From NCBI RefSeq assembly GCF_002119765.1, contig NZ_CP021112.1, forward strand, positions 3,342,501 through 3,406,500: DNA of 64,000 bases, in the 5' to 3' direction. This document shows, piece after piece, positions 1 to 64,000 of the stretch. The notes below the pieces were generated by a model, which saw nothing but the letters and a program-made list of their open reading frames with translations, had not been told where the DNA came from and did no database searches. The position numbers and the translations under genes are program-made. Origin of the DNA: Pseudorhodoplanes sinuspersici (GTDB taxonomy: Bacteria; Pseudomonadota; Alphaproteobacteria; Rhizobiales; Xanthobacteraceae). Numbering within the stretch: the stretch's first letter is position 1; every line of letters begins with the position of its first letter.

Positions 1-1947
1 GAAGGAGAACGGCCAGTTGCGTGGCACATAATGGCGCGTCGCCACGAGCTCCGCCTGGAAGCCCGGCGGCAAGGTGTCGGGCCGGAAATAGCAGATGCGC
101 GCGACCTCGCTGAGGGTGATGCGCTCCTTGGCCGTGCCCTTGTCGACGACCACACCGTTGTTGATGTCGAGATCGTCCGGCTTGGCCTGCAGGATGGATG
201 CGGCGGCGGCGAGAACATTCTCGCGCAGCGCCTTACCCGCTTGCCACGCCGCTTCGCCGCCGATGCCGGCGGCGCGCGAGGCCCAGGTGCCGCCGCCATA
301 CGGCGTGTTGTCGGTGTCGCCCATGATCACGCGCACCTTGTCGAGCGACACGCCGAAGGATGACGCGACGCATTGCGCGATCACCGCTTCCGCGCCCTGG
401 CCCTGTTCCGACACGCCGGTATGGCAGAAGATCGCGCCGGTGGCGTCGAGCTTTACCGTCGCGCCGTCCTGCGCCGAAATGCGCGCGCCGCCGACGCCAT
501 AAAACGCCGCGCTCGGATTCGTCACTTCGATGAAGGACGCAAAGCCGATGCCGCGATGGATGCCGTTGGCCCGCGCCGCCGCCTGGTTCGCGCGCAGCGC
601 CTTGTAATCCATCATCCTGAGCAGCTTGTCGGTGGCGGCGTGATGCGACAGCTTCTCGAACTTGATACCGGACGCCGCCGTCACCGGATAGGCATCGTCG
701 GCATAGAGGTTTTTCTTGCGCACCTCGATCGGGTCCATGCCGATCTTCGCCGCGGCGAGATCGACAAGACCTTCGGTCACCGCGGTTGCGATCGGATGGC
801 CGACCGCGCGGTACTGGCACATCACATTTTTATTCTGGAACACCACGCGCGCGCGGGCGCGATAGTTCGGACAAGCATAGGGGCCGCCGACCAGATTGAC
901 CACCTGATTGGCCTCGATGCCGCTGGTGCGTGGATAGACCGAATAGGGGCCGATGCCGGTGAGATCGTCGATCTCGAAAGCGGTGATGGTGCCGTCCTTG
1001 TTGATGCCGATCTTGCCTTTCACGCGATGATCGCGCGCATGGATGTCGGTGACGAAGCTTTCCAGCCGGTCGGCGACGAACTTGATCGGCCGCTTGAGCA
1101 GCTTCGATAAAGCGACGACGGCCATTTCGTCGGCATAGGTGTGCACCTTGACGCCGAAGGAGCCGCCGACATCCTTGGTGATGACGCGGACCTGATGCTC
1201 CTCAAGGCCAAGATGCTTGGCGAACAGGTTCTGCATCATGTGCGGCGCCTGCGTGCCCTGATACACCGTGAGCCGCTGATCGCCGGTGTTCCAGTCGGCG
1301 ACGATGGAGCGCGGCTCGTTGGTGACGCCGGTATGGCGGCCGAAGATGAAGGTCGTTTCCACCACCGCGTCGGATTGCGCGAAGGCCTTGTCGACCTCGC
1401 CGGCATCGAGGCTGCGCTCGAAGGTCAGATTGTCGCCGAGATCGGGATGGATCACCGGCGTTGACGCATCGAGCGCGGTTTCCGGGTCGGTGACCGGCGT
1501 CAGCTCCTCGTAATCGACCTGGATCAATTCGCAGGCGTCTTCTGCTTCGGCCCGCGTGCGCGCGACCACGGCACAGACCGCTTCGCCCTGCCAGCAGGCG
1601 CGATCGACCGCCATCGCATATTGCGGCGCCGACTTGATGCCTTTGAGATGCGTGAGAACACCGACCCACGGCGTGATGACTTTCGCAAGCTCAGGTCCGG
1701 TGACCACGGCGATCACGCCGCGCGCTTTTTCCGCTTCGCTCTTGTCGATGTGTTTGATGCGCGCATGCGCGAACGGCGAGCGCAGATAGGCGACATGCGC
1801 CATCCGCGGCAGCACGAGGTCGCTGACATATTGTGCGCGGCCTTGCGTCAGGCGCTTGAGATTGGGGCGCGGCACCGCGCGGCCGATATAGGAATTGGGC
1901 CGGTCGAGTGCGGTGAGCGGCGAGGGGAGATCAGAGACGATTTTCAT
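1..1947 (-). CDS. Molybdenum hydroxylase large (Mo-cofactor) subunit, xanthine dehydrogenase/CO dehydrogenase family, 3' end outside window
   Basis: The frame is open from an ATG at 1947 to the left edge (649 codons), so roughly the last fifth of a usual 770-800 residue protein is missing. The N-terminus has the family pattern: IGRAVPRPNLKRLTQGRAQY, then LRSPFAHARI and a region around WQGEAVCAVVA, as in aldehyde oxidase/xanthine dehydrogenase a/b hammerhead domains. Around 830-960 the protein reads NYRARARVVFQNKN followed by MCQYRAVGHPIA, the loop that carries AYRGAGRPEA in many relatives. It would bind molybdopterin cytosine dinucleotide and hydroxylate an organic substrate in a complex with the two upstream genes. 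The CoxL-specific CSFR loop is not seen, so it is probably not a true CO dehydrogenase. The substrate cannot be told. It lies 175 bp downstream of the 2Fe-2S subunit, with a palindromic element in the gap. Confidence 0.9.
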   Translation of the reverse strand, partial: MKIVSDLPSPLTALDRPNSYIGRAVPRPNLKRLTQGRAQYVSDLVLPRMAHVAYLRSPFAHARIKHIDKSEAEKARGVIAVVTGPELAKVITPWVGVLTHLKGIKSAPQYAMAVDRACWQGEAVCAVVARTRAEAEDACELIQVDYEELTPVTDPETALDASTPVIHPDLGDNLTFERSLDAGEVDKAFAQSDAVVETTFIFGRHTGVTNEPRSIVADWNTGDQRLTVYQGTQAPHMMQNLFAKHLGLEEHQVRVITKDVGGSFGVKVHTYADEMAVVALSKLLKRPIKFVADRLESFVTDIHARDHRVKGKIGINKDGTITAFEIDDLTGIGPYSVYPRTSGIEANQVVNLVGGPYACPNYRARARVVFQNKNVMCQYRAVGHPIATAVTEGLVDLAAAKIGMDPIEVRKKNLYADDAYPVTAASGIKFEKLSHHAATDKLLRMMDYKALRANQAAARANGIHRGIGFASFIEVTNPSAAFYGVGGARISAQDGATVKLDATGAIFCHTGVSEQGQGAEAVIAQCVASSFGVSLDKVRVIMGDTDNTPYGGGTWASRAAGIGGEAAWQAGKALRENVLAAAASILQAKPDDLDINNGVVVDKGTAKERITLSEVARICYFRPDTLPPGFQAELVATRHYVPRNWPFSF

Positions 1948-1978
1948 GCTGTTCGTTCCATCGCCGGTGTTTTCCTTA

Positions 1979-2086
1979 CCTCCCCCTGAAAGGGGGAGGT
2001 CGACTGCCGGAGCGATAGTGAAGGCAGTCGGGTGGGGGTCTTGTTCGCCGACCCCCACCCCAACCCTCCCCCTTTCAGGGAGAGGG
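1979..2086. repeat. Palindromic repeat element, family A (cloverleaf-like)
   Basis: Four successive inverted repeats fill the gap between the 2Fe-2S and Mo subunit genes: CCTCCCCCT/AGGGGGAGG (1979-1999), GACTGCC/GGCAGTC (2002-2029), GGTGGGGGTC/GACCCCCACC (2031-2059) and CCCTCCCCCT/AGGGAGAGGG (2064-2086). Related hairpins are at 10468-10488 and inside uvrB at about 19482-19546. It resembles the dispersed intergenic palindromes of Rhizobiales genomes. It lies inside a transcription unit, so it would be part of the mRNA between two cistrons. Confidence 0.85.
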
Positions 2087-2122
2087 AGCACACCTGAATC
2101 CGCCGCGAGCTGACCACTTTAT

Positions 2123-2620
2123 TCATGACGATCTTCCCGCGCGCGCCACAGCAACCGCTTCCACCGCATCGACGATGGCGTGATAGCCGGTGCAGCGGCA
2201 GTAATTGCCGGAAATATGTTCGCGGATGTCGTCGCGGCTTGGCACTTTGCCGCCATTTTTCGTTTGTGAAAGCAATTCCTGCGCTGTCAGCAGCATGCCG
2301 GGCGTGCAGAAGCCGCATTGCAGCGCGTTGCGCCTCTCGAACGCATCCTGCAGATCGGCGATCTCGCCGGTGTCCGACACGCCTTCGATCGTCTCCACAA
2401 TGGCGCCGTCGCATTGCACGGCCAGCATCAGGCAGCCGCGCACGACCTCGCCATTCACGCGCACGGTACAGGCGCCGCAGACGCCGTGTTCGCAGCCGAC
2501 ATGACTGCCGGTCAGCGTCAGGTCATCGCGCAGGAAATCGACCAGCGACTTGCGCCCCTCGACATGGCCGTCGATGCGCTCTCCATTGACGGTGAGGGTG
2601 ATGTCGTAATGATGCGTCAT
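2123..2620 (-). CDS. Molybdenum hydroxylase small subunit, 2Fe-2S protein (CoxS/XdhA-type)
   Basis: A 165-residue protein with both iron-sulfur domains of the family. The plant-type ferredoxin cluster ligands are in CEHGVCGAC plus a downstream Cys (VVRGCLML). The second cluster ligands are in QCGFCTPGM and NYCRCTGY. It passes electrons from the molybdenum centre of the large subunit to the FAD of the medium subunit. The ATG at 2620 overlaps the stop of the FAD subunit gene (ATGA, 2617-2620), showing translational coupling. The C-terminal residues VARAGRSS are not distinctive. Length and motif spacing are those of intact CoxS-like subunits. Confidence 0.95.
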   Translation of the reverse strand: MTHHYDITLTVNGERIDGHVEGRKSLVDFLRDDLTLTGSHVGCEHGVCGACTVRVNGEVVRGCLMLAVQCDGAIVETIEGVSDTGEIADLQDAFERRNALQCGFCTPGMLLTAQELLSQTKNGGKVPSRDDIREHISGNYCRCTGYHAIVDAVEAVAVARAGRSS

Positions 2621-3465
2621 GCGCGCGCTCCGCTCATTTGCGCGGCAACACGGCGCAGCAGCACGCCAGCGAGATGTTTCTTCACGGCGCCGGTTTCCTG
2701 GATGTCGTCGGAGGGATCGAGATCTGTGGCGAGCGCTTTGACCGCTTCGTCGAGATTGCCGGAGGCCAATGCCGCTTCCGCGGCTTTTGCGCGAACAGGT
2801 GTCAGCCCCACGCCGAAATAGGCGAGCCGCACATCCTTCAGCGACGCACCGTCCGCGCGCGCCGAGGCGGCGAGCCCGACGATGGCGTAATCGCCGTGCC
2901 GGCGCGACAGTTCGGCAAAGCCGTAACGCATGTCCGGTGTTGCAGCCGGCAGGCGGATCGCCGTCAGCATGTCGTTTGGGCCGATCGCGGTTTCGTACAG
3001 CCCCTGGAAAAAGTCGTCCGCCCCCACAACGCGTTTGCCGCCGGGGCCTGCAATCTCGGCCTCGCCGTTCAGCGCCAGGAAGCAGGCCGGCAATTCGGCG
3101 GCCGGATCGGCGAATGCGACGGAGCCGCCGATGGTGCCGCGGTTGCGGATGGCGGGGTGAGCGATATGCGGCATCGCCATCGCGATCAGCGGCGCGTGTT
3201 GGGCGATGGTATCGGACCCCATCACCGCGGCATGCCGCGCCAAGGCGCCGATGTCGACCATGCCGTCTTTCACGGCGATGGTATCGAGACCGGCAATGCC
3301 ATTGAGATCGATCAGCACGCTCGGCGCCGACAGCCGCATATTGAGCGTTGCCATCAGGCTCTGCCCACCGGCCAGCAACTTGGCGCCATCGCCATGCTTG
3401 CCCAACAACTTGACCGCGTCCTCGACGGAACGCGCCTTCGCATACGCAAACGGCGCCGGTTTCAC
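2617..3465 (-). CDS. Molybdenum hydroxylase medium subunit, FAD-binding (CoxM-type)
   Basis: A 282-residue FAD_binding_5 / CO dehydrogenase flavoprotein family subunit. The two FAD motifs are visible: AGGQSLMATLNMRL near residue 35 and RNRGTIGGSVAFADPAAELP near residue 105. I chose the GTG at 3465 because GGGAGGA sits five bases upstream and the protein then begins VKPAPFAYAKARSVEDAV, the usual start of the family; a longer reading frame upstream has no such support. The order FAD, FeS, Mo subunit matches the coxMSL arrangement. It follows the ROK-type gene by 64 bp on the same strand, so one long transcript is possible. Confidence 0.93.
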   Translation of the reverse strand: MKPAPFAYAKARSVEDAVKLLGKHGDGAKLLAGGQSLMATLNMRLSAPSVLIDLNGIAGLDTIAVKDGMVDIGALARHAAVMGSDTIAQHAPLIAMAMPHIAHPAIRNRGTIGGSVAFADPAAELPACFLALNGEAEIAGPGGKRVVGADDFFQGLYETAIGPNDMLTAIRLPAATPDMRYGFAELSRRHGDYAIVGLAASARADGASLKDVRLAYFGVGLTPVRAKAAEAALASGNLDEAVKALATDLDPSDDIQETGAVKKHLAGVLLRRVAAQMSGARA

Positions 3466-3529
3466 GCATCCTCCCAAGATTTTGTTTTTTCTTATTCTGG
3501 CTGGGAAAAGGCGCGCGTCAACTACGGTG

Positions 3530-4594
3530 TCATTCCGAATGCCGGTTGGTGAACCGCGCATTGCCGAGGCCGGTGCCGATGGTCAGCACGCCCCAGTGAT
3601 CGACGTCCTGCATGAACGGCACTTCGCTCAGGCCCTGCACGACCGCGTCGTTGTGCAGCACGATGGCGGTATCGTCGTCGCCGATCTTCGGAATCGCCTC
3701 ATGCAGCCGCAACGGCAGATTGAAACGGCTCGATTCCCAGTTGCCGCCCGGCAGGTTCTGACCGCCCCGGTCGATCGAGCCATCAGCCTCGATCCGGCCG
3801 GGACAGCCGATACCGATGAAAGGGGCGAGCTGGACCTTCTCCTTCTGCGCCTTCGCGATCAAACGCTTCAGCATGCCGGCGAGACTGTCCACGGCATCCT
3901 CTCGCTTGATGTCGTTCTCGTCGGCATGGCGCCAGAGTTCGTATTTCCACACCGCGGCCTTCGACAGGTCGCTCTTCTTCTTGATGTTCAGATCGACAAT
4001 GCCGGCGCGGATATTCGAGCCGCCGATATCCACGCCGAGGATGGCATCATGCGCCTTGAACATCCAGCCAGGAGCCAGATGCGCCGCGCCGAGAAGGCCG
4101 GCTTCATCCGGATCGTTGCGGATCGGGACCACGTCCACCTTGATCTTGTCGGCTTTCAGGATCACCGAGGACCGCCCAATTACCAGTTCGCCGATGCGGC
4201 TGTTGCGAAAGCCGCCGCCGACCACGATCCGTTCGGTCTTGGCCCAGGCTTTCAGCTTCATGAATCTGCGGATGACGAGCGCGAGTTCCTGCGAGAAATC
4301 CTCGATCGCGCCTTGCAGCACGCCGGCGGCTTCCGCATCGCCCTTGCTCAGCAATTCGTCGAGCTGCTTCTTGCTCAGTTTCTCGGTCGCAATGTCGCCA
4401 AACGGATCGTCGCCGCTTTTGCGCAACGCCTTGCGCCAGTTGTCGATCAGGTCGCCGAACGCGCCCTTGCTGGCGCGATCGCCGATGAAACCTTCGTCGT
4501 CCTTGATTTCGACATTGTAGCTGTCGACCTCGACGGAGGGCAGTCGCGCCGCGCCATGCGCCGCCACGGCGGCCAGTGCCTTTGGTTCTGCCAT
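3530..4594 (-). CDS. ROK-type (ASKHA fold) protein with motifs in circularly permuted order
   Basis: A 354-residue protein. The first half holds what is normally the C-terminal half of ROK proteins: IGDRASKGAFGDLIDNW (about residue 36), ERIVVGGGFRNSRIGE (about residue 121) and DPDEAGLLGAAHLAP (about residue 160). The second half then starts with the phosphate-binding motif AILGVDIGGSNIRAGIVD and continues through FIGIGCPGRI, LHNDAVVQG and LTIGTGLGNARFTNR at the extreme end. Standard ROK sugar kinases and repressors run in the opposite order. No CxCGxxGC zinc motif and no helix-turn-helix are seen. Start at ATG 4594 has GGAGGG upstream. It may be a kinase or a ligand-binding protein; substrate unknown. 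Its place next to the Mo hydroxylase may be incidental. Confidence 0.8.
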   Translation of the reverse strand: MAEPKALAAVAAHGAARLPSVEVDSYNVEIKDDEGFIGDRASKGAFGDLIDNWRKALRKSGDDPFGDIATEKLSKKQLDELLSKGDAEAAGVLQGAIEDFSQELALVIRRFMKLKAWAKTERIVVGGGFRNSRIGELVIGRSSVILKADKIKVDVVPIRNDPDEAGLLGAAHLAPGWMFKAHDAILGVDIGGSNIRAGIVDLNIKKKSDLSKAAVWKYELWRHADENDIKREDAVDSLAGMLKRLIAKAQKEKVQLAPFIGIGCPGRIEADGSIDRGGQNLPGGNWESSRFNLPLRLHEAIPKIGDDDTAIVLHNDAVVQGLSEVPFMQDVDHWGVLTIGTGLGNARFTNRHSE

Positions 4595-4669
4595 CGATCT
4601 ACCCTCCAACGCGGACTAACGCGAAAGGGCGGGAAAGTTTCCGCTTGCAGGGAGTGGGATTGTATCCGT

Positions 4670-4762
4670 TCGTCCCCGCGAAAGCGGGGACCCAGACTCT
4701 GGATTCCCGCTGGAGCCTGTCATCGGGCCGCGCTTTGTGCGGACCCGTTGGCGGGAATGAGC
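4670..4762. repeat. Palindromic repeat element, family B
   Basis: GTCCCCGC-GAAA-GCGGGGAC (4672-4691) is followed by ATTCCCGC (4703-4710) pairing with GCGGGAAT (4751-4758) around an inner CGGGCCGC/GCGGACCCG hairpin. The same unit lies in the opposite orientation at 7763-7828, sharing the GCGGGAATCC ... CTGGGTCCCCG core. The element fills most of the 177-bp gap between the hydroxyacid dehydrogenase stop and the ROK-type gene start; both genes run on the minus strand. Confidence 0.85.
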
Positions 4763-4771
4763 GGCTAGAAG

Positions 4772-5677
4772 TTAGAGTTTCAATCCCTTCACAATATCGA
4801 TCGCACGCCGCAGCAACGTTTCCGATGCCTCCACCGTGCGGAACGCCGCATGCGCGGAAAGCGTCACATTCTCCATCCGGTTCAGCGGGTGATCGGGCTT
4901 CAGCGGCTCGGCATGATAGACGTCGAGCCCGGCATGGCCGATATGACCGGAGCGCAAGGCCGCCAGAATCGCCTCTTCGTCGACCAGCGCGCCGCGTGCG
5001 GTATTGACCAGGATCGCGCCCGGCTTCATGCGGGCGATGCGGTCGGCATTGAGGAAATTCCGCGTCTCGTCGTTCAACACGAGGTTGAGCGACACGACAT
5101 CGGATTGCGCCAGCAAGTCGTCGATCCCGACCAGCGGCACTGGCGCATCGGCATGTTTGGTGCGGTTATAGGCGACGACATTCATGCCGATGCCTTTGGC
5201 GATGCGCGCGGTCTCCGCGCCGATGCCGCCTAGTCCGATGATGCCGAGCGTCTTGCCGAGAAGCTGCATGCCCTCCAGCGGCTTCCAGGTGCCGGCGCGG
5301 AGCGTGCGGTCCATTTTCGCAATGTCGCGCGCGCAGGCGAACATCAGCGCGATCGTGTGCTCGGCGACGGCGGTATCGCCGTAACCCTTGATGATGTGGA
5401 CGGTGACGCCAAGCTCCTTCAACTCGGCGATATTCATGTAGCTCGCAGCGCCGGTGCCGAGGAACACGATGTGCTTCAGCGATTTGCACTGTGCGATGTA
5501 TTCCGTCGGCATGTAGGAATGATCGTCGAGCGCGACGTCATAGCCGTCGAGCAGCTTCGGCAGATCCTCGACCTTGTAAGGCGTGGTATTGACCGTGACC
5601 TGTGGATCGCCGGCGCCATGGACTCTGTGCCAGACCGGTTCAAGCTGATGATTGCAGTCGATGAAGATGGATTTCAT
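4772..5677 (-). CDS. D-2-hydroxyacid dehydrogenase (NAD-dependent, phosphoglycerate dehydrogenase-like)
   Basis: A 301-residue enzyme of the D-isomer-specific 2-hydroxyacid dehydrogenase family. The Rossmann motif GIIGLGGIGAETA is at about residue 142, and the catalytic triad of the family is present: Arg in NTARGALVDE, Glu in YHAEPLKPDHP and His in LSAHAAF. It reduces a 2-keto acid with NAD(P)H or the reverse, in the cytoplasm. There is no ACT regulatory domain, so it is not a classical SerA. The ATG at 5677 overlaps the stop codon of the upstream MFS transporter gene (ATGA), suggesting that the transporter brings in the acid this enzyme acts on. The exact substrate is not readable. Confidence 0.9.
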   Translation of the reverse strand: MKSIFIDCNHQLEPVWHRVHGAGDPQVTVNTTPYKVEDLPKLLDGYDVALDDHSYMPTEYIAQCKSLKHIVFLGTGAASYMNIAELKELGVTVHIIKGYGDTAVAEHTIALMFACARDIAKMDRTLRAGTWKPLEGMQLLGKTLGIIGLGGIGAETARIAKGIGMNVVAYNRTKHADAPVPLVGIDDLLAQSDVVSLNLVLNDETRNFLNADRIARMKPGAILVNTARGALVDEEAILAALRSGHIGHAGLDVYHAEPLKPDHPLNRMENVTLSAHAAFRTVEASETLLRRAIDIVKGLKL

Positions 5678-6864
5678 GGTCTCGTTTTGGCGTGTTTCAT
5701 CGCCTGCCGCAACAGCAGGGATATCGTCAGACCTGCAATCGTCACGCCAACGAACAGCATCGGCGCCCGCACCCAGCCGAAATGCTGGACGATGAAGGCC
5801 ATCACTGCAGGACCTGTCAGATTGCCGAGATTGGTGGCCTGATTGACGAGCCCCAGCACGATAGCGAGCAGCGCCGAACTCGCCGCAAAGCGCGGCGCGG
5901 CGGCAAAGATCGATGCCGGGATGACGCCGGTCACGGCGAGGCTCGCCGACGCCATCACCGCAATGACCGCGACCGGCAGCCCTTCGGAGAAAACGCCGAA
6001 ACTGGCGAGGCCGACGAAACTGAAGCCGAAGGCGGTAATGCCCCACAGCGGCGCGCCGAAACGGACCAGCGCGCCGGCGAACATGTTGCCGACGGCATTG
6101 GCGGCGACCGTCGCTGCGGTGATGGCGCCGGCGGTGGAGATCGACAGGCCCATGCGGTCCACCAGCAATGTCGGGAGCAAACCGGCCATTGCCGCGTATT
6201 GAAAGGTGTAGATGCCGAATGCGAGCGCCAGCAGGATCGGGCCCGGTGCGCCGAGCACCTGTTTGATATTCGGCAGCACGGCCCGACCCGGATTGGCGGG
6301 CGGTGCTTCTTCGTGCAGCGGAAGGAATGCGACGAGCGCGGCGTAGACCAGCACCACCACGCCATTGACGATCCACAGCGTTTGCCAGCCATAGGCGACG
6401 AGATGCGGCCCGGCCACCATCATGATCACCGAGCCGATCGGCATATAGGCGCCAAACACCGCCAGTACCGTCTCGCGGTCTCTTGGTGCGGTGACGGTGC
6501 GCAGGAGGCGCGGCAGCGCCAGCACGGCAGCGAGAAACCCGCAGCCTTCGACCACCCGCGTCGCGATCAGAAATCCGCCATTCGTCGCCAATGCGCCGGC
6601 CAGGCTGCCAAGCCCGGCCGCCACCAGTCCGGCGATCAAGGTGCGCTTGGCGCTGAACAGCGACGCGACGATGCCGGACGGCAGTCCGGCCGCTGCGCCG
6701 AGCGCTCCATAGGCACCCAGGACCCAGGACGCCACGACCAGCGACAGCGACAATTCACGCTGCAGTACCGGGACTGCGATCGCGGCCTTTCCAATTTGCA
6801 GCGCGACCACAACGCCCGCGATGAGAAGGGCGGCGACCGCGCCCCAGCGTGTCGGTACTTGCAT
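5674..6864 (-). CDS. Major facilitator superfamily transporter
   Basis: A 396-residue, almost wholly hydrophobic protein with about twelve predicted membrane spans, consistent with MFS (CynX/NimT-like or organic anion type by general look). The loop between helices 2 and 3, VASLFSAKRTLIAG, has a weak version of the usual MFS loop, and a hydrophilic central loop (PLHEEAPPANPGRAVLPNIK, near residue 205) divides the two halves. It overlaps the start of the D-2-hydroxyacid dehydrogenase gene by four bases, so the two are translationally coupled. The upstream gap to the divergent hydrolase gene is only 55 bp. The substrate is inferred, not seen, to be a carboxylate. Confidence 0.88.
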   Translation of the reverse strand: MQVPTRWGAVAALLIAGVVVALQIGKAAIAVPVLQRELSLSLVVASWVLGAYGALGAAAGLPSGIVASLFSAKRTLIAGLVAAGLGSLAGALATNGGFLIATRVVEGCGFLAAVLALPRLLRTVTAPRDRETVLAVFGAYMPIGSVIMMVAGPHLVAYGWQTLWIVNGVVVLVYAALVAFLPLHEEAPPANPGRAVLPNIKQVLGAPGPILLALAFGIYTFQYAAMAGLLPTLLVDRMGLSISTAGAITAATVAANAVGNMFAGALVRFGAPLWGITAFGFSFVGLASFGVFSEGLPVAVIAVMASASLAVTGVIPASIFAAAPRFAASSALLAIVLGLVNQATNLGNLTGPAVMAFIVQHFGWVRAPMLFVGVTIAGLTISLLLRQAMKHAKTRP

Positions 6865-6919
6865 TCAAAAATCCGGCAGATGTCACGAAGCGGGCAAGGG
6901 GGCGTGTTATAACGGCTCG

Positions 6920-7717
6920 ATGACCGCACTCAAATCGATCCTGATCGTTGCGCTGGCCGGGTATCTCGGCCTGCTCGCCATCATGTATGTGTTGCAGCGC
7001 ACGCTGATGTATTTCCCCGACAAGGTGCATACCGCGCCCGCCGATGCGGAATTCCCCCAGGCGCGCGAAGTCAAGCTGACGTCCGTGGACGGCACGCAGG
7101 TCCTGGCCTGGACGGTGCCGCCACAGCCCGGCAAGCCGGTCGTGGTCTATTTTCACGGCAATGGTGGTTCGCTGCAGCATCGCGTGCCGCGCTTCAAGCC
7201 GCTGGTGTCGGACGGAACCGGCCTCGTCGCACTATCCTATCGCGGTTATGGCGGATCGCATGGCAGTCCGAACGAGGAGGGACTGATTGCCGACGGCCGG
7301 GCCGCTTATGACTTCGCGCGCAAGACCTATCCCGATGCGAAGATCGTGCTGTGGGGCGAATCGCTCGGCACCGGGATCGCGACGGCGATCGCGGCTGAGA
7401 ATGCTATTGCGGCTCTGGTGCTCGAGGCCCCTTACACATCGACGCTCGAGATCGCGCAGGCGCATTATCCCTTCATCCCGGTGCGCTGGCTGATGAAGGA
7501 CCAGTTTCATTCGAGCGAGCGCATCGGCAAGGTGAAGGCGCCGGTCCTGATCCTGCATGGGGACCGTGACACGGTGATCCCGATCGCGCATGGCGAGCGT
7601 CTCTATGCGCTCGCGCCGGAGCCGAAAAAGCTTGTGCGTTTTGCCGGCGGCGATCACGAAGGCCTCGACCGGTTCGGTGCGCTGCAGGCGGCGCGTGATT
7701 TCATGGCGAAGCTGTAG
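6920..7717 (+). CDS. Membrane-anchored alpha/beta hydrolase (BEM46/ABHD13-like)
   Basis: A 265-residue protein with one N-terminal membrane segment (ILIVALAGYLGLLAIMYVL) followed by a hydrolase domain. The oxyanion-hole region is VVYFHGNGGS, the nucleophile elbow is LWGESLGTG (Ser), the acid is in LILHGDRDTVIP and the His in FAGGDHEGLDRFG. This order and the YRGYGGSHGSPNEEG stretch match the bacterial BEM46-like esterases. The start is ATG 6920; the upstream in-frame extension overlaps the divergent MFS gene and looks non-coding. It probably acts on lipids or esters at the inner membrane. Transcription is divergent from the MFS gene. Confidence 0.88.
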   Translation: MTALKSILIVALAGYLGLLAIMYVLQRTLMYFPDKVHTAPADAEFPQAREVKLTSVDGTQVLAWTVPPQPGKPVVVYFHGNGGSLQHRVPRFKPLVSDGTGLVALSYRGYGGSHGSPNEEGLIADGRAAYDFARKTYPDAKIVLWGESLGTGIATAIAAENAIAALVLEAPYTSTLEIAQAHYPFIPVRWLMKDQFHSSERIGKVKAPVLILHGDRDTVIPIAHGERLYALAPEPKKLVRFAGGDHEGLDRFGALQAARDFMAKL

Positions 7718-7762
7718 CTGGCAATATCAACCGGCATCATTGCCGCCGGCAACTCTCGCCGT

Positions 7763-7828
7763 TCATTCCCGCGCAAGCGGGAATCCGGAATCTTGACTCT
7801 GGGTCCCCGTTGTCGCGGGTCCGAACGG
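7763..7828. repeat. Palindromic repeat element, family B (inverted copy)
   Basis: ATTCCCGC-GCAA-GCGGGAAT (7765-7784) is followed by CTGGGTCCCCG and its imperfect partner CGCGGGTCC. Read on the opposite strand it has the same order of parts as the copy at 4670-4762. It lies between two convergent genes (hydrolase end 7717, DCC-family protein end 7844), where it could also stop transcription from both sides. Confidence 0.75.
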
Positions 7829-7843
7829 ATGGAGATGGACCAA

Positions 7844-8284
7844 TCACTCGATCACCCGGTCCGCATAAGCCATGCCGCCAAGGTCGCAGCTTTCGTTCTT
7901 GCCGAACCAGCGATAGCGGTTGCGTGCGACGAAGGCATAGAAGCGGTCGCGCAACGGCTTCGGGATGATGCGAAAGCTGCGCACCCAACCATAGCCGGGC
8001 AGGGCCGATAACGCGGCGATGGCCGAATCCGAATTCAGATGCACATCGCCGTCGATCAGCACCGCATTGCTCTGCGGATTGTCGGGATCGATCCCGTATT
8101 TGAGCGCCAGCGCGCGGCCATAGGGTGACTGGATGGCGGTGAAAAGAAACTTGCGCGCGGTGTCGCGCTTCGCCACGAAGCGAAACCATCCCGAACAGAT
8201 CACGCAATCGCCGTCATAGAGGATGAGTGCGCGCTCGCCCTTCTCGCCGATGTTGCGAATGGAAGGATCGTCTCTGGCGATCAT
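7844..8284 (-). CDS. DCC-family (DUF393) thiol-disulfide oxidoreductase-like protein
   Basis: A protein of about 146 residues with the family signature LILYDGDCVICSGWFRFVAKRD near the N-terminus, containing DxxCxxC, followed by the typical FLFTAIQSPYGRALA and SDSAIAALSALPGYGWVRSFRIIP stretches. Members are small predicted thioredoxin-fold redox proteins of uncertain role. I chose the ATG at 8284; the frame also allows a TTG at 8293. There is no clear Shine-Dalgarno before either. It converges on the hydrolase gene at 7717 and is divergent from the flavoprotein gene that begins about 100 bp away, so the region 8285-8390 must hold promoters for both. Confidence 0.87.
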   Translation of the reverse strand: MIARDDPSIRNIGEKGERALILYDGDCVICSGWFRFVAKRDTARKFLFTAIQSPYGRALALKYGIDPDNPQSNAVLIDGDVHLNSDSAIAALSALPGYGWVRSFRIIPKPLRDRFYAFVARNRYRWFGKNESCDLGGMAYADRVIE

Positions 8285-8390
8285 TTTACGCAAATTAGCA
8301 TGCGATCACCAATTGCGAAATATCTCGGCAAGGATGACCGCGGCGTCGTGATATAAGCCGTCAAATCAGCGTCTCACCGGATGTCGTGCA

Positions 8391-10070
8391 TTGTCGAACA
8401 GTCACATTCCCCCTGCCTATACCATGACGCCTGCCACCTTTGCGCGTTACGATCAGGCGTTCCCCGAACTGACCGAAGCGGAAATCCAACGCATCCGCCG
8501 CTTCGGCGATATTCATCGCTATATCGATGGCGAAGCCTTGTTCGAGACCGGCAAGCCCGGCCGCGGCATGTATGTCGTTTTGTCCGGTCATGTGGCCATC
8601 TGCCAGCGCGACGGGCTTGGCCATATCACGCCGATCATCGATCAGGGGCCCGGCCAGTTTTTGGCCGAGATCGCCGCTCTGTCCGGCCGCCCGTCCTTGG
8701 TCGATGGCCGCGCCGAGGGCGATGTCGAGGCGCTGGTGATTGCGCCGGAAGGCGTGCGCCGTCTCCTGATCGCCGAGGCCGAGCTCGGTGAACGGATCAT
8801 GCGCGCATTGATCCTGCGCCGCGTCGCCTTGATCGACAGCGAGGCAGGCGGCGTCGTGCTGATCGGCTCGCCGATGTCGGGCGATGTCGCGCGCATCGAG
8901 AGTTTCCTGACCCGCAACGCCATCCCGCATCACCTGCTCGATCCGCAATCCGATCTCGAGGCGCGTGAGCTGATCGCGCGCTATGCGCCGGCGCCCACCG
9001 ACCTGCCGCTGGTGGTTGCGCCGAATGGCGATGTGCTGCGCAATCCGAACGAGAATGCCATCGCGCGCGCCCTGTCGATGGTGACAACGGCGCAGAGCGA
9101 AAAACTTTATGACGTCGCCATTGTCGGCTCAGGTCCCGCGGGCCTTTCGACGGCAGTCTATGCGGCCTCCGAAGGCCTGTCGGTGATCGTGCTGGATAAA
9201 CGCGCCTTTGGCGGGCAAGCGGGCGCCAGCGCCCGCATCGAAAACTACCTCGGCTTTCCGACCGGCATTACCGGCATGGCGCTGGCCGGCCGCGCCTTCG
9301 TGCAGGCGCAGAAATTCGGCAGCGAGATCATGATTCCGGTCTACGTGACGTCGCTCGATTGCGCGCGCAAGGACGGCACCTTCGGCATTCATCTGGACGA
9401 CGGTACGGTGATCAATGCCCGTTCGGTCGTGATCGCAAGTGGGGCGCGCTATCGCCAGCTTGCGGTCGATAGCCTTGGTGAATTTGAAGGACGTGGCATC
9501 TGGTACTGGGCCTCGCCGATCGAAGCGCGGCTTTGCACGAATGAGGAGGTCGTCCTTGTCGGCGGCGGCAATTCAGCCGGGCAGGCGGCGGTGTTTCTTT
9601 CCGGTTACGCCTCGAAAGTGCGGGTCATGGTGCGCGGCGAAGGACTGGCGGCGACCATGTCGCGCTATCTTGTCGACCGCATTGAATCGGCGCCGAATAT
9701 CGAGGTCATGCCGCATACCGAAGTCGTCGGCCTGACGGGTGATCGCAGCTTGCAACAGGTCCGCTGGCGCAACCGCAAGAGCGGCGAGGAAACCGAAGGC
9801 GCGATCCGCAACCTGTTCCTGTTCATTGGTGCCGATCCGGCAACGGCGTGGCTGAAGGATTGCGGCGTCGAACTGGATCGCACCGGTTTTGTCATCACCG
9901 GCAAGCATTGCAGCAACGGCGATGCTGAAATGCCGCTGCAGTCCTGTGTGCCCGGCGTGTTTGCCGTCGGCGATGTGCGGGCCGGGTCGGTCAAGCGCGT
10001 CGGTGGCGCGATCGGCGAGGGTGCGCAGGTGGTGGCGGCATTGCACCGGTATCTGGCGGGGCAGGGCTAG
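8391..10070 (+). CDS. Cyclic-nucleotide-binding domain fused to thioredoxin reductase-like flavoprotein lacking the CxxC
   Basis: A 559-residue fusion. Residues about 20-140 form a CRP-type cyclic-nucleotide-binding domain (GEALFETGKPGRGMYVVLSG, then GQFLAEIAALSGRPS). Residues about 240-555 form a pyridine-nucleotide-disulfide oxidoreductase of the TrxB type: FAD motif VAIVGSGPAGLSTAVYAASEG, NAD(P) motif VVLVGGGNSAGQAAVFLS and second FAD motif CVPGVFAVGDVRAGS. Where TrxB has CATC the sequence is YWASPIEARLC, so the redox-active pair is missing and disulfide reduction by that route is unlikely. The TTG at 8391 is the longest start; an ATG at 8424 is also possible, and neither has a strong ribosome site. 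The UBP zinc-finger gene follows 62 bp downstream, probably in one operon. Confidence 0.9.
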   Translation: MSNSHIPPAYTMTPATFARYDQAFPELTEAEIQRIRRFGDIHRYIDGEALFETGKPGRGMYVVLSGHVAICQRDGLGHITPIIDQGPGQFLAEIAALSGRPSLVDGRAEGDVEALVIAPEGVRRLLIAEAELGERIMRALILRRVALIDSEAGGVVLIGSPMSGDVARIESFLTRNAIPHHLLDPQSDLEARELIARYAPAPTDLPLVVAPNGDVLRNPNENAIARALSMVTTAQSEKLYDVAIVGSGPAGLSTAVYAASEGLSVIVLDKRAFGGQAGASARIENYLGFPTGITGMALAGRAFVQAQKFGSEIMIPVYVTSLDCARKDGTFGIHLDDGTVINARSVVIASGARYRQLAVDSLGEFEGRGIWYWASPIEARLCTNEEVVLVGGGNSAGQAAVFLSGYASKVRVMVRGEGLAATMSRYLVDRIESAPNIEVMPHTEVVGLTGDRSLQQVRWRNRKSGEETEGAIRNLFLFIGADPATAWLKDCGVELDRTGFVITGKHCSNGDAEMPLQSCVPGVFAVGDVRAGSVKRVGGAIGEGAQVVAALHRYLAGQG

Positions 10071-10132
10071 GAATTTCCCTCGAGGTCATGCGCCGACGAA
10101 AACAGGCGACAGTTGAATAGAGGACAGTGGAA

Positions 10133-10441
10133 ATGGCCGACGAATGCACGCATGGCAGCTTCATCCACAAGGTCACGCCGAGCGCATTGGGATGCGAGGA
10201 ATGCCTGAAGATCGGCAGTCCCTGGGTGCATCTGCGCCTCTGCCGCACATGCGGCCATGTCGGCTGCTGCGATGACTCGCCCAACAAGCACGCGACCAGG
10301 CATTTTCATGCCACGCAACATCCGGTGATCGAGGGGTACGACCCGCCGGAAGGCTGGGGCTGGTGCTATGTCGATGAGGTCTTTCTCGATCTTGGCGATG
10401 ACACGACACCGCAGAACGGACCGATCCCGCGATTTATTTAA
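10133..10441 (+). CDS. UBP-type zinc finger protein
   Basis: A 102-residue protein that is essentially one zf-UBP domain. The expected zinc ligands are all present: C5 and H7, C21xxC24, C37xxC40, C45 or C46, H53, H57, H59 and H63, with the conserved WCY close to the C-terminus (GWGWCYVDEVF). In eukaryotic deubiquitinases this fold binds the C-terminal tail of ubiquitin; the bacterial role is unknown. The ATG at 10133 is preceded by AGAGGA. It is downstream of the cNMP/TrxB-like flavoprotein, a pairing that suggests a shared redox or signalling function. A GTG two codons upstream is an alternative start. Confidence 0.88.
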   Translation: MADECTHGSFIHKVTPSALGCEECLKIGSPWVHLRLCRTCGHVGCCDDSPNKHATRHFHATQHPVIEGYDPPEGWGWCYVDEVFLDLGDDTTPQNGPIPRFI

Positions 10442-10467
10442 AGTCGTACGGCGTATTTGGGCGACTC

Positions 10468-10488
10468 CCTCTCCCTTTCAGGGAGAGG
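10468..10488. terminator. Perfect hairpin related to repeat family A, between convergent genes
   Basis: CCTCTCCCT-TTC-AGGGAGAGG is a perfect nine-base-pair stem placed between the UBP zinc-finger gene (end 10441) and the GGDEF gene (end 10498). It has the same sequence type as the outer stem of the element at 1979-2086. There is no T-run on either side, so termination is inferred from position only. Confidence 0.5.
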
Positions 10489-10497
10489 TTAAGAAAA

Positions 10498-12018
10498 CTA
10501 CGACGCCACTGAAATCGGCGGCGCAGCATCCACCCTTCGCCGGCGATCATGCTGCATGTCCATGTAATGCTGGCGCTTGGCGGCCAGCATCACCAGATCG
10601 GCGCGCTTGACGACGGACTCCATGCGCTCGCCCTGCTCCGCGGTTGCGGCACCCATGGAGAGACTCAGCGTCAGGTCGGGATAGAAGGTGTTGTTGATCG
10701 CGATCAGATCGCAGATCGACTGGATCATCGCCGCGCCGCCTTCCTCGTCGGTTTCCGGCAACAGGATCGCGAATTCGTCGCCGCCGATGCGGGCGGCATG
10801 CGCCGGCCTTTCGATGGCGGAATTCAACACTTCGCCGGCCCGCCGCAACAACTGATCGCCGGCGGCATGACCGAGTTCGTCATTGGCGGCCTTCAGGCCG
10901 TTCAGGTCCGCCATGATGATGGTGATCGGATGCGGTCCCTTGCGCTCCAGCCGGTTCAGTTCGTCGACATAGAAGGAGCGGTTGAACAGCTTGGTCAGCA
11001 CGTCATGCGTGCCGAGATATTCGAGATAGGCCTCCGCCTTCTTGCGCGCTGTGATGTCGGTCAGCGCCACCTGGACCAGCGACCAGTCTTTCTCGCGGCC
11101 CGGCAGCACCGAGAATTGCAGCAGGAGATTCAGCTTGGTGCCGTCGAGCGCGTAATTCACCACTTCGCGCAACTGGAACAGCTTGCCGTCCCACAGATCG
11201 ATGAGCTGTTCGCGGAAGTGATGCTCCATGTCGTCGCGGAACACATCGCGTAACGCCCGCAGCAAGGCCGCCTTGTTGGCGGCGCCGAACAGGTCCAGCG
11301 TGCGCTGGTTGACATCCAGCACCTTGATCTCGCTCATGCAGCGGACGACGAATTCCGGATGCACGTCGGTGAAAACCCGGAAATCGGTAATGCCGCGTTC
11401 GCGGATCTCATCGAGCAGCTTCTTGACCTGGCTGAAATCCTCGACCCAGAGCGAGACCGGCGAATGGGCGAACAGACCGAGCGCATAGCCTTCGCTCACG
11501 CTCAGCCTGCGCCGGGCATTCTCGCGTTCCGTGACATCCTCGATCGAGACCAGCACGCGCTCCCAATTTTCCTCGTAACCGGGGAGCACCTGGCCATGGA
11601 GCTGAATGTCGAGCCGCTGGCCGGACAGCGTATAATTGACGGTGTTGCTGGAGAAGGCGCTCTTGCCTTCCCAAAGCTGCACCAGTTCCTCGATATGCGT
11701 GGCCAGCATGTCGTCGCGAAACACGGAGCCGAGATGGGCGACGAGGTGATCGAGGTCGTTTGCGCCGTACAGGGTCAGCGTCTTGCGATTGATCTTCAGC
11801 ACGCGGATGCAGGCCGAACACTCCTTCACTCGGGCTGGGTCGGCTGCGAAATACGCCCGCAGATTGGTCACGCCATCCGCCCGCCATTGTGCGAACAGGG
11901 CTTTGAGTGCGCTGTAATCCTCCAGCCAGAGTGAGACCGGAGCCAGGTCGAACATCTCGGCGTCATTGTTGAGGGCGCCGCTAAATGCGGCAGCATCGTT
12001 AGAATCGGAATGTGTCAT
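10498..12018 (-). CDS. Diguanylate cyclase with two tandem PAS-like sensory modules
   Basis: A 506-residue cytoplasmic protein. Two homologous modules start at about residues 23 and 187: each has P-V-S-L-W-(L/V)-E-D, then A/V-KxCS or RCMSEIKVLDVNQRTL-type segments, then VFRDDM and an (A/V)NYxLxG strand, each ending in a DxTxRxxA linker typical of PAS domains. The GGDEF domain begins at about residue 335 (YLEYLGTHDVLTKLFNRS) and has an intact active motif RIGGDEFAIL. The product-inhibition RxxD site is not present in the expected place before GGDEF. No EAL domain and no membrane segment are seen. It should make cyclic di-GMP in response to a small ligand or redox cue. Confidence 0.93.
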   Translation of the reverse strand: MTHSDSNDAAAFSGALNNDAEMFDLAPVSLWLEDYSALKALFAQWRADGVTNLRAYFAADPARVKECSACIRVLKINRKTLTLYGANDLDHLVAHLGSVFRDDMLATHIEELVQLWEGKSAFSSNTVNYTLSGQRLDIQLHGQVLPGYEENWERVLVSIEDVTERENARRRLSVSEGYALGLFAHSPVSLWVEDFSQVKKLLDEIRERGITDFRVFTDVHPEFVVRCMSEIKVLDVNQRTLDLFGAANKAALLRALRDVFRDDMEHHFREQLIDLWDGKLFQLREVVNYALDGTKLNLLLQFSVLPGREKDWSLVQVALTDITARKKAEAYLEYLGTHDVLTKLFNRSFYVDELNRLERKGPHPITIIMADLNGLKAANDELGHAAGDQLLRRAGEVLNSAIERPAHAARIGGDEFAILLPETDEEGGAAMIQSICDLIAINNTFYPDLTLSLSMGAATAEQGERMESVVKRADLVMLAAKRQHYMDMQHDRRRRVDAAPPISVAS

Positions 12019-12111
12019 AGAAGCCGCGCGGTGAAAGAGCGCTAATAACGGCCACTATAGGTGATTCCCGTTATCAAAGGGTGATATTGCACCTCCCCGA
12101 ACAGCTTTTTA

Positions 12112-12139
12112 TGGGCGGGACCGGCCCGGACCCCGCCCA
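12112..12139 (-). terminator. GC-rich hairpin downstream of the SDR gene
   Basis: TGGGCGGG pairs with CCCGCCCA across an inner CCGG/CCGG. It lies downstream of the minus-strand SDR gene (end 12180) and upstream of the GGDEF gene. On the minus strand the stem is followed by A residues, not T, so it is at best a factor-dependent terminator. Confidence 0.35.
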
Positions 12140-12179
12140 CAAGCGAAATTTTTGGAAGGGAATGGAAGCGTTCCAGCCT

Positions 12180-12911
12180 TTAATTCGGGCTCGCCGTCGG
12201 GCGCACGACGATCTCGTTCACGTCGACATCGTCCGGCTGTTCCACCGCAAAGGCGACCGCCCGGGCGATGGCGTCAGGACCGATCGCGATCTTGCGATAG
12301 TCGTCCATCATCGCGCGCGCCGAGGCGTCGGTGATGTCGGTGCCGAGTTCGGATTCCGTGACGCCGGGGGAGATGACGGCGACGCGGATATCGCGGTTTT
12401 CCTGCCGCAGGCCATCCGAGATCGCTCGCACCGCGAATTTGGTGGCGCAATAGACGGCCGCGGTCGGGACCACATAGTGACCGCCGATAGAGGACACATT
12501 GACGAACTGTCCGGCGCCTTGCCGCTTGAAGCGCGGCAGGCCTGCGGCGATGCCGTAGAGAACGCCGCGGATATTGACGTCGAGCATGCGTTCCCACTCC
12601 TCGACCTTTAGCGCATCCATGGGTGATAGCGGCATCACGCCGGCATTGTTCACCACCACGTCGATGCGGCCGAACTCTTTCTCGGCAAAGGCGATGAAGG
12701 CTTCCATGTCGTCGCGCGATATCACGTCGAGCGCTTGGCTGCGGGCCGATCCGCCGGCGGCTTTGATCTCTTTCGCAAGCGCATTGAGCCGGTCCGTGCG
12801 GCGCGCACCCATGACGACATGGGCGCCTTTCTGAGCCAATAGTCGTGCGGTTGCTTCACCAATGCCGCTGCTGGCGCCGGTGATGGCGATGACTTTTCCT
12901 GTGATAGACAT
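12180..12911 (-). CDS. Classical short-chain dehydrogenase/reductase
   Basis: A 243-residue SDR with all classical motifs: cofactor motif ITGASSGIGEATA at about residue 10, ARR after the second strand (NADP preference likely), NNAG at about residue 88, catalytic Ser in NVSSIGG and YxxxK as YCATK. It reduces or oxidises a small carbonyl or alcohol. AAGGACTC lies nine bases before the ATG. It is followed upstream by the carboxymuconolactone decarboxylase-like gene (27 bp gap) on the same strand and is divergent, as a pair, from the AraC regulator at 13598. This SDR/AraC arrangement is common, and the regulator probably controls the pair. Confidence 0.92.
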   Translation of the reverse strand: MSITGKVIAITGASSGIGEATARLLAQKGAHVVMGARRTDRLNALAKEIKAAGGSARSQALDVISRDDMEAFIAFAEKEFGRIDVVVNNAGVMPLSPMDALKVEEWERMLDVNIRGVLYGIAAGLPRFKRQGAGQFVNVSSIGGHYVVPTAAVYCATKFAVRAISDGLRQENRDIRVAVISPGVTESELGTDITDASARAMMDDYRKIAIGPDAIARAVAFAVEQPDDVDVNEIVVRPTASPN

Positions 12912-12938
12912 GTTGAGAGTCCTTTTTTGAGCGGGATG

Positions 12939-13427
12939 TCAGTTCTTGGCGAGGGGCAGGGCGATGCCGCGCTGTGCGAACACCTCGCGCAGCGCCTGTG
13001 CGGCATCGATGGCGCGTGGAAAGCCGGCGGTGACGGTGGTCACCAGCGCAATGTCGAGCAGCTCCTGCGGCTTCACCCCGTTGTTGAGCGCGTAACCGGC
13101 ATGGATCTTCAGGTAGGGCAGGTTGCCTTGCGCGGCGAAGGCGGCGACCACGGCAAGCTGACGCGTGCGGATGTCGAGTGCATCGCTGCCGAAGACATCG
13201 CCCAATGCATATGTCAGAACCGCATCGCCGAAAGCCGGCATGTCGCGCCTGAGGGCGTCGAGAACCGGCTGGCCGGCTCCGTCGCTGAGTGTCGTGATGA
13301 CCTGCAGGCCACGCTCTGCGCGCGGATCAGCCGGCTGGCCGATGGCCGCTGGAACGATCGCCAGCGCTGAGAGCAGCCCAAAACCTGTGCGGGCGGCTAT
13401 CGTCATCATCAAGGGGATTGCTTTCAT
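12939..13427 (-). CDS. Secreted carboxymuconolactone decarboxylase (CMD)-family protein
   Basis: A 162-residue protein with an N-terminal signal-like segment (MKAIPLMMTIAARTGFGLLSALAIVP up to AIGQPA) and a CMD/AhpD-type helical domain, recognisable by DIRTRQLAVVAAFAAQGN, LKIHAGYALNNG and PQELLDIALVTTV. No CxxC redox pair is present, so it is not an AhpD-type peroxidase partner. I chose the ATG at 13427 because GAGGA precedes it; an ATG eight codons upstream exists. It is the first gene of a two-gene unit with the SDR, divergent from the AraC regulator. Confidence 0.85.
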   Translation of the reverse strand: MKAIPLMMTIAARTGFGLLSALAIVPAAIGQPADPRAERGLQVITTLSDGAGQPVLDALRRDMPAFGDAVLTYALGDVFGSDALDIRTRQLAVVAAFAAQGNLPYLKIHAGYALNNGVKPQELLDIALVTTVTAGFPRAIDAAQALREVFAQRGIALPLAKN

Positions 13428-13597
13428 GTCGTCGTCCTCGAACGGGAGCATCGATGGACGGACGATGGGCGATGAGGCGCCCGAGGCGGTAGACCATTGC
13501 TCGCCGTTTATTGCCTGATCCTCCAGAAGATAGCCGCCGGGGTTTCAGACCTCAACAATCCGGTCTATTCTTGCCGCAGGAATTCCGGAGAAGTTTC
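13428..13597. promoter_or_regulatory. Divergent regulatory region between CMD/SDR pair and AraC regulator
   Basis: This 170-bp region separates the starts of two divergent units and should hold the promoters for both and the AraC operators. I do not see a convincing direct repeat or a clear -35/-10 pair by eye. The assignment rests on gene orientation. Confidence 0.5.
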
Positions 13598-14539
13598 ATG
13601 GGTTTGGCGCACAATTCGCACGATCGCGATATGGCGGAGGCCGGAGAGCTCGCGGCGCTGATTGATCGATTCTCCGGCGCTGACGGGATTCAGCCGACCG
13701 CCATTCCGCGTCTCGTGCTGATCCGCTGCTCGCAGCCGACCGAGCCGCTGCATGCGCTGCACGAGCCGGCTTTGTGCATCGTCGCCCAAGGCCGCAAGCA
13801 GGTGATGCTCGGCGACACGATCTACGACTACGACCCGGCACACTATCTCGTCGTGTCTGTGGATGTGCCGATCATCGGCCAGGTGATTGAGGCGTCCCCG
13901 TCACGGCCCTATCTGTGTCTTCGGCTCGATCTCGATCCGGTGGTGCTGAGCGCCTTGATCCTCGATGCCGGCGCGGACGATGCCACCGATCAGCTGCCGC
14001 AATCGAGCCTGCAGCTCGATGTGGTGACGCTGGAATTGCTCGATGCCGCCATCCGTCTGGTGCGCTTGCTGGCGACGCCCCGCGATATTGGTATGCTTGC
14101 GCCACTGGCAGAGCGCGAAATCCTTTATCGCCTGCTGCACACGCCGCAGGGCGCGCGTCTGCGTCAGATCGCACGCGCCGACGGCAAGCTGCAGCAGATC
14201 AATCGCGCCATTGATTGGATCAAAAAGAACTTCCGCGAGTCTTTCAGCATCGAGCAGATCGCTGCCGAGGCACGCATGAGTGCATCGGCATTGCACGATC
14301 ACTTCAAGACCGTGACGGCCATGACTCCGTTGCAATATCAAAAGCAGTTGCGTCTGCAGGAAGCGCGCCGCCTGATGGTCGGCCTGTCGCTCGATGCTGC
14401 CGCGGCCGGGCATGAGGTCGGCTATGACAGCCCTTCACAATTCAGCCGCGAGTACCGGCGGCTGTTCGGCGCGCCGCCGGCGCGTGATGTGGCGCGGTTG
14501 CGTGAAACACCGGGGATGCTGGCGGGAACGCTGCTTTAG
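13598..14539 (+). CDS. AraC-family transcriptional regulator (AraC_N type)
   Basis: A 313-residue regulator. The N-terminal sensing domain (residues about 25-190) has the AraC_N pattern: LHEPALCIVAQGRKQVMLGDTIYDYDP and PYLCLRLDLDP. The C-terminal DNA-binding domain has two helix-turn-helix units (FSIEQIAAEARMSASALHDHFK and LDAAAAGHEVGYDSPSQFSREY), with the usual ending RRLFGAPPARDVARLR. GGAG sits eight bases before the ATG. Regulators of this subfamily typically control a neighbouring oxidoreductase, here the divergent SDR and CMD genes. Its stop codon TAG is also the first three bases of the family C repeat that follows. Confidence 0.92.
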   Translation: MGLAHNSHDRDMAEAGELAALIDRFSGADGIQPTAIPRLVLIRCSQPTEPLHALHEPALCIVAQGRKQVMLGDTIYDYDPAHYLVVSVDVPIIGQVIEASPSRPYLCLRLDLDPVVLSALILDAGADDATDQLPQSSLQLDVVTLELLDAAIRLVRLLATPRDIGMLAPLAEREILYRLLHTPQGARLRQIARADGKLQQINRAIDWIKKNFRESFSIEQIAAEARMSASALHDHFKTVTAMTPLQYQKQLRLQEARRLMVGLSLDAAAAGHEVGYDSPSQFSREYRRLFGAPPARDVARLRETPGMLAGTLL

Positions 14540-14632
14540 AGCGTTTTCGAGCGAAGTGGATATCGGTTCGCGTAAAGAAAACGCGTTAAAACAATAAGCT
14601 AGAGTCCCGGCTTTGATTCCGTCAAAGCCGGA
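14537..14632. repeat. Dispersed repeat family C, copy 1 (begins at the AraC stop codon)
   Basis: A 96-bp unit beginning TAGAGCGTTTTCGAGCG. It contains GCGTTTTC pairing with GAAAACGC and ends with CCGGCTTTGAT pairing with TCAAAGCCGG. Copy 2 at 27363-27458 has the same length and differs at about nine positions by my count. The 3' hairpin can act as a terminator for the AraC gene, though it is not followed by a T-run. Confidence 0.9.
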
Positions 14633-14657
14633 AAGGCTCAAGAGGCTACGGCGCGCG

Positions 14658-15542
14658 TCAGCGCATGAGTGGCACCAGCGCTGCAAAATCGTCGTGGAGA
14701 TGTCCCTTGGCGATGGCGGCCTTGAACAGGCCGTCGAGGGCATGCGGCAAAGCCGGATTCAGGCCGCGATCCCGCGTCACGTCGAGCAGATGCTGGAATG
14801 CGCCGTGATGCGCGGCCAGTGATGCCAGCGTATTCTCGTCGCCTCGATAACGGCCGTCTCGCGCGCGGGCCAGGAGGTCATCCACCGCACCCTCGACGGT
14901 TGGTCTGAAGGTCGGCCGATATTTGTCATAGGTTTTCAGGTCTATGCCTTCCGCCACGCTCACCGCGATCGCTTGCAGCGTGCCGAACAACGTGCCCCAC
15001 ATTTGCGTCAGCAGCGCAACATCGAGAGCCGAAGCATGACCGAAATCTTCGCCGACATGCAAGGCGTTGCCGCCAAGCGCAAGAAAGAGCTCCTTGTTCT
15101 GATCAAAGTTCGCGTGCGGACCTGAATACAGGACCGTGCCTTCGGGTTCGCCAATGAAGTTGGGTGTCGCCATGATCGCGCCATCGAGATAGCCGATGCC
15201 GTGCCGGCCAGCCCATGCTCCGCTGTCGCGCGCCTGTTGCGGCGAGCCCGAGGTGAGCTGCACGATGAGTTTCGACTTCAGCGCGGCTTCGATCGAGGGC
15301 GACCGCAGGAGTTCATCGGCTGCCGCATAGTCGATGACGTTGACAACGATGATATCGCATGGCGCGATGGCGGTTTCGAGCGAGCCGGACGTTCTTGCTC
15401 CCAACGCAACGAGAGGCTCGGATTTCGCCGCCGTCCGGTTCCAAACCGATGTTGGATATCCCCGTTTCAGAAAGGCCCGCACAAGGGCCGACCCCATGCG
15501 GCCAGCGCCGACGACACAAATCTCTTTACGGGTCTCTTGCAT
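14658..15542 (-). CDS. NAD(P)-dependent oxidoreductase, imine reductase-like (6-phosphogluconate dehydrogenase fold)
   Basis: A 294-residue protein with an N-terminal Rossmann domain (ICVVGAGRMGSALVRAFLKRG, then VWNRTAAK suggesting NADP) and an all-helical C-terminal domain. The segment LDVALLTQMWGTLFG matches the conserved helix of imine reductases and related beta-hydroxyacid dehydrogenase-like enzymes, in which an Asp or Tyr here contributes to catalysis. The classical hydroxyisobutyrate dehydrogenase Lys region is not obvious. It is divergent from an HxlR regulator 128 bp away, which probably represses it in the absence of inducer. Confidence 0.87.
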   Translation of the reverse strand: MQETRKEICVVGAGRMGSALVRAFLKRGYPTSVWNRTAAKSEPLVALGARTSGSLETAIAPCDIIVVNVIDYAAADELLRSPSIEAALKSKLIVQLTSGSPQQARDSGAWAGRHGIGYLDGAIMATPNFIGEPEGTVLYSGPHANFDQNKELFLALGGNALHVGEDFGHASALDVALLTQMWGTLFGTLQAIAVSVAEGIDLKTYDKYRPTFRPTVEGAVDDLLARARDGRYRGDENTLASLAAHHGAFQHLLDVTRDRGLNPALPHALDGLFKAAIAKGHLHDDFAALVPLMR

Positions 15543-15606
15543 TGTTGCAACTCCGATTGCGGCGCTCGACGCGCACTTCCGATTGAGTTGCCGGCTGATA
15601 TATTAG

Positions 15607-15657
15607 GAGTGAAAGGGCGTAAATTACGCACTCTGTTGTAACCACGCACCTGCAGGT
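15607..15657. promoter_or_regulatory. Candidate HxlR operator palindromes
   Basis: GCGTAAATTACGC (15617-15629) is a perfect 13-bp palindrome, framed by GAGTG and CACTC. ACCTGCAGGT (15648-15657) is a second perfect palindrome just before the HxlR start. Both lie in the divergent region between the oxidoreductase and its likely regulator. HxlR proteins bind as dimers to such sites, so an operator role is plausible but inferred. Confidence 0.5.
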
Positions 15658-15670
15658 AAGGAGCGCCGGA

Positions 15671-16039
15671 ATGAAAAAGCTTCAGCACGACGAGTGCGGA
15701 TTTGCCGCCGCACTCAACGCCATTGGCGGCAAGTGGAAGACGATGATTCTCTGGGAGGTAAATCTCGCGCCGCGCCGTTTCGGCGAATTACGGCGGCTGC
15801 TGCCGGGCGTCAGCGAAAAAGTTCTGACGCAACAATTGCGCGAGATGGAAACCGACGACCTGATCGAGCGCACGGTCTTTCCGGGCGCCGTGCAGCGGGT
15901 CGAATATTCCGTGACGGCGTTCGGCAAGACCTTGAATGATGCTGTGTGTGTTCTCTCAAAGTGGGGCAAGGAACACGAGCGTCATATGGCGCAACGGCAA
16001 CAAGCGGTCCAGGCCGACCTAAGCCGGCCAGCCGCCTGA
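15671..16039 (+). CDS. HxlR-family transcriptional regulator
   Basis: A 122-residue winged-helix regulator with the family pattern: a near-N-terminal Cys (HDECGF), the GGKWKTMILWEV helix, RRFGELRRLLPGVSEKVLTQQLREME and TVFPGAVQRVEYSVTAFGKTL. The N-terminal Cys is used as a redox or electrophile sensor in some relatives (HypR, QorR); that use here is a guess. AAGGAGCG lies nine bases before the ATG. It is divergent from the imine-reductase-like gene, which is the usual target arrangement. Confidence 0.93.
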   Translation: MKKLQHDECGFAAALNAIGGKWKTMILWEVNLAPRRFGELRRLLPGVSEKVLTQQLREMETDDLIERTVFPGAVQRVEYSVTAFGKTLNDAVCVLSKWGKEHERHMAQRQQAVQADLSRPAA

Positions 16040-16109
16040 CGGTGTCCTGTGGCGGCGACACGGGCCGCTTTCAGTGTTAGAGTTGGGCGTTTCTTTTGCC
16101 CGGTCCGGC

Positions 16110-16856
16110 ATGCTCATTCATCCCGCCACATCGCATTTGCGCATTGCCTTGCTCGACGTCCTGCGTGGCGTCGCGATCGCGGCAATGGTCGTCTATCATT
16201 CCTTCTTCGATCTGGAATTGTTCGGGCTTGCCTATGTCGCAGTGTCGGAACACTGGGGCTGGATCGCCTTCGTGCGCACCATTCCGGCGAGCTTTCTCGC
16301 CGTTGCTGGCATCAGCCTTTATCTGGCGCATCACAACGGCATGCATTGGCGCAATTTCTGGTGGCGTATCGGCTACCTCGTTGCGGCCGCGATGCTGGTC
16401 ACGATCATTTCGTATTTCGTCGATCCGGACGCTATCATCTGGTTCGGCATTCTGCATTGCATCGCGCTGTCGAGCGTGATCGGGCTCGCCTTCCTGCGTG
16501 CACCGCTGCCTGTGATTATTCTCGCAGCGATCGTCGTGCTGATCGGTCCGCTCTTTGCGACGCCGCTATTGAATGCGCCGATCCTCCTATGGCTCGGTCT
16601 TGGTACCGAGGCGCCGCCGTCGAACGACTATAATCCGCTGTTTCCGTGGTTCGGCTTCATGCTGATCGGCATCGCCGTCGCGCGCATCCTTGCGCCTTAT
16701 GCGACGAAGGCGGTCTGGGCGCACTGGCAGCCTGTCGATGTTGCGGGGCGCGTGCTCGCCCTGGCCGGCCGGCACAGTTTGCTGATCTATCTGCTGCATC
16801 AGCCGATCCTGATGGGGGTCTTGTTTGGTGTGTCGCAATTGGCAGCAGCGGGCTGA
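16110..16856 (+). CDS. Integral membrane DUF1624 / heparan-alpha-glucosaminide N-acetyltransferase-like protein
   Basis: A 248-residue protein with about seven or eight membrane spans. The N-terminus [30 protein letters not shown] is the DUF1624 signature, including the conserved Asp-Arg-G and His, and the C-terminus [20 protein letters not shown] matches acyltransferase-type membrane proteins. Relatives transfer acyl groups across the membrane to sugars, but no substrate can be assigned. ATG at 16110 was chosen over an in-frame GTG at 16074 because the shorter protein begins just before the conserved region. The gene ends 43 bp before uvrB and may be co-transcribed with it. Confidence 0.83.
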
Positions 16857-16899
16857 ACGGCCCTTTTCTCGCCACGCGACTCCACCCATATTGCGGGGC

Positions 16900-19824
<2,925 letters not shown>

Positions 19825-20028
19825 GCGGCAACGCGCTTCAGCGAAACGCAATATCTCCACCGTCATGCCCGGGTATTGCCGATCACAGCAGATCGTTTAT
19901 GGGTAAGATCAACAGGCGAATATTCCCCTTGCGTCACGCGTAAAGTCGCAACCCGCACAGTGAGGGGGCAATGATGCATGGCTTTTTGGATTTTGGCTGT
20001 TCGTGATTTTTAGCCGTTTGAGATTTGA

Positions 20029-20568
20029 ATGATGTCATCCATGATTCAACACATGGCCTTGCGAACCGCATTCTCATTCCTTCTGCTGCTCGGGATCGCC
20101 GCTCCGGCGCACGCGCAATCCGGCGACACCGCCATCATCGACCGGAAAGACATTCCGCCCGCCGTCACCGCGCAGGTGACGTGTGGCACGGAGCCGGAGA
20201 GCATCACGCGCCGGCCGTTTGCCGGCGGCTTCGTCTTTGCGTGGGTCTGTCCCGGCAACAATGCCAACTATATTCAGGCGCTTGTGTTTGCGAGGAACGA
20301 AAGCGGTGAGGGGGCAACGCTGCTGCGCTTTCCGCAGCCGCCGCGCAAGGGCGAGGCGGCCGAGGAATTGTCCAACATCCGCTGGGATGCGAAGGCGCGC
20401 ATCGTCAGCCAGCTTTTCGTCGATCCGGAAAGCCGGATCTGCCGCAGCGAGGCGCGCTGGCATCTCAACGGCACGCCGCCGAACCCGTCACTGATGTATT
20501 GGCGCGAGACGCGGGATTGTGCCGGAAAGGGCGGATGGAAAGTTTTGGTGAACAACGGCGGGCGTTAA
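20029..20568 (+). CDS. Hypothetical secreted protein
   Basis: A 179-residue protein with a clear signal peptide: a hydrophobic run (FSFLLLLGIAAP) and a cleavage site after AHA before QSGD. The mature part has four or more cysteines (QVTCG, WVCPG, RICRS, RDCAG), which could form two disulfides in the periplasm. I do not recognise a family. The first ATG at 20029 is used; ATGs at 20041 and 20053 are equally consistent with a signal peptide. It stands alone downstream of uvrB with a gap of about 200 bp in which I see nothing clear. Confidence 0.7.
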   Translation: MMSSMIQHMALRTAFSFLLLLGIAAPAHAQSGDTAIIDRKDIPPAVTAQVTCGTEPESITRRPFAGGFVFAWVCPGNNANYIQALVFARNESGEGATLLRFPQPPRKGEAAEELSNIRWDAKARIVSQLFVDPESRICRSEARWHLNGTPPNPSLMYWRETRDCAGKGGWKVLVNNGGR

Positions 20569-20631
20569 TGTGCGAACAGCTTGCGGCCCCGCTTGCGCGA
20601 GGCCGCTTTATGTCAAGAATAGTCGTTACGC

Positions 20632-20922
20632 TTAGTCACACACGCGCCGTGTCTTAACGATCACGCGGCCGCCCGGCGTCGTGGTGCGCGAGCGGATGGT
20701 GCGGCAATCGCCGCCATAGGCGTAAGAGTCCCGATAGGCTCTGCGGTAAGGCCCATCGCGATAACGCCAGTCGTCCCAATATCGCGGGCCGACACCGGCA
20801 CCGATCGGGCCAACCTGCACGCCGACGCCGCCGGGGTCAGCACCGAAATAAACCTGCGCGCTCGCCGGCGCCGCCACCAACAGAGCACCAGCCGCCGCAA
20901 CACCAAACAGAAGTGTCTTCAT
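20632..20922 (-). CDS. Small secreted glycine/arginine/tyrosine-rich protein
   Basis: A 96-residue protein with a signal peptide (LLFGVAAAGALLVAAPASAQ) and a mature region rich in Gly, Tyr and Arg (RYWDDWRYRDGPYRRAYRDS), ending in a segment with two Cys (GDCRTIRSRTTTPGGRVIV and RVCD). GGAGGA lies five bases before the ATG at 20922. Proteins of this type are numerous in Bradyrhizobium-like genomes and have no assigned function. It is convergent with the hypothetical secreted gene at 20029-20568. Confidence 0.78.
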   Translation of the reverse strand: MKTLLFGVAAAGALLVAAPASAQVYFGADPGGVGVQVGPIGAGVGPRYWDDWRYRDGPYRRAYRDSYAYGGDCRTIRSRTTTPGGRVIVKTRRVCD

Positions 20923-21088
20923 CACGATCCTCCTTGCTGTCCTGGGGGGCCAACGCAGGGCGGGCTGGGGAGGTTCGCACCTGCCTTCACGAATTATGTC
21001 ATTGGTTTTGAACGACTATTCATTGTTGCGGCGAGACATGGGCGGCAGGAAGCGTGTACGCGACTTCAGTGGGGAGGGTGAAGAAAGG

Positions 21089-21835
21089 TTACTCCTCCGC
21101 CGGAGCCACTGTCGCCTTCTGGCCGCTGCGCGCTAACGCATCGGCGACAAAGCCCGCTGCTTTCATCTCCTCGACAAAGGCTTTGATGTAAGCTGCGCCG
21201 GCATCGCGTCCCTGATGCGTGCCCATGGCCTGGCGGATTTCCATGAAGCGGTCGTTCATCACCCGCACATTCGGATCGGTCTTGGCATAGGCCTCCAGCG
21301 GCTGGCGCACGCCCGCGGCGGCATCGAGATTGTGTTTCAGGAAAAGCTGCACCATCGCTTCGCCGCCGCCGACATCGGCGCGCACGAGCTCGGCGTGTTT
21401 CAGCGTGCGGGTCAGAAACAAATCGTAGGCGGATTTCGGCCCGACCGAGATGCGATGGCCGGGGCGATCGACATCGCCAACAGTCTTCAGCGGCGAATCC
21501 TTCATCACCATGTAGGTGCCTTCGATCAGCACATAGGGCGCAGTGAAGGCGATCTCGGCGGCGCGCACCGGCTCGATGGCGAGGAACGCGACATCCCAGG
21601 CCTTCGGATCGTCGGACGGCACGTTCAAAGCGTCGAACACCGCGCCGGCGCCATCGAAGCCGACAAAGGTGACCGGCACATTGAGACGCTTGCCGAGTTC
21701 GCGTGCGAGATCGGGTGCGACGCCTTTCGGGTCCTGATCGGTCGTGCCGCGCTGGACCAGCACGCCATTGCCGTAATTCATGGCGGCGCGCAGCTTGCCG
21801 GTGGGAGCGAGATCTTTGAGCACATCAGCGGACAC
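21089..21835 (-). CDS. Amino-acid-type ABC transporter substrate-binding protein (SBP_bac_3), start uncertain
   Basis: A 248-residue family 3 solute-binding protein: TGKLRAAMNYGNGVLVQ, GVAPDLARELGKRLNV, WDVAFLAIEPVRAAEIAFTAPYV and a C-terminal helical ending. From the GTG at 21835 it has no signal peptide. However, directly upstream an ATG at 21918 opens a typical signal peptide (MGQLLLCATLAIGSSAKSA then FAQ) in another frame; one additional base in the CCCC run at about 21837-21840 would join the two frames into a normal exported protein. The current sequence is therefore a frameshifted gene, a sequencing error, or a protein used inside the cell. No permease or ATPase gene is adjacent. Confidence 0.75.
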   Translation of the reverse strand: MSADVLKDLAPTGKLRAAMNYGNGVLVQRGTTDQDPKGVAPDLARELGKRLNVPVTFVGFDGAGAVFDALNVPSDDPKAWDVAFLAIEPVRAAEIAFTAPYVLIEGTYMVMKDSPLKTVGDVDRPGHRISVGPKSAYDLFLTRTLKHAELVRADVGGGEAMVQLFLKHNLDAAAGVRQPLEAYAKTDPNVRVMNDRFMEIRQAMGTHQGRDAGAAYIKAFVEEMKAAGFVADALARSGQKATVAPAEE

Positions 21836-21928
21836 GGGGAGGCCTCTTCAGGTTGCGCGAAAGCGGATTTGGCGGAGCTACCTATGGCAAGCGTCGCGCA
21901 AAGCAGCAACTGTCCCATGTCGATGCGA

Positions 21929-22933
21929 TCAGAACGCCCGTAGCCGCTGCAGCGCCCAATAGGTGAAAGCGCCGGCCGCAGCCGCAATGGCGAAGGCATA
22001 CCAGGTACCCCCGGGCGTCTCCAAGAATGGTAGATCCTTGGTATTCATGCCGAAGAAACCGGTGACCAATGTCGGCGGCAGAATCGCCGCGGTGAGCAGC
22101 GACAAGGTGAGCAGGCGGCGGTTGGTCAGCTCGGCCATGCGGCCGGCCATCTCTTCCTGCAGCAGTCGCGCGCGATCGTGAATATCCGCGACCGCGTGGT
22201 CGAAGGCATCGATCTTCTGCGCCAGCGACTGCACCGGCGCAGACAATTCCGGCAAGGGACCGGCGACGCGATGTTCGAGCCGGTGAAACAATCCGCGCAT
22301 CTGCGACAATTGCCGGTGAATGCGCACGGACTGATTGCGGGCGCGGGCGATGCGCTGGGTCTCGTCACCGCGCGTGCCGTGCCACATCCGCTCTTCGACG
22401 ATATCGAGATCGTTGCCGATGCGTTCGGACAATTGGCCGATGACATCGGCGAAATGGTCGACGATGGAATCGATCAATTCGATCGGGGCGGTGAACATCG
22501 TGCCGGCGCTGATCGCGTGGCGGACGTTTTCGACGGAACGTAGCGGCACGCGGCGCATGGTCACCAGCAGACGATCGGTCATGCCGAACCGCAACCGGCT
22601 CAGTTCTTCGGTGGGGTGGTCGAATTCCAGTTGCAGGTCGGGAATGACGCCGACGATCTCGCGGCCGTAAACTTCGAGGCGCTGATGCTCCTCATCGCCC
22701 AGAAGGATTTCACAGACGATTTCGCTGAGAGGGGCGTGGTTCTCGACCCAGTTCCGGCAACGATTGTCGGCGCGTGCGAGATGGATCCAGAACCAGCCAT
22801 CACGTGTGGCGATGGCGCTGTCGACGTCCTCCGGCGCAATCCGCTTGGCCTCACCGTCGGCATTGAAATGATAGGCGGCAAGGATGCCGGCTGCGGGTGC
22901 GCCTTCTGTCAGGGCTGTTTCGAGCCGGTTCAT
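21929..22933 (-). CDS. CorA/ZntB-family divalent cation transporter
   Basis: A 334-residue protein with a large soluble N-terminal domain and two C-terminal membrane spans. The signature GMN follows the first span (LVTGFFGMNTKDLPF), and the second span ends in a short basic tail (LQRLRAF). The GMNTKDLPF form is nearer ZntB than the CorA form GMNF. Members form pentamers in the inner membrane and move Zn2+ or Mg2+. The long central helices (residues about 150-275) are the expected stalk. It stands alone; its stop is 94 bp upstream of the solute-binding protein start. Confidence 0.92.
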   Translation of the reverse strand: MNRLETALTEGAPAAGILAAYHFNADGEAKRIAPEDVDSAIATRDGWFWIHLARADNRCRNWVENHAPLSEIVCEILLGDEEHQRLEVYGREIVGVIPDLQLEFDHPTEELSRLRFGMTDRLLVTMRRVPLRSVENVRHAISAGTMFTAPIELIDSIVDHFADVIGQLSERIGNDLDIVEERMWHGTRGDETQRIARARNQSVRIHRQLSQMRGLFHRLEHRVAGPLPELSAPVQSLAQKIDAFDHAVADIHDRARLLQEEMAGRMAELTNRRLLTLSLLTAAILPPTLVTGFFGMNTKDLPFLETPGGTWYAFAIAAAAGAFTYWALQRLRAF

Positions 22934-23026
22934 GCGCAGCGCTCCGCGGGTATCGTTTCGTGGGGTGGGCGCTGGCTAGATTTTTCATATGACAGTTTTG
23001 CGACAGGGCGGGACAGTTGCGCCGTA

Positions 23027-23278
23027 TTAGCGCCGCTTCCACTCTTTTTCGGGGACTTTTGCGCCGGCACGCTGGATGGACTTGATCTGGAGCGGGATCT
23101 GCCCGGACTTTTCCGCGATCTCGCGGTCCTGCTGTTCAATAATGGCGCGAGCGGGTTCGTCGCCGTCGAGACCTCCAAGGGCATCGCCCGGCACACGGCG
23201 ATTGGAACGCTGGCTGCCGTCCTCATAGATCACGTCGAACAGCACGAATTCGGTGCGCTTGGTCGGTTTTCTCGCCAT
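23027..23278 (-). CDS. Small conserved-looking hypothetical protein
   Basis: An 83-residue, charged, soluble protein beginning MARKPTKRTEFVLFDVIYED. It has no signal peptide, membrane segment or recognised motif; the C-terminal half looks helical (ARAIIEQQDREIAEKSG) and ends basic (KEWKRR). GGAG precedes the ATG at a good distance. The reading frame continues upstream but that part has the look of non-coding sequence. I cannot assign a function. Confidence 0.68.
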   Translation of the reverse strand: MARKPTKRTEFVLFDVIYEDGSQRSNRRVPGDALGGLDGDEPARAIIEQQDREIAEKSGQIPLQIKSIQRAGAKVPEKEWKRR

Positions 23279-23565
23279 TCTTGTTCTCCGTTCCTGCGCA
23301 GGGCGCGTTGGCCTGAAAACAGGGGCCTCTGCAATAGCGGTACACGCGCCCTGAAGGCGGTCCGCGTGACGTCCGGTTTGTGTCTGGATTGCCCGAGGGC
23401 GGCAGTCGCGAAACTCGAACAGCCTATATATGCGCAAAGGAACAGATTGTCGCAACCCCGCCGGGGTGCGGTTCATGCGGGGCATTCGCCCCTGTCATAA
23501 GTGCGTTAACGCCCAACCCAGCGATTGTCGATCGCCTGCCAGGAGCCGTCGGTGAGATCGGCCGA

Positions 23566-24378
23566 CTATGCCACTTCAAGCAGAATGTCGGTCAAACGAT
23601 CAGGCATGTCCACCATCGCGTCGTGTCCGCAGGGCATCTCATAGACACGAAATCCAGATGCCGCCTGTGCCTTGGCCTGCGCGCGATCGAAACCCGGAGA
23701 CGCGTAGCCCTTAGCGCGAACATAAGCGCGCTTGGCAATGCGATCGCGCGCTCCAGTCAAGGCAACCTTTTCGGACAAAGTTGCCGTCGGCTGCGGCGTG
23801 CATTTCTCGTCGACCCAGGCTCGGTCCTTTTCATTGACCTGGAACAGTGCCGCTTTCGGTGCGGCCATTGTGAGATCGCCTTTCTGAATAGTGCCTTGAA
23901 TAACATCATAGAGTTTTGAGCCCCGGACGACATCGATCAGCGCTTCGCCGTTATCGGGCAGGAAAGCGTCCAGATACACGATGGAGGAAATCGCCGGCTG
24001 GGCTTTCTCAGCGACGCCGGAGATCACAAAGCCGCCGTAGGAATGTCCGACGAGGACGACATCTTTCAGGCCTTCCCAGGCGATCAGATTGGCAACATCG
24101 GTGATATGCGTGCTGAGATTGGTCTTGCTGTCCAGAAGGTGAGAACGATCGCACAGCCCAGTGAGCGTCGGAGCGTAAACTTTATGGCCCTTCTTCTCGA
24201 GAAGATCAGCGACGCGTCGCCAGCACCAGCCGCCATGCCAGGCGCCGTGCACGAGGACGAACGTCTTGCCTGTGGTCTGCGCTTGAGCCGTTGTTGCGCC
24301 CGTCACGATGCCGGCAGCGGCAACTCCTGCGCCGGCGATGATGTTGCGTCGTGTTGCTTCGCGCTTGGATGTTGTCAC
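23566..24378 (-). CDS. Tat-exported alpha/beta hydrolase
   Basis: A 270-residue protein. The N-terminus TTSKREATRRNIIAGAGVAAAG is a twin-arginine signal, followed by AQAQTT. The hydrolase has the RsbQ/salicylate-binding-protein-2-like pattern: FVLVHGAWHGGWCW, nucleophile elbow LVGHSYGGF, and C-terminal His in MPCGHDAMVD. I chose the GTG at 24378 because GGGGGAG lies just upstream; a TTG ten codons earlier is possible. It is likely periplasmic and acts on a small ester or amide. It is paralogous in style to the cytoplasmic hydrolase at 59183-59908. Confidence 0.88.
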   Translation of the reverse strand: MTTSKREATRRNIIAGAGVAAAGIVTGATTAQAQTTGKTFVLVHGAWHGGWCWRRVADLLEKKGHKVYAPTLTGLCDRSHLLDSKTNLSTHITDVANLIAWEGLKDVVLVGHSYGGFVISGVAEKAQPAISSIVYLDAFLPDNGEALIDVVRGSKLYDVIQGTIQKGDLTMAAPKAALFQVNEKDRAWVDEKCTPQPTATLSEKVALTGARDRIAKRAYVRAKGYASPGFDRAQAKAQAASGFRVYEMPCGHDAMVDMPDRLTDILLEVA

Positions 24379-24509
24379 GTTTCTCCCCCGATCGTTTTTT
24401 GGTCGCAACAGTGATTATTCAGGACACTACTGCATCTTGAGTCGAGGGGCGAGCAGGCATCTTCGGGGATGCAAGCTGTGGGTCAGCTCGCATCAAAGAA
24501 AGCGGTATC

Positions 24510-26357
24510 TTATTCCGCTGCCTGCAGGCCCGGTGCGTCGATGAACCCGCCGGATTGCCGCCGCCACAGCGCGGCGTAATGGCCGTCGGCCGCGAGCAAT
24601 TCGTCATGGGTGCCTTGCTCGACGACGCGGCCCTTGTCGAGGATGACGAGCCGGTCCATGCGGGCAATGGTGGAGAGCCGGTGCGCGATGGCGATCACCG
24701 TCTTGCCTTTCATCAACTCGTCGAGACTCGACTGGATCGCAGCTTCCACCTCGGAATCGAGCGCGGAGGTTGCCTCATCCAGCACGAGAATCGGTGCATT
24801 CTTCAGGATGACGCGAGCAATGGCGATGCGCTGGCGCTGCCCGCCCGACAGCTTCACGCCGCGTTCGCCAACCTGTGCGTCATAGCCGCGCCGGTTTTTC
24901 CAATCTTCGAGATTGGCGATGAAGTCATGCGCGTGCGCGAGCTTCGCCGCCTCGACCACGGCGTCGTCGCTGGCGGATGGCAGACCGTAACGAATATTGT
25001 CGCGGATCGAGCGATGCAGCAGCGAGGTGTCCTGCGTCACCACTGAGATCTGCGTGCGCAGCGATTCCTGCGTCACTTGCGAAATATCCTGCCCGTCGAT
25101 CAGGATGCGGCCGCTCTCCAGTTCGAAGAAGCGCAGCAGCAGATTGACCAGCGTCGATTTGCCGGCGCCGGAGCGTCCGACCAGTCCGATCTTCTCACCG
25201 GGCTTCACGTCGAGCGAGAGATTGTCGATCAGGCCCTTTTCGCTGCCATAGCCGAAGCGGATCTCGTCGAACTTGATTTCGCCGCGCGTGACCTTCAATT
25301 CCGCAGCGCCCGGCTTGTCAGGCAGACCGAGCGGCCTCGCAATGGCTCGCATGCCTTCCTGCACGACACCGATATTCTCGAAGATGTCGGTGATCTGGTA
25401 GGCGACCCAGCCGGCCATGTTGACGATCTGCCAGGCGAGCGGCAAAGCCATCGCAACAGTGCCGATCTGCACCGAGCCTTTCGTCCACAGATAGATCGAA
25501 AGACCTGCGACCGCCGTCACCATCATGGCGTTGAGCGTCGACAGGCAGAAGCTGAAGATCGTGTTCAGCCGCAGCGATGCATGAAAGAGGCCGGTATGCG
25601 TTTCGACCGAGTTGCGCACATAGGCGTCTTCCTCGCGCGCGCGAGCAAACAGCTTCAGCGTCAGGATGTTGGTATAGGTATCGACGATGCGGCCGGTCAT
25701 GATCGAACGCGCTTCGGAAACCTCCACCGAACGGTCGCGCATGCGCGGCACGAAGATGCGCAGCAACACACCGTAGGCGGCAAACCAGACCAGGATCGGC
25801 AGCGCCAGCCAGCCGTCGGCCGATGCGAGCAGGATCACGGCGCTGGTGCCATAGACCATGATGTACCAGACCGCGGTAATCATCGCGACCAGGCTCTCGC
25901 GCAGAGCGGGACCGGTCTGCATCACCTTGTTGGCGATACGTCCGGCGAAGTCGTTCTGAAAGAAGGCCCAGCTCTGACGCACCACATGCCAGTGGTTCTG
26001 CCAGCGAATCATGTTGGCGACGTTGGCGGCGATCGCCTGATTGGCGACGATGTTTTGCGCGGTGATTGCGAGCGGGCGCAGCAACAGCAATACGACTGCC
26101 ATGCCGGCGAGGAGGTGCCAGGAGTCGGCGAACAGCCTGTCCGGCTGGCTCGATGTAACAAGCGTCACGACCCGGCCGATGAAGACCGGAATGGTGGCGT
26201 CAAGCAGGGCGACGATGAAGCCCGTAACGAACAGCGCAACGAACAAACCCTTCGCCTGCCGGGCGAAGTGCCAGTAGAAGCCGGCCAGCGTTGCAGGCGG
26301 CTCCGGCTTTTCAGGCAGAACCGTCGGCTTCAGCTTTTTTTCGAACCACGAGAGCAT
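24510..26357 (-). CDS. ABC transporter, fused permease and ATPase (MsbA/exporter type)
   Basis: A 615-residue half-transporter. Six membrane spans occupy residues about 30-340. The nucleotide-binding domain has Walker A GRSGAGKST, Q-loop VVTQDTSLL, signature LSGGQRQR, Walker B ILVLDEATSALD and switch His in IAIAHRLST. It would act as a homodimer exporting a lipid or hydrophobic compound. ATG at 26357 was chosen since the protein then begins MLSWFEKKLKPT; the frame extends upstream without support. It is divergent from the SDR gene at 26577. Confidence 0.93.
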   Translation of the reverse strand: MLSWFEKKLKPTVLPEKPEPPATLAGFYWHFARQAKGLFVALFVTGFIVALLDATIPVFIGRVVTLVTSSQPDRLFADSWHLLAGMAVVLLLLRPLAITAQNIVANQAIAANVANMIRWQNHWHVVRQSWAFFQNDFAGRIANKVMQTGPALRESLVAMITAVWYIMVYGTSAVILLASADGWLALPILVWFAAYGVLLRIFVPRMRDRSVEVSEARSIMTGRIVDTYTNILTLKLFARAREEDAYVRNSVETHTGLFHASLRLNTIFSFCLSTLNAMMVTAVAGLSIYLWTKGSVQIGTVAMALPLAWQIVNMAGWVAYQITDIFENIGVVQEGMRAIARPLGLPDKPGAAELKVTRGEIKFDEIRFGYGSEKGLIDNLSLDVKPGEKIGLVGRSGAGKSTLVNLLLRFFELESGRILIDGQDISQVTQESLRTQISVVTQDTSLLHRSIRDNIRYGLPSASDDAVVEAAKLAHAHDFIANLEDWKNRRGYDAQVGERGVKLSGGQRQRIAIARVILKNAPILVLDEATSALDSEVEAAIQSSLDELMKGKTVIAIAHRLSTIARMDRLVILDKGRVVEQGTHDELLAADGHYAALWRRQSGGFIDAPGLQAAE

Positions 26358-26576
26358 TGCATTTCCAGACAGCAAAAGGCGGCACCACTGAGTATGGGCC
26401 GCCTGCCGGTCGTATCGAATTTGGATGCATTTCTCTAAACCGCCATCATGTCGAGAGAATGGCGCCGCGGGCTGTGCGGTCAAAAATCCGGCTACCGTTT
26501 GGTGGCTGACGTGCTAGTTGCAGCCGGCAGATAAAACATGGCGGCGACAAGGCCGGGCGCGATACGGGATGGATCG

Positions 26577-27365
26577 ATGGATTTGAAGTTGGGCGGCAAG
26601 ACCGCATTGATTACGGGATCCAGTGCAGGGATCGGCCGCGCCATTGCACACGAACTGGCGCTGGAAGGGGTTCGGGTGGGGCTGATTGCACGTAACCGCG
26701 AGACCCTGGAGCAGGCGGCGGCCGAGATCGAAGCTGCCGGTGGTGCCAAGCCCGTGGTGCTTCCGGGAGACCTGGCTCTGCCGGACGATATTGTGCGCGT
26801 GGTTGCCGAAGCCAAAGCGGCATTGGGGCCGATCGACATCTTGGTCAACAATGCCGGATCCTCACCCTCTGGGCGTATCCAGGACACGGAGGATGCGACG
26901 TGGCTGAAATCGATCAATCTGAAGCTCATGGGTTACGCACGCTGCGCCCGCGCCGTCATTCCGGACATGCGGCAGCGGCGCTGGGGACGTGTCATCAACA
27001 TCATCGGCCGCAGCGGACATCAGCCGCGCGCAGAATACATTGCGGGTGGAGCGGTGAACGCATCGCTGCTCAATTTCACCAAGGCACTGGCCGATGAAGT
27101 CGCGTCCGACAATGTGCTGGTGATAGGGGTCAATCCCGGTCCGATCCAGACCGAGCGCTGGGATACCATCGTTGCGCAGGCCGGCAAAAGTCTCGGCAAG
27201 AGTGCGGATGCGTTCAATGCGTCACAGATCGCAACCGTCCCGCTGGGCCGCATCGGCCGTGTCGACGAAGTGTCGGGATTGGTCGCGTTCCTCTGTTCGG
27301 ATCGCGCGTCTTTTATCACCGGCACCTGCATCGATGTCGATGGCGGCGGTACCCGCTGTATCTAG
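26577..27365 (+). CDS. SDR-family oxidoreductase lacking the YxxxK lysine
   Basis: A 262-residue SDR. The cofactor motif is ITGSSAGIGRAIA, followed by ARN after the second strand and NNAG near residue 90. In the active-site region the protein reads NIIGRSGHQPRAEYIAGG: the Ser and Tyr are present, but the position four after Tyr is Gly in place of the usual Lys. The C-terminal ITGTCIDVDGGGTRC is typical of FabG-like SDRs. Either the chemistry differs or another Lys (NFTKAL, further on) takes over. It begins a plus-strand pair with the alpha/beta hydrolase at 27487; its stop TAG starts repeat family C, copy 2. Confidence 0.88.
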   Translation: MDLKLGGKTALITGSSAGIGRAIAHELALEGVRVGLIARNRETLEQAAAEIEAAGGAKPVVLPGDLALPDDIVRVVAEAKAALGPIDILVNNAGSSPSGRIQDTEDATWLKSINLKLMGYARCARAVIPDMRQRRWGRVINIIGRSGHQPRAEYIAGGAVNASLLNFTKALADEVASDNVLVIGVNPGPIQTERWDTIVAQAGKSLGKSADAFNASQIATVPLGRIGRVDEVSGLVAFLCSDRASFITGTCIDVDGGGTRCI

Positions 27366-27458
27366 AGCGTTTTCGAGCGACGTGGGCACCGGTTCGCGTG
27401 AAGAAAACGCGTCAAAACAAAAAGCTAGAGTTCCGGCTTTGATTCCATCAAAGCCGGA
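27363..27458. repeat. Dispersed repeat family C, copy 2 (begins at the SDR stop codon)
   Basis: Same 96-bp unit as 14537-14632: TAGAGCGTTTTCGAGCG at the 5' end, GCGTTTTC/GAAAACGC arms, and a terminal CCGGCTTTGAT/ATCAAAGCCGG hairpin. The first TAG is the stop codon of the SDR gene. Unlike copy 1, it lies between two genes transcribed in the same direction. Confidence 0.9.
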
Positions 27459-27486
27459 GCTCTGGCGCTCGTTGGAAGGACCAAGA

Positions 27487-28293
27487 ATGAATTTCGCCGA
27501 TATCGAATCCGGGCTGAAGCTGGCTTACCGCATTGACGACCACACCGATCCATGGCGTCCAGCCGACACCGTGTTGATGGTGCATGGCCTCGCGGAGTCG
27601 GGTGAAAGCTGGCGTGCCTGGGTGCCGCATTTGTCGCGGCATCACCGCCTCTTGCGCCCGGACTTGCGCGGATACGGCCAGTCGACACCAATGCCAGGCG
27701 ATTATCAGTGGCGGCTCGATCGCCTGGTGCAGGATTTGATTACGCTCATCGACCGCCTTGAGCTTGAGCGCGTGCATGTGGTCGGTGCGAAAATCGGCGG
27801 GACCATCGGCCTGCGGCTGGCCGCCATGCATCCGGATCGCGTGATCTCGCTCTCGGCGATCGGAGCGCCGGTTTCGCTCACAAGCTTCGCAGAACGCGCG
27901 CCAGCGTGGCGCAAGCAGATCCGCGAGCATGGCGTGAAGCCTTGGGCGGAAGCAACGATGAATGGCCGGCTCGGCAGTGGGCTGCCGGACGCGGCGGTTG
28001 CATGGTGGGTCGATCTGATGGCGAAGACCGCGCCATCGACGTTAGAAGGTTTTCTCCAGATGGTGCCGACCGTCGATGTCACGCCATGTCTCGATGCCAT
28101 CCGGGCGCCGACCCTGGTCGTGACCACGACGGGCAGCCAGCTCGGCTCAGCCAACGAGGTCGAGCAATGGCAACGCAAAATCGCAGGATCGAAGCTCGAA
28201 ATCCTGCCCGGCGATTCCTATCACGTCGCGGCGTCCGATCCGGACGCCTGCGCCACGCTGGTGGCTGCGTTTCTCGCGCAGCACCCGGCCTGA
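27487..28293 (+). CDS. Alpha/beta hydrolase-fold protein with Lys at the nucleophile position
   Basis: A 268-residue alpha/beta hydrolase-fold protein: MVHGLAESGESW (oxyanion region), LLRPDLRGYGQSTP, and a C-terminal His in GDSYHVAASDPDA. The nucleophile elbow, normally GxSxG, reads VHVVGAKIGGTIG, so Ser is replaced by Lys. It cannot act as an ordinary serine esterase. It may be a lyase, a C-C bond enzyme with changed mechanism, or a non-catalytic protein. It follows the SDR across a repeat and converges, four bases apart, on the Bug receptor operon. Confidence 0.85.
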   Translation: MNFADIESGLKLAYRIDDHTDPWRPADTVLMVHGLAESGESWRAWVPHLSRHHRLLRPDLRGYGQSTPMPGDYQWRLDRLVQDLITLIDRLELERVHVVGAKIGGTIGLRLAAMHPDRVISLSAIGAPVSLTSFAERAPAWRKQIREHGVKPWAEATMNGRLGSGLPDAAVAWWVDLMAKTAPSTLEGFLQMVPTVDVTPCLDAIRAPTLVVTTTGSQLGSANEVEQWQRKIAGSKLEILPGDSYHVAASDPDACATLVAAFLAQHPA

Positions 28294-28297
28294 GGAT

Positions 28298-29272
28298 TTA
28301 TTCCGCCTTCGCACCCGATGCGCGGATCACCTCAGCCCATTTCTTGGATTCGGCCTGGAGAAATGTCCCATAGGCCGAACCAAAATATGTGCCTGGTTCG
28401 GCCCCGAGCTCCTGGAAGCGTTTGGCCACGTCCGGGGATTTCAGAGCCTTTGCGACTGCATCGGTGAGCTTGGCGAGGACGGGCGCGGGCGTCTTGGCCG
28501 GGGCAACCAGACCGAACCAGGCGGACGCCTCAAAGCCCGGCAGGCCTGCTTCAGCGACCGTCGGGACGTCCGGCAACGACCCGGCCCGTTTGCTGCCGGC
28601 GACTGCGATCGCGCGCACCTTGTTGCCCGCAACCTGCGGCAGCACGGCAGGCATGTTGTCGAACATCATCGGGATATGGCCGCCGAGCAGATCGTTCATT
28701 GCCGGCGCGGCGCCTTTATAGGCGACGTGGACGATGTCGATCTTGGCCATGCTCTTGAGCAATTCGCCGGCCAGATGATTGGTCGAGCCGACACCGGATG
28801 AGCCGAAATTCAGTTTACCGGGCTGCGTCTGGGCCAGTGCGATCAGATCCTTCACGCTGTTGGCCTTCACTTCGGGATGCACCATCAGCACGATCGGCAC
28901 CGAAGCCACGAGAGCGACCGGCGCGAAATCCTTCGCCGGATCGAAGGGAAGCTTGCCGTAGAGGGCCGCATTGATGGTGAGCGGTCCGGGCGCGGTCAGA
29001 AGCAGCGAGTAGCCGTCGGGTTCACTGCCTGCGACCGCGACTGCACCGATATTGCCATTGGCGCCGGCGCGGTTCTCGACGATGAATTGCTGCTTGGTAT
29101 CCTCCGACAGGCGCTGCGCGAGAATGCGCGCGATCACGTCGTTGGAACCACCGGCCGGATATGGCACGACGATCTTGACGGGGCGGTTGGGGTAATCCTG
29201 TGCCGGTGCGATGGTCGCGAATGGAAGGAGTAGCGCAAATCCCAGCGCCACGCGGCAGATCATGTGAAGCAT
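28298..29272 (-). CDS. Tripartite tricarboxylate transporter substrate-binding protein (Bug family)
   Basis: A 324-residue periplasmic receptor with a signal peptide (ICRVALGFALLLPFATIAPAQ) and the Bug pattern: YPNRPVKIVVPYPAGGSNDVIAR, VENRAGANGNIGAVAVA, GYSLLLTAPGPLTINAALY, and FGSSGVGSTNHLAGELL. Bug proteins bind carboxylates or related small compounds and deliver them to TctA/TctB membrane proteins. No tctA or tctB is in the window. It is the last gene of an operon with the GlcG/HbpS protein and a second Bug receptor. Confidence 0.95.
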   Translation of the reverse strand: MLHMICRVALGFALLLPFATIAPAQDYPNRPVKIVVPYPAGGSNDVIARILAQRLSEDTKQQFIVENRAGANGNIGAVAVAGSEPDGYSLLLTAPGPLTINAALYGKLPFDPAKDFAPVALVASVPIVLMVHPEVKANSVKDLIALAQTQPGKLNFGSSGVGSTNHLAGELLKSMAKIDIVHVAYKGAAPAMNDLLGGHIPMMFDNMPAVLPQVAGNKVRAIAVAGSKRAGSLPDVPTVAEAGLPGFEASAWFGLVAPAKTPAPVLAKLTDAVAKALKSPDVAKRFQELGAEPGTYFGSAYGTFLQAESKKWAEVIRASGAKAE

Positions 29273-29315
29273 TGTTTCATTCCCGTGAAAGTCGTGATGT
29301 CTGGCCAGGCGTCAT

Positions 29316-29837
29316 TCAGAGCTTGCGGTCGCCAAGCCCCATTTTCGAATAGATGTCGTTGATGTGCTGCTTGACGCCTTCGGTCACAGTGTCGTCGGCA
29401 GCCGCCTTATCCCAGCCGACTTTCTTGCGCGCATATTCGGCAATCTCTTCGTCCTGCCCAGAGGTGGCGCCGCTGATCGCATAGGCGCCGATCATCTCAT
29501 TGCCGTGGAAGACGGGATGCGAGCCGCCGGATGCCGCGATCTTGCCGTTGGAGAATACCGATGCATTGGCCATCAGTTGCGGATTGCGCTCCTTGAACCA
29601 TTGCTGGATCACGAGGCCGTCCGGGAAACGGGGGCTCATCGAGCGGAAGGCGGCAACCGTATAGGCCTTGGCAATAGCGGTGTCGGGTGTGATGAAGCCG
29701 GCGTCGTCCATGCGCTCAAGCGCAATCAGGTTGCCCTCCGGCCCAACGACAGCCGTGGTCACCGCGACACCCATTTCCTTGGCTTTCTCGTCCACGGCAT
29801 CGAAAAATGGACGGCAGTCTCTTGCCCGCAGTTTCAT
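29316..29837 (-). CDS. GlcG/HbpS-family protein (DUF336)
   Basis: A 173-residue protein of the GlcG/HbpS (haem-degrading domain) family: MKLRARDCRPFFDAVDEKAKEMGVAVTTAVVG, GNLIALERMDDAGFITPDTAIAKAYTVAAF, and GSHPVFHGNEMIGAYAISGATSGQDEEIAEYA. GGAG is seven bases before the ATG. Members are found in glycolate, diol and aromatic catabolic operons and bind haem or corrinoid-like ligands in some cases. Here it is sandwiched between two Bug receptors (gaps 13 and 43 bp), so it probably serves the pathway whose substrate they import. Confidence 0.9.
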   Translation of the reverse strand: MKLRARDCRPFFDAVDEKAKEMGVAVTTAVVGPEGNLIALERMDDAGFITPDTAIAKAYTVAAFRSMSPRFPDGLVIQQWFKERNPQLMANASVFSNGKIAASGGSHPVFHGNEMIGAYAISGATSGQDEEIAEYARKKVGWDKAAADDTVTEGVKQHINDIYSKMGLGDRKL

Positions 29838-29850
29838 TCGTCGCTCCAAT

Positions 29851-30828
29851 CTAGTTTGTTTTTTGCAAGCCGGAGGCTTTCACGACCTTCGCCCATTTCT
29901 CGGTCTCGCTGGCGATGGTTTTGCCCAGCTCTTCCGGCGTGCCGCCGATGATGTCCATGCCTTGTTTCGACAGCGCCTCGACAACCTCCGGCGACTTCAG
30001 CGCTTCGTTGGTGGCCTTCGATAATTTGTCGACGATGTCGCGCGGTGTGCCGGCCGGCGCGAGCAGGCCGAACCACAAACCGGTGTCGAAGCCGGCGAGG
30101 CCAGCTTCGTCCATGGTCGGCAATTGCGGTGCGACATTTGTCCGCTTCAGTTGCGTGGAGGCGATTGCGCGCAACGCGCCTTTCTCGACATGCTGAAGCA
30201 CGGTTGGCGCCGGCGAGAACATCACCTGCACGCGATTGGCAAGGAGATCGGTCACCGCCTGGCCGCTGCCGGGATAGGGCACGTGAACGAGCTTCACTCC
30301 AGCCATCTGGTTGAACAATTCGCCGGAGAGGTGCGGCGAGGTGCCGACGCCGGAGGAGGCGAAGGACAGGGACGCGGGCTTCGACTTGGCGAGCGCGATC
30401 AGGTCATTCAGGTTCTTCACGCCTATGTCAGGATGCACGACCAGCAGGTTGGGCAGTACGACCAATGCTGTGACGGGCGCAAAGTCGCGAGCGAAGTCGA
30501 AGCGGGTCTGCGGTGCCAGTGTGGTGTTGATGGTGTTGGCGACCGTGCCGAGCAGCAGCGTGTAACCATCCTTCGGCGCCTGCGACACGAATTCGGTGGC
30601 GATATTGCTGCCAGCGCCGGGCTTGTTCTCGACCACGAATTGCTGCCCGAGGATCTGTCCGAGCTTCTGTGCAACCACACGGGCGGCAGTGTCGGCGGAT
30701 GCGCCGGCGCCGAAACCGACAATGATGCGGACCGGGCGGGACGGATAAGTGTCCTGAGCGTTTGCTGGCGCCGCCATCGCAAACACCGCAACAATGGCCG
30801 CAATAATCCTGGCGTGAACAGGTGGCAT
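29851..30828 (-). CDS. Tripartite tricarboxylate transporter substrate-binding protein (Bug family), second copy
   Basis: A 325-residue receptor with a signal peptide (IIAAIVAVFAMAAPANAQ) and Bug motifs: YPSRPVRIIVGFGAGASADTAAR, VENKPGAGSNIATEFV, GYTLLLGTVANTINTTLA, FASSGVGTSPHLSGELFN. It is distinct from the copy at 28298 (the ligand loop GAGASADTAAR differs from PAGGSNDVIAR), so the two probably bind different ligands. GGAGGAA precedes the ATG. It is first in the minus-strand operon. No membrane subunit is nearby. Confidence 0.95.
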   Translation of the reverse strand: MPPVHARIIAAIVAVFAMAAPANAQDTYPSRPVRIIVGFGAGASADTAARVVAQKLGQILGQQFVVENKPGAGSNIATEFVSQAPKDGYTLLLGTVANTINTTLAPQTRFDFARDFAPVTALVVLPNLLVVHPDIGVKNLNDLIALAKSKPASLSFASSGVGTSPHLSGELFNQMAGVKLVHVPYPGSGQAVTDLLANRVQVMFSPAPTVLQHVEKGALRAIASTQLKRTNVAPQLPTMDEAGLAGFDTGLWFGLLAPAGTPRDIVDKLSKATNEALKSPEVVEALSKQGMDIIGGTPEELGKTIASETEKWAKVVKASGLQKTN

Positions 30829-30937
30829 TGGCGTTCCTCCAATCGGCCGTCTGATGCGGCCGTGTTGGCGACTGTCTTAACGCCTGCCGTGCAAAGTCCC
30901 AAGCGCGATGCGATATGAAGATACATAGCGCGATATG

Positions 30938-30967
30938 AAAAAGGCTGCGGGGAGCCGCAGCCTTTTT
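30938..30967. terminator. Bidirectional intrinsic terminator
   Basis: AAAAAGGCTGCGG-GGAG-CCGCAGCCTTTTT: an eight-pair GC stem flanked by A and T runs on both sides. It is placed downstream of the minus-strand L,D-transpeptidase gene (end 31019). Confidence 0.85.
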
Positions 30968-31018
30968 CGGAATCTTGCGTTGAATTGCGCCCGTTCGCGG
31001 GGCGGACGCTGGCTTGGT

Positions 31019-31612
31019 TCAGCGATGCTGAACGACGATCTTGGTGCCGACCGGGACCCGCTCATACAGATCCTCGATTTCGGAATTCACCAGCCGGAAG
31101 CAGCCCGACGACACTGAATGTCCGATCGTCTCTGGCGCATTGGTGCCGTGCACGCGATAGACTGTGGTGCCGATATACATGGCGCGCGCCCCCATGGGGT
31201 TGCCCGGGCCGCCGGCCATGAAGCGCGGCAGGTAGGGCTGGCGTGCGATCATTTCCGACGGAGGGGTCCAGTCCGGCCATTCGGCCTTGCGCGAGATGCG
31301 GTGGACGCCGCCCCACTGGAAGCCGTCGCGGCCGACGCCGACGCCGTAGCGGATGGCGCGGTTGTTGCCTTGGACGAGGTAGAGGAAGCGGTCATGCGTA
31401 TTGACGATGATCGTGCCAGGTTCTTCATTGGTGCGATAGAACACGGCCTGACGGCGGTATTCATATGGCAACTCGAAACCCTTATTGGTGTCCACACCAG
31501 GAGGCGGTTCGTTTACGGTCGGCGCGTAGGCGCTAACTTGGGCCACTACGGCGACCGGCAGGGCGCACAACACAACCGCCCCGGCAATCGCCAGACTTCG
31601 CATCCAGTTCAT
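31019..31612 (-). CDS. L,D-transpeptidase (YkuD domain)
   Basis: A 197-residue protein with an N-terminal signal or anchor (LAIAGAVVLCALPVAVVAQ) and a YkuD catalytic domain. The active-site motif is complete: HGTNAPETIGHSVSSGCFRL, with catalytic Cys and the conserved His and Arg. It would cross-link peptidoglycan stem peptides or link proteins to the wall in the periplasm. The start ATG 31612 was chosen; a second ATG three codons in is possible, and the frame extends upstream without a ribosome site. It ends just before a strong terminator. Confidence 0.93.
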   Translation of the reverse strand: MNWMRSLAIAGAVVLCALPVAVVAQVSAYAPTVNEPPPGVDTNKGFELPYEYRRQAVFYRTNEEPGTIIVNTHDRFLYLVQGNNRAIRYGVGVGRDGFQWGGVHRISRKAEWPDWTPPSEMIARQPYLPRFMAGGPGNPMGARAMYIGTTVYRVHGTNAPETIGHSVSSGCFRLVNSEIEDLYERVPVGTKIVVQHR

Positions 31613-31741
31613 TTTTAAAAACCCAGCTCCCCTTCGAAGCAATTCGCAGCGATCCTGACCGGAATATGCGGCAGGATTCAATACACGATTGCCTGAATAA
31701 TTCGCGAGCCGTGATCGGCAGGGTGCAATATTACTTGCGAG

Positions 31742-31779
31742 GACACGACCGGCCTTGGCAGTGAGCCAAGGCCGGTGTC
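31742..31779. terminator. Strong hairpin downstream of the 31806-32603 gene
   Basis: CCGGCCTTGGC-AGTGA-GCCAAGGCCGG, an 11-bp perfect stem with GACA/TGTC outside it. It lies 27 bp past the stop of the minus-strand secreted protein gene. No T-run follows on the minus strand, so it could be a factor-dependent terminator or an mRNA 3' protector. Confidence 0.5.
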
Positions 31780-31805
31780 AGCAAAAAGGCAGAATCCGGG
31801 CGGCG

Positions 31806-32603
31806 TTATTGGGGGCCGGCACCGACGTAACCGGTAATTTTCCAGCTATTGCCGTCTTTAACGTAGCAGACTTGATCGTTGCCCAAAGGCGACAGCACGT
31901 CCGCGGAGATGTAACCGATCTTGCCGGACGGAGGCACGACCTTGACCAGCGGCACCTGGTTTTGCGCCGGCGGCTGGGTGTCCTGATCCGGCAGGATACG
32001 GATCAGGACCATGCCGATTTTCTCGGCGACCGGCGCATCGGGCTTGCCGGCGGAGCGTACTTCCACGCCGTCGCCGAGCGGATAGGCCCAATCTCCGGGA
32101 TCGGTCTGGGTGGTCTTGGCCAGGTCTTCGAGCGCCTTCTCGTCGAATTCCGGATCGGCCGGTGCGCAGACGACGCCCTGCTTGCCGGGATAGGCCGATG
32201 CCGTCGGGTCCTGCGCATAAGCCTGCAGCATGTCCCAGCCGGCCGGCTGCTTGCCGGCAAGGCCGATGGCCGCGGTGAGATTGTCGATGCCGGATTTCTT
32301 CTTGTCGGCCTGATCGCCTTTTTCGCCGTCCCAGAAAAAGCCCTGCGTCACGACCATCTTGGCAAGACCCGCGCGATCCTTCTTGGCGGCCAATTCGCCC
32401 ATCTGCTTGCGGAACGCGTCAAAGCTCGGATCGCTGAGCGGCGCCGGTAGCTTGATGGTGACCGGGGTGTACGGCTTGGCCGCAGCGACTGGCGGTGGCG
32501 CCGGCTGCTTGGCCGGCGGCTGCTGTTTCTGCTGGGCCTGCGCGGCGGTGCCGAGCAAAGCTGCAAAAGCAAAGGCGGTGGCAAGGGATATCGCGTGACG
32601 CAT
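31806..32603 (-). CDS. Hypothetical secreted protein
   Basis: A 265-residue protein with a signal peptide (AISLATAFAFAALLGTAAQAQ), then a Pro/Gln/Ala-rich linker (QQKQQPPAKQPAPPPVAAA), a helical region, and a C-terminal beta-rich part (VLIRILPDQDT ... VPLVKVVPPSGKIGYISADVL ... QVCYVKDGNSWKITGYVG) that resembles an SH3-like domain in layout. GGGAGGA precedes the ATG. I recognise the type from Bradyrhizobium-like genomes but know no function; wall binding is a guess. Confidence 0.78.
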   Translation of the reverse strand: MRHAISLATAFAFAALLGTAAQAQQKQQPPAKQPAPPPVAAAKPYTPVTIKLPAPLSDPSFDAFRKQMGELAAKKDRAGLAKMVVTQGFFWDGEKGDQADKKKSGIDNLTAAIGLAGKQPAGWDMLQAYAQDPTASAYPGKQGVVCAPADPEFDEKALEDLAKTTQTDPGDWAYPLGDGVEVRSAGKPDAPVAEKIGMVLIRILPDQDTQPPAQNQVPLVKVVPPSGKIGYISADVLSPLGNDQVCYVKDGNSWKITGYVGAGPQ

Positions 32604-32789
32604 CTTGATCCTCCCGAAGACATGCGAGCCTAAAGCCTTGGGGACCGAAATGCGACGGATATGCGGCCGTCTGGACGATCATTTTCGCGTCAGTTCGGTA
32701 ACGGCACTTCGCACGGCACACTTTTCAGACAACGCATTTCCTTTTTGTCGTGATAGGCAATCGTCACATTCAATTTGTTCGGAAGCAAC

Positions 32790-33140
32790 ATGACGTTCAC
32801 ATCGCCCCATCTCCTGCCAATTCTTCTTTTGCTTGGTTCCAACGTGTTCATGACGATAGCCTGGTACGGGCATCTGAAGTTCAAAGAACAACCTTTGCTC
32901 GTTGTTATCTTCGTGGCCTGGGGTATCGCATTCGTTGAATATTGCATGGCGGTGCCGGCCAACCGCTGGGGCAGCGCGGTCTATACGACGGCGCAGCTCA
33001 AGACGATTCAGGAGGTGATCACGCTGGTAGTGTTCGCCGGGTTCTCGGTGTTCTATCTGAATGAGCCGTTCACCTGGAATTACGCGCTCGGCTTTGCCTT
33101 TATCGCCCTTGGCGCGTTCTTCATTTTCCGGACATGGTGA
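32790..33140 (+). CDS. DMT-superfamily small membrane protein (DUF486)
   Basis: A 116-residue protein with four predicted membrane spans: LLPILLLLGSNVFMTIAWYGHL, LLVVIFVAWGIAFVEYCMAVPANRWG, LKTIQEVITLVVFAGFSVFYL and ALGFAFIALGAFFIFRTW. The pattern AWYGHLKF and EYCMAVPANRWG is that of DUF486, a family related to small drug/metabolite transporters. Start ATG 32790 has GGAAG upstream; a TTG five codons earlier is in frame. The transported compound is unknown. The 186 bp before it, divergent from the secreted protein gene, contain no feature I can name. Confidence 0.88.
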   Translation: MTFTSPHLLPILLLLGSNVFMTIAWYGHLKFKEQPLLVVIFVAWGIAFVEYCMAVPANRWGSAVYTTAQLKTIQEVITLVVFAGFSVFYLNEPFTWNYALGFAFIALGAFFIFRTW

Positions 33141-33159
33141 TCACATAAGCAGCGGGGGA

Positions 33160-34287
33160 TCACTTGGCCGGCGTGACGCGTAGGATGCGTCCGGCGGAAT
33201 TGTCGGTGACAAGATACAAGGCACCGTCGGGCCCGGTACGCACATCACGGATGCGCTCGCGCAACTCGCCAAGCAGGCGCTCTTCTTTCGTGACTTTCTC
33301 ACCGTCGAGTTCGAGTCGAACGAGATTGCGGGTGCGAAGGCCGCCGATAAACGCATTGCCTTTCCAGCGCGGAAACAGATCGCCTGTATAGATCGTAAAG
33401 CCCGACGGCGCGATCACCGGCGTCCATTGCCGGATCGGCTGCTCCATACCCTCTTTGTGCGTGCTTTGGTGAATCTTGGCGCCACTATAGTCGATGCCAT
33501 AGCCGATCACCGGCCAGCCGTAATTCTTGCCGGCGTTGGGAATATTGATCTCGTCGCCACCACGCGGGCCATGTTCGTGCATCCACAGCTTGCCGGTGAC
33601 CGGATGCAACACGGCACCTTGGCTGTTGCGATGTCCATAGCTCCAGATTTCAGGTTTTGCGTCTTGCTTGCCAGCGAAGGGATTATCCTTCGGTACTGAG
33701 CCATCCGGCGCGATGCGTATGACCTTGCCGAGATGGTTGTCGAGCGTCTGCGCACTATTGCGCGAGCTGAAATGATCGCCGGTGGTGAGAAACAGATTGC
33801 CGTCGCGCGCTTGCACGATGCGGCAGCCGAAATGCAGGCCGTTCGACGGCGGACCTTCTTGTTGGAAGATGCGTCGCACATCGACGAGTTGCGGTTTTTC
33901 GCCGGCATCGAGCCTCGCGCGCGCCAGCGATGTTTGCGCGCCCCCGCTCACCGGATCGGAATAGCAGAAATAGATCGTGTTATTTTTTTCAAAGTCGCGG
34001 TCGAGGATGACATCGAGCAGGCCGCCCTGATTTTGCGCCACGACCTTCGGTACGCCTCCGACTGGAGGCGACAGCTTTCCGTCGCGCGTCGCGATGCGCA
34101 TCCGGCCGGGCTTTTCGGTGATCAGCATGTGGCCATCGGGAAGGAAAGCGAGCGCCCATGGGTTCGATAATCCGCTGACGATTGTGTCGACCCGGACATC
34201 GCCGGTTTCGGTCTTGAAGGCCTGCTGCGCATGAGCCGGTAAGGCGGCCGCCAACAATAATGACCCGGCGATCCAATGCGCTTTCAT
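33160..34287 (-). CDS. PQQ-dependent sugar dehydrogenase, soluble Asd/YliI type
   Basis: A 375-residue periplasmic beta-propeller protein with a signal peptide (IAGSLLLAAALPAHAQ). Family segments are visible: LSNPWALAFLPDGHMLITEKPGRM, GGLLDVILDRDF, GPPSNGLHFGCRIV, LTTGDHFSSRNSAQ, WSYGHRNSQGAVLHPVTGKLWMHEHGPRGGDEIN and GKNYGWPVIGYG. The His in HRNSQG and the GPRGGDE stretch belong to the PQQ and calcium site. It oxidises aldose sugars and passes electrons to the respiratory chain. No PQQ biosynthesis genes are in the window. Confidence 0.93.
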   Translation of the reverse strand: MKAHWIAGSLLLAAALPAHAQQAFKTETGDVRVDTIVSGLSNPWALAFLPDGHMLITEKPGRMRIATRDGKLSPPVGGVPKVVAQNQGGLLDVILDRDFEKNNTIYFCYSDPVSGGAQTSLARARLDAGEKPQLVDVRRIFQQEGPPSNGLHFGCRIVQARDGNLFLTTGDHFSSRNSAQTLDNHLGKVIRIAPDGSVPKDNPFAGKQDAKPEIWSYGHRNSQGAVLHPVTGKLWMHEHGPRGGDEINIPNAGKNYGWPVIGYGIDYSGAKIHQSTHKEGMEQPIRQWTPVIAPSGFTIYTGDLFPRWKGNAFIGGLRTRNLVRLELDGEKVTKEERLLGELRERIRDVRTGPDGALYLVTDNSAGRILRVTPAK

Positions 34288-34412
34288 GGTCCCTCATCTC
34301 CGATGCGTGCGGCTGAACGGTAGGCACGAAGAATGAGTTTCGAAAGGGCGCCGTAACGCCGCATGCGCATCATCACGCCATTGCGATCAAATGCTGCCGA
34401 ACCGCGATCGCG

Positions 34413-34634
34413 TCAGCGGTGGATCAGGAGCAATGAGACAAGAGCAACATTCTTGGAGATCGGCGTGCCGGCACGCGCCATACCGAAGGTCACGGCGGTG
34501 ACGGCGACCACAATGCAAATGACCAGTACGGCGGTCATCAGAAGATGCGCCAGCGCAATCTTGCGTGTCGTCAACGGCCGGGCGTTGCGATGAGGGTGAT
34601 GGAATCCGATCCCGGCGACCCGATCCCTGGACAT
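34413..34634 (-). CDS. Small single-span membrane protein, hypothetical
   Basis: A 73-residue reading frame with a single strong hydrophobic segment (LLMTAVLVICIVVAVTAVTFG) and a basic N-terminus. GGAG is nine bases before the ATG at 34634. Nothing else identifies it. It lies between the sugar dehydrogenase (34287) and the GST (34783), on the same strand. Confidence 0.5.
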   Translation of the reverse strand: MSRDRVAGIGFHHPHRNARPLTTRKIALAHLLMTAVLVICIVVAVTAVTFGMARAGTPISKNVALVSLLLIHR

Positions 34635-34782
34635 GACGGTCAGCTCCAACGCTGCGAATCAGCACTGATGGCACCATCGTATGGAATGCGGGCTCTGCTC
34701 CGGCTGGAACGCGGCGCAATGCGTCAGGTCTTGTGGCAATTTGGTGACAAAGCGTTAAAGCAGCTTGTCAGCCAGAGCGGTC

Positions 34783-35418
34783 TCACTCGGCGGCGATGTC
34801 CATCGATGCCGGCCCTTCGTCCATTGTAACATGGCCTGGCCTCGCCTCCAGGCGGGCGTGCCAATCGCGCAAGGCCGAAAACGGCCGCAGGTCGAATTCG
34901 CTTTGCTCGGCGAGATGCGTATACGAATAGAGCGCGACGTCGGCGATGGTGAAATTGTCGCCGGCAAAGTAGCGATGTTTGCCGATATGTTTGTCCAGCA
35001 CGTTCAGCGACCGCGTGCCTTCTTCCATCCAGTCATCCAGCGCGTGGCGTTGTAGGTCGCGGCCGCCCTTGACGAGGCAGAGCCAGAAATAGGCCGCGCC
35101 GATACTCGGTACGATGGCGTGCTGCTCGAAAAACATCCATTGCAGGACGCGGGCATGATCAATCGGGCTTTCGCCGGCGAGAGGTGTACCCTCGGCCAGG
35201 AACCACAGGATGGCATTCGATTCGGCCAGATACCGGCCCGGTTCGATCTCCAGAAGCGGGATCTGACCGTTCGGATTCTTGGCCAGGAAATCCGGCGTAT
35301 GGGTCTCGCCCTTGAGGACATCGATCTCGACCAGGTTATGCGGGATCTCGAGCTGCGCCAGTGCCAGCCGCACCTTGTAGCAATTGCCGGAGCGCTGCAT
35401 CGAGTAGAGCGTGTACAT
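34783..35418 (-). CDS. Glutathione S-transferase
   Basis: A 211-residue cytosolic GST. The N-terminal thioredoxin-fold domain has YSMQRSGNCYKVRLAL (catalytic Ser or Cys region) and the cis-Pro motif NPNGQIPLLEI, then YLAESNAILWFLAEG (ESxAI motif for glutathione). The C-terminal helical domain has the N-capping motif YFAGDNFTIADVALYSY. ATG 35418 was used because the protein then begins MYTLYSMQRSG as in relatives; upstream codons look non-coding. It is divergent from the aspartate aminotransferase gene. Confidence 0.92.
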   Translation of the reverse strand: MYTLYSMQRSGNCYKVRLALAQLEIPHNLVEIDVLKGETHTPDFLAKNPNGQIPLLEIEPGRYLAESNAILWFLAEGTPLAGESPIDHARVLQWMFFEQHAIVPSIGAAYFWLCLVKGGRDLQRHALDDWMEEGTRSLNVLDKHIGKHRYFAGDNFTIADVALYSYTHLAEQSEFDLRPFSALRDWHARLEARPGHVTMDEGPASMDIAAE

Positions 35419-36933
<1,515 letters not shown>

Positions 36934-37092
36934 GGTTGCCGCAGCATGGCTTGGGCGTGCCTGATTTTCCGAAATTTAGGTCGAGCAGTTTAATCGTCTT
37001 TGAGGCAGAGTTGGGCTAATTTCCGCCGGACTTCCGGCGCGTGATCGCCTCTGTCTATCCATGATCTTTTCCAATCACGAGGAAACACTCAA

Positions 37093-37560
37093 ATGCTTCG
37101 TTCATCGGTCTTTGCCGCCCTTGCGCTGCTGGCGGCGTCCGCAATGCCTGCTTCTGCCCAGCAGGTTCAGGCCGGCATGCTGGAATGCCGCGGCGGTGGA
37201 TCGGTCAGCTTTGTCATTGGTTCGGTCACAGAACTGAGCTGCATCTATCGTCCGGATCTTGGTCCCCGTCAGGCTTATCGCGCGACGATCCGCCGGGCCG
37301 GTGTCGACCTTGGTGCGACTGCAGTATCTGGTCTCGCATGGGCCGTCTTTGCTCCGACCGCGCAGCTTGGACTTGGCGATCTGTCGGGCAATTATGGTGG
37401 TGTGAGCGCCGGCGGCGCTGTCGGCGTCGGTCTTGGCGCCAACGTGTTGTATGGCGGGTCGAACAATTCGATCGCGCTGCAGCCGCTCAGCGTTGAAGGC
37501 CAGATTGGCCTCAACGTCTTCGCCGGCCTTGCCGGCATGGAATTGCGCTTCGACAATTAA
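37093..37560 (+). CDS. DUF992 secreted protein
   Basis: A 155-residue protein with a signal peptide (SSVFAALALLAASAMPASAQ) and the DUF992 layout: VQAGMLECRGGGSVSFVIGSVTELSCIYRP, then a Gly/Ala-rich region (GGVSAGGAVGVGLGANVLYGGS) and the ending QPLSVEGQIGLNVFAGLAGMELRF. The two Cys in the first segment probably pair. GAGGAAAC lies before the ATG. Found mainly in Rhizobiales; the function is not known. A gap of about 160 bp separates it from the aminotransferase. Confidence 0.9.
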   Translation: MLRSSVFAALALLAASAMPASAQQVQAGMLECRGGGSVSFVIGSVTELSCIYRPDLGPRQAYRATIRRAGVDLGATAVSGLAWAVFAPTAQLGLGDLSGNYGGVSAGGAVGVGLGANVLYGGSNNSIALQPLSVEGQIGLNVFAGLAGMELRFDN

Positions 37561-37625
37561 TCGCACAGGTGCTTGTTCATGCGCCCTCTCCCGTGTCGGA
37601 GGCGGATGTTTCCGACTTCGGCCAA

Positions 37626-37661
37626 TAAAAAATTTCCGAACTTGGGTAAGCCCAAGTTCGG
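37626..37661 (-). terminator. Intrinsic terminator of the 5'-nucleotidase gene
   Basis: On the minus strand CCGAACTTGGG-CTTA-CCCAAGTTCGG is followed by AAATTTTTTA. It lies just after the stop of the minus-strand metallophosphatase gene and just past the end of the convergent DUF992 gene. Confidence 0.8.
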
Positions 37662-37693
37662 ATGGGCGAGGGCGCAAATATCGGCATCGCGCC

Positions 37694-39223
37694 TTATTTG
37701 ATGACGATGCGGCCTTCGACGCCGGTCCTTACCGTCTTGATTTTTTCGAGATATTTGATGACTTCGTTGATCATCAGCGGGCCGTCGTGGCCGGGCAAGA
37801 GCTCGCGCACATTGTCGAAGGCTTCATAGCCGTCGCCGCCATTGGCCATGAAGTCATTGGTGGCAAGCTTGTAGATTTTTGTATCGTCCAGCGGCGCGCC
37901 GTTAGCATCGATTGATACGATGCGCTGACCGACCGGCCGCGATGGATCGACGACGATCTTGAGACCGGACACTTGCGGGAAGCGACCGGCTGGGCGCGGC
38001 AGGAAACTGAAGCCGTTTTCAAGCCCCGCGCGAACCGCCTTGCCGGTGATTTCCAGAACCGCGACATGATTGCGGAACACCAGCTCCGACATCATGTCGC
38101 GCCGTGTGATGGCGCTGCCCGGCGGATAGATCTTGCCGCCGCGGATGCCGCCGCCGTTGGTGATGGCGATCTCCGCACCGGTATCGGCGCGCATGGCGTC
38201 CGCAATCAAATCACCGATCGCCGCTTCCTGCGTGCGCACGACCGGATTGCGGCTGTCGAGTTCGACGGCCGTGGTGGCGATGACGGTGCCGAGTGCGCCG
38301 GACAATTTGCTCTCATAGTCCTTGACAGCTGCATGCACTTCGGGATCGGGCGTCACGTGCCGTGTGTCGATGACACGAAACTCCGGATGCCACAACACTT
38401 CGCGGCGGCCTTCGTTGGTGCGCACCGTAAAGGTGACGTCCATGCAAGTCACGAAATGCGCATCATAGCTCGACTCGATAGCGGCGGTTCGGCCATCGTA
38501 ATTCAGCCAGAGATCGTGATCGTGACCGCTGAGAATGATATCGGCCGCCTGCATGCGATACATCTCTTCGTCCTTGGCGCGGTCGGTATGGACAACGGCG
38601 ACAACCACATCTGCGCCTTCCTTGCGCAACGCGATCGCTTGCTTCTCCACCGTTGCAACCGACGGAGGAAATTTCAGATCGCCAGGGCTGGACAAAATCA
38701 CCGCGTCTTCATCGGTGGCGCCGGTCAGGCCAATGCGGACGCCATCGATGTCGATGATCGAGCGTTCGAAAAAGCCCGGGATTAGCTTGCCGTCGGGATT
38801 GAGGATGTTGGCGGCATAGAGCGGAAATTTCGCCTGCCTCATCCGGTCGAAAAAGACATCCTTGCCGAAATCGAATTCGTGATTGCCCGGCACGAACACG
38901 TCCGGCGCGATCATGTTGGTGAGCATCATGATGTGCTCGCCGCGATCGAGTCCGGACATCAGCGATGGTGACAGCGTGTCGCCGGCATGGACGAAGAGGA
39001 CCTTTCCCTTGGCGCGTTCGGCCTTCACCACGGCCGCCAGCCGTGCGAAGCCGCCGCGCGGCTGGCCGTCCGGCGCCGCCTGTTCGCTCATCTGGTAAAT
39101 GTCGTTGACGAGGACGAAGGTGACCTTGGACCGGGACGCCTGTGCGGCCCCCAATCGCGGCAGGCCCGCAATCAGGGCGATACAGGATGAGCCAAGGAGG
39201 AGGAGACGGCGGGTGATGGTCAT
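37694..39223 (-). CDS. Bifunctional metallophosphatase / 5'-nucleotidase, exported
   Basis: A 509-residue enzyme with a Tat-like signal (TRRLLLLGSSCIALIAG). The metallophosphoesterase domain (residues about 35-250) has HAGDTLSPS, GNHEFDFG, VVHTDRAKDEE and GHDHDLW. The first motif, usually NDxHG, reads VNDIYQM, as in a known subgroup with Tyr for His. The C-terminal 5'-nucleotidase domain has NGGGIRGG and TNDFMANGGDGY, its substrate-binding motifs. It would release phosphate from nucleotides in the periplasm. Start ATG 39223; a GTG six codons earlier is in frame. It is divergent from hemH. Confidence 0.93.
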   Translation of the reverse strand: MTITRRLLLLGSSCIALIAGLPRLGAAQASRSKVTFVLVNDIYQMSEQAAPDGQPRGGFARLAAVVKAERAKGKVLFVHAGDTLSPSLMSGLDRGEHIMMLTNMIAPDVFVPGNHEFDFGKDVFFDRMRQAKFPLYAANILNPDGKLIPGFFERSIIDIDGVRIGLTGATDEDAVILSSPGDLKFPPSVATVEKQAIALRKEGADVVVAVVHTDRAKDEEMYRMQAADIILSGHDHDLWLNYDGRTAAIESSYDAHFVTCMDVTFTVRTNEGRREVLWHPEFRVIDTRHVTPDPEVHAAVKDYESKLSGALGTVIATTAVELDSRNPVVRTQEAAIGDLIADAMRADTGAEIAITNGGGIRGGKIYPPGSAITRRDMMSELVFRNHVAVLEITGKAVRAGLENGFSFLPRPAGRFPQVSGLKIVVDPSRPVGQRIVSIDANGAPLDDTKIYKLATNDFMANGGDGYEAFDNVRELLPGHDGPLMINEVIKYLEKIKTVRTGVEGRIVIK

Positions 39224-39269
39224 TTTACCGATTGATTTCACGGGCGGTTGCGTGGATTAGCATGGCTCT

Positions 39270-40328
39270 ATGAATAATGATGCATCGTCAGCCGGGGGCA
39301 CAGGGTCACCACGCCCGAACAGCCATCCGCCGATCAAGTCGGGACGGGTCGGCGTGTTGATCGCCAACCTCGGAACGCCGGATGCCACCGATTTCTGGTC
39401 GATGCGGCGATACCTCAAGGAGTTTTTGTCTGACAAAAGGGTCATCGAGGACAATTCGCTGACCTGGAAGCTGGTATTTAATGGCATCATTCTGACATTC
39501 CGCCCACGCGCCAAAGGCCGCGATTACGCTTCGATCTGGAACCGGGAGCGGAACGAGTCGCAGCTGAAAACGATCACCCGTTCTCAAAGCGAGAAGCTCG
39601 CGGCTTCGCTCGTTGGCGTCGATGACAGGATCGATGTGGCTTGGGGCATGCGCTATGGCAATCCGTCGGTTGGTTCAGCCATCGATGAATTGGTGGCCAA
39701 GGGCTGCGATCGCCTTCTATTTGTGCCGCTCTACCCGCAATATGCGGCGGCAACGTCGGCGACGGCATGTGATGCGGCTTTCAGACATCTGATGACGATG
39801 CGCTGGCAGCCAACGTTACGCGTGGCGCCACCCTATTATGATGACCCTGTCTATATCGATGCCGTTGCAACGTCGCTCCGCGACGCACTCGGCACACTGT
39901 CCTTCAAGCCGGATGTGATCCTTGCGTCCTTTCACGGGATTCCGCAGGATTATTTCGATAAGGGCGATCCTTATTACTGCCAATGCGCCAAAACCGTCCG
40001 GCTTCTGCGGGCCGCGCTGGGTCTCGATGAGGCCCAATTCCGCCTGACATTCCAGTCGCGGTTCGGTCCGGCGGAATGGCTCCAGCCCTATACGGACAAA
40101 ACCGTGGAGGCTTTGGCAAAGAGCGGGGTGAAGAATCTCGCCATTGTCACGCCGGGCTTTTCCGCTGATTGCCTGGAGACGCTGGAGGAGATCGCGGTCG
40201 AAAATGGCGATATTTTCAAACGCAATGGCGGGGACAACTTCGCCGCTATCCCGTGTCTGAACGACAGCGATCAGGGCATGCGCGTGATCCGTGAGGTTGT
40301 ACTGCGCGAACTCAAGGGGTGGGTCTGA
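39270..40328 (+). CDS. hemH: Ferrochelatase
   Basis: A 352-residue enzyme inserting ferrous iron into protoporphyrin IX, the last step of haem synthesis. Family motifs are present: GVLIANLGTPDATDFWSMRRYLKEFLSDKRVIE, LFVPLYPQYAAATSA, the signature LASFHGIPQDYFDKGDPYYCQC (catalytic His) and VTPGFSADCLETLEEIA (Glu of the metal site). Its N-terminus has about 25 extra residues. No strong ribosome site precedes the ATG. The barrel protein gene follows after 120 bp. Confidence 0.97.
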   Translation: MNNDASSAGGTGSPRPNSHPPIKSGRVGVLIANLGTPDATDFWSMRRYLKEFLSDKRVIEDNSLTWKLVFNGIILTFRPRAKGRDYASIWNRERNESQLKTITRSQSEKLAASLVGVDDRIDVAWGMRYGNPSVGSAIDELVAKGCDRLLFVPLYPQYAAATSATACDAAFRHLMTMRWQPTLRVAPPYYDDPVYIDAVATSLRDALGTLSFKPDVILASFHGIPQDYFDKGDPYYCQCAKTVRLLRAALGLDEAQFRLTFQSRFGPAEWLQPYTDKTVEALAKSGVKNLAIVTPGFSADCLETLEEIAVENGDIFKRNGGDNFAAIPCLNDSDQGMRVIREVVLRELKGWV

Positions 40329-40448
40329 AACCCTAACCTGCTGTTAACCATAACCCTTTTAACTCCGTTAACCATTTCCGCCGGCCGCGAGGCCGGCTGC
40401 AGCCGTTCGCTTGTCCTGAAAGGGATGGTGCGCGGCGGGAGTTAACGG

Positions 40449-42062
40449 GTGTCGCGTCATCGCCGAGACCTTGCGGTTACGAGTGTTCTGGGCGTCGCAG
40501 GTGTAGTCTGCGCGGCCGGTGCCGCATGGGTGCAGCCGGTGTGGGCGCAGGTCCAGCCGCAGGACCCGTCAGTGCCGAGCCTGTTCGAGCCGCATTTCGA
40601 CAGCGGCTTGCAGCGCCCGCAACAATTCCGCAAGCCGGGGTCGCCGGACTTGCCGCTATCCAACGCCGCGGGCACGACCGGTTTCGATGCCACCAACGCC
40701 AATGCCAAGCGCAAGGCGAAGGAAGAGGCGCGCAAACGCGCCATTACCGATGCCGAAAATCTTCCGCCCGTCGTGTCATCGGGGACCGATCGCACCGTGC
40801 AGGCTGTCTTTCAGCGGCAGGAAAGCGCCGCTGCGATGCGTCGACGCGCGATCAATACAGCAGCGGCACCGCTTGATGCCACAGGCGCCATCGCGGCACG
40901 CCCGATCCGCCGTCGCTTTGTCGAGGACGATCCATTCGGCCCGACCGGTTTCCGGCGCGGCGCGTTCATTTTCAAACCGGCGATCGACGTGTCGGGCGGC
41001 TACAATTCCAATCCGGGGCAGCGCCAGAATTTTCCGGGATCGAGTTTCGAGCAAGTCGCGGCAGAGATGAACATCAAGTCCGACTGGGTGAGGCACGAAT
41101 GGAATACCGACCTGCGCGGCAGCTACATCTGGTACAACGACCTCGAGCAATACAACAAACCCGATATCAACCTGCGCACCAATGCGCGCATCGATATCTC
41201 GAAACAGACGAGAGCGAACGTCGAGGGCTATTTCGCACTTGCCGCCGACGATCCCGGCGACCCCAACCTGCCGACCGATGTGGCCAAGCCTCCACTCTTC
41301 ATTTCAACCGGCGGCACCGCCGGCATCACGCATACGTTCAACAGGCTCGAAGTCACGTTGAAGGGCAGCATCGACCGTACGGCCTATGGCGATGCGGTAT
41401 TGAATAACGGATCGCTGCTCGATCTGCGTGACCGCAATTACAATCAATATGGCTTACGCTTGCGCGTGGGCTACGAGACGTTGCCGGGTATTATTCCATT
41501 TGTGGAAGGGGGCATCGATCACCGCCAGCACGACCGCACGACGGACGAAGACGGGATCAATCGCGATTCCAACGGCCAGTTCGTCAAAGTTGGCACGACA
41601 TTCGAATTGAGCCGCTATCTCGTCGGTGAAGCTTCTGTGGGCCTGCTGGAACGGGAATACGCGGATCCGGCCTTCCAGAAACTGCACAGTCCATTGTTCG
41701 ACGCATCGCTAATTTATTACGCGACGCCTCTGACCACCTTGAAACTCAATGCGGCGACGACGGTCTCTGAATCGATCATTGCCGGTGTGTCCGGTGCATT
41801 GTCGAACGATTTCACATTCCAGATCGATCACGCCTTCCGGCGTTGGTTGATCGGCACAGTGAAGCTCGGCTATGGCACCGATAATTACGAAGGGTCGGCG
41901 CGCGACGACAAGCGCTACATCGTTTCCGGTGGTCTAATCTACAAAGCGACGCGCGATGTGCATTTCCGTGCGGAATATCGCCGCGAGTGGTTGAACTCGA
42001 CCTTCCCGAGTCAGGATTATGTTGCGAATATCTTCACGGTAGGCTTGCGACTGATGCGATAG
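40449..42062 (+). CDS. Outer-membrane beta-barrel protein
   Basis: A 537-residue protein with a signal peptide (SVLGVAGVVCAAGAAWVQPVWAQ), a disordered region rich in Ala, Arg and Asp (residues about 35-165), then a barrel of about 370 residues with alternating strands (AFIFKPAIDVSGGYNSNPG ... FRAEYRREWLNSTF ... IFTVGLRLMR), ending in an aromatic/hydrophobic last strand of the type recognised by BamA, though with terminal Arg. It resembles outer-membrane beta-barrel proteins associated with polysaccharide export. GTG start with GGGAG nine bases upstream. Confidence 0.85.
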   Translation: MSRHRRDLAVTSVLGVAGVVCAAGAAWVQPVWAQVQPQDPSVPSLFEPHFDSGLQRPQQFRKPGSPDLPLSNAAGTTGFDATNANAKRKAKEEARKRAITDAENLPPVVSSGTDRTVQAVFQRQESAAAMRRRAINTAAAPLDATGAIAARPIRRRFVEDDPFGPTGFRRGAFIFKPAIDVSGGYNSNPGQRQNFPGSSFEQVAAEMNIKSDWVRHEWNTDLRGSYIWYNDLEQYNKPDINLRTNARIDISKQTRANVEGYFALAADDPGDPNLPTDVAKPPLFISTGGTAGITHTFNRLEVTLKGSIDRTAYGDAVLNNGSLLDLRDRNYNQYGLRLRVGYETLPGIIPFVEGGIDHRQHDRTTDEDGINRDSNGQFVKVGTTFELSRYLVGEASVGLLEREYADPAFQKLHSPLFDASLIYYATPLTTLKLNAATTVSESIIAGVSGALSNDFTFQIDHAFRRWLIGTVKLGYGTDNYEGSARDDKRYIVSGGLIYKATRDVHFRAEYRREWLNSTFPSQDYVANIFTVGLRLMR

Positions 42063-42147
42063 TTTCCGTCATGACCGACCACAGGGCGTTAAGATGCATC
42101 TTGACGACTTAACGCCCGCCTGTGACGAATGCTTGGTGTGGAAAGCC

Positions 42148-43023
42148 CTACCCCAACAATGCTTTCAGCTCTTCACGCAATTCCGGGGCGAGGTCTTTCC
42201 GATTCAGCGCATAGGCGACGTTGGCAGTCAGGAAGCCAAGCTTCGAACCGCAATCATAGGAGCGGCCTTCGAACTTCACCGCGTAGAACGGCTGCTCCTT
42301 CGACAGCCGGATCATCGCATCGGTGAGCTGGATTTCTCCGCCGGCGCCCGTCTGCTGGTTCTCGAGAATGTCAAAGATCTCAGGCTGCAGGATATAGCGT
42401 CCGGTGATTGAGAGATTCGACGGCGCATCCTCGCGCTTGGGCTTCTCGACCATCTGCGTAATCGGCATTGCTTTGGCCGAACCTTTCTCGACACCGACGA
42501 TGCCATACATGTGCACGCGGTCCATCGGGACTTCCTCGACGGCAATCAGGTTGGCCTTCTCCTTCTGCGTGGCATAGGCATCGACCATCTGTTTCAGGCA
42601 GCCCGGCTCGTTCTGCACCAGCACGTCCGGGAGCACGACCGCGAAAGGTTCATTGCCGACAATATCGCGTGCGCACCACACGGCGTGACCGAGGCCAAGC
42701 GGCGATTGCTGGCGCGTGAAGCTGGTTGAGCCGGCGGCGGGCGTATCTTCGGCGAGCAATGTCAGCTCGTTTTTCTTGTTGCGTTCCTTGAGCGTCACTT
42801 CGAGTTCGAACTGGCGATCGAAATGGTCCTCGATCACCGACTTGTTGCGGCCGGTGACGAAGATCAGATGCTCGATACCGGCTTCGCGAGCCTCATCCAC
42901 GACATGCTGGATCAGCGGCCGGTCGACCACGGTCAACATTTCTTTCGGCATGGCTTTGGTCGCGGGAAGGAACCGGGTGCCAAGGCCGGCAACCGGGAAA
43001 ATCGCTTTTCGAACGGGCTTCAT
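42148..43023 (-). CDS. galU: UTP-glucose-1-phosphate uridylyltransferase
   Basis: A 291-residue enzyme making UDP-glucose, the precursor for glycans and glycolipids. The nucleotidyltransferase motif is AIFPVAGLGTRFLPATKAMPKEMLTVVDRPLIQ at the N-terminus; the UDP-glucose-binding Lys region is MVEKPKRED, and GGEIQLTDAM and YDCGSKLGFLTANV are family signatures. The ATG at 43023 gives a normal-length GalU; the frame runs further upstream but without family similarity. It is divergent from the lytic transglycosylase gene. Confidence 0.97.
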   Translation of the reverse strand: MKPVRKAIFPVAGLGTRFLPATKAMPKEMLTVVDRPLIQHVVDEAREAGIEHLIFVTGRNKSVIEDHFDRQFELEVTLKERNKKNELTLLAEDTPAAGSTSFTRQQSPLGLGHAVWCARDIVGNEPFAVVLPDVLVQNEPGCLKQMVDAYATQKEKANLIAVEEVPMDRVHMYGIVGVEKGSAKAMPITQMVEKPKREDAPSNLSITGRYILQPEIFDILENQQTGAGGEIQLTDAMIRLSKEQPFYAVKFEGRSYDCGSKLGFLTANVAYALNRKDLAPELREELKALLG

Positions 43024-43215
43024 GATGAGATCGGACCGAATGATGAGAGGTGGCGAAGGCTGCGGGAAAATGTCGCTGCTGTTATCACGCAGAAGTTGGA
43101 AAATACCGGCTTCATGTCTCCTGATGTCCACGCTTTTGTGAGTGTCGTTAATCGTCTTGCAACCATATCCGTTCCCCATTGGGTTTTATTATGTCGCGGG
43201 TTGCGTGAGGCCGGA

Positions 43216-44583
43216 ATGGCGCGTCGAAACGGAAAATCACGGGTTTGGCCGGGGGTCGCGCTTGCGGTGGCTCTGAGCGGATGTGCCGGCGGTCCGGGGG
43301 ATGAACCCGTGGGTACCGTTACAACGGCGTCGCCTCCGCGCGCCCAAGCGAGCAGCCCGGTTCGCCGGTCTCATGCACAGGCGACAGGTCCTCAGTGGAG
43401 CGGCGAGTCGGGTGCGTCCGGCCATCCACTGATGACGTCGAATGCGATCCGTTCGTCGGCGGCCAATTTCCAGCAATGTCTGCAAAGTCTGGCGCCAGCG
43501 GCTGCCAGGCGCGGTATTCCGAAGGCGGAATATGATGCCTATACGCGCGATCTCACGCCCGACCTCAAGATCATGGATCTGATCGATGCGCAGCCGGAAT
43601 TCACCCGCAGCTTCTGGGACTATCTCGATGCGCTTGTCAGCGAGGATCGCATCCAGCGCGGCCGCGCTGTGCTGGCGGAGAACCGCGCCGCCTTCGATGC
43701 TATGGAAAAGGCTTATGGGATCGACCGGCACATCATCGCCGCGATCTGGGGCATCGAGTCCAAATATTCGACGATGATGGGCGACCGCTACGTGGTGCGC
43801 TCCACGGCGACGCTCGCTTGTATCGGCCGCCGGCAAGAGTATTTCCGTAACGAGTTTCTGGCCGCGCTCGAATTGCTGCATCGGGGCGACGTAAAGCCCG
43901 ATCACATGAAAGGCTCATGGGCCGGTGCGTTCGGGCCGACTCAGTTCATGCCAACTGTCTACAAGAACTACGCCGTCGATGCGGATGGCGATGGTCATCG
44001 CGACGTCACCACGTCGGTGCCGGACTTGCTGTTTTCGACCGCGAATTACTTCCGCAAGCATGGGTGGGAGACAGGTCAGACCTGGGGTTACGAAGTGGTC
44101 GTGCCGCAAAATTTCAATTTCATGCTGGCGGACCGTTCGAAAGTCATGACCATTCGCGAATGGGAACGTCTCGGCATCACCCGCGCGGGCGGCAAGCCAT
44201 TCCCGCGCTCATCCGACCGCGCCTTCCTGGTGGTGCCAGCCGGTTCGCAGGGGCCAGCCTTCCTGATGCTCAATAATTTTCGCGTGATCATGCGTTACAA
44301 TCCGGCTGAGGCTTACGCGCTGGCGATCGGCCATCTGGCCGACCGGTTGCGCGGTGGCGAGCCCTTCGTACAAGCTTGGCCGCGGCATGAGCGGGTCCTC
44401 AGTCGCGACGAGCGCGCGGAAATGCAGCAATTGCTGGTCCGGCGCGGTTTCAACATCGGCGAAGCGGACGGTCGCTTCGGGCCCAAGACCCGGGCGGCGA
44501 TCCGTAACTTCCAGGCGCGGGCAGGGCTGGTCCCGGACGGTTTCCCGACCGCGACCGTGCTGGCGCGGCTGCGGGGTAGTTAG
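43216..44583 (+). CDS. Lytic murein transglycosylase B-type lipoprotein with peptidoglycan-binding domain
   Basis: A 455-residue protein. The N-terminus has a lipobox, ALAVALSGC, so it is probably anchored in the outer membrane. The SLT_2 (GH103, MltB) domain occupies residues about 85-370: catalytic Glu in AAIWGIESKYSTMMGDRYVVRSTATLAC, then SWAGAFGPTQFMPTVYKNYAVDADGDG. A PG_binding_1 domain closes the protein (MQQLLVRRGFNIGEADGRFGPKTRAAIRNFQ). It cleaves glycan strands to 1,6-anhydromuropeptides. GAGG precedes ATG 43216. The SGNH hydrolase gene follows 80 bp downstream. Confidence 0.95.
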   Translation: MARRNGKSRVWPGVALAVALSGCAGGPGDEPVGTVTTASPPRAQASSPVRRSHAQATGPQWSGESGASGHPLMTSNAIRSSAANFQQCLQSLAPAAARRGIPKAEYDAYTRDLTPDLKIMDLIDAQPEFTRSFWDYLDALVSEDRIQRGRAVLAENRAAFDAMEKAYGIDRHIIAAIWGIESKYSTMMGDRYVVRSTATLACIGRRQEYFRNEFLAALELLHRGDVKPDHMKGSWAGAFGPTQFMPTVYKNYAVDADGDGHRDVTTSVPDLLFSTANYFRKHGWETGQTWGYEVVVPQNFNFMLADRSKVMTIREWERLGITRAGGKPFPRSSDRAFLVVPAGSQGPAFLMLNNFRVIMRYNPAEAYALAIGHLADRLRGGEPFVQAWPRHERVLSRDERAEMQQLLVRRGFNIGEADGRFGPKTRAAIRNFQARAGLVPDGFPTATVLARLRGS

Positions 44584-44663
44584 CACCTTCGACTCGCCAC
44601 GTTCTCCTGCTATGCGGTAGAGGTAACGGTAACGAGCCGGTATCATCGCACGGACCATTGAGA

Positions 44664-46229
44664 ATGGCATCGAACAGCCAACATTGTCGGCGGCGCCGCA
44701 GGCTCTTTGGGGCCAAGACCGTCTGTGCGGTGGCTATGATTGTTGGTGCGGGTATTTATGTTCTGCCGGCCAGCGCTCAGTTTTTTCCGTTCGATGATCG
44801 CTTCTTCAGCCCGCAGCCGCATCGCCCTGTTCGTCCACCGGTGCAGGAGGATTTCAGCCGGGCGCCAGCTGCGAAACAGCCCGAAGTTGCGCCGACGATC
44901 CGAATCCTTGTCCTCGGCGACTCGATGGCCGACTGGCTAGCCTATGGTCTCGAGGAGCAACTTGCAGAGACGCCGGAGATCGGCATCGTGCGCAAGCATC
45001 GTGCGTTCTCTGGTCTTATCCGCTACGAGCAGCGCAGCGATGCCGAGTGGCCGAAGGTCGCCCGTGATCTGATCGCACAGGAAAAGCCGCAAGCGATCAT
45101 CATGCTGGTCGGTCTGCAGGACCGCCAGGCGATCCGTGAGAAGGTGCAGCCCGCGCCGGCGAAACCGGCGGCGTCACAGAAGCCGGGCACGCCTGCCGCA
45201 GCCGGACAGACCCAACAGCAGCCAGCAGCCAGTCAGCAGGGCGCGCAGCATGGCGCCGCGCAACCAAAGTCGGCCGAGCCCACCGATGACGAGACGCCTG
45301 CAACTGCCGCAAACGAGCAGCAGCGTGTCAAGGTGAGCGGACCCGCCGAATTTCGCTCTGAAAAATGGGAAGAACTCTACGGCGCCCGTGTCGACGAGAT
45401 GATCTCGGTGCTGAAGACAGCGAATGTGCCGGTGCTGTGGGTTGGTGTCCCCGCCGTGCGCGGAACGAAGTCGACCTCAGACCTGCAATATCTCAATGAG
45501 ATCGTGCGGCCTCATGTCGAGAAAGCCGGAGTCATCTACGTGAATGTGTGGGATGGCTTTGTCGACGAGCGCAACAACTTCATGCAGCGCGGTCCCGACG
45601 TTGAAGGCCAGATCCGTCAGTTGCGGACGTCCGACGGAGTTCACTTCACGCGCTTTGGTGCGCGCAAGCTTGCGCATTATGTCGAGCGCGATCTGCGCCG
45701 TGTGCTGCGTGAGCCAATCCCGGCGGCGCTGACCACGCCGTCCGAGCCTGCCCAGGCCGTTGCAGCGCCGGCAAAGCCTACAGGTCCGGCCGCGCGTCCG
45801 CTCGCCGGGCCGGTGATTCTGCTGGATACGCCATTGCGGGAACCGGATGATCTTCTTGGCGGCGATACCGGCAAGAATGATGCACTGGATCCGCAGGCGA
45901 GCCGCATGCTGGTCAAGGGCGAGCCGATACGTGCCGAAGCAGGTCGCGCCGACGATTTCTCCTGGCCTCCGCGCATGCTTGTTCTTGCAGTGAGCGAGCC
46001 ATTGCCGCCGACCGGTCCACCGCTGGCGATCGTGCGTGCAAACCAGCCAACCCCAACACAACAGGCGGCTCTCGCCAAGCGCGGCGCGCCGGCTCCCGGC
46101 GCGCGCGTTGCCGGGCAACCGGTGCTGCAAGGACAGGCACGCCCGCAGGCGCAGCAAGCGCCGACCTTCTGGCGCCGGATCATACCGGATTCCGGGCCGC
46201 GTTTCTTCTTCGGATTGTTCGGGCGGTAA
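44664..46229 (+). CDS. DUF459-type SGNH/GDSL hydrolase, exported
   Basis: A 521-residue protein with an N-terminal signal or anchor (TVCAVAMIVGAGIYVLPASAQ). The SGNH fold shows block I as LVLGDSMADWLAYGLEEQL (Ser), a Gly block (MLVGLQDRQAIRE), and block V as TSDGVHFTRFGARKLAHY (Asp and His). A Pro/Gln/Ala-rich insertion of about 55 residues (residues about 155-215) splits the catalytic domain, and a second Pro/Ala-rich tail follows it. Such proteins are taken to act on acyl groups of envelope polysaccharide. Placed after the transglycosylase and near galU, it fits an envelope role. Confidence 0.88.
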   Translation: MASNSQHCRRRRRLFGAKTVCAVAMIVGAGIYVLPASAQFFPFDDRFFSPQPHRPVRPPVQEDFSRAPAAKQPEVAPTIRILVLGDSMADWLAYGLEEQLAETPEIGIVRKHRAFSGLIRYEQRSDAEWPKVARDLIAQEKPQAIIMLVGLQDRQAIREKVQPAPAKPAASQKPGTPAAAGQTQQQPAASQQGAQHGAAQPKSAEPTDDETPATAANEQQRVKVSGPAEFRSEKWEELYGARVDEMISVLKTANVPVLWVGVPAVRGTKSTSDLQYLNEIVRPHVEKAGVIYVNVWDGFVDERNNFMQRGPDVEGQIRQLRTSDGVHFTRFGARKLAHYVERDLRRVLREPIPAALTTPSEPAQAVAAPAKPTGPAARPLAGPVILLDTPLREPDDLLGGDTGKNDALDPQASRMLVKGEPIRAEAGRADDFSWPPRMLVLAVSEPLPPTGPPLAIVRANQPTPTQQAALAKRGAPAPGARVAGQPVLQGQARPQAQQAPTFWRRIIPDSGPRFFFGLFGR

Positions 46230-46241
46230 GTCCTGCCGCGC

Positions 46242-47660
46242 TTAACGCGGCAGGTTGGTCATTCCCATCAGGAACTTGTCGATCGCATGGGCGCATTGGC
46301 GTCCTTCGCGGATCGCCCAGACCACAAGCGACTGGCCACGCCGCATATCGCCGGCAGCAAACACCTTCGGCAGCGAGGTCTTGTAATCGTCGGTATTGGC
46401 ACGGGCATTGCCGCGCTGATCGAGGGCAACGCCAAGCGACTTCAGCATGCCGTCCTGCACTGGATGGACGAAGCCCATCGCCAGCAACACGAGATCAGCC
46501 TTGATCGTAAACTCGCTGCCGGGGATTGGCTTGATCTTGTCGTCAGCGCGAACGCAATGAATAGCCTTCACCTTGCCATTCTCGCCTTCGAATTTTTGGG
46601 TCAGCACCGAGAATTCACGCTCGGCACCTTCCTCGTGACTCGATGATGTACGCAACTTGTAGGGCCAATCCGGCCAGGTCAGCGCCTTGTTCTCGCGCTT
46701 CGGTGGCATTGGCATGATTTCGAAATTGGTCACCGACAGCGCGCCTTGGCGGATCGATGTGCCGATGCAGTCCGAGCCGGTATCGCCGCCGCCGATCACG
46801 ACGACATGTTTGCCGGTTGCAAGAATGTCTTTCACGCCGGTCAGCGGTTCGCCGGAGACGCGACGGTTCTGCTGCGGCAGGAAGTCCATCGCGAAGTGGA
46901 TGCCGTCGAGGTCCCGGCCGGGGATCGGCAGATCGCGCGGAAATTCCGAACCGCCAGTCAGCGCCACGGCATCATACTCGCCCAGCAGTTTCTCCGCCGG
47001 CACATTGACGCCGACATGCGCACCATAATGGAAGGTGACGCCTTCGCCTTGCATCTGCTCCACACGCAGATCGACGATTCCCTTTTCCATCTTGAAATCG
47101 GGAATGCCGTAGCGGAGAAGGCCTCCAGCTTTGGCGTGCTTTTCAAAAACATGCACGTCGTGACCAGCACGCGCAAGCTGCTGTGCGCAGGCCATGCCGG
47201 CCGGACCGGAGCCGACAACCGCGACTTTCTTGCCGGTTTTGATCGATGCAGGTTCGGGCTTGATCCAGCCGCTCTCAATCGCACGATCGGCAATCGCGCA
47301 CTCGATCGTCTTGATACTGACCGGCGTATCTTCGATGTTGAGCGTGCAGGATGCCTCGCACGGCGCCGGGCAGACGCGGCCGGTGACTTCCGGGAAGTTG
47401 TTGGTCGAGAGGAGGTTGCGGGCCGCTTCCTCCCAGTTGCCGCGATAAACCAGATCGTTCCAGTCCGGAATCTGGTTATTGACCGGGCAGCCGTTGTGAC
47501 AATACGGGATGCCGCAATCCATGCAGCGCGCGGCCTGATCGCGCGTGTCCTTCTCGGACAGCGGCAGGACGAACTCGCGATAGTTCTTCACCCGCTCTTC
47601 AACGGGAGCGTAATCGCGATCTTCGCGGTCGATTTCGAGGAAGCCGGTGATCTTACCCAT
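46242..47660 (-). CDS. gltD: Glutamate synthase (NADPH) small subunit
   Basis: A 472-residue subunit. Two 4Fe-4S clusters are bound by an N-terminal Cys-rich domain: [24 protein letters not shown] and [15 protein letters not shown]. The FAD motif is [21 protein letters not shown], the NADPH motif [17 protein letters not shown] and a final FAD motif [22 protein letters not shown]. It moves electrons from NADPH to the large subunit, which makes two glutamates from glutamine and 2-oxoglutarate. It starts five bases after the gltB stop, in one operon. Confidence 0.98.
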
Positions 47661-47665
47661 GACTC

Positions 47666-50600
47666 TCAGGCACCGACCGCGAGTTTGGGCTGCTGTTGCT
47701 GCATCGCCGCCATTTCCTTTAAAGCGCGGCGATATTCGACCGGCATGACTTTCCGGAATTTACCGCAATAATTTTTCCAGTCGGCCAGGATCTGCTGTGC
47801 GCGCACCGATCCGGTATGGCGGGCATGCTGGCCGATATAATAGCGCAGACGTTCGGCATCGAAGCGCGTCATGTCGGTCAGGATTTCGACGCGTCCCGCC
47901 GTCTCGAGGTCATTGCGGCTATGATAGAAGCGCTCGTTAGCCTCTTCCTCGGCGAGAACGGGTTCGAGATCAACCATCGACATGTTGCAGAGCTTGTCAA
48001 AGCCGCCGCTTTCATCCAGCACATAGGCGATGCCGCCCGACATGCCGGCCGCGAAGTTGCGCCCGGTCTGACCAAGAACAATGACGATGCCGCCGGTCAT
48101 GTATTCGCAGCCATGATCGCCGGTGCCTTCGACAACGGCAACAGCACCGGAGTTGCGAACGGCGAACCGCTCGCCGGCAATGCCGCGGAAATAGCATTCC
48201 CCCGAGATTGCGCCATACATCACGGTGTTGCCGACGATGATCGACTCTTCCGGCACGATACCGGAATCGGCGGCCGGCTTCACGATGATGCGGCCGCCGG
48301 ACAATCCCTTGCCGACATAGTCGTTGCCTTCGCCTTCGAGTTCGAAGGTGACGCCCTTGGCCAACCACGCGCCGAAGCTCTGACCGGATGTGCCCTTCAG
48401 CGACACATGGATCGTGTCGTCCGGCAGGCCTTCATGGCCGTAACGCTTGGCGACTTCGCCCGACAGCATCGCGCCGGCGCTGCGGTCGATATTCTGGATC
48501 TCGTCGGAAATCCGCACGGGCGCACCACGATCGAGTGCAGGGGCGGCCTGCGCAATCAACCTGCGATCGAGCACGTTCTCGAGCTTGTGGTTCTGCCGTT
48601 CGGAATTGTAGATCGCAACGCCCTGCGGCGCGACCGGCTTCGTAAACAGCTTGGAGAAGTCGAGACCGCGCGCTTTCCAGTGTTCGATGACGGCGCGCTG
48701 ATCGAGCATCTGCATCTGGCCGATCATTTCGTCGAACGTACGATAGCCCATCTCGGCCATCAGCTCGCGCACCTCCTCAGCGACGAAGAAGAAATAGTTA
48801 ATGACGTGTTCCGGCTGGCCGGTGAAGCGCTTGCGCAGGACCGGGTCCTGCGTCGCAACGCCGACCGGGCAGGTGTTGAGATGACACTTGCGCATCATGA
48901 TGCAGCCGGCCGCGATCAGCGGCGCGGTCGCAAAGCCCATCTCGTCCGCACCAAGCAGGGCACCAATGATCACGTCGCGTCCGGTGCGGATACCGCCGTC
49001 GACCTGCACGGTGATGCGGCCGCGCAGACGATTGCCGACCAGTGTCTGGTGGGTTTCGGCAAGGCCGATTTCCCATGGGCTGCCAGCATGCTTGATCGAG
49101 GTGAGGGGGCTTGCGCCGGTGCCGCCTTCATAGCCGGCGATCGTCACATGGTCCGATCGCGCCTTCGATACGCCCGCCGCGACAGTGCCGACACCGACTT
49201 CGGAGACGAGCTTGACCGACACATCACCCGAAGGATTGACGTTCTTCAGGTCGTAGATGAGCTGCGCCAGATCTTCGATCGAATAGATGTCGTGATGCGG
49301 TGGCGGCGAGATCAGGCCGACGCCCGGCGTCGAATGGCGGACCTTGGCGATCACCTTGTCGACCTTGTGGCCGGGCAACTGTCCGCCTTCGCCGGGCTTT
49401 GCGCCTTGCGCCATCTTGATCTGCATCACGTCGGAATTGACGAGATATTCAGTGGTGACGCCAAAGCGGCCCGAGGCGACCTGCTTGATCGCCGAGCGCA
49501 TGGAATCGCCATTCGGCATCGGCTTGAAACGATCGGCCTCTTCACCGCCCTCGCCGGTATTCGACTTGCCGCCGATCCGGTTCATGGCGACCGCGAGCGT
49601 CGTATGCGCCTCGCGGGAGATCGAGCCGAACGACATCGCGCCGGTGGCAAAGCGCTTGACGATATCCTTCGCCGGCTCGACTTCGTCGATCGGCACGGCT
49701 TTCCGGCCATCTTCTTCCGCGCTCTTGATGCGGAACAGGCCGCGGATCGTCAGCAGCTTTTCGGATTGTTCGTTCAGCGTGCGTGCGAAAGCGCGGTATT
49801 GCTCATAGGAGTTGCCACGCACCGCATGCTGCAGATTGGCGACCGTCTGAGCCGTCCACACATGATCTTCGCCGCGCATGCGGAAGGCATATTCGCCGCC
49901 GACATCCAGTGCCGTGCGATACACCGGTGCATCGCCGAAGGCGTCGCGATGGCGCCGCACGGTCTCTTCCGCGATTTCAGCGAGGCCAACACCTTCGATG
50001 CGCGTGTGCGTGCCGGTGAAGTATTTCGCGACGAAATCCGACCGGAGACCGATCGCGTCGAAAATCTGCGCGCCACAATAGGACTGATAGGTCGAGATGC
50101 CCATCTTGGACATCACCTTCATCAGGCCTTTGCCGACCGACTTGATGAAACGCTTGATCGTTTCCTTGTCGTCCAGCTTCTCCGGTAGCGCTCCCTTCAT
50201 TGCGATCAGTGTTTCGAACGCGAGATAGGGATTGATCGCTTCGGCGCCGTAACCGGCAAGGCAGGCGAAGTGATGCACTTCGCGCGGCTCGCCGGATTCG
50301 ACGACAAGACCAACCGAGGTGCGCAGACCTTCACGAATCAGGTGATGATGCACCGCCGCGCAGGCGAGCAAAGCCGGGATCGGCACGCGATCCGCGCTGA
50401 CCTTGCGATCGGACAGGATGATGATGTTGAAGCCGTCGCGCACCGCAACTTCCGCGTCAGCTTTCAATTGCTTCAGCGCCGGCTCGAGGCCGGCCACGCC
50501 TTGTTCTGCCGCAAAGGTGGTGTCGAGCGTGCAGGATTTGAAATGATTGTCCTCGATTTCGCCGATTGAGCGGATCTTTTCCAGATCGGCATCGGTCAGG

Positions 50601-52384
50601 ATCGGTTGACGGACTTCGAGGCGTTTGGTCGTCGATGTGCCTTCGATGTCGAACAGGTTCGGCCGCGGACCGATGATCGAGACGAGGCTCATCACGATCT
50701 CTTCGCGGATCGGGTCGATCGGCGGGTTCGTGACCTGCGCAAAATTCTGCTTGAAATAGGTGTAGAGCAGCTTGGACTTGTCCGACAATGCCGAGATCGG
50801 CGTGTCATTGCCCATCGAGCCGGTGGCTTCCTCACCGATGGTGCCCATCGGCGCCATCAGGATTTTGATATCTTCCTGGGTGTAGCCGAAGGCCTGCTGG
50901 CGATCGAGCAGCGGCATGTTGGAGATCGCGGCCTTGCTGCCGGTTTCCGGCAGTTCTTCGAGCACGATCTGCGTATGATGCAGCCAGTCCTTATAGGGAT
51001 GCGACTTGGCGATCTCGGCTTTCAATTCCTCGTCGGGAATGAGGCGGCCTTCGTCGAGATCGACCAGCAGCATCTTGCCCGGCTGCAGACGCCATTTCTT
51101 GACGATGTCCTTTTCCGGAATCGCCAGCACGCCCATTTCGGACGCCATCATGATGCGGTCGTCCTTCGTCAGGCAGTAACGCGCCGGACGCAGGCCATTG
51201 CGATCGAGAGTCGCGCCAATCTGATGGCCGTTGGTGAAAACGATCGCGGCCGGGCCGTCCCACGGCTCCATCAGTGCAGCGTTATACTCGTAGAAGGCGC
51301 GACGTTCCTCATCCATGAGCGGATTGCCCGCCCAGGCTTCCGGAATCATCATCATCATGGCGTGCGACAGCGGGTAGCCGCCCATCACCAGGAATTCGAG
51401 CGCGTTGTCGAAACAGGCGGTGTCGCTCTGGCCTTCGTAGGAGATCGGCCACAGCTTGTTGATGTCGTCGCCAAACAGCGGCGAGGATACCGACGCCTGA
51501 CGAGCGGCCATCCAGTTGACGTTGCCGCGCAGCGTGTTGATTTCGCCGTTATGCGCGATCATCCGGTAAGGATGCGACAGCGACCAGGTCGGGAAAGTGT
51601 TGGTCGAGAAGCGCTGATGCACGAGAGCCAGCGCGCTGATGAAGTCCGGATCGTGCAGGTCGGGATAATAGGTGCCGAGCTGATCGGCGAGGAACATGCC
51701 CTTGTAAATGATCGTGCGGCACGACAGCGATACCGGATAGTAACCCGAGAGCCGACGCTCGCGGCGCTGGTAGATCGCGTTCGAGATCGCCTTGCGCATG
51801 ATGTACAGGCGGCGTTCGAATTCTTCCTCGGTCTTGATCTTGGCCGGACGCTCGACGAACACCTGCATATGCACCGGTTCGGTCGGTTTGACCGATTCAC
51901 CGAGTGTCGAATTATCGGTCGGCACCTCGCGCCAGCCGAGAATCGTCATGCCTTCCTGGACAGCGACTTCGGCATAGGTCTCACGAATGACGTCGCGCCA
52001 CTCCTTGTCGCGCGGCAGAAACAGAAAGCCGACAGCATATTGGCCGGGCTCGGGTAGGCTGAAGCCGAGTTCTTTCGTCTTCTTGGCGAAGAAGGCATGC
52101 GGGATCTGGGTCAGGATGCCGGCGCCGTCACCGGCGCGTGGGTCGGCACCGACCGCGCCGCGATGCTCGAGATTGACCAGGATTGTCAGAGCATCTTCGA
52201 CGATCTGATGCGACTTGCGGCCCTTGATGTTGGCGATGAAACCGACACCGCAGGAATCCTTATCGAGCGCCGGATTATACAGACCCGTCGCGGCCGGGAC
52301 GCCGGGGTCGGCGGAATCGGCAAAATCGGAGGCGCGCAGCGCAATCCGCTTCTGCTCGTTCATCCGGTCCTTCGTGCGGCTCAT
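47666..52384 (-). CDS. gltB: Glutamate synthase (NADPH) large subunit
   Basis: A 1572-residue enzyme. A 44-residue propeptide precedes the catalytic Cys ([10 protein letters not shown], Cys45) of the type 2 glutamine amidotransferase domain (to about residue 430). A central domain, the FMN-binding synthase domain (residues about 860-1230, with [25 protein letters not shown] and the 3Fe-4S ligands in [19 protein letters not shown]) and a C-terminal beta-helix (GXXGXXX repeats such as [17 protein letters not shown]) follow. It makes glutamate from glutamine and 2-oxoglutarate. ATG 52384 is the first start; a second in-frame ATG lies seven codons in. Confidence 0.98.
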
Positions 52385-52918
52385 TTCGACATCTTCCTCG
52401 CGATTGGTTTCTTGCAGTCCAAACCCCAGTCTTTCGGCGTACCCGCTGCCTTCGCCGCCGCCGAGTTCCGGCGCCTGCGTCGGGCGGGACAGTTGTGCTC
52501 GGAGCGGCAGCCGCGTCCGGCGGCCTCAGCGGCACGCCCTCAGGGCTGCTTTAAAGTCGGGGCTTCGATGCCGAGCCGCACCGCACGCCCCTGGCCGACG
52601 GAGTGGCTCGACTGACCCGTCGCCTCGACTTTACAAACAGGACAGCATTGCTGTCCTATCATGAACTTGCCAAAATTTCAGGCCGCCGACAAGAGGCCGG
52701 GGGGCCGGTCCTTGGCATTCTTCCAACATTTATTCTTTCCGCGACTGGTCGCGCAAACAAGCGAATTCTTCAGCCCGGCTTGATTTCAATTTTATAACGC
52801 CTGAGATGGGCAGAATTTGCATCCAACCGCTATAAAATTGGGCCAATTTGGCTATTGGTGATCCAGGCGGTTGGCAGTTCTGCTATCGCTGCCGTCTGGT
52901 CGGGGCATAGGAACAGCC
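52385..52918. promoter_or_regulatory. Divergent intergenic region of gltB and threonine aldolase with operator-like palindrome
   Basis: This 534-bp gap carries no convincing gene. AGGACAGC-ATT-GCTGTCCT (52639-52657) is a perfect palindrome midway between the two starts. Near 52790-52850 is an AT-rich stretch with TATAA and TATAAAA, a likely promoter for the threonine aldolase. Part of the region just upstream of gltB may be untranslated leader. The roles are inferred from position. Confidence 0.5.
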
Positions 52919-53974
52919 GTGAATTTTGCGAGCGACAATACGGCGGGCATGGCCCCCGAACTCATGGCTGCGCTGTCACAGGCGAATGTGGGCTTCGCGA
53001 TCGGCTACGGCAACGACGCACTGACACGGGACGTCGAGCGGCGGATCGGGGAATTCTTCGATCACGAGGTCGCTGTATTCCTGGTGCCGACCGGAACGGC
53101 CGCCAATGCGCTATCTCTCGCCCATCTGACACCACCCTGGGGCGCGGTTCTCTGCCACGAGAATGCGCATATCATGACCGATGAATGCGGGGCGCCGGAA
53201 TTCTTCGGCGCCGGGCTCAAGCTGATCGGACTGCGCGGCGAGAACGGCAAGCTGACGCCGGACACCGTGAAAAATGCGGTCGCGCGCTATTCCGGTCACG
53301 TTCCGCATCAGGTCAATGCTGCCTCGCTGTCGATCACTCAAGCGACGGAAGCTGGCACGATCTATCGCGTCGATGAAATCGCGGCCTTGGCGAAGGTCGC
53401 GCATGTGCAGGGTCTTCCGGTGCATATGGATGGTGCGCGCCTCGGCAATGCGCTCGCGCGCATGAATGTGACGCCTGCTGAAGCGACATGGAAAGCCGGC
53501 GTGGACGTGCTGTCATTCGGTGCCACGAAAGGCGGGGCAATGGCAGCGGAGGCGGTGGTGTTCTTCGATCCGGCGCGCGCTGCTGGAATGGCGGAACGCC
53601 GCAAGCGGGCCGGGCATCTTCTCTCGAAGCATCGCTTTATTGCCGCGCAATTTGAGGCTTATCTGAAAGACGATTACTGGCTGACCCTTGCGCGCCACGC
53701 CAATGCGAAAGCAGATGCATTGACGGAGGGTTTGCGCGCTGTCGACGCCAAGATCGTCTGGCCGGTCGAGGCTAATATCGTCTTTGCGCTATTGCCGACA
53801 GTGCTGGACGCAAAGCTGAAAGCCGCTGGCGCAGCTTATTATGTCCGCAGCAATGCGATGGCCGGCGACGATGTTGCGATCGAGCCCGATCATGTGCTGG
53901 TGCGTCTCGTCACGTCATTCGCGACGCAGGATTCCGAAATTGAGAAGTTTATCGGCCTCGTCCAGCGGGGCTGA
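52919..53974 (+). CDS. ltaE: Low-specificity L-threonine aldolase
   Basis: A 351-residue PLP enzyme of the aromatic amino acid beta-eliminating lyase/threonine aldolase family. Family features: NFASDNTAGMAPELMAAL, FLVPTGTAANALSL, HMDGARLGNALARM (Asp of the PLP site) and the PLP Lys in SFGATKGGAMAAEAVVFF. It cleaves threonine or allo-threonine to glycine and acetaldehyde. I chose the GTG at 52919 because AGGA precedes it and the protein then begins MNFASDNT as usual; the longer frame upstream looks non-coding. Confidence 0.94.
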   Translation: MNFASDNTAGMAPELMAALSQANVGFAIGYGNDALTRDVERRIGEFFDHEVAVFLVPTGTAANALSLAHLTPPWGAVLCHENAHIMTDECGAPEFFGAGLKLIGLRGENGKLTPDTVKNAVARYSGHVPHQVNAASLSITQATEAGTIYRVDEIAALAKVAHVQGLPVHMDGARLGNALARMNVTPAEATWKAGVDVLSFGATKGGAMAAEAVVFFDPARAAGMAERRKRAGHLLSKHRFIAAQFEAYLKDDYWLTLARHANAKADALTEGLRAVDAKIVWPVEANIVFALLPTVLDAKLKAAGAAYYVRSNAMAGDDVAIEPDHVLVRLVTSFATQDSEIEKFIGLVQRG

Positions 53975-53977
53975 TCG

Positions 53978-54376
53978 TCAACTCGCTTTGGCCTTGTCGT
54001 AACGCTGCTGCGCGCGCTCCACATCGGCGATGTGCTGTTCGGCCCACTCTGTCAGCGCTTTGACTGTATCGCTGAGCGTCAGCCCGAGCGGCGTGATCGC
54101 ATACTCCACCGTCACCGGGACGGTGGCGATGGCGGTGCGTGTCACAAGGCCATCACGTTCGAGCTGCCGCAGCGTCTGCGCCAGCATCTTCTGCGAAATG
54201 CCATTAATCTTGCGGCGCAATTCATTGAAGCGAACCGGCTCCTGCTCAAGGAAGCCAAGAACCAGCACGGTCCATTTGTCGGCGATCCGGTCGAGGATCA
54301 GCCGGGTCGGGCAATTGGCATCGTAAACATTGGGTTGGAGAGGACTGGTGGCGACTGCTCCGTTCCTGATGGCCAT
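53978..54376 (-). CDS. HxlR-family transcriptional regulator
   Basis: A 132-residue winged-helix regulator: CPTRLILDRIADKWTVLVLGFL, VRFNELRRKINGISQKMLAQTLRQLERDGLVTRT and VTVEYAITPLGLTL are all family features, with the Cys near the start of the domain. The ATG at 54376 fits the usual N-terminus; the frame extends upstream to about 54463 without support. It is divergent from the NAD(P)H-binding oxidoreductase at 54514, a common HxlR target arrangement. It converges with ltaE, four bases apart. Confidence 0.93.
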   Translation of the reverse strand: MAIRNGAVATSPLQPNVYDANCPTRLILDRIADKWTVLVLGFLEQEPVRFNELRRKINGISQKMLAQTLRQLERDGLVTRTAIATVPVTVEYAITPLGLTLSDTVKALTEWAEQHIADVERAQQRYDKAKAS

Positions 54377-54513
54377 AACGTGGAAGTGTCCTTCTACCGA
54401 GGCGGCGGTGAGTGCCGGGTAACCTGCTAACAGATAGGTGCGTTCTTTATACCTGCAAGCCATGTCGCTATCTAGTCTCTGTTGGTAACTTACGACCCAA
54501 AGAGGAGACCATT
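54377..54513. promoter_or_regulatory. Divergent control region of the second HxlR pair
   Basis: The 137-bp gap holds AGATAG (inside CTAACAGATAGG, near 54430) and CTATCT (near 54470), an inverted pair around an AT-rich centre, with GGTAAC on both flanks. These are candidate operator half-sites for the HxlR protein and its divergent oxidoreductase gene. The assignment is inferred from symmetry and orientation. Confidence 0.4.
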
Positions 54514-55122
54514 ATGAAGATCGCTGTTATCGGAGCGTCCGGCCGGGGCGGTTCGCGGATTGTCGAGGAATTGTCACGCCGCGGGCATGATGTGACGGCC
54601 ATCGCGCGTCATCCGGAGAAAATCGCCAAGCTCCCCAACGTCACCGCCAAACAAGGCGATCTCTACGACGCCGGCTTCTCGGACCTGCTGAAAGGCCACG
54701 ATGCCGTCGTCAGCGCCGTTCATTTCATGGCAAGCGACCCTGAAACTTTGATCGAAGCGGTGCGCAAGGCCGGTGTGAAACGCTACGCGGTTATGGGCGG
54801 TGCCGGCAGCCTAGAAGTTGCGCCGGGTGTGCAACTCGTGGATACGCCCAACTTCCCTGCGGCGTACAAAAACGAGGCCCTGAAGGGCGGCGAATTCCTG
54901 AAACGGCTTCGCGAAGAAAAAGATCTCGATTGGACCTTTGTATCACCGGCCGCGCTGATCGATTTCGGACAGCGCACCGGTAAGTTCCGTATCGGCGGCG
55001 ATCAATTGCTGGTCGACGACAAAGGTAACAGCACGATCTCGTTCGAGGACTTTGCCGTCGCAATGGCCGATGAACTCGAACAGCACAAGCATTCGCGTCA
55101 GCGTTTTACCGTCGCTTATTGA
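54514..55122 (+). CDS. NAD(P)H-binding oxidoreductase (NmrA-like, SDR a5 type)
   Basis: A 202-residue single-domain protein of the NAD(P)-binding 10 family: MKIAVIGASGRGGSRIVEELSRRGHDVTAIARHPEK is the extended Rossmann motif with an Arg for NADP, then VSAVHFM, YAVMGGAGSL and TFVSPAALI. Relatives (YwnB and others) may reduce small carbonyls or flavins, or act as redox sensors. AGAGGAG precedes the ATG. The divergent HxlR regulator probably controls it. Confidence 0.9.
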   Translation: MKIAVIGASGRGGSRIVEELSRRGHDVTAIARHPEKIAKLPNVTAKQGDLYDAGFSDLLKGHDAVVSAVHFMASDPETLIEAVRKAGVKRYAVMGGAGSLEVAPGVQLVDTPNFPAAYKNEALKGGEFLKRLREEKDLDWTFVSPAALIDFGQRTGKFRIGGDQLLVDDKGNSTISFEDFAVAMADELEQHKHSRQRFTVAY

Positions 55123-55139
55123 GCGAGTGTTGCATGAGA

Positions 55140-55165
55140 TGCGGCCACGTTGTGACGTGGCCGCA
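55140..55165 (+). terminator. Hairpin after the NAD(P)H-binding oxidoreductase gene
   Basis: TGCGGCCACGT-TGTG-ACGTGGCCGCA, an 11-bp perfect stem, starts 18 bp after the stop codon. It has no T-run on either strand, so it is a possible factor-dependent terminator. Confidence 0.5.
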
Positions 55166-55307
55166 AACATCGAAACAAAATATCATCGCTCTGGTGCAAA
55201 GCCGCTGAATTTCCGCCGTAGCTGCGCCCCAATCGCCCAGCAGCATTTCACGACATTCGCGATGCCATCCGGTATCGGTGTGAACCTGCCTCGTTGGGAG
55301 GGGCGAC

Positions 55308-56252
55308 GTGAAACAACCATTCATCTTTGCGATATTTGCGGCAACATTGGCGGGCGCTGCGCCGGCCCAGGCGCAGCATATCGCTGCCGATCTGCTGCCG
55401 CCTTATGAAGTGTCGACCATCGTTGCGTCGATGGGAATGCGGCCGCTGGATCGCCCGATCTGGCGCAATGGGCGCTATGTCATCAATGCGATCGATCGCA
55501 ATGGACGCGAAGTCCGTGTCGTTCTTGATGCGCATGACGGGCAGGTTATCGCCGTGCGGCCGCGCATGCGCGATTACGTTTACGAGCCGCGTTACGGTGC
55601 GCCGCCGCCGCCTCCTGAATATCCACGCGGCGCGCCTTACGAGCCACGCTATGACCAGCGTTACGGCGCCCCGCCGCCGCCCGCTGCGATTCCTGGCCGT
55701 CCGCCGGCTGACGATGATGACGAATATTTCGATGATGACCGTCTGCAGGGTTCATTGATGCCGCCAGCGGCTCCGCGTGGTGCATCGCCGGCGCCGCGGG
55801 AAGCGACGACGGGCAGCGTGCCGCGTCGTGTCACATCGGTCGGGCCGACGGATCGTAAGGCCGATCCTGCCAAACCTGCGAATAGCAAAGCGGCGGTCAA
55901 CAAGGACAATAAAGGCGCTGCTCCAGTGCCACGTCCGCGTCCGGCTGTTGCAAATGCCAAGCCCGATGAGCCCAGAATAGAGAGGCCCAAGACAATCGGC
56001 AGCACGGATGCGGCCGCTGATAAACCGCAGACGTCGGACCACAACACAACCGACAAGAACGCTGCTAAACCAGACAGTGCCAAGCCTGACGCCAAGGAAG
56101 CCTCAAATGCCAAGGCGGCGAACCCAGACGCCGCCAAGCCTGAAGTAACGAAGACGGAAGAACCGAAAACGGACATCCGCGTCATCGACATGAGCAAACC
56201 GAAGACAGAGGAAAAGCCGGAAGACAAGCCCGGCGAGGCGATCCGGTATTGA
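55308..56252 (+). CDS. Secreted protein with PepSY-like N-terminal region and long charged disordered tail
   Basis: A 314-residue protein with a signal peptide (FIFAIFAATLAGAAPAQAQ). Residues about 30-85 (YEVSTIVASMGMRPLDRP, then GRYVINAIDRNGREVRVVLD and GQVIAVRP) look like one PepSY-type unit. The rest is low complexity: Pro/Tyr/Arg-rich repeats (EPRYGAPPPP and variants), then Lys/Ala/Asp/Pro-rich sequence to the end. Such tails often contact the wall or DNA. GGGAGGGG is just before the GTG start. A strong terminator follows. Confidence 0.8.
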   Translation: MKQPFIFAIFAATLAGAAPAQAQHIAADLLPPYEVSTIVASMGMRPLDRPIWRNGRYVINAIDRNGREVRVVLDAHDGQVIAVRPRMRDYVYEPRYGAPPPPPEYPRGAPYEPRYDQRYGAPPPPAAIPGRPPADDDDEYFDDDRLQGSLMPPAAPRGASPAPREATTGSVPRRVTSVGPTDRKADPAKPANSKAAVNKDNKGAAPVPRPRPAVANAKPDEPRIERPKTIGSTDAAADKPQTSDHNTTDKNAAKPDSAKPDAKEASNAKAANPDAAKPEVTKTEEPKTDIRVIDMSKPKTEEKPEDKPGEAIRY

Positions 56253-56270
56253 TTGAACCGGCGTGAACTT

Positions 56271-56298
56271 GCGCCCCCGGCACGGGGGCGTTTTTTTT
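56271..56298 (+). terminator. Intrinsic terminator
   Basis: GCGCCCCCGG-CA-CGGGGGCG followed by eight T residues, 18 bp after the stop of the preceding plus-strand gene. Confidence 0.93.
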
Positions 56299-56315
56299 GG
56301 CCTGGCTAGATCACC

Positions 56316-56421
56316 ATGATTTTGGATCGAAGCGATCCAAAATCATAAACGTGATCGATTCTCATAAGTGAGAGCATGATGTCGTCCGAAAACCGCTTTG
56401 CACTTTTCGGCATCATGCTCT
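56316..56421. repeat. Paired palindromic repeat elements, family D
   Basis: A perfect palindrome with arms ATGATTTTGGATCG and CGATCCAAAATCAT around AAG (56316-56346) is followed by a second unit (56371-56421) that begins AGAGCATGATG and ends CATCATGCTCT, with CCGAAAA/TTTTCGG inside it. Both motifs match, from memory, dispersed repeats of Bradyrhizobium-type genomes. They lie between a plus-strand terminator and the convergent gene at 56519. Confidence 0.8.
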
Positions 56422-56431
56422 GGTGCGAAAG

Positions 56432-56469
56432 AAAAATGACCGGCCAGTTGGACTGGACCGGTCATTTTC
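56432..56469 (-). terminator. Terminator-like hairpin of the gene at 56519
   Basis: AAAATGACCGG pairs with CCGGTCATTTT around a 15-17 base loop; the A/T ends provide a T-run on either strand. It lies downstream of the minus-strand gene ending at 56519. Confidence 0.65.
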
Positions 56470-56518
56470 GTTCCGTATCGACATGCGTTACCGTGCATGT
56501 CGTGTCGGCTGCTTTGCC

Positions 56519-56800
56519 CTACTGATGGGCGAAGTCCTTCTGCATCAGCATGCGCACATTCGGGTCAGGATCCTGACCGATATATTTGCCGTTCCCATAG
56601 ACCGCGTAAGGATTGCGCGGAGTGACCGCAGCGCCATACGACGCGCGGGCTTGCGGTGTAAGGATGATGCGCTGAGCCGGACGAGCGAAGGAGTGCACGG
56701 GCTGCGATTCCGGGCCCCCTTCATATGCTTGCGCAAACGCGCTGGTCACAGAGCCCGCGACAAACAGAGCCACGGCCGCGATTTTGAGCGAGGTTTTCAT
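56519..56800 (-). CDS. Small secreted protein, hypothetical
   Basis: A 93-residue protein: signal peptide LKIAAVALFVAGSVTSAFAQ, then a short mature chain rich in Pro, Ala, Tyr and Asn (SYGAAVTPRNPYAVYGNGKYIGQDPDP). GGAGATTC lies before the ATG at 56800. No motif is recognised. It belongs to the class of small exported proteins common in Bradyrhizobium-like genomes. The neighbouring gene at 57006 has a similar layout. Confidence 0.8.
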   Translation of the reverse strand: MKTSLKIAAVALFVAGSVTSAFAQAYEGGPESQPVHSFARPAQRIILTPQARASYGAAVTPRNPYAVYGNGKYIGQDPDPNVRMLMQKDFAHQ

Positions 56801-56940
56801 GATGAATCTCCGTATTTGGCGCGACAAACTGTGCCGCTCCACTGCAGCTAATACGGGCCCAAGATATTGCATGTGCGAAAAAGCACAGATCGATAAGGGA
56901 TGAGGGCGCATGGCCCCGCTATTCGCGCGTCGGATAAATC

Positions 56941-56973
56941 CAAAAACAAATACGCCCCGGATTGCCCGGGGCG
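56941..56973 (-). terminator. Intrinsic terminator of the gene at 57006
   Basis: On the minus strand CGCCCCGG-GCAAT-CCGGGGCG is followed by TATTTGTTTTTG. It lies about 30 bp past the stop of the small secreted gene. Confidence 0.8.
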
Positions 56974-57005
56974 CATTGATTACGCGTACGTGGTTTTCTG
57001 GCGCA

Positions 57006-57245
57006 TCAGTTGGGCTTGCGGGACGGCGTTTGTTTCGCACGCTGCTTCGCATATGATTGTCGCGAGCTGGCATCACGAGTTGCTGGCGTAGATGCACCAG
57101 ACGGGTTGCCCCAAAGGGCCTGGAAGTTGCCTGTCGGCTCGTAACTTCTATTAGTCGTTGCAGGCCCGCCGGATGTCTGGGCGGAGGCTGTGGTTATCAA
57201 TCCTGCCAGCAGGACACCGGCCACAATGGTTGCTTTGGCCAACAT
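57006..57245 (-). CDS. Small secreted protein, hypothetical
   Basis: A 79-residue protein with a signal peptide (ATIVAGVLLAGLITTASAQ) and a mature part rich in Ser, Thr, Pro and Lys (SGASTPATRDASSRQSYAKQ). GGGAGATCC lies before the ATG at 57245. It looks like the neighbouring gene at 56519 in size and layout, but sequence similarity is weak. Function unknown. Confidence 0.77.
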   Translation of the reverse strand: MLAKATIVAGVLLAGLITTASAQTSGGPATTNRSYEPTGNFQALWGNPSGASTPATRDASSRQSYAKQRAKQTPSRKPN

Positions 57246-57390
57246 GATAAGGATCTCCCTATAAAACGACATCCAATCTGTCGTTTGAACCCGGAAGATG
57301 GCGCGCCGTGAATCACATGCCTGTGCGAAAACGCACATGACGAACGTGGCCTTCCTTCTGGCCCCGCTTTGGAGGACTCCGAGATAGAAA

Positions 57391-57412
57391 CGCCCCGGAT
57401 CGTCCCGGGGCG
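57391..57412 (-). terminator. Hairpin terminator of the hsp20 gene
   Basis: CGCCCCGG-ATCGTC-CCGGGGCG, nearly the same stem as at 56953-56973. On the minus strand it is followed by TTTCT. It lies 25 bp after the hsp20 stop. Confidence 0.7.
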
Positions 57413-57436
57413 CTCCCTTTCTTCAAGCTGCTGGGA

Positions 57437-57898
57437 TTAGGCCGCGGCTTTGGTCTCCACCTGAGCCTCGATCGACTTGCCGTTGATCGGGATCTGGCGC
57501 GGCTTCTTCGCCTCCGGAATCTCGCGGACGAGATCGACGTGAAGGAGACCATTCTCAAGCTTGGCGCCCTTCACCTGGACGAAGTCGGCAAGCTGGAATA
57601 CGCGCTCAAACGCGCGCGCGGCGATACCCTGATAGAGAACCTCGCCGCCCTTCTCCTCAGACTTGGCCTGCTTCTCGCCCTTGATGGTGAGGGTGTTTTC
57701 CTTCAACTCGATATGGAGATCGTTCTCGCCGAAGCCCGCAACCGCAACGCTCACGCGATATGCGTTGTCGCCGGTTCGCTCAATGTTGTAGGGCGGATAG
57801 CCTGGAGCGGCGTCCGAGCCTGCCTGATCGAGCAGATTGAACAGGCGATCGAAGCCGACGGTGGAACGGTAAAAGGGCGTAAGATCGAAGTGACGCAT
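57437..57898 (-). CDS. Small heat-shock protein, Hsp20/alpha-crystallin family
   Basis: A 153-residue class A-type rhizobial small heat-shock protein. It begins MRHFDLTPFYRSTVGFDRLFNLLD, has the alpha-crystallin domain (YNIERTGDNAYRVSVAVAGFGENDLHIELKENTLTIKGEK ... GIAARAFERVFQLADFVQVKGAKLENGLLHVDL) and a C-terminal I-x-I-type motif (PRQIPING). It holds unfolding proteins as large oligomers in the cytoplasm. AAAGGAGGAC is seven bases before the ATG and is probably masked by a ROSE-type leader at low temperature. Confidence 0.96.
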   Translation of the reverse strand: MRHFDLTPFYRSTVGFDRLFNLLDQAGSDAAPGYPPYNIERTGDNAYRVSVAVAGFGENDLHIELKENTLTIKGEKQAKSEEKGGEVLYQGIAARAFERVFQLADFVQVKGAKLENGLLHVDLVREIPEAKKPRQIPINGKSIEAQVETKAAA

Positions 57899-57985
57899 CG
57901 TATGTCCTCCTTTGAAGCAACATCGAATACGGTCCTCCCGTATGGGCAGAACCTTTGGATTGTGCGCCGCCTGATGGCCGGTGCA
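57899..57985 (-). promoter_or_regulatory. Candidate ROSE RNA thermometer in the hsp20 5' leader
   Basis: On the minus strand the leader ends TTGCTTC-AAA-GGAGGAC-ATACG before the ATG. TTGCTTC can pair with GGAGGA in the ROSE manner, leaving a G opposite a G in the middle, which hides the Shine-Dalgarno sequence. Upstream is a second hairpin, ATACGG-GAGGA-CCGTAT (57927-57943 on the plus strand). The family is known to melt at heat-shock temperature and let translation start. The 5' end follows from the promoter at 57991-58019. Confidence 0.75.
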
Positions 57986-57990
57986 TCCTT

Positions 57991-58019
57991 GATCTAGGGA
58001 GCTTCTTTTTCCAGTCAAG
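57991..58019 (-). promoter_or_regulatory. Candidate hsp20 promoter
   Basis: On the minus strand CTTGAC, a 17-base spacer and TAGATC. It fits a housekeeping-type promoter of ROSE-controlled genes and is also near the RpoH form (CTTG at -35). The predicted start lies close to 57984. Confidence 0.6.
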
Positions 58020-58092
58020 GGGGCAGATTGGTTGCGATTTCAATAGCTTACGGATTTTAGCCGGATGCGGGAACCACCTCGCCGGAGGCCTC

Positions 58093-58117
58093 AGCCCTGG
58101 GGGCGGGCTTTTTTGCG
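58093..58117 (+). terminator. Intrinsic terminator with no gene before it
   Basis: AGCCC-TGGGGGC-GGGCT followed by six T residues on the plus strand, preceded by a small CCTC-GCCG-GAGG hairpin. No plus-strand gene ends here; the next begins at 58234. It may close a small RNA or be an attenuator in the leader of the hydrolase gene. Confidence 0.6.
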
Positions 58118-58233
58118 TCGGATCGCGCGCTAACGTATTGATACAGCGTATGATCTTCGGTGACGATTCTGCGCTACCGGATCATGCGCCAACGCGGCCA
58201 GCCATCAAGCCGCATTTGCGGTTGTCATCTTCC

Positions 58234-59181
58234 ATGAAGCTCATTTCAATCCCCGCCAATCCCGTCCCGGATGACGCGATCGTCGGAGCCATCAAAACGC
58301 CCGATCAGGTGGAGTTGCGCTTTGTGCGCTTTGCACCGCCGGCCGGACGCAAAGGCACGGTCTGTCTCTTTCAGGGCCGCGCGGAATTCATCGAGAAATA
58401 TTTCGAAACGGTACGCGACCTGCGGGCGCGAGGTTTTGCGGTCGCGACTTTCGACTGGCGCGGGCAAGGATTGTCACAGCATATGCTCAGTGATCGTCGC
58501 AAAGGCCATGTCAAAAGCTTTCGTGAATACGAGATCGATCTCGAAACCTTCATGCGCGAAGTTGTGTTGCCCGATTGCCCGCCGCCTTTCTATGCGCTCG
58601 GGCATTCGATGGGGGCATCCGTCCTTATTCGTATCGCCAATCGAGGCCTTCGCTGGTTCGACCGCATGGTGCTGTGCGCGCCGCTGATCGATCTGGGACC
58701 CAAAAATGCCACGCCATTCGCCCGGCCTGTCGTTCGATGGCTGAATGTCTTCGGCGCGGGCACATCCTATGTGCCGGGCGGATCGTCGACGGTGGTCGCT
58801 TCACAGCCCTTCATCGGCAATGTGCTGACATCGGACCCGGTGCGCCACGCGCGGACAGCCGCGATTCTGGAAGCCGAGCCGGAACTGGGCTTGGGATCTC
58901 CGACGAACGCCTGGGCGGCGGCCGCTTTCTCGATGATGCGCGATTTCGAGAACGGGTCCTATACGAAGAGCATCCGCCAGCCGATCCTGATGATCGGCGC
59001 CAGCCGCGACGAAACGGTGTCAACGCCGGCAATCGAAGCCTTCGGCGGACGGCTGCGGGCAGGCTCGCATCTCATCATTGGCGGTGCACGGCACGAGATG
59101 ATGATGGAAACCGACCGCTATCGCGGCCAATTGCTGGCGGCCTTTGATGCCTTCGTGCCCGGCACGCCAGCTTATGCATAG
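58234..59181 (+). CDS. Alpha/beta hydrolase, monoacylglycerol lipase/lysophospholipase type (Hydrolase_4)
   Basis: A 315-residue hydrolase. Features in order: VCLFQGRAEFIEKYFETVRDL and FDWRGQGLS (serine aminopeptidase S33-type), the nucleophile elbow ALGHSMGAS, the acid in IGASRDETVSTPA and the His in GGARHEMMMETD. It has no signal peptide and probably acts on lysophospholipids or monoglycerides at the inner face of the membrane. The ATG at 58234 gives the normal N-terminus; the frame runs further upstream through the hsp20 leader and is not expected to be used. Confidence 0.92.
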   Translation: MKLISIPANPVPDDAIVGAIKTPDQVELRFVRFAPPAGRKGTVCLFQGRAEFIEKYFETVRDLRARGFAVATFDWRGQGLSQHMLSDRRKGHVKSFREYEIDLETFMREVVLPDCPPPFYALGHSMGASVLIRIANRGLRWFDRMVLCAPLIDLGPKNATPFARPVVRWLNVFGAGTSYVPGGSSTVVASQPFIGNVLTSDPVRHARTAAILEAEPELGLGSPTNAWAAAAFSMMRDFENGSYTKSIRQPILMIGASRDETVSTPAIEAFGGRLRAGSHLIIGGARHEMMMETDRYRGQLLAAFDAFVPGTPAYA

Positions 59182-59182
59182 G

Positions 59183-59908
59183 CTAGTCTCGTCCCGCTTC
59201 GACCAGTTTATCCGCGAGCAAATGCGGGTTGGTAAAGATCACCTCATGGCTGCCCGGCATCTGCACGAGGCGATAGAGGCCCAGCCGCGACGACATGCGC
59301 GGATGCCAGCCCCATTCTGGCCCGGGCGGCAGGGCGATATCCTCGGTACAGTTGAGATAGCTCTTCGGGATTGGCAACGAATAGAATGTTTTTAGCGGCA
59401 CCTTGTCATTGTGGCTGCGCGAGGGCGTCGGCGACAGCGTGCTGTAGGCCTCGCGAGCGAGCACATCGTCGGCATCGCCGATAAAGGCATCGCGCCATAC
59501 AGGATAGGGCAACATCACGCCACCGTCCGGTTGCTTCAATTGTGCGAACAATTCGCGGTAGTGCGGCGGGATGTTGTCTTCGAGGCTTTGCCCGTCGAGC
59601 AAAACAAATGCATTCCAGAAAACGAGCCGGCGGATGCGATCTGGCACATGCTCTGCGACGGCCTGGATAACGGTGCCGCCGAAGGAGTGCCCAACCAGCA
59701 CGAAATCATGAAGGTCCGAGGTCTTGATGAAATCGACAACCGACTGGACGCATTCGGCGTGTGAGATGTCTTTTTTGTCGGTGGCCGTATGGCCGGCGAC
59801 GGTCGGCGCATATGCGCGATGTCCGTTTTGCTCGAGCCGGTCAATGACAGGTTTCCACGCCCGGTTGTCGTGCCAGGAGCCGTGGATGAGAACGAATGTG
59901 TAAGCCAT
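59183..59908 (-). CDS. Alpha/beta hydrolase (RsbQ/SABP2-like)
   Basis: A 241-residue cytoplasmic hydrolase. It begins MAYTFVLIHGSWHDNRAWKPVIDRL, has nucleophile elbow LVGHSFGGT, and the His in MPGSHEVIFTNP. It is of the same general type as the Tat-exported hydrolase at 23566 but lacks a signal. GGGGAAA precedes the ATG at 59908. It lies 79 bp downstream of the AraC-type regulator on the same strand and may be regulated by it. The substrate is unknown. Confidence 0.9.
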   Translation of the reverse strand: MAYTFVLIHGSWHDNRAWKPVIDRLEQNGHRAYAPTVAGHTATDKKDISHAECVQSVVDFIKTSDLHDFVLVGHSFGGTVIQAVAEHVPDRIRRLVFWNAFVLLDGQSLEDNIPPHYRELFAQLKQPDGGVMLPYPVWRDAFIGDADDVLAREAYSTLSPTPSRSHNDKVPLKTFYSLPIPKSYLNCTEDIALPPGPEWGWHPRMSSRLGLYRLVQMPGSHEVIFTNPHLLADKLVEAGRD

Positions 59909-59987
59909 GGCGTTTCCCCTCGTTGTTATGGGGCAATGATGCATAACGGCAAAGAGAAGGCGCAACTTTGCGTGCAGTCATCCGCGC

Positions 59988-60935
59988 CTAAGAGTGCAAT
60001 GCCTTGCGATAGTCGGCGGGCGCAGTGCCGAACCGCTGCCGGAACCGGCGGGCGAAATGGCTGGGGTTCGAAAAGCCGCAACGCCACGCGATGTCGGTGA
60101 TCGGGAGTCGGGCAAAGCGCGCATCGTCCAGCAGCGTTTTCGCGCGCTTCAGACGCGCCTCAATCAGTGCTGCGCCGAAGCTCGTGCCGCCTTGAGACAG
60201 CACCAGATGCAAATAGCGTTTCGAGATGCCGTGTTCGGAAGCGACCATGGCCGGATCGGTGTTGGGGTCGCAACTCCGTTCCTCGATCGAACGGACAAGA
60301 CGGCGCAACAGCGAGGCGTTGTGTCGCGGCAGCGGCTCGATGCTTTCGCCATGCGCCAGCGCGATCAAGGCTCCGATCTGGTCGGCCACAATGCCGAATG
60401 GAAGAGTAATATGGTCGAGGTTATCTCGCCGAAGATTGCCAAGAGCACTCGCCAATGTGGCGCCCCAGGGTGAATGGGTTGCCAGCGGTGTAACCGTCGA
60501 GTCTTCCGGGTGCGGCATCCAGGTGCGCAGCCATTGCTGCGGGATTTGTACCGACAGGCAATCATTCCTGACCGGCAATGAAAAGCGGTAAGGCTCAAGG
60601 CTATTCACCAGAAGGCAATGACCAGGTGTGATGACCGCCTCGCGGCCGCATTGTGAAACGCTCATGCGGCCTTCACGCATATAAAGCAGGTAGAAAAAAT
60701 TCTGCCGGCTTCGTGCAATGGCCGTGCGCGTGCGCCACACCTCTTGCGGATCGGTATCGACGAAATTCAGGTCGATCGGCCCGAACTGGAATTTTGTGAG
60801 CTGCGCTGAGAAGCTTTCACACTCGGCGTCAGCCTTCATTTCCAGAAAGGCCTCGCAGATCGCTTCGATCCAGTAGCTCAATGCCATGCCTGGCCTGGCA
60901 TTGTTCGTCGACCAGAATCCTTCCGGTGCGGCCAT
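59988..60935 (-). CDS. AraC-family regulator (FeaR/AraC_binding_2 type)
   Basis: A 315-residue regulator. The N-terminal domain (residues about 25-200) has the AraC_binding_2 look: AIARSRQNFFYLLYMREGRMSVSQCGREAVITPGHCLLVNSLEPYRF. The HTH_18 domain is at the C-terminus (VASEHGISKRYLHLVLSQGGTSFGAALIEARLKRA and ITDIAWRCGFSNPSHFARRFRQRFG). Regulators of this kind control amine or aromatic catabolic genes. The nearest candidate target is the hydrolase at 59183. Confidence 0.92.
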   Translation of the reverse strand: MAAPEGFWSTNNARPGMALSYWIEAICEAFLEMKADAECESFSAQLTKFQFGPIDLNFVDTDPQEVWRTRTAIARSRQNFFYLLYMREGRMSVSQCGREAVITPGHCLLVNSLEPYRFSLPVRNDCLSVQIPQQWLRTWMPHPEDSTVTPLATHSPWGATLASALGNLRRDNLDHITLPFGIVADQIGALIALAHGESIEPLPRHNASLLRRLVRSIEERSCDPNTDPAMVASEHGISKRYLHLVLSQGGTSFGAALIEARLKRAKTLLDDARFARLPITDIAWRCGFSNPSHFARRFRQRFGTAPADYRKALHS

Positions 60936-61025
60936 AGCGCGCTGGCTCCGTGGGTGAACATTACGCCACGTCGTCGCGCTGTTGACAATGGTTCGCGGCG
61001 GCCTCGGCTTCTGCTGGATGGACGG

Positions 61026-61808
61026 CTATACGCTGAGCCGCTTCATCGCCGCTTCATGCACGCGCTTGTCGCCCGCAGCGATGACGCGTCCGCCGTTCGC
61101 GGCCGGTCCGCCATCCCATGACGTCACGATGCCGCCCGCGCCGGTAATGATCGGGATCAGCGGCAGGATATCGTATGGCTTCAGCTCGGTCTCGATCACC
61201 AGATCGATGTGCCCCGCCGCCAGCATGCAATAGGCGTAACAATCGCCGCCATAGCGCGAGAGCTTTACGGATTTCTCGACGCTCATGAATGTCGCGCGAT
61301 CGGTCTCGTTCATCAGCAATGGGCTGGTGGTGAACAGGATCGCATCGGCAAGAGAAGCGCAAGGCCGCACACGTAAGTTGCGGCGTCCGCCCGGACCACG
61401 ATAGCGCGCGGCGCCGCCATCGCCGGAGAACATCTCCTGCATGAAAGGTTGATGCATCATGCCGAAGACCGGCTCACCAAACCGCGTCAGGGCAACCAGC
61501 GTGCCCCAGACCGGCATGCCGGAAATGAAAGATTTTGTGCCGTCGATCGGATCGAGAACCCAAACATATTCGGCATCGGCGCGTTCGTTGCCAAATTCCT
61601 CACCGATGATGCCGTGTTCAGGAAAGCTGCGCTTGATCAAAGACCGCATCGCCTGTTCGGCCGCGCGGTCGGCTGCGGTTACCGGATCGAAGTGTCCATG
61701 CTCCCCCTTGTCGTCGATGCCCAGCGAAGTGCGGAAAAACGGCAAGATGGTTTCGCCGGAGACCGAAGCCAATTGCTCGACGAATGTCGTGAAATCGATT
61801 GTCGTCAT
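61026..61808 (-). CDS. hisN: Inositol-monophosphatase-family phosphatase, likely histidinol-phosphatase
   Basis: A 260-residue enzyme. Metal-binding motifs are GEEFGNE, WVLDPIDGTKSF and the C-terminal ETELKPYDILPLIPIITGAGG. The N-terminus FVEQLASVSGETILPFFRTS and segment DPVTAADRAAEQAMRSLI match the HisN-type histidinol-phosphate phosphatase branch of the IMPase family more than true inositol phosphatases. It would dephosphorylate histidinol phosphate in histidine synthesis. It is not with other his genes, as is usual for hisN in Rhizobiales. It is divergent from the MFS gene. Confidence 0.87.
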   Translation of the reverse strand: MTTIDFTTFVEQLASVSGETILPFFRTSLGIDDKGEHGHFDPVTAADRAAEQAMRSLIKRSFPEHGIIGEEFGNERADAEYVWVLDPIDGTKSFISGMPVWGTLVALTRFGEPVFGMMHQPFMQEMFSGDGGAARYRGPGGRRNLRVRPCASLADAILFTTSPLLMNETDRATFMSVEKSVKLSRYGGDCYAYCMLAAGHIDLVIETELKPYDILPLIPIITGAGGIVTSWDGGPAANGGRVIAAGDKRVHEAAMKRLSV

Positions 61809-61948
61809 GTGTGCCGCCCGTTTGCGTCACACCTAGCCGAGACTTGCAGGACGGGCAACCAATGGCGCTGAGCCATGCGCCACTCATCCTTGTCGTAGGA
61901 TGCCCGCCATGTCACCAGTTGACTTGCTTTATCGGAGGCCGGGAACCA

Positions 61949-63208
61949 ATGACGACCGAGGCTGCGCATACGCGCCTGTCCACGCATCGGATGCGCGGTG
62001 TGGTGGTGCTCGTCGGTATTCTCGGCTGCATCTACAGTATCAGCCAGTTCCTGCGGAATTCCGTCGGAGTCATTGCGCCCAATCTTGCGAGCGAGCTTGA
62101 TCTCTCGGCGTCGCAGATTGGTTTTCTCGCCAGTGCGTTCTTCTTCGCCTTCGCAGGTGCACAGATCCCGCTGGGTATCGCGCTGGATCGTTACGGGCCA
62201 CGGCGCTGCATGTTGTTCTGTGCTGCCGTAGCCGTCGCCGGTGCGCTGATCTTTGCCGCTGCGCCATCGCCTGGCTGGCTGATCGCCGCGCGCATTTTGA
62301 TGGGGCTTGGCTCATCCTGTTATCTGATGGCACCACTCGCCCTCTATGCCAGACAATTCTCTCCGGACCGCTTTGCGACGTTGGTCGGATTTCAGATCGG
62401 TCTCGGCTCACTCGGGACGTTGCTGGCGACCGCACCTTTCGCCTTCGCCGTTGCCGTCCTGGGATGGCGGGCCAGCTTCGTCATTATTGCCGCTGCCATG
62501 GTGGTTGCAACGCTGGCCATCGTCCTGATCGTTCCGAAAGACGATGGATCGGAAGCGGACCGATCTGCTGAAAGCTTGCGGGACAGTTTTGCCGGCACGC
62601 GGGACGCAATACGCACGCCATCGTTCTGGCCGGTCTTCCTGCTTCAGCTCACCGGCTATTCAAGTTTTGTGCTCGTGGTCGGTCTCTGGGGCGGTCCATA
62701 CCTCACGCACGTTTACGGCTATAGCCTCACCGAGCGCGGCAACATGCTGCTGGTGGCGGTGGTCGCCCAGGTGATCGGCTCCTTTCTCTGGGGGCCGAGC
62801 GACCGGCTCTTCAACAGCTACAAGATCCCCGTTCTGGCTGGGAGTTTGCTGACGGCGGGCCTTATGGCGCTGGCAGCCATTGTTGGCGCGTTTTCGCCGA
62901 CCGGATTGCTGTTGTGGTTCATCGCCCTCGGCGGCATGACCGCTTATCTCACCGTCCTGATCGCGCATGGGAAGTCGCTGTTCCCGCCGAAGCTGGTCGG
63001 ACGCGGCCTCACGCTGTTCAACATGGCCACAATGGGAGGTGTTTTCCTCACTCAGGCGGCCACCGGATTAATTATCGACCTGTTTCCACAAGTGGACGGG
63101 GGGTATTCCGTAGACGCATACCGCACGGTGTTCGCCGTCCAAGCGATCTGTATCTTATTGGGATCACTAGCTTATTTGCGTTCGCGAGATCCGCGAAAAC
63201 AGCTCTGA
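61949..63208 (+). CDS. Major facilitator superfamily transporter
   Basis: A 419-residue membrane protein with about twelve spans. The first half shows LRNSVGVIAPNLASELDLSASQIGFLASAFFFAFAGAQIPLGIALDRYGPRR, a classical MFS loop (GxLxDRxGxRR type). A hydrophilic central loop follows (PKDDGSEADRSAESLRDSF). It resembles the anion:cation symporter or oxalate/nitrate-type MFS in general shape, but no substrate can be given. GGAGG is twelve bases before the ATG at 61949. Confidence 0.9.
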   Translation: MTTEAAHTRLSTHRMRGVVVLVGILGCIYSISQFLRNSVGVIAPNLASELDLSASQIGFLASAFFFAFAGAQIPLGIALDRYGPRRCMLFCAAVAVAGALIFAAAPSPGWLIAARILMGLGSSCYLMAPLALYARQFSPDRFATLVGFQIGLGSLGTLLATAPFAFAVAVLGWRASFVIIAAAMVVATLAIVLIVPKDDGSEADRSAESLRDSFAGTRDAIRTPSFWPVFLLQLTGYSSFVLVVGLWGGPYLTHVYGYSLTERGNMLLVAVVAQVIGSFLWGPSDRLFNSYKIPVLAGSLLTAGLMALAAIVGAFSPTGLLLWFIALGGMTAYLTVLIAHGKSLFPPKLVGRGLTLFNMATMGGVFLTQAATGLIIDLFPQVDGGYSVDAYRTVFAVQAICILLGSLAYLRSRDPRKQL

Positions 63209-63259
63209 ATTGTCTTGTGCGCGAGATTAGGTCAGTACCGCTGTCGTTTCGACTTGCTT

Positions 63260-63302
63260 TTGGTGCGACGCAATGCAATATTGCTGCAGCGCGGCAATGT
63301 GC
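63260..63302 (+). promoter_or_regulatory. TGC-rich palindromic sites before the sRNA candidate (possible PhaR/AniA boxes)
   Basis: TGCGACGCA (63264-63272), GCAATATTGC and GCTGCAGC lie in a row just before the expected start of the small RNA. From memory, PhaR (AniA) sites in rhizobia have a TGCRNYGCA core, which the first of these fits exactly. PhaR represses polyhydroxybutyrate-linked genes. The link to the sRNA is inferred. Confidence 0.5.
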
Positions 63303-63380
63303 TTCGCACATTCCCGCCGCCCTCCTTGGGCGTTTCCTCCCTAGACTTGGGCCGCTAGTTCGCTAGCGGCCCTTTTTTTT
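63303..63380 (+). ncRNA. mmgR: Candidate MmgR (alpha-r8 family) small RNA
   Basis: The region has the three parts expected of this family in order: a small hairpin CGCCC-TCCTT-GGGCG (63318-63332), the single-stranded ten-base motif TTTCCTCCCT (63333-63342), and a strong terminator, GGGCCGCTAG-TTCG-CTAGCGGCCC with eight T (63349-63380). The length, about 78 bases, agrees with the 77-nt MmgR of Sinorhizobium. In that organism MmgR limits polyhydroxybutyrate accumulation; the CCTCCC core can pair with Shine-Dalgarno sequences. The 5' end is inferred. Confidence 0.75.
63349..63380 (+). terminator. Intrinsic terminator of the small RNA
   Basis: GGGCCGCTAG-TTCG-CTAGCGGCCC, a ten-pair stem with a stable UUCG tetraloop, followed by eight T residues. 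Confidence 0.95.
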
Positions 63381-63446
63381 AGAAGCGCATCGTCACGAAA
63401 GAAGACCGGCTGCCGCCAGTCTTATCCAGTTTAAAGGCAACCTTCG

Positions 63447-64000
63447 TTACTCGGCAGCGGACCGATAGGGTCGCAATTCCTCCAGCGGAATCGTCGCCAA
63501 CCGGTCGGCCAAGGTCTCGATATCCGACGCAAGCCGCCGGAACGAGGCAATCCGCTCGTAGCGCCGCTCGTCCATATACAATGCCCGATTGAATTCGATC
63601 TGGATCGCGTGCAGCCCGGCCGACGGGTTGCCGTAATGCTCGGTGATGAAGCCACCGGCATAAGGCTTGTTACGGCTGACACTGTAGCCGAGTGACCGGA
63701 GCAGGGCCTCGGTCGTTTCGATCACCGGCGTCACGCAGCTCGTGCCGTAGCGGTCCCCGACCACAATATCGGCCCGCGGCCGGTCATCACGCGAGCCGGT
63801 TGCCGACGGCATGGAGTGGCAATCAATCAGCAGCGCCGCGCCAAATTCGCCCTGCACGCGGGTCACCAGTTTCCGCAGCGCCCGGTGATAAGGCTTGTAC
63901 AGGCTTTCGATCCGCCGCAGCGCGTCGTCGACCGATATGCGCTGGTCGTAGATTTCCTGGGCATCGCCGACCACCCGCGCCACGGTGCCAAGCCCGCCGG
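63447..64000 (-). CDS. N-formylglutamate amidohydrolase, 5' end outside window
   Basis: The last 184 codons are visible, open to the right edge; the usual length is about 290. The part seen has RVVGDAQEIYDQRISVDDALRRIESLYKPYHRAL, LLIDCHSMPSATGSRDDRPRADIVVGDRYGTSC (His and Asp of the zinc site region), NKPYAGGFITEHYGNPSAGLHAIQIEFNRALYMDE, all typical of the family. It hydrolyses N-formylglutamate in histidine breakdown or acts on a related amide. Translation begins beyond 64000; the GTG at 63983 is internal, since upstream codons (GGLGT) continue the family sequence. Confidence 0.93.
   Translation of the reverse strand, partial: GGLGTVARVVGDAQEIYDQRISVDDALRRIESLYKPYHRALRKLVTRVQGEFGAALLIDCHSMPSATGSRDDRPRADIVVGDRYGTSCVTPVIETTEALLRSLGYSVSRNKPYAGGFITEHYGNPSAGLHAIQIEFNRALYMDERRYERIASFRRLASDIETLADRLATIPLEELRPYRSAAE

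Follow-up and report, generated by a model that had tools for sequence, protein, structure and literature searches.

A circularly permuted ROK-fold protein, probably a stress-induced kinase, in Pseudorhodoplanes sinuspersici

Introduction

The hallmarks of ROK proteins, as set out in a portion of PMC5458393, are a DxGxT motif (the N-terminal nucleotide-binding site), a catalytic aspartate, an ExGH motif and a zinc motif of the form CxCGxxGCx(E/D). According to the same portion, some accepted ROK kinases are also without the zinc motif. In NagK, the equivalent aspartate is the catalytic base, and the small domain is composed of the N-terminal part of the chain plus a C-terminal helix, as described in a section of PMC10031466. 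Promoters controlled by EcfG in Rhizobium etli follow the pattern GGAAC-N16-CGTT, and the abstract of that paper describes EcfG as exclusive to alphaproteobacteria (PMC3892343).

A permuted ROK protein was not recognised in the literature that joins permutation with ROK, ASKHA, glucokinase or sugar kinase, among the matches listed, nor in the passages seen of PMC2213659 and PMC1079889. The string ‘permut’ is absent from the main text of a 2025 review (PMC12696579) and from that of PMC10031466. Literature on the stress response together with ROK does not contain the term ‘ROK family’ among the matches listed.

The gene and its order of motifs

The DNA analysed here, referred to as the window, is a stretch of 64,000 nucleotides from the P. 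sinuspersici genome, which consists of one contig of 5.97 Mb. On the minus strand at 3530–4594 there is one unbroken open reading frame of 354 aa without internal stop; its ATG is at 4594 and its stop codon ends at 3530. Motif counts given below refer to all 106 loci matched by tblastn at E <= 1e-20, which represent 77 unique sequences and were taken without any choice based on motifs. The features of the gene are as follows.

3530..4594, minus strand: permuted ROK-like gene, 354 aa, intact (open reading frame; Pfam ROK at E 4.1e-8 in two stretches)
4602..4607, minus strand: Shine-Dalgarno-like GGAGGG, 7 nt 5′ of the ATG (sequence inspection)
4070..4558, minus strand: residues 13–175, corresponding to the C-terminal half of ordinary ROKs and ending in DPDEAGLLGAAHLAP (hhalign, NanK model)
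4211..4219, minus strand: GGG, residues 126–128 (invariant in 77/77 unique homologs)
4046..4069, minus strand: residues 176–183, the joint of the old C-terminus to the old N-terminus (maximum of the cut-point scan before residue 184)
3542..4045, minus strand: residues 184–351, corresponding to the N-terminal half of ordinary ROKs (Pfam ROK and first native hhalign match)
4013..4030, minus strand: DIGGSN, residues 189–194, phosphate-1 motif of the DxGxT type (D[IV]GG[ST]N in 76/77)
3797..3814, minus strand: GIGCPG motif, residues 261–266 (G[IVM].CPG in 76/77)
3641..3655, minus strand: HNDAV, residues 314–318, with the presumed catalytic aspartate D316 (HND in 77/77)
3560..3577, minus strand: GTGLGN, phosphate-2 motif near the new C-terminus (76/77 unique homologs)

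Further motif positions in the protein are GGGF at residues 126–129, DPDEAGLLGAAHLAP at 161–175 and LTIGTGLGN at 337–345. From family knowledge of ROK and ASKHA proteins, we take the GGG at 126–128 to be the adenosine-side glycines. In the joint region, P175 is found in 76 and W177 in 71 of the 77 unique homologs. A preliminary description of this DNA held that the segments which usually close a ROK protein come first and the phosphate motifs after, and all the motifs that it named are indeed found in that order. It erred in placing the end of the chain right behind GTGLG; nine residues follow GTGLGN.

The flanking genes on the minus strand (2123–3561 and 4772–6376) presumably encode medium and small subunits of a molybdenum hydroxylase (CO/xanthine dehydrogenase type) and a D-2-hydroxyacid dehydrogenase. 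The neighbours of the permuted gene in the window recur in few relatives only. A palindrome, CCCCGC-GAAA-GCGGGGA, is located at 4673–4690 in the gap that separates the permuted gene from its upstream neighbour (17 bp, both strands); when the window sequence is shuffled, 11 of 100 shuffles give as many matches. Similar palindromes were seen by eye upstream of two homologs (L016 and L017), which suggests a dispersed intergenic repeat.

Profile evidence for a permuted order

The Pfam ROK profile matches the native protein in two stretches at E = 4.1e-8, with 33.5 bits against a curated cut-off of 22.9, and the stronger stretch places residues 186–350 on profile positions 2–141. When residues 1–176 are moved behind the rest, the two become one collinear stretch of 33.7 bits that covers residues 10–353 on positions 2–292 of 294. 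In a genome-wide search of reading frames, where single stretches are scored, the best ROK stretch of the permuted gene has 21 bits, below the cut-off of 22.9. TIGR00744 gives a similar picture, with two stretches on the native protein (29.3 bits) and one on the rotated protein (residues 10–352 on 1–308 of 318, 26.7 bits), both values lying far under the model cut-off of 260. The NanK model aligns weakly with the native protein, residues 105–174 falling on 219–286 of 288 (E 0.016). Residues 1–176 alone gave no ROK match in Pfam, where FGGY_C at E 0.27 was the only hit, and no match in NCBIfam. Native Pfam scans of five other members of the family found two ROK stretches in L012, L020, L027 and L028 and one in L024.

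Alignment of profiles with hhalign used a family alignment of 64 members (57 unique) and 27 ordinary ROKs from other genomes; both sets were chosen by motif patterns and are consequently pre-selected for order, and the ROK-like locus L029 was excluded from the 27. In native order, family columns 175–334 match ROK positions 2–137 (score 100.9, 134 columns) and columns 58–168 match positions 197–300 of 317 (score 63.3, 103 columns); a third match, with a score of 13.5, is negligible. The family was then rotated at each 20th residue, with finer steps around the joint. The best single alignment is obtained with a cut before residue 184, where 286 columns are aligned (positions 2–300 of 317) with a score of 142.4, and the score drops on either side. 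As the native matches sum to 164, which is more than 142, the scan speaks for collinearity over the profile and not for total similarity. The stretch behind GTGLG, which is the ExGH/zinc region of ordinary ROKs, aligns poorly.

The preliminary description named a structural alignment in normal order as one finding that would refute it; in the cut-point scan every native-order alignment scores lower than the rotated one. The sequence profiles bear out the suggestion of the preliminary description that the ROK fold is permuted. The linear order that characterizes ROK members, N-terminal half followed by C-terminal half, is not that of this family. A circular permutation of the ROK fold in the window protein can be considered secure, with very little doubt left.

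Ordinary ROKs in the pool score at most 34 bits with the family HMM, and none of those pooled stands out as a closest relative that is not permuted. One ROK-like locus of ordinary order (L029, genome G050) has, after GLGTGVGH, a segment DGHASKLHVNVDERD similar to the new N-terminal block found in the permuted proteins. Judged by this segment, L029 is possibly a non-permuted cousin.

Predicted structure and comparison with the PDB

An AlphaFold2 model of the window protein, made with 12 homologs, has a pLDDT of 67.6, which is too weak for structural claims. With the L012 homolog, which begins at family residue 13, as the first row, the pLDDT is 79.1 and the pTM 0.80, and this model was used for Foldseek (best 50 of 63 matches at E <= 0.001). 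Among the matches listed, ROK proteins align over approximately half of the chain (2yhy with 168 columns and an rmsd of 2.9, 2qm1 with 188 and 5nck with 169 columns), and the longest alignments, of 427–452 columns, are to human hexokinases I and II. These hexokinases consist of two copies in tandem. The end of copy one and the start of copy two together have the permuted order, and a long match is therefore expected for a permuted single domain. The Foldseek comparison of the L012-homolog model, which gives no aligned ranges, appears to agree with the swap and is consistent but indirect evidence.

A phmmer search of the PDB with the window protein found nothing below E 0.036, and profile searches gave weak matches, mainly to ROK kinases (best E 7e-4); no PDB entry in these sequence and profile searches covers the permuted family well. 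Only two matches at E <= 0.001 were found in a viral library, both of them Hsp70-type proteins of plant viruses.

Conservation across genomes

All 106 of the 106 loci show a single contiguous end-to-end match to the protein (E <= 1e-20), and the order is thereby conserved in the homologs. The nearest relatives in named records, 81% identical, are from MAGs labelled Pseudorhodoplanes, and identity within the permuted family goes down to 44%. In the genome_contigs set, all 11 confirmed loci match over nearly the whole length, and the shortest of these matches covers residues 13–353. Strong matches are present in 54 of 100 genomes at the family level; 53 are near full length, and that of G776 covers just 49–352. 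At the class level there are 16 genomes of 385, among which G351 and G122 have stop codons within the match, and two more with weak ROK-like matches only. At the phylum level the number is 22 of 398, five of them outside the class, with nine more that are weak. Within the class of G408, the match is in G408 alone among 229 genomes, and three are weak. The surveys share genomes, so that these counts overlap and are not additive.

In 204 of the 208 plasmid records with a match, 80% of the query or more is covered; Rhizobium accounts for 112 records and Sinorhizobium for 79. Among the matches listed, the plasmid annotations read ‘ROK family protein’, ‘hypothetical protein’, once ‘glucokinase’, or are missing. 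A ROK regulator encoded on pSymA is named in a passage of PMC6200981, and its identity with the permuted gene is conceivable at most. Short extra fragments of the gene were observed beside full copies (G820:C3:7685–7875, G747:C286 and G280:C38), one of them with a stop; they are either decaying duplicates or contig ends.

A conserved neighbour was sought over 42 loci (L134 being without a recognised ROK open reading frame). The largest cluster comprises 10 loci at scattered positions, and no neighbour is family-wide. At five annotated Rhizobium/Shinella plasmid loci (L084, L087, L090, L092 and L144), otsB, which encodes trehalose-phosphatase, is divergent beside the permuted gene, and here the EcfG-type motif has 8–9 of 9 letters towards the ROK gene and 7 or fewer towards otsB. 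A trehalose function is not inferred from this adjacency. A passage of PMC3188799 reports induction of an R. etli otsB by (p)ppGpp, which may differ from the otsB beside the permuted gene. In L092 and L144, the permuted gene is also close to plasmid rep genes.

The source genome of the window has two PF02685 glucokinases, and the permuted gene is the sole match to the ROK profile at E <= 0.001. A role for the permuted protein as the main glucokinase was considered and rejected on account of these two genes: with them present the protein is not needed as a glucokinase, and supply of glucose 6-phosphate is unlikely to be its main role.

Motifs kept and lost, and the new N-terminal block

The catalytic aspartate of ROK proteins is strictly conserved, HND being found in 77/77 unique homologs. 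A DxGxT-type motif, with T or S as the last letter, is present in 76/77; it is located at residue 189 and not at the N-terminus. ExGH was found in 0/77 of the unique permuted homologs as against 27/28 ordinary ROKs, and the CxCGxxGCx(E/D) zinc motif in 0/77 as against 25/28 (in the E form). The absence of these two motifs, as well as the upstream promoter motif described below, adds to the observations of the preliminary description.

The new chain ends fall between GTGLGN and the segment expected to hold ExGH and the zinc motif. In place of these there is a conserved block, HGxxxLPxVxVDxYN ... GFxGDxAS, in which H13, F36 and G38 are invariant over the 77 sequences and D39, G14 and N27 are found in 76, 74 and 72, respectively; hhalign puts this N-terminal block at the ExGH/zinc segment with low confidence. 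Without ExGH, a hexose site of the ordinary kind is less likely, and from the new block we infer a pocket that may have been rebuilt with a new specificity. Given the make-up of the NagK small domain, the permutation should render the small lobe one piece, i.e. DPDEAGLLGAAHLAP, a short joint and ILGVDIGG.

A candidate promoter of the EcfG type

One further feature lies upstream of the gene in the window.

4618..4642, minus strand: candidate EcfG-type promoter GGAAA-N16-CGTT (8/9 letters of GGAAC-N16/17-CGTT)

The search for this motif in the family began after the upstream region of the window had been noticed. The 200 bases before residue 13, which include the first codons, were scored for 76 distinct family upstream sequences. 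At least 8 of 9 letters are found in 57/76 and all 9 in 17/76, and the remaining 19 score 7 or less. Of 733 windows drawn at random from these loci, 32 (4.4%) reach at least 8/9 and five (0.7%) are perfect. Shuffled upstream sequences give a mean of 2.25/76 at 8/9 or better, the opposite strand gives 11/76 with none perfect, and six scrambled motifs give 0–5/76 each, one being perfect once. After thinning of similar upstream sequences, 47/64 are still at 8/9 or better. The score of the window itself, 8/9, is matched by 4.4% of random windows. Over the whole genome, perfect EcfG patterns are outnumbered by those of the reversed control, 116 (52 + 64) vs 166 (79 + 87).

The five members outside the class (L045–L049) have scores of 5–7 only. 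As EcfG is described as exclusive to alphaproteobacteria, these low scores fit the expectation if EcfG is absent there. From the translations read, PhyR-NepR-EcfG is encoded in the source genome of the window at L152 5425–6225 (+), 5068–5340 (−) and 4523–5071 (−); a histidine kinase gene adjoins ecfG, nepR and phyR, and around this locus there are eight perfect motif sites in approximately 8 kb.

Both marks of the EcfG regulon were thus found, a promoter-type motif 5′ of the family genes and PhyR-NepR-EcfG in the genome that carries the window. These motif counts point to the permuted family as a likely member of the general stress regulon; for the window copy, membership appears somewhat less certain than for the family.

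Alternative explanations

It can be asked whether the gene is a rearrangement or an assembly artefact of one strain, and the preliminary description had named two rearranged, strain-specific fragments as a case that would undo its reading. Nothing was found in favour of such an artefact. Homologs in many genomes keep the same order, which is the case in 54/100 family genomes, 16/385 class genomes, 11 contigs and 204/208 plasmid records, and 42 positions are invariant over the 77 unique sequences; a strain artefact is refuted. A second possibility is that the halves of ASKHA proteins are so alike that the swap has been mis-assigned, which would make the protein an MreB- or Hsp70-like ASKHA ATPase with two domains in ordinary order. 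Whole-chain sequential alignments do appear in Foldseek, among the matches listed, over 300–304 columns with MreB and 328–346 columns with single-copy human glucokinase. These have TM values of about 0.3 and an rmsd of 12–14, however, whereas a ROK kinase fits about half of the chain over 168 columns at an rmsd of 2.9; moreover, by profile the two halves match their respective ROK halves, and rotation leads to one near full-length match. Ordinary order is strongly disfavoured and has a very slight chance of being correct. It may also be asked whether two half genes from different ROK-like sources were joined, instead of duplication and trimming of one ancestor. The halves are too diverged to be placed in one ROK subfamily, which would suit such a fusion, and no duplicated intermediate came up in searches that were aimed at other questions, but they are complementary and non-overlapping, with ROK 2–137 and 197–300 matched and 138–196 unaligned natively, as is the case for one permuted domain, and a fusion seems rather improbable.

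The alternative that deserves more weight accepts the permuted fold and supposes that kinase activity was lost, the protein serving as a sugar or nucleotide sensor, or as a pseudo-kinase scaffold that binds ATP or a ligand in stress. The lack of ExGH and the zinc motif in 77/77 unique homologs, the stress-type promoter upstream and the want of a family-wide conserved neighbour can all be read in this way. On the other hand, the catalytic aspartate is kept in 77/77 and the phosphate motifs in 76/77 each, which would be unusual in a dead kinase, and Pfam scans show no DNA-binding domain, unlike ROK repressors. In addition, NanK of F. nucleatum is without the zinc site, yet its major activity features are described as conserved in the part of PMC5458393 that treats it; that protein keeps ExGH. 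Loss of activity is accordingly considered unlikely, though less so than the half-gene fusion, and a catalytically competent kinase is the likely case.

Proposed mechanism and significance

In the reading preferred here, the ROK fold has undergone circular permutation in nature, and the resulting protein acts as a Mg-ATP kinase whose transcription is linked to EcfG. Taken as a whole, this reading has a good probability of being correct. The closing segment of an ordinary ROK is tied by a short linker (residues ~176–183) to the opening segment. The chain would adopt the two-lobed architecture that is usual for ASKHA enzymes; its small lobe would be continuous, and its large lobe would be open where ordinary ROKs bear ExGH and zinc. 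The protein would bind Mg-ATP, with Asp316 serving in the phosphorylation of a small substrate that is probably similar to a sugar, and the pocket for this substrate would have been rebuilt from the block at the new N-terminus, HGxxxLPxVxVDxYN...GFxGDxAS. Transcription would start as part of the general stress response governed by PhyR-NepR-EcfG. With transcription of this type, the function is most likely the handling of carbohydrates or metabolites in times of stress and not the feeding of glycolysis. It is tentatively suggested, at somewhat less than even chances, that the cut at the sugar-binding/zinc segment may have made a new pocket, and with it a widespread stress-induced kinase with a substrate novel for ROK proteins.

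Enzymes that were circularly permuted in nature are well suited to test the mutual dependence of fold, chain order and function. In this family the permuted order is strictly maintained and two motifs of the parent family, one of them sugar-binding, are lost, so that it may show how permutation can re-cut an active site. Members are common among soil and nodule bacteria, including Rhizobium, Sinorhizobium and Bradyrhizobium, and the family, mostly labelled ‘ROK family protein’, looks like an unrecognised part of the general stress response.

Comparison with known systems

ROK sugar kinases (PF00480; TIGR00744, NagK/NanK) share with the permuted family a profile that extends over both halves after rotation, as well as the DxGxT-type phosphate-1 motif, the ND of the catalytic aspartate, GTGxG and GGG. 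The permuted family differs from them by its swapped order and in having neither ExGH nor the zinc motif. ROK repressors of the NagC/Mlc type have the ROK-type domain in common with it, but the permuted protein is without an N-terminal DNA-binding domain in Pfam scans, and its order is permuted. Glk-type glucokinases (PF02685) are of the same ASKHA fold class; they are encoded by separate genes in this genome, and the window protein has no match to PF02685. The likeness to the EcfG/RpoE2 general stress regulon of alphaproteobacteria lies in the promoter motif, to which the upstream sequences of the permuted family give a match. Since three defining features, i.e. order, ExGH and the zinc motif, are not those of ROK kinases, the protein is filed as a permuted, derived relative of these kinases and not as an ordinary member.
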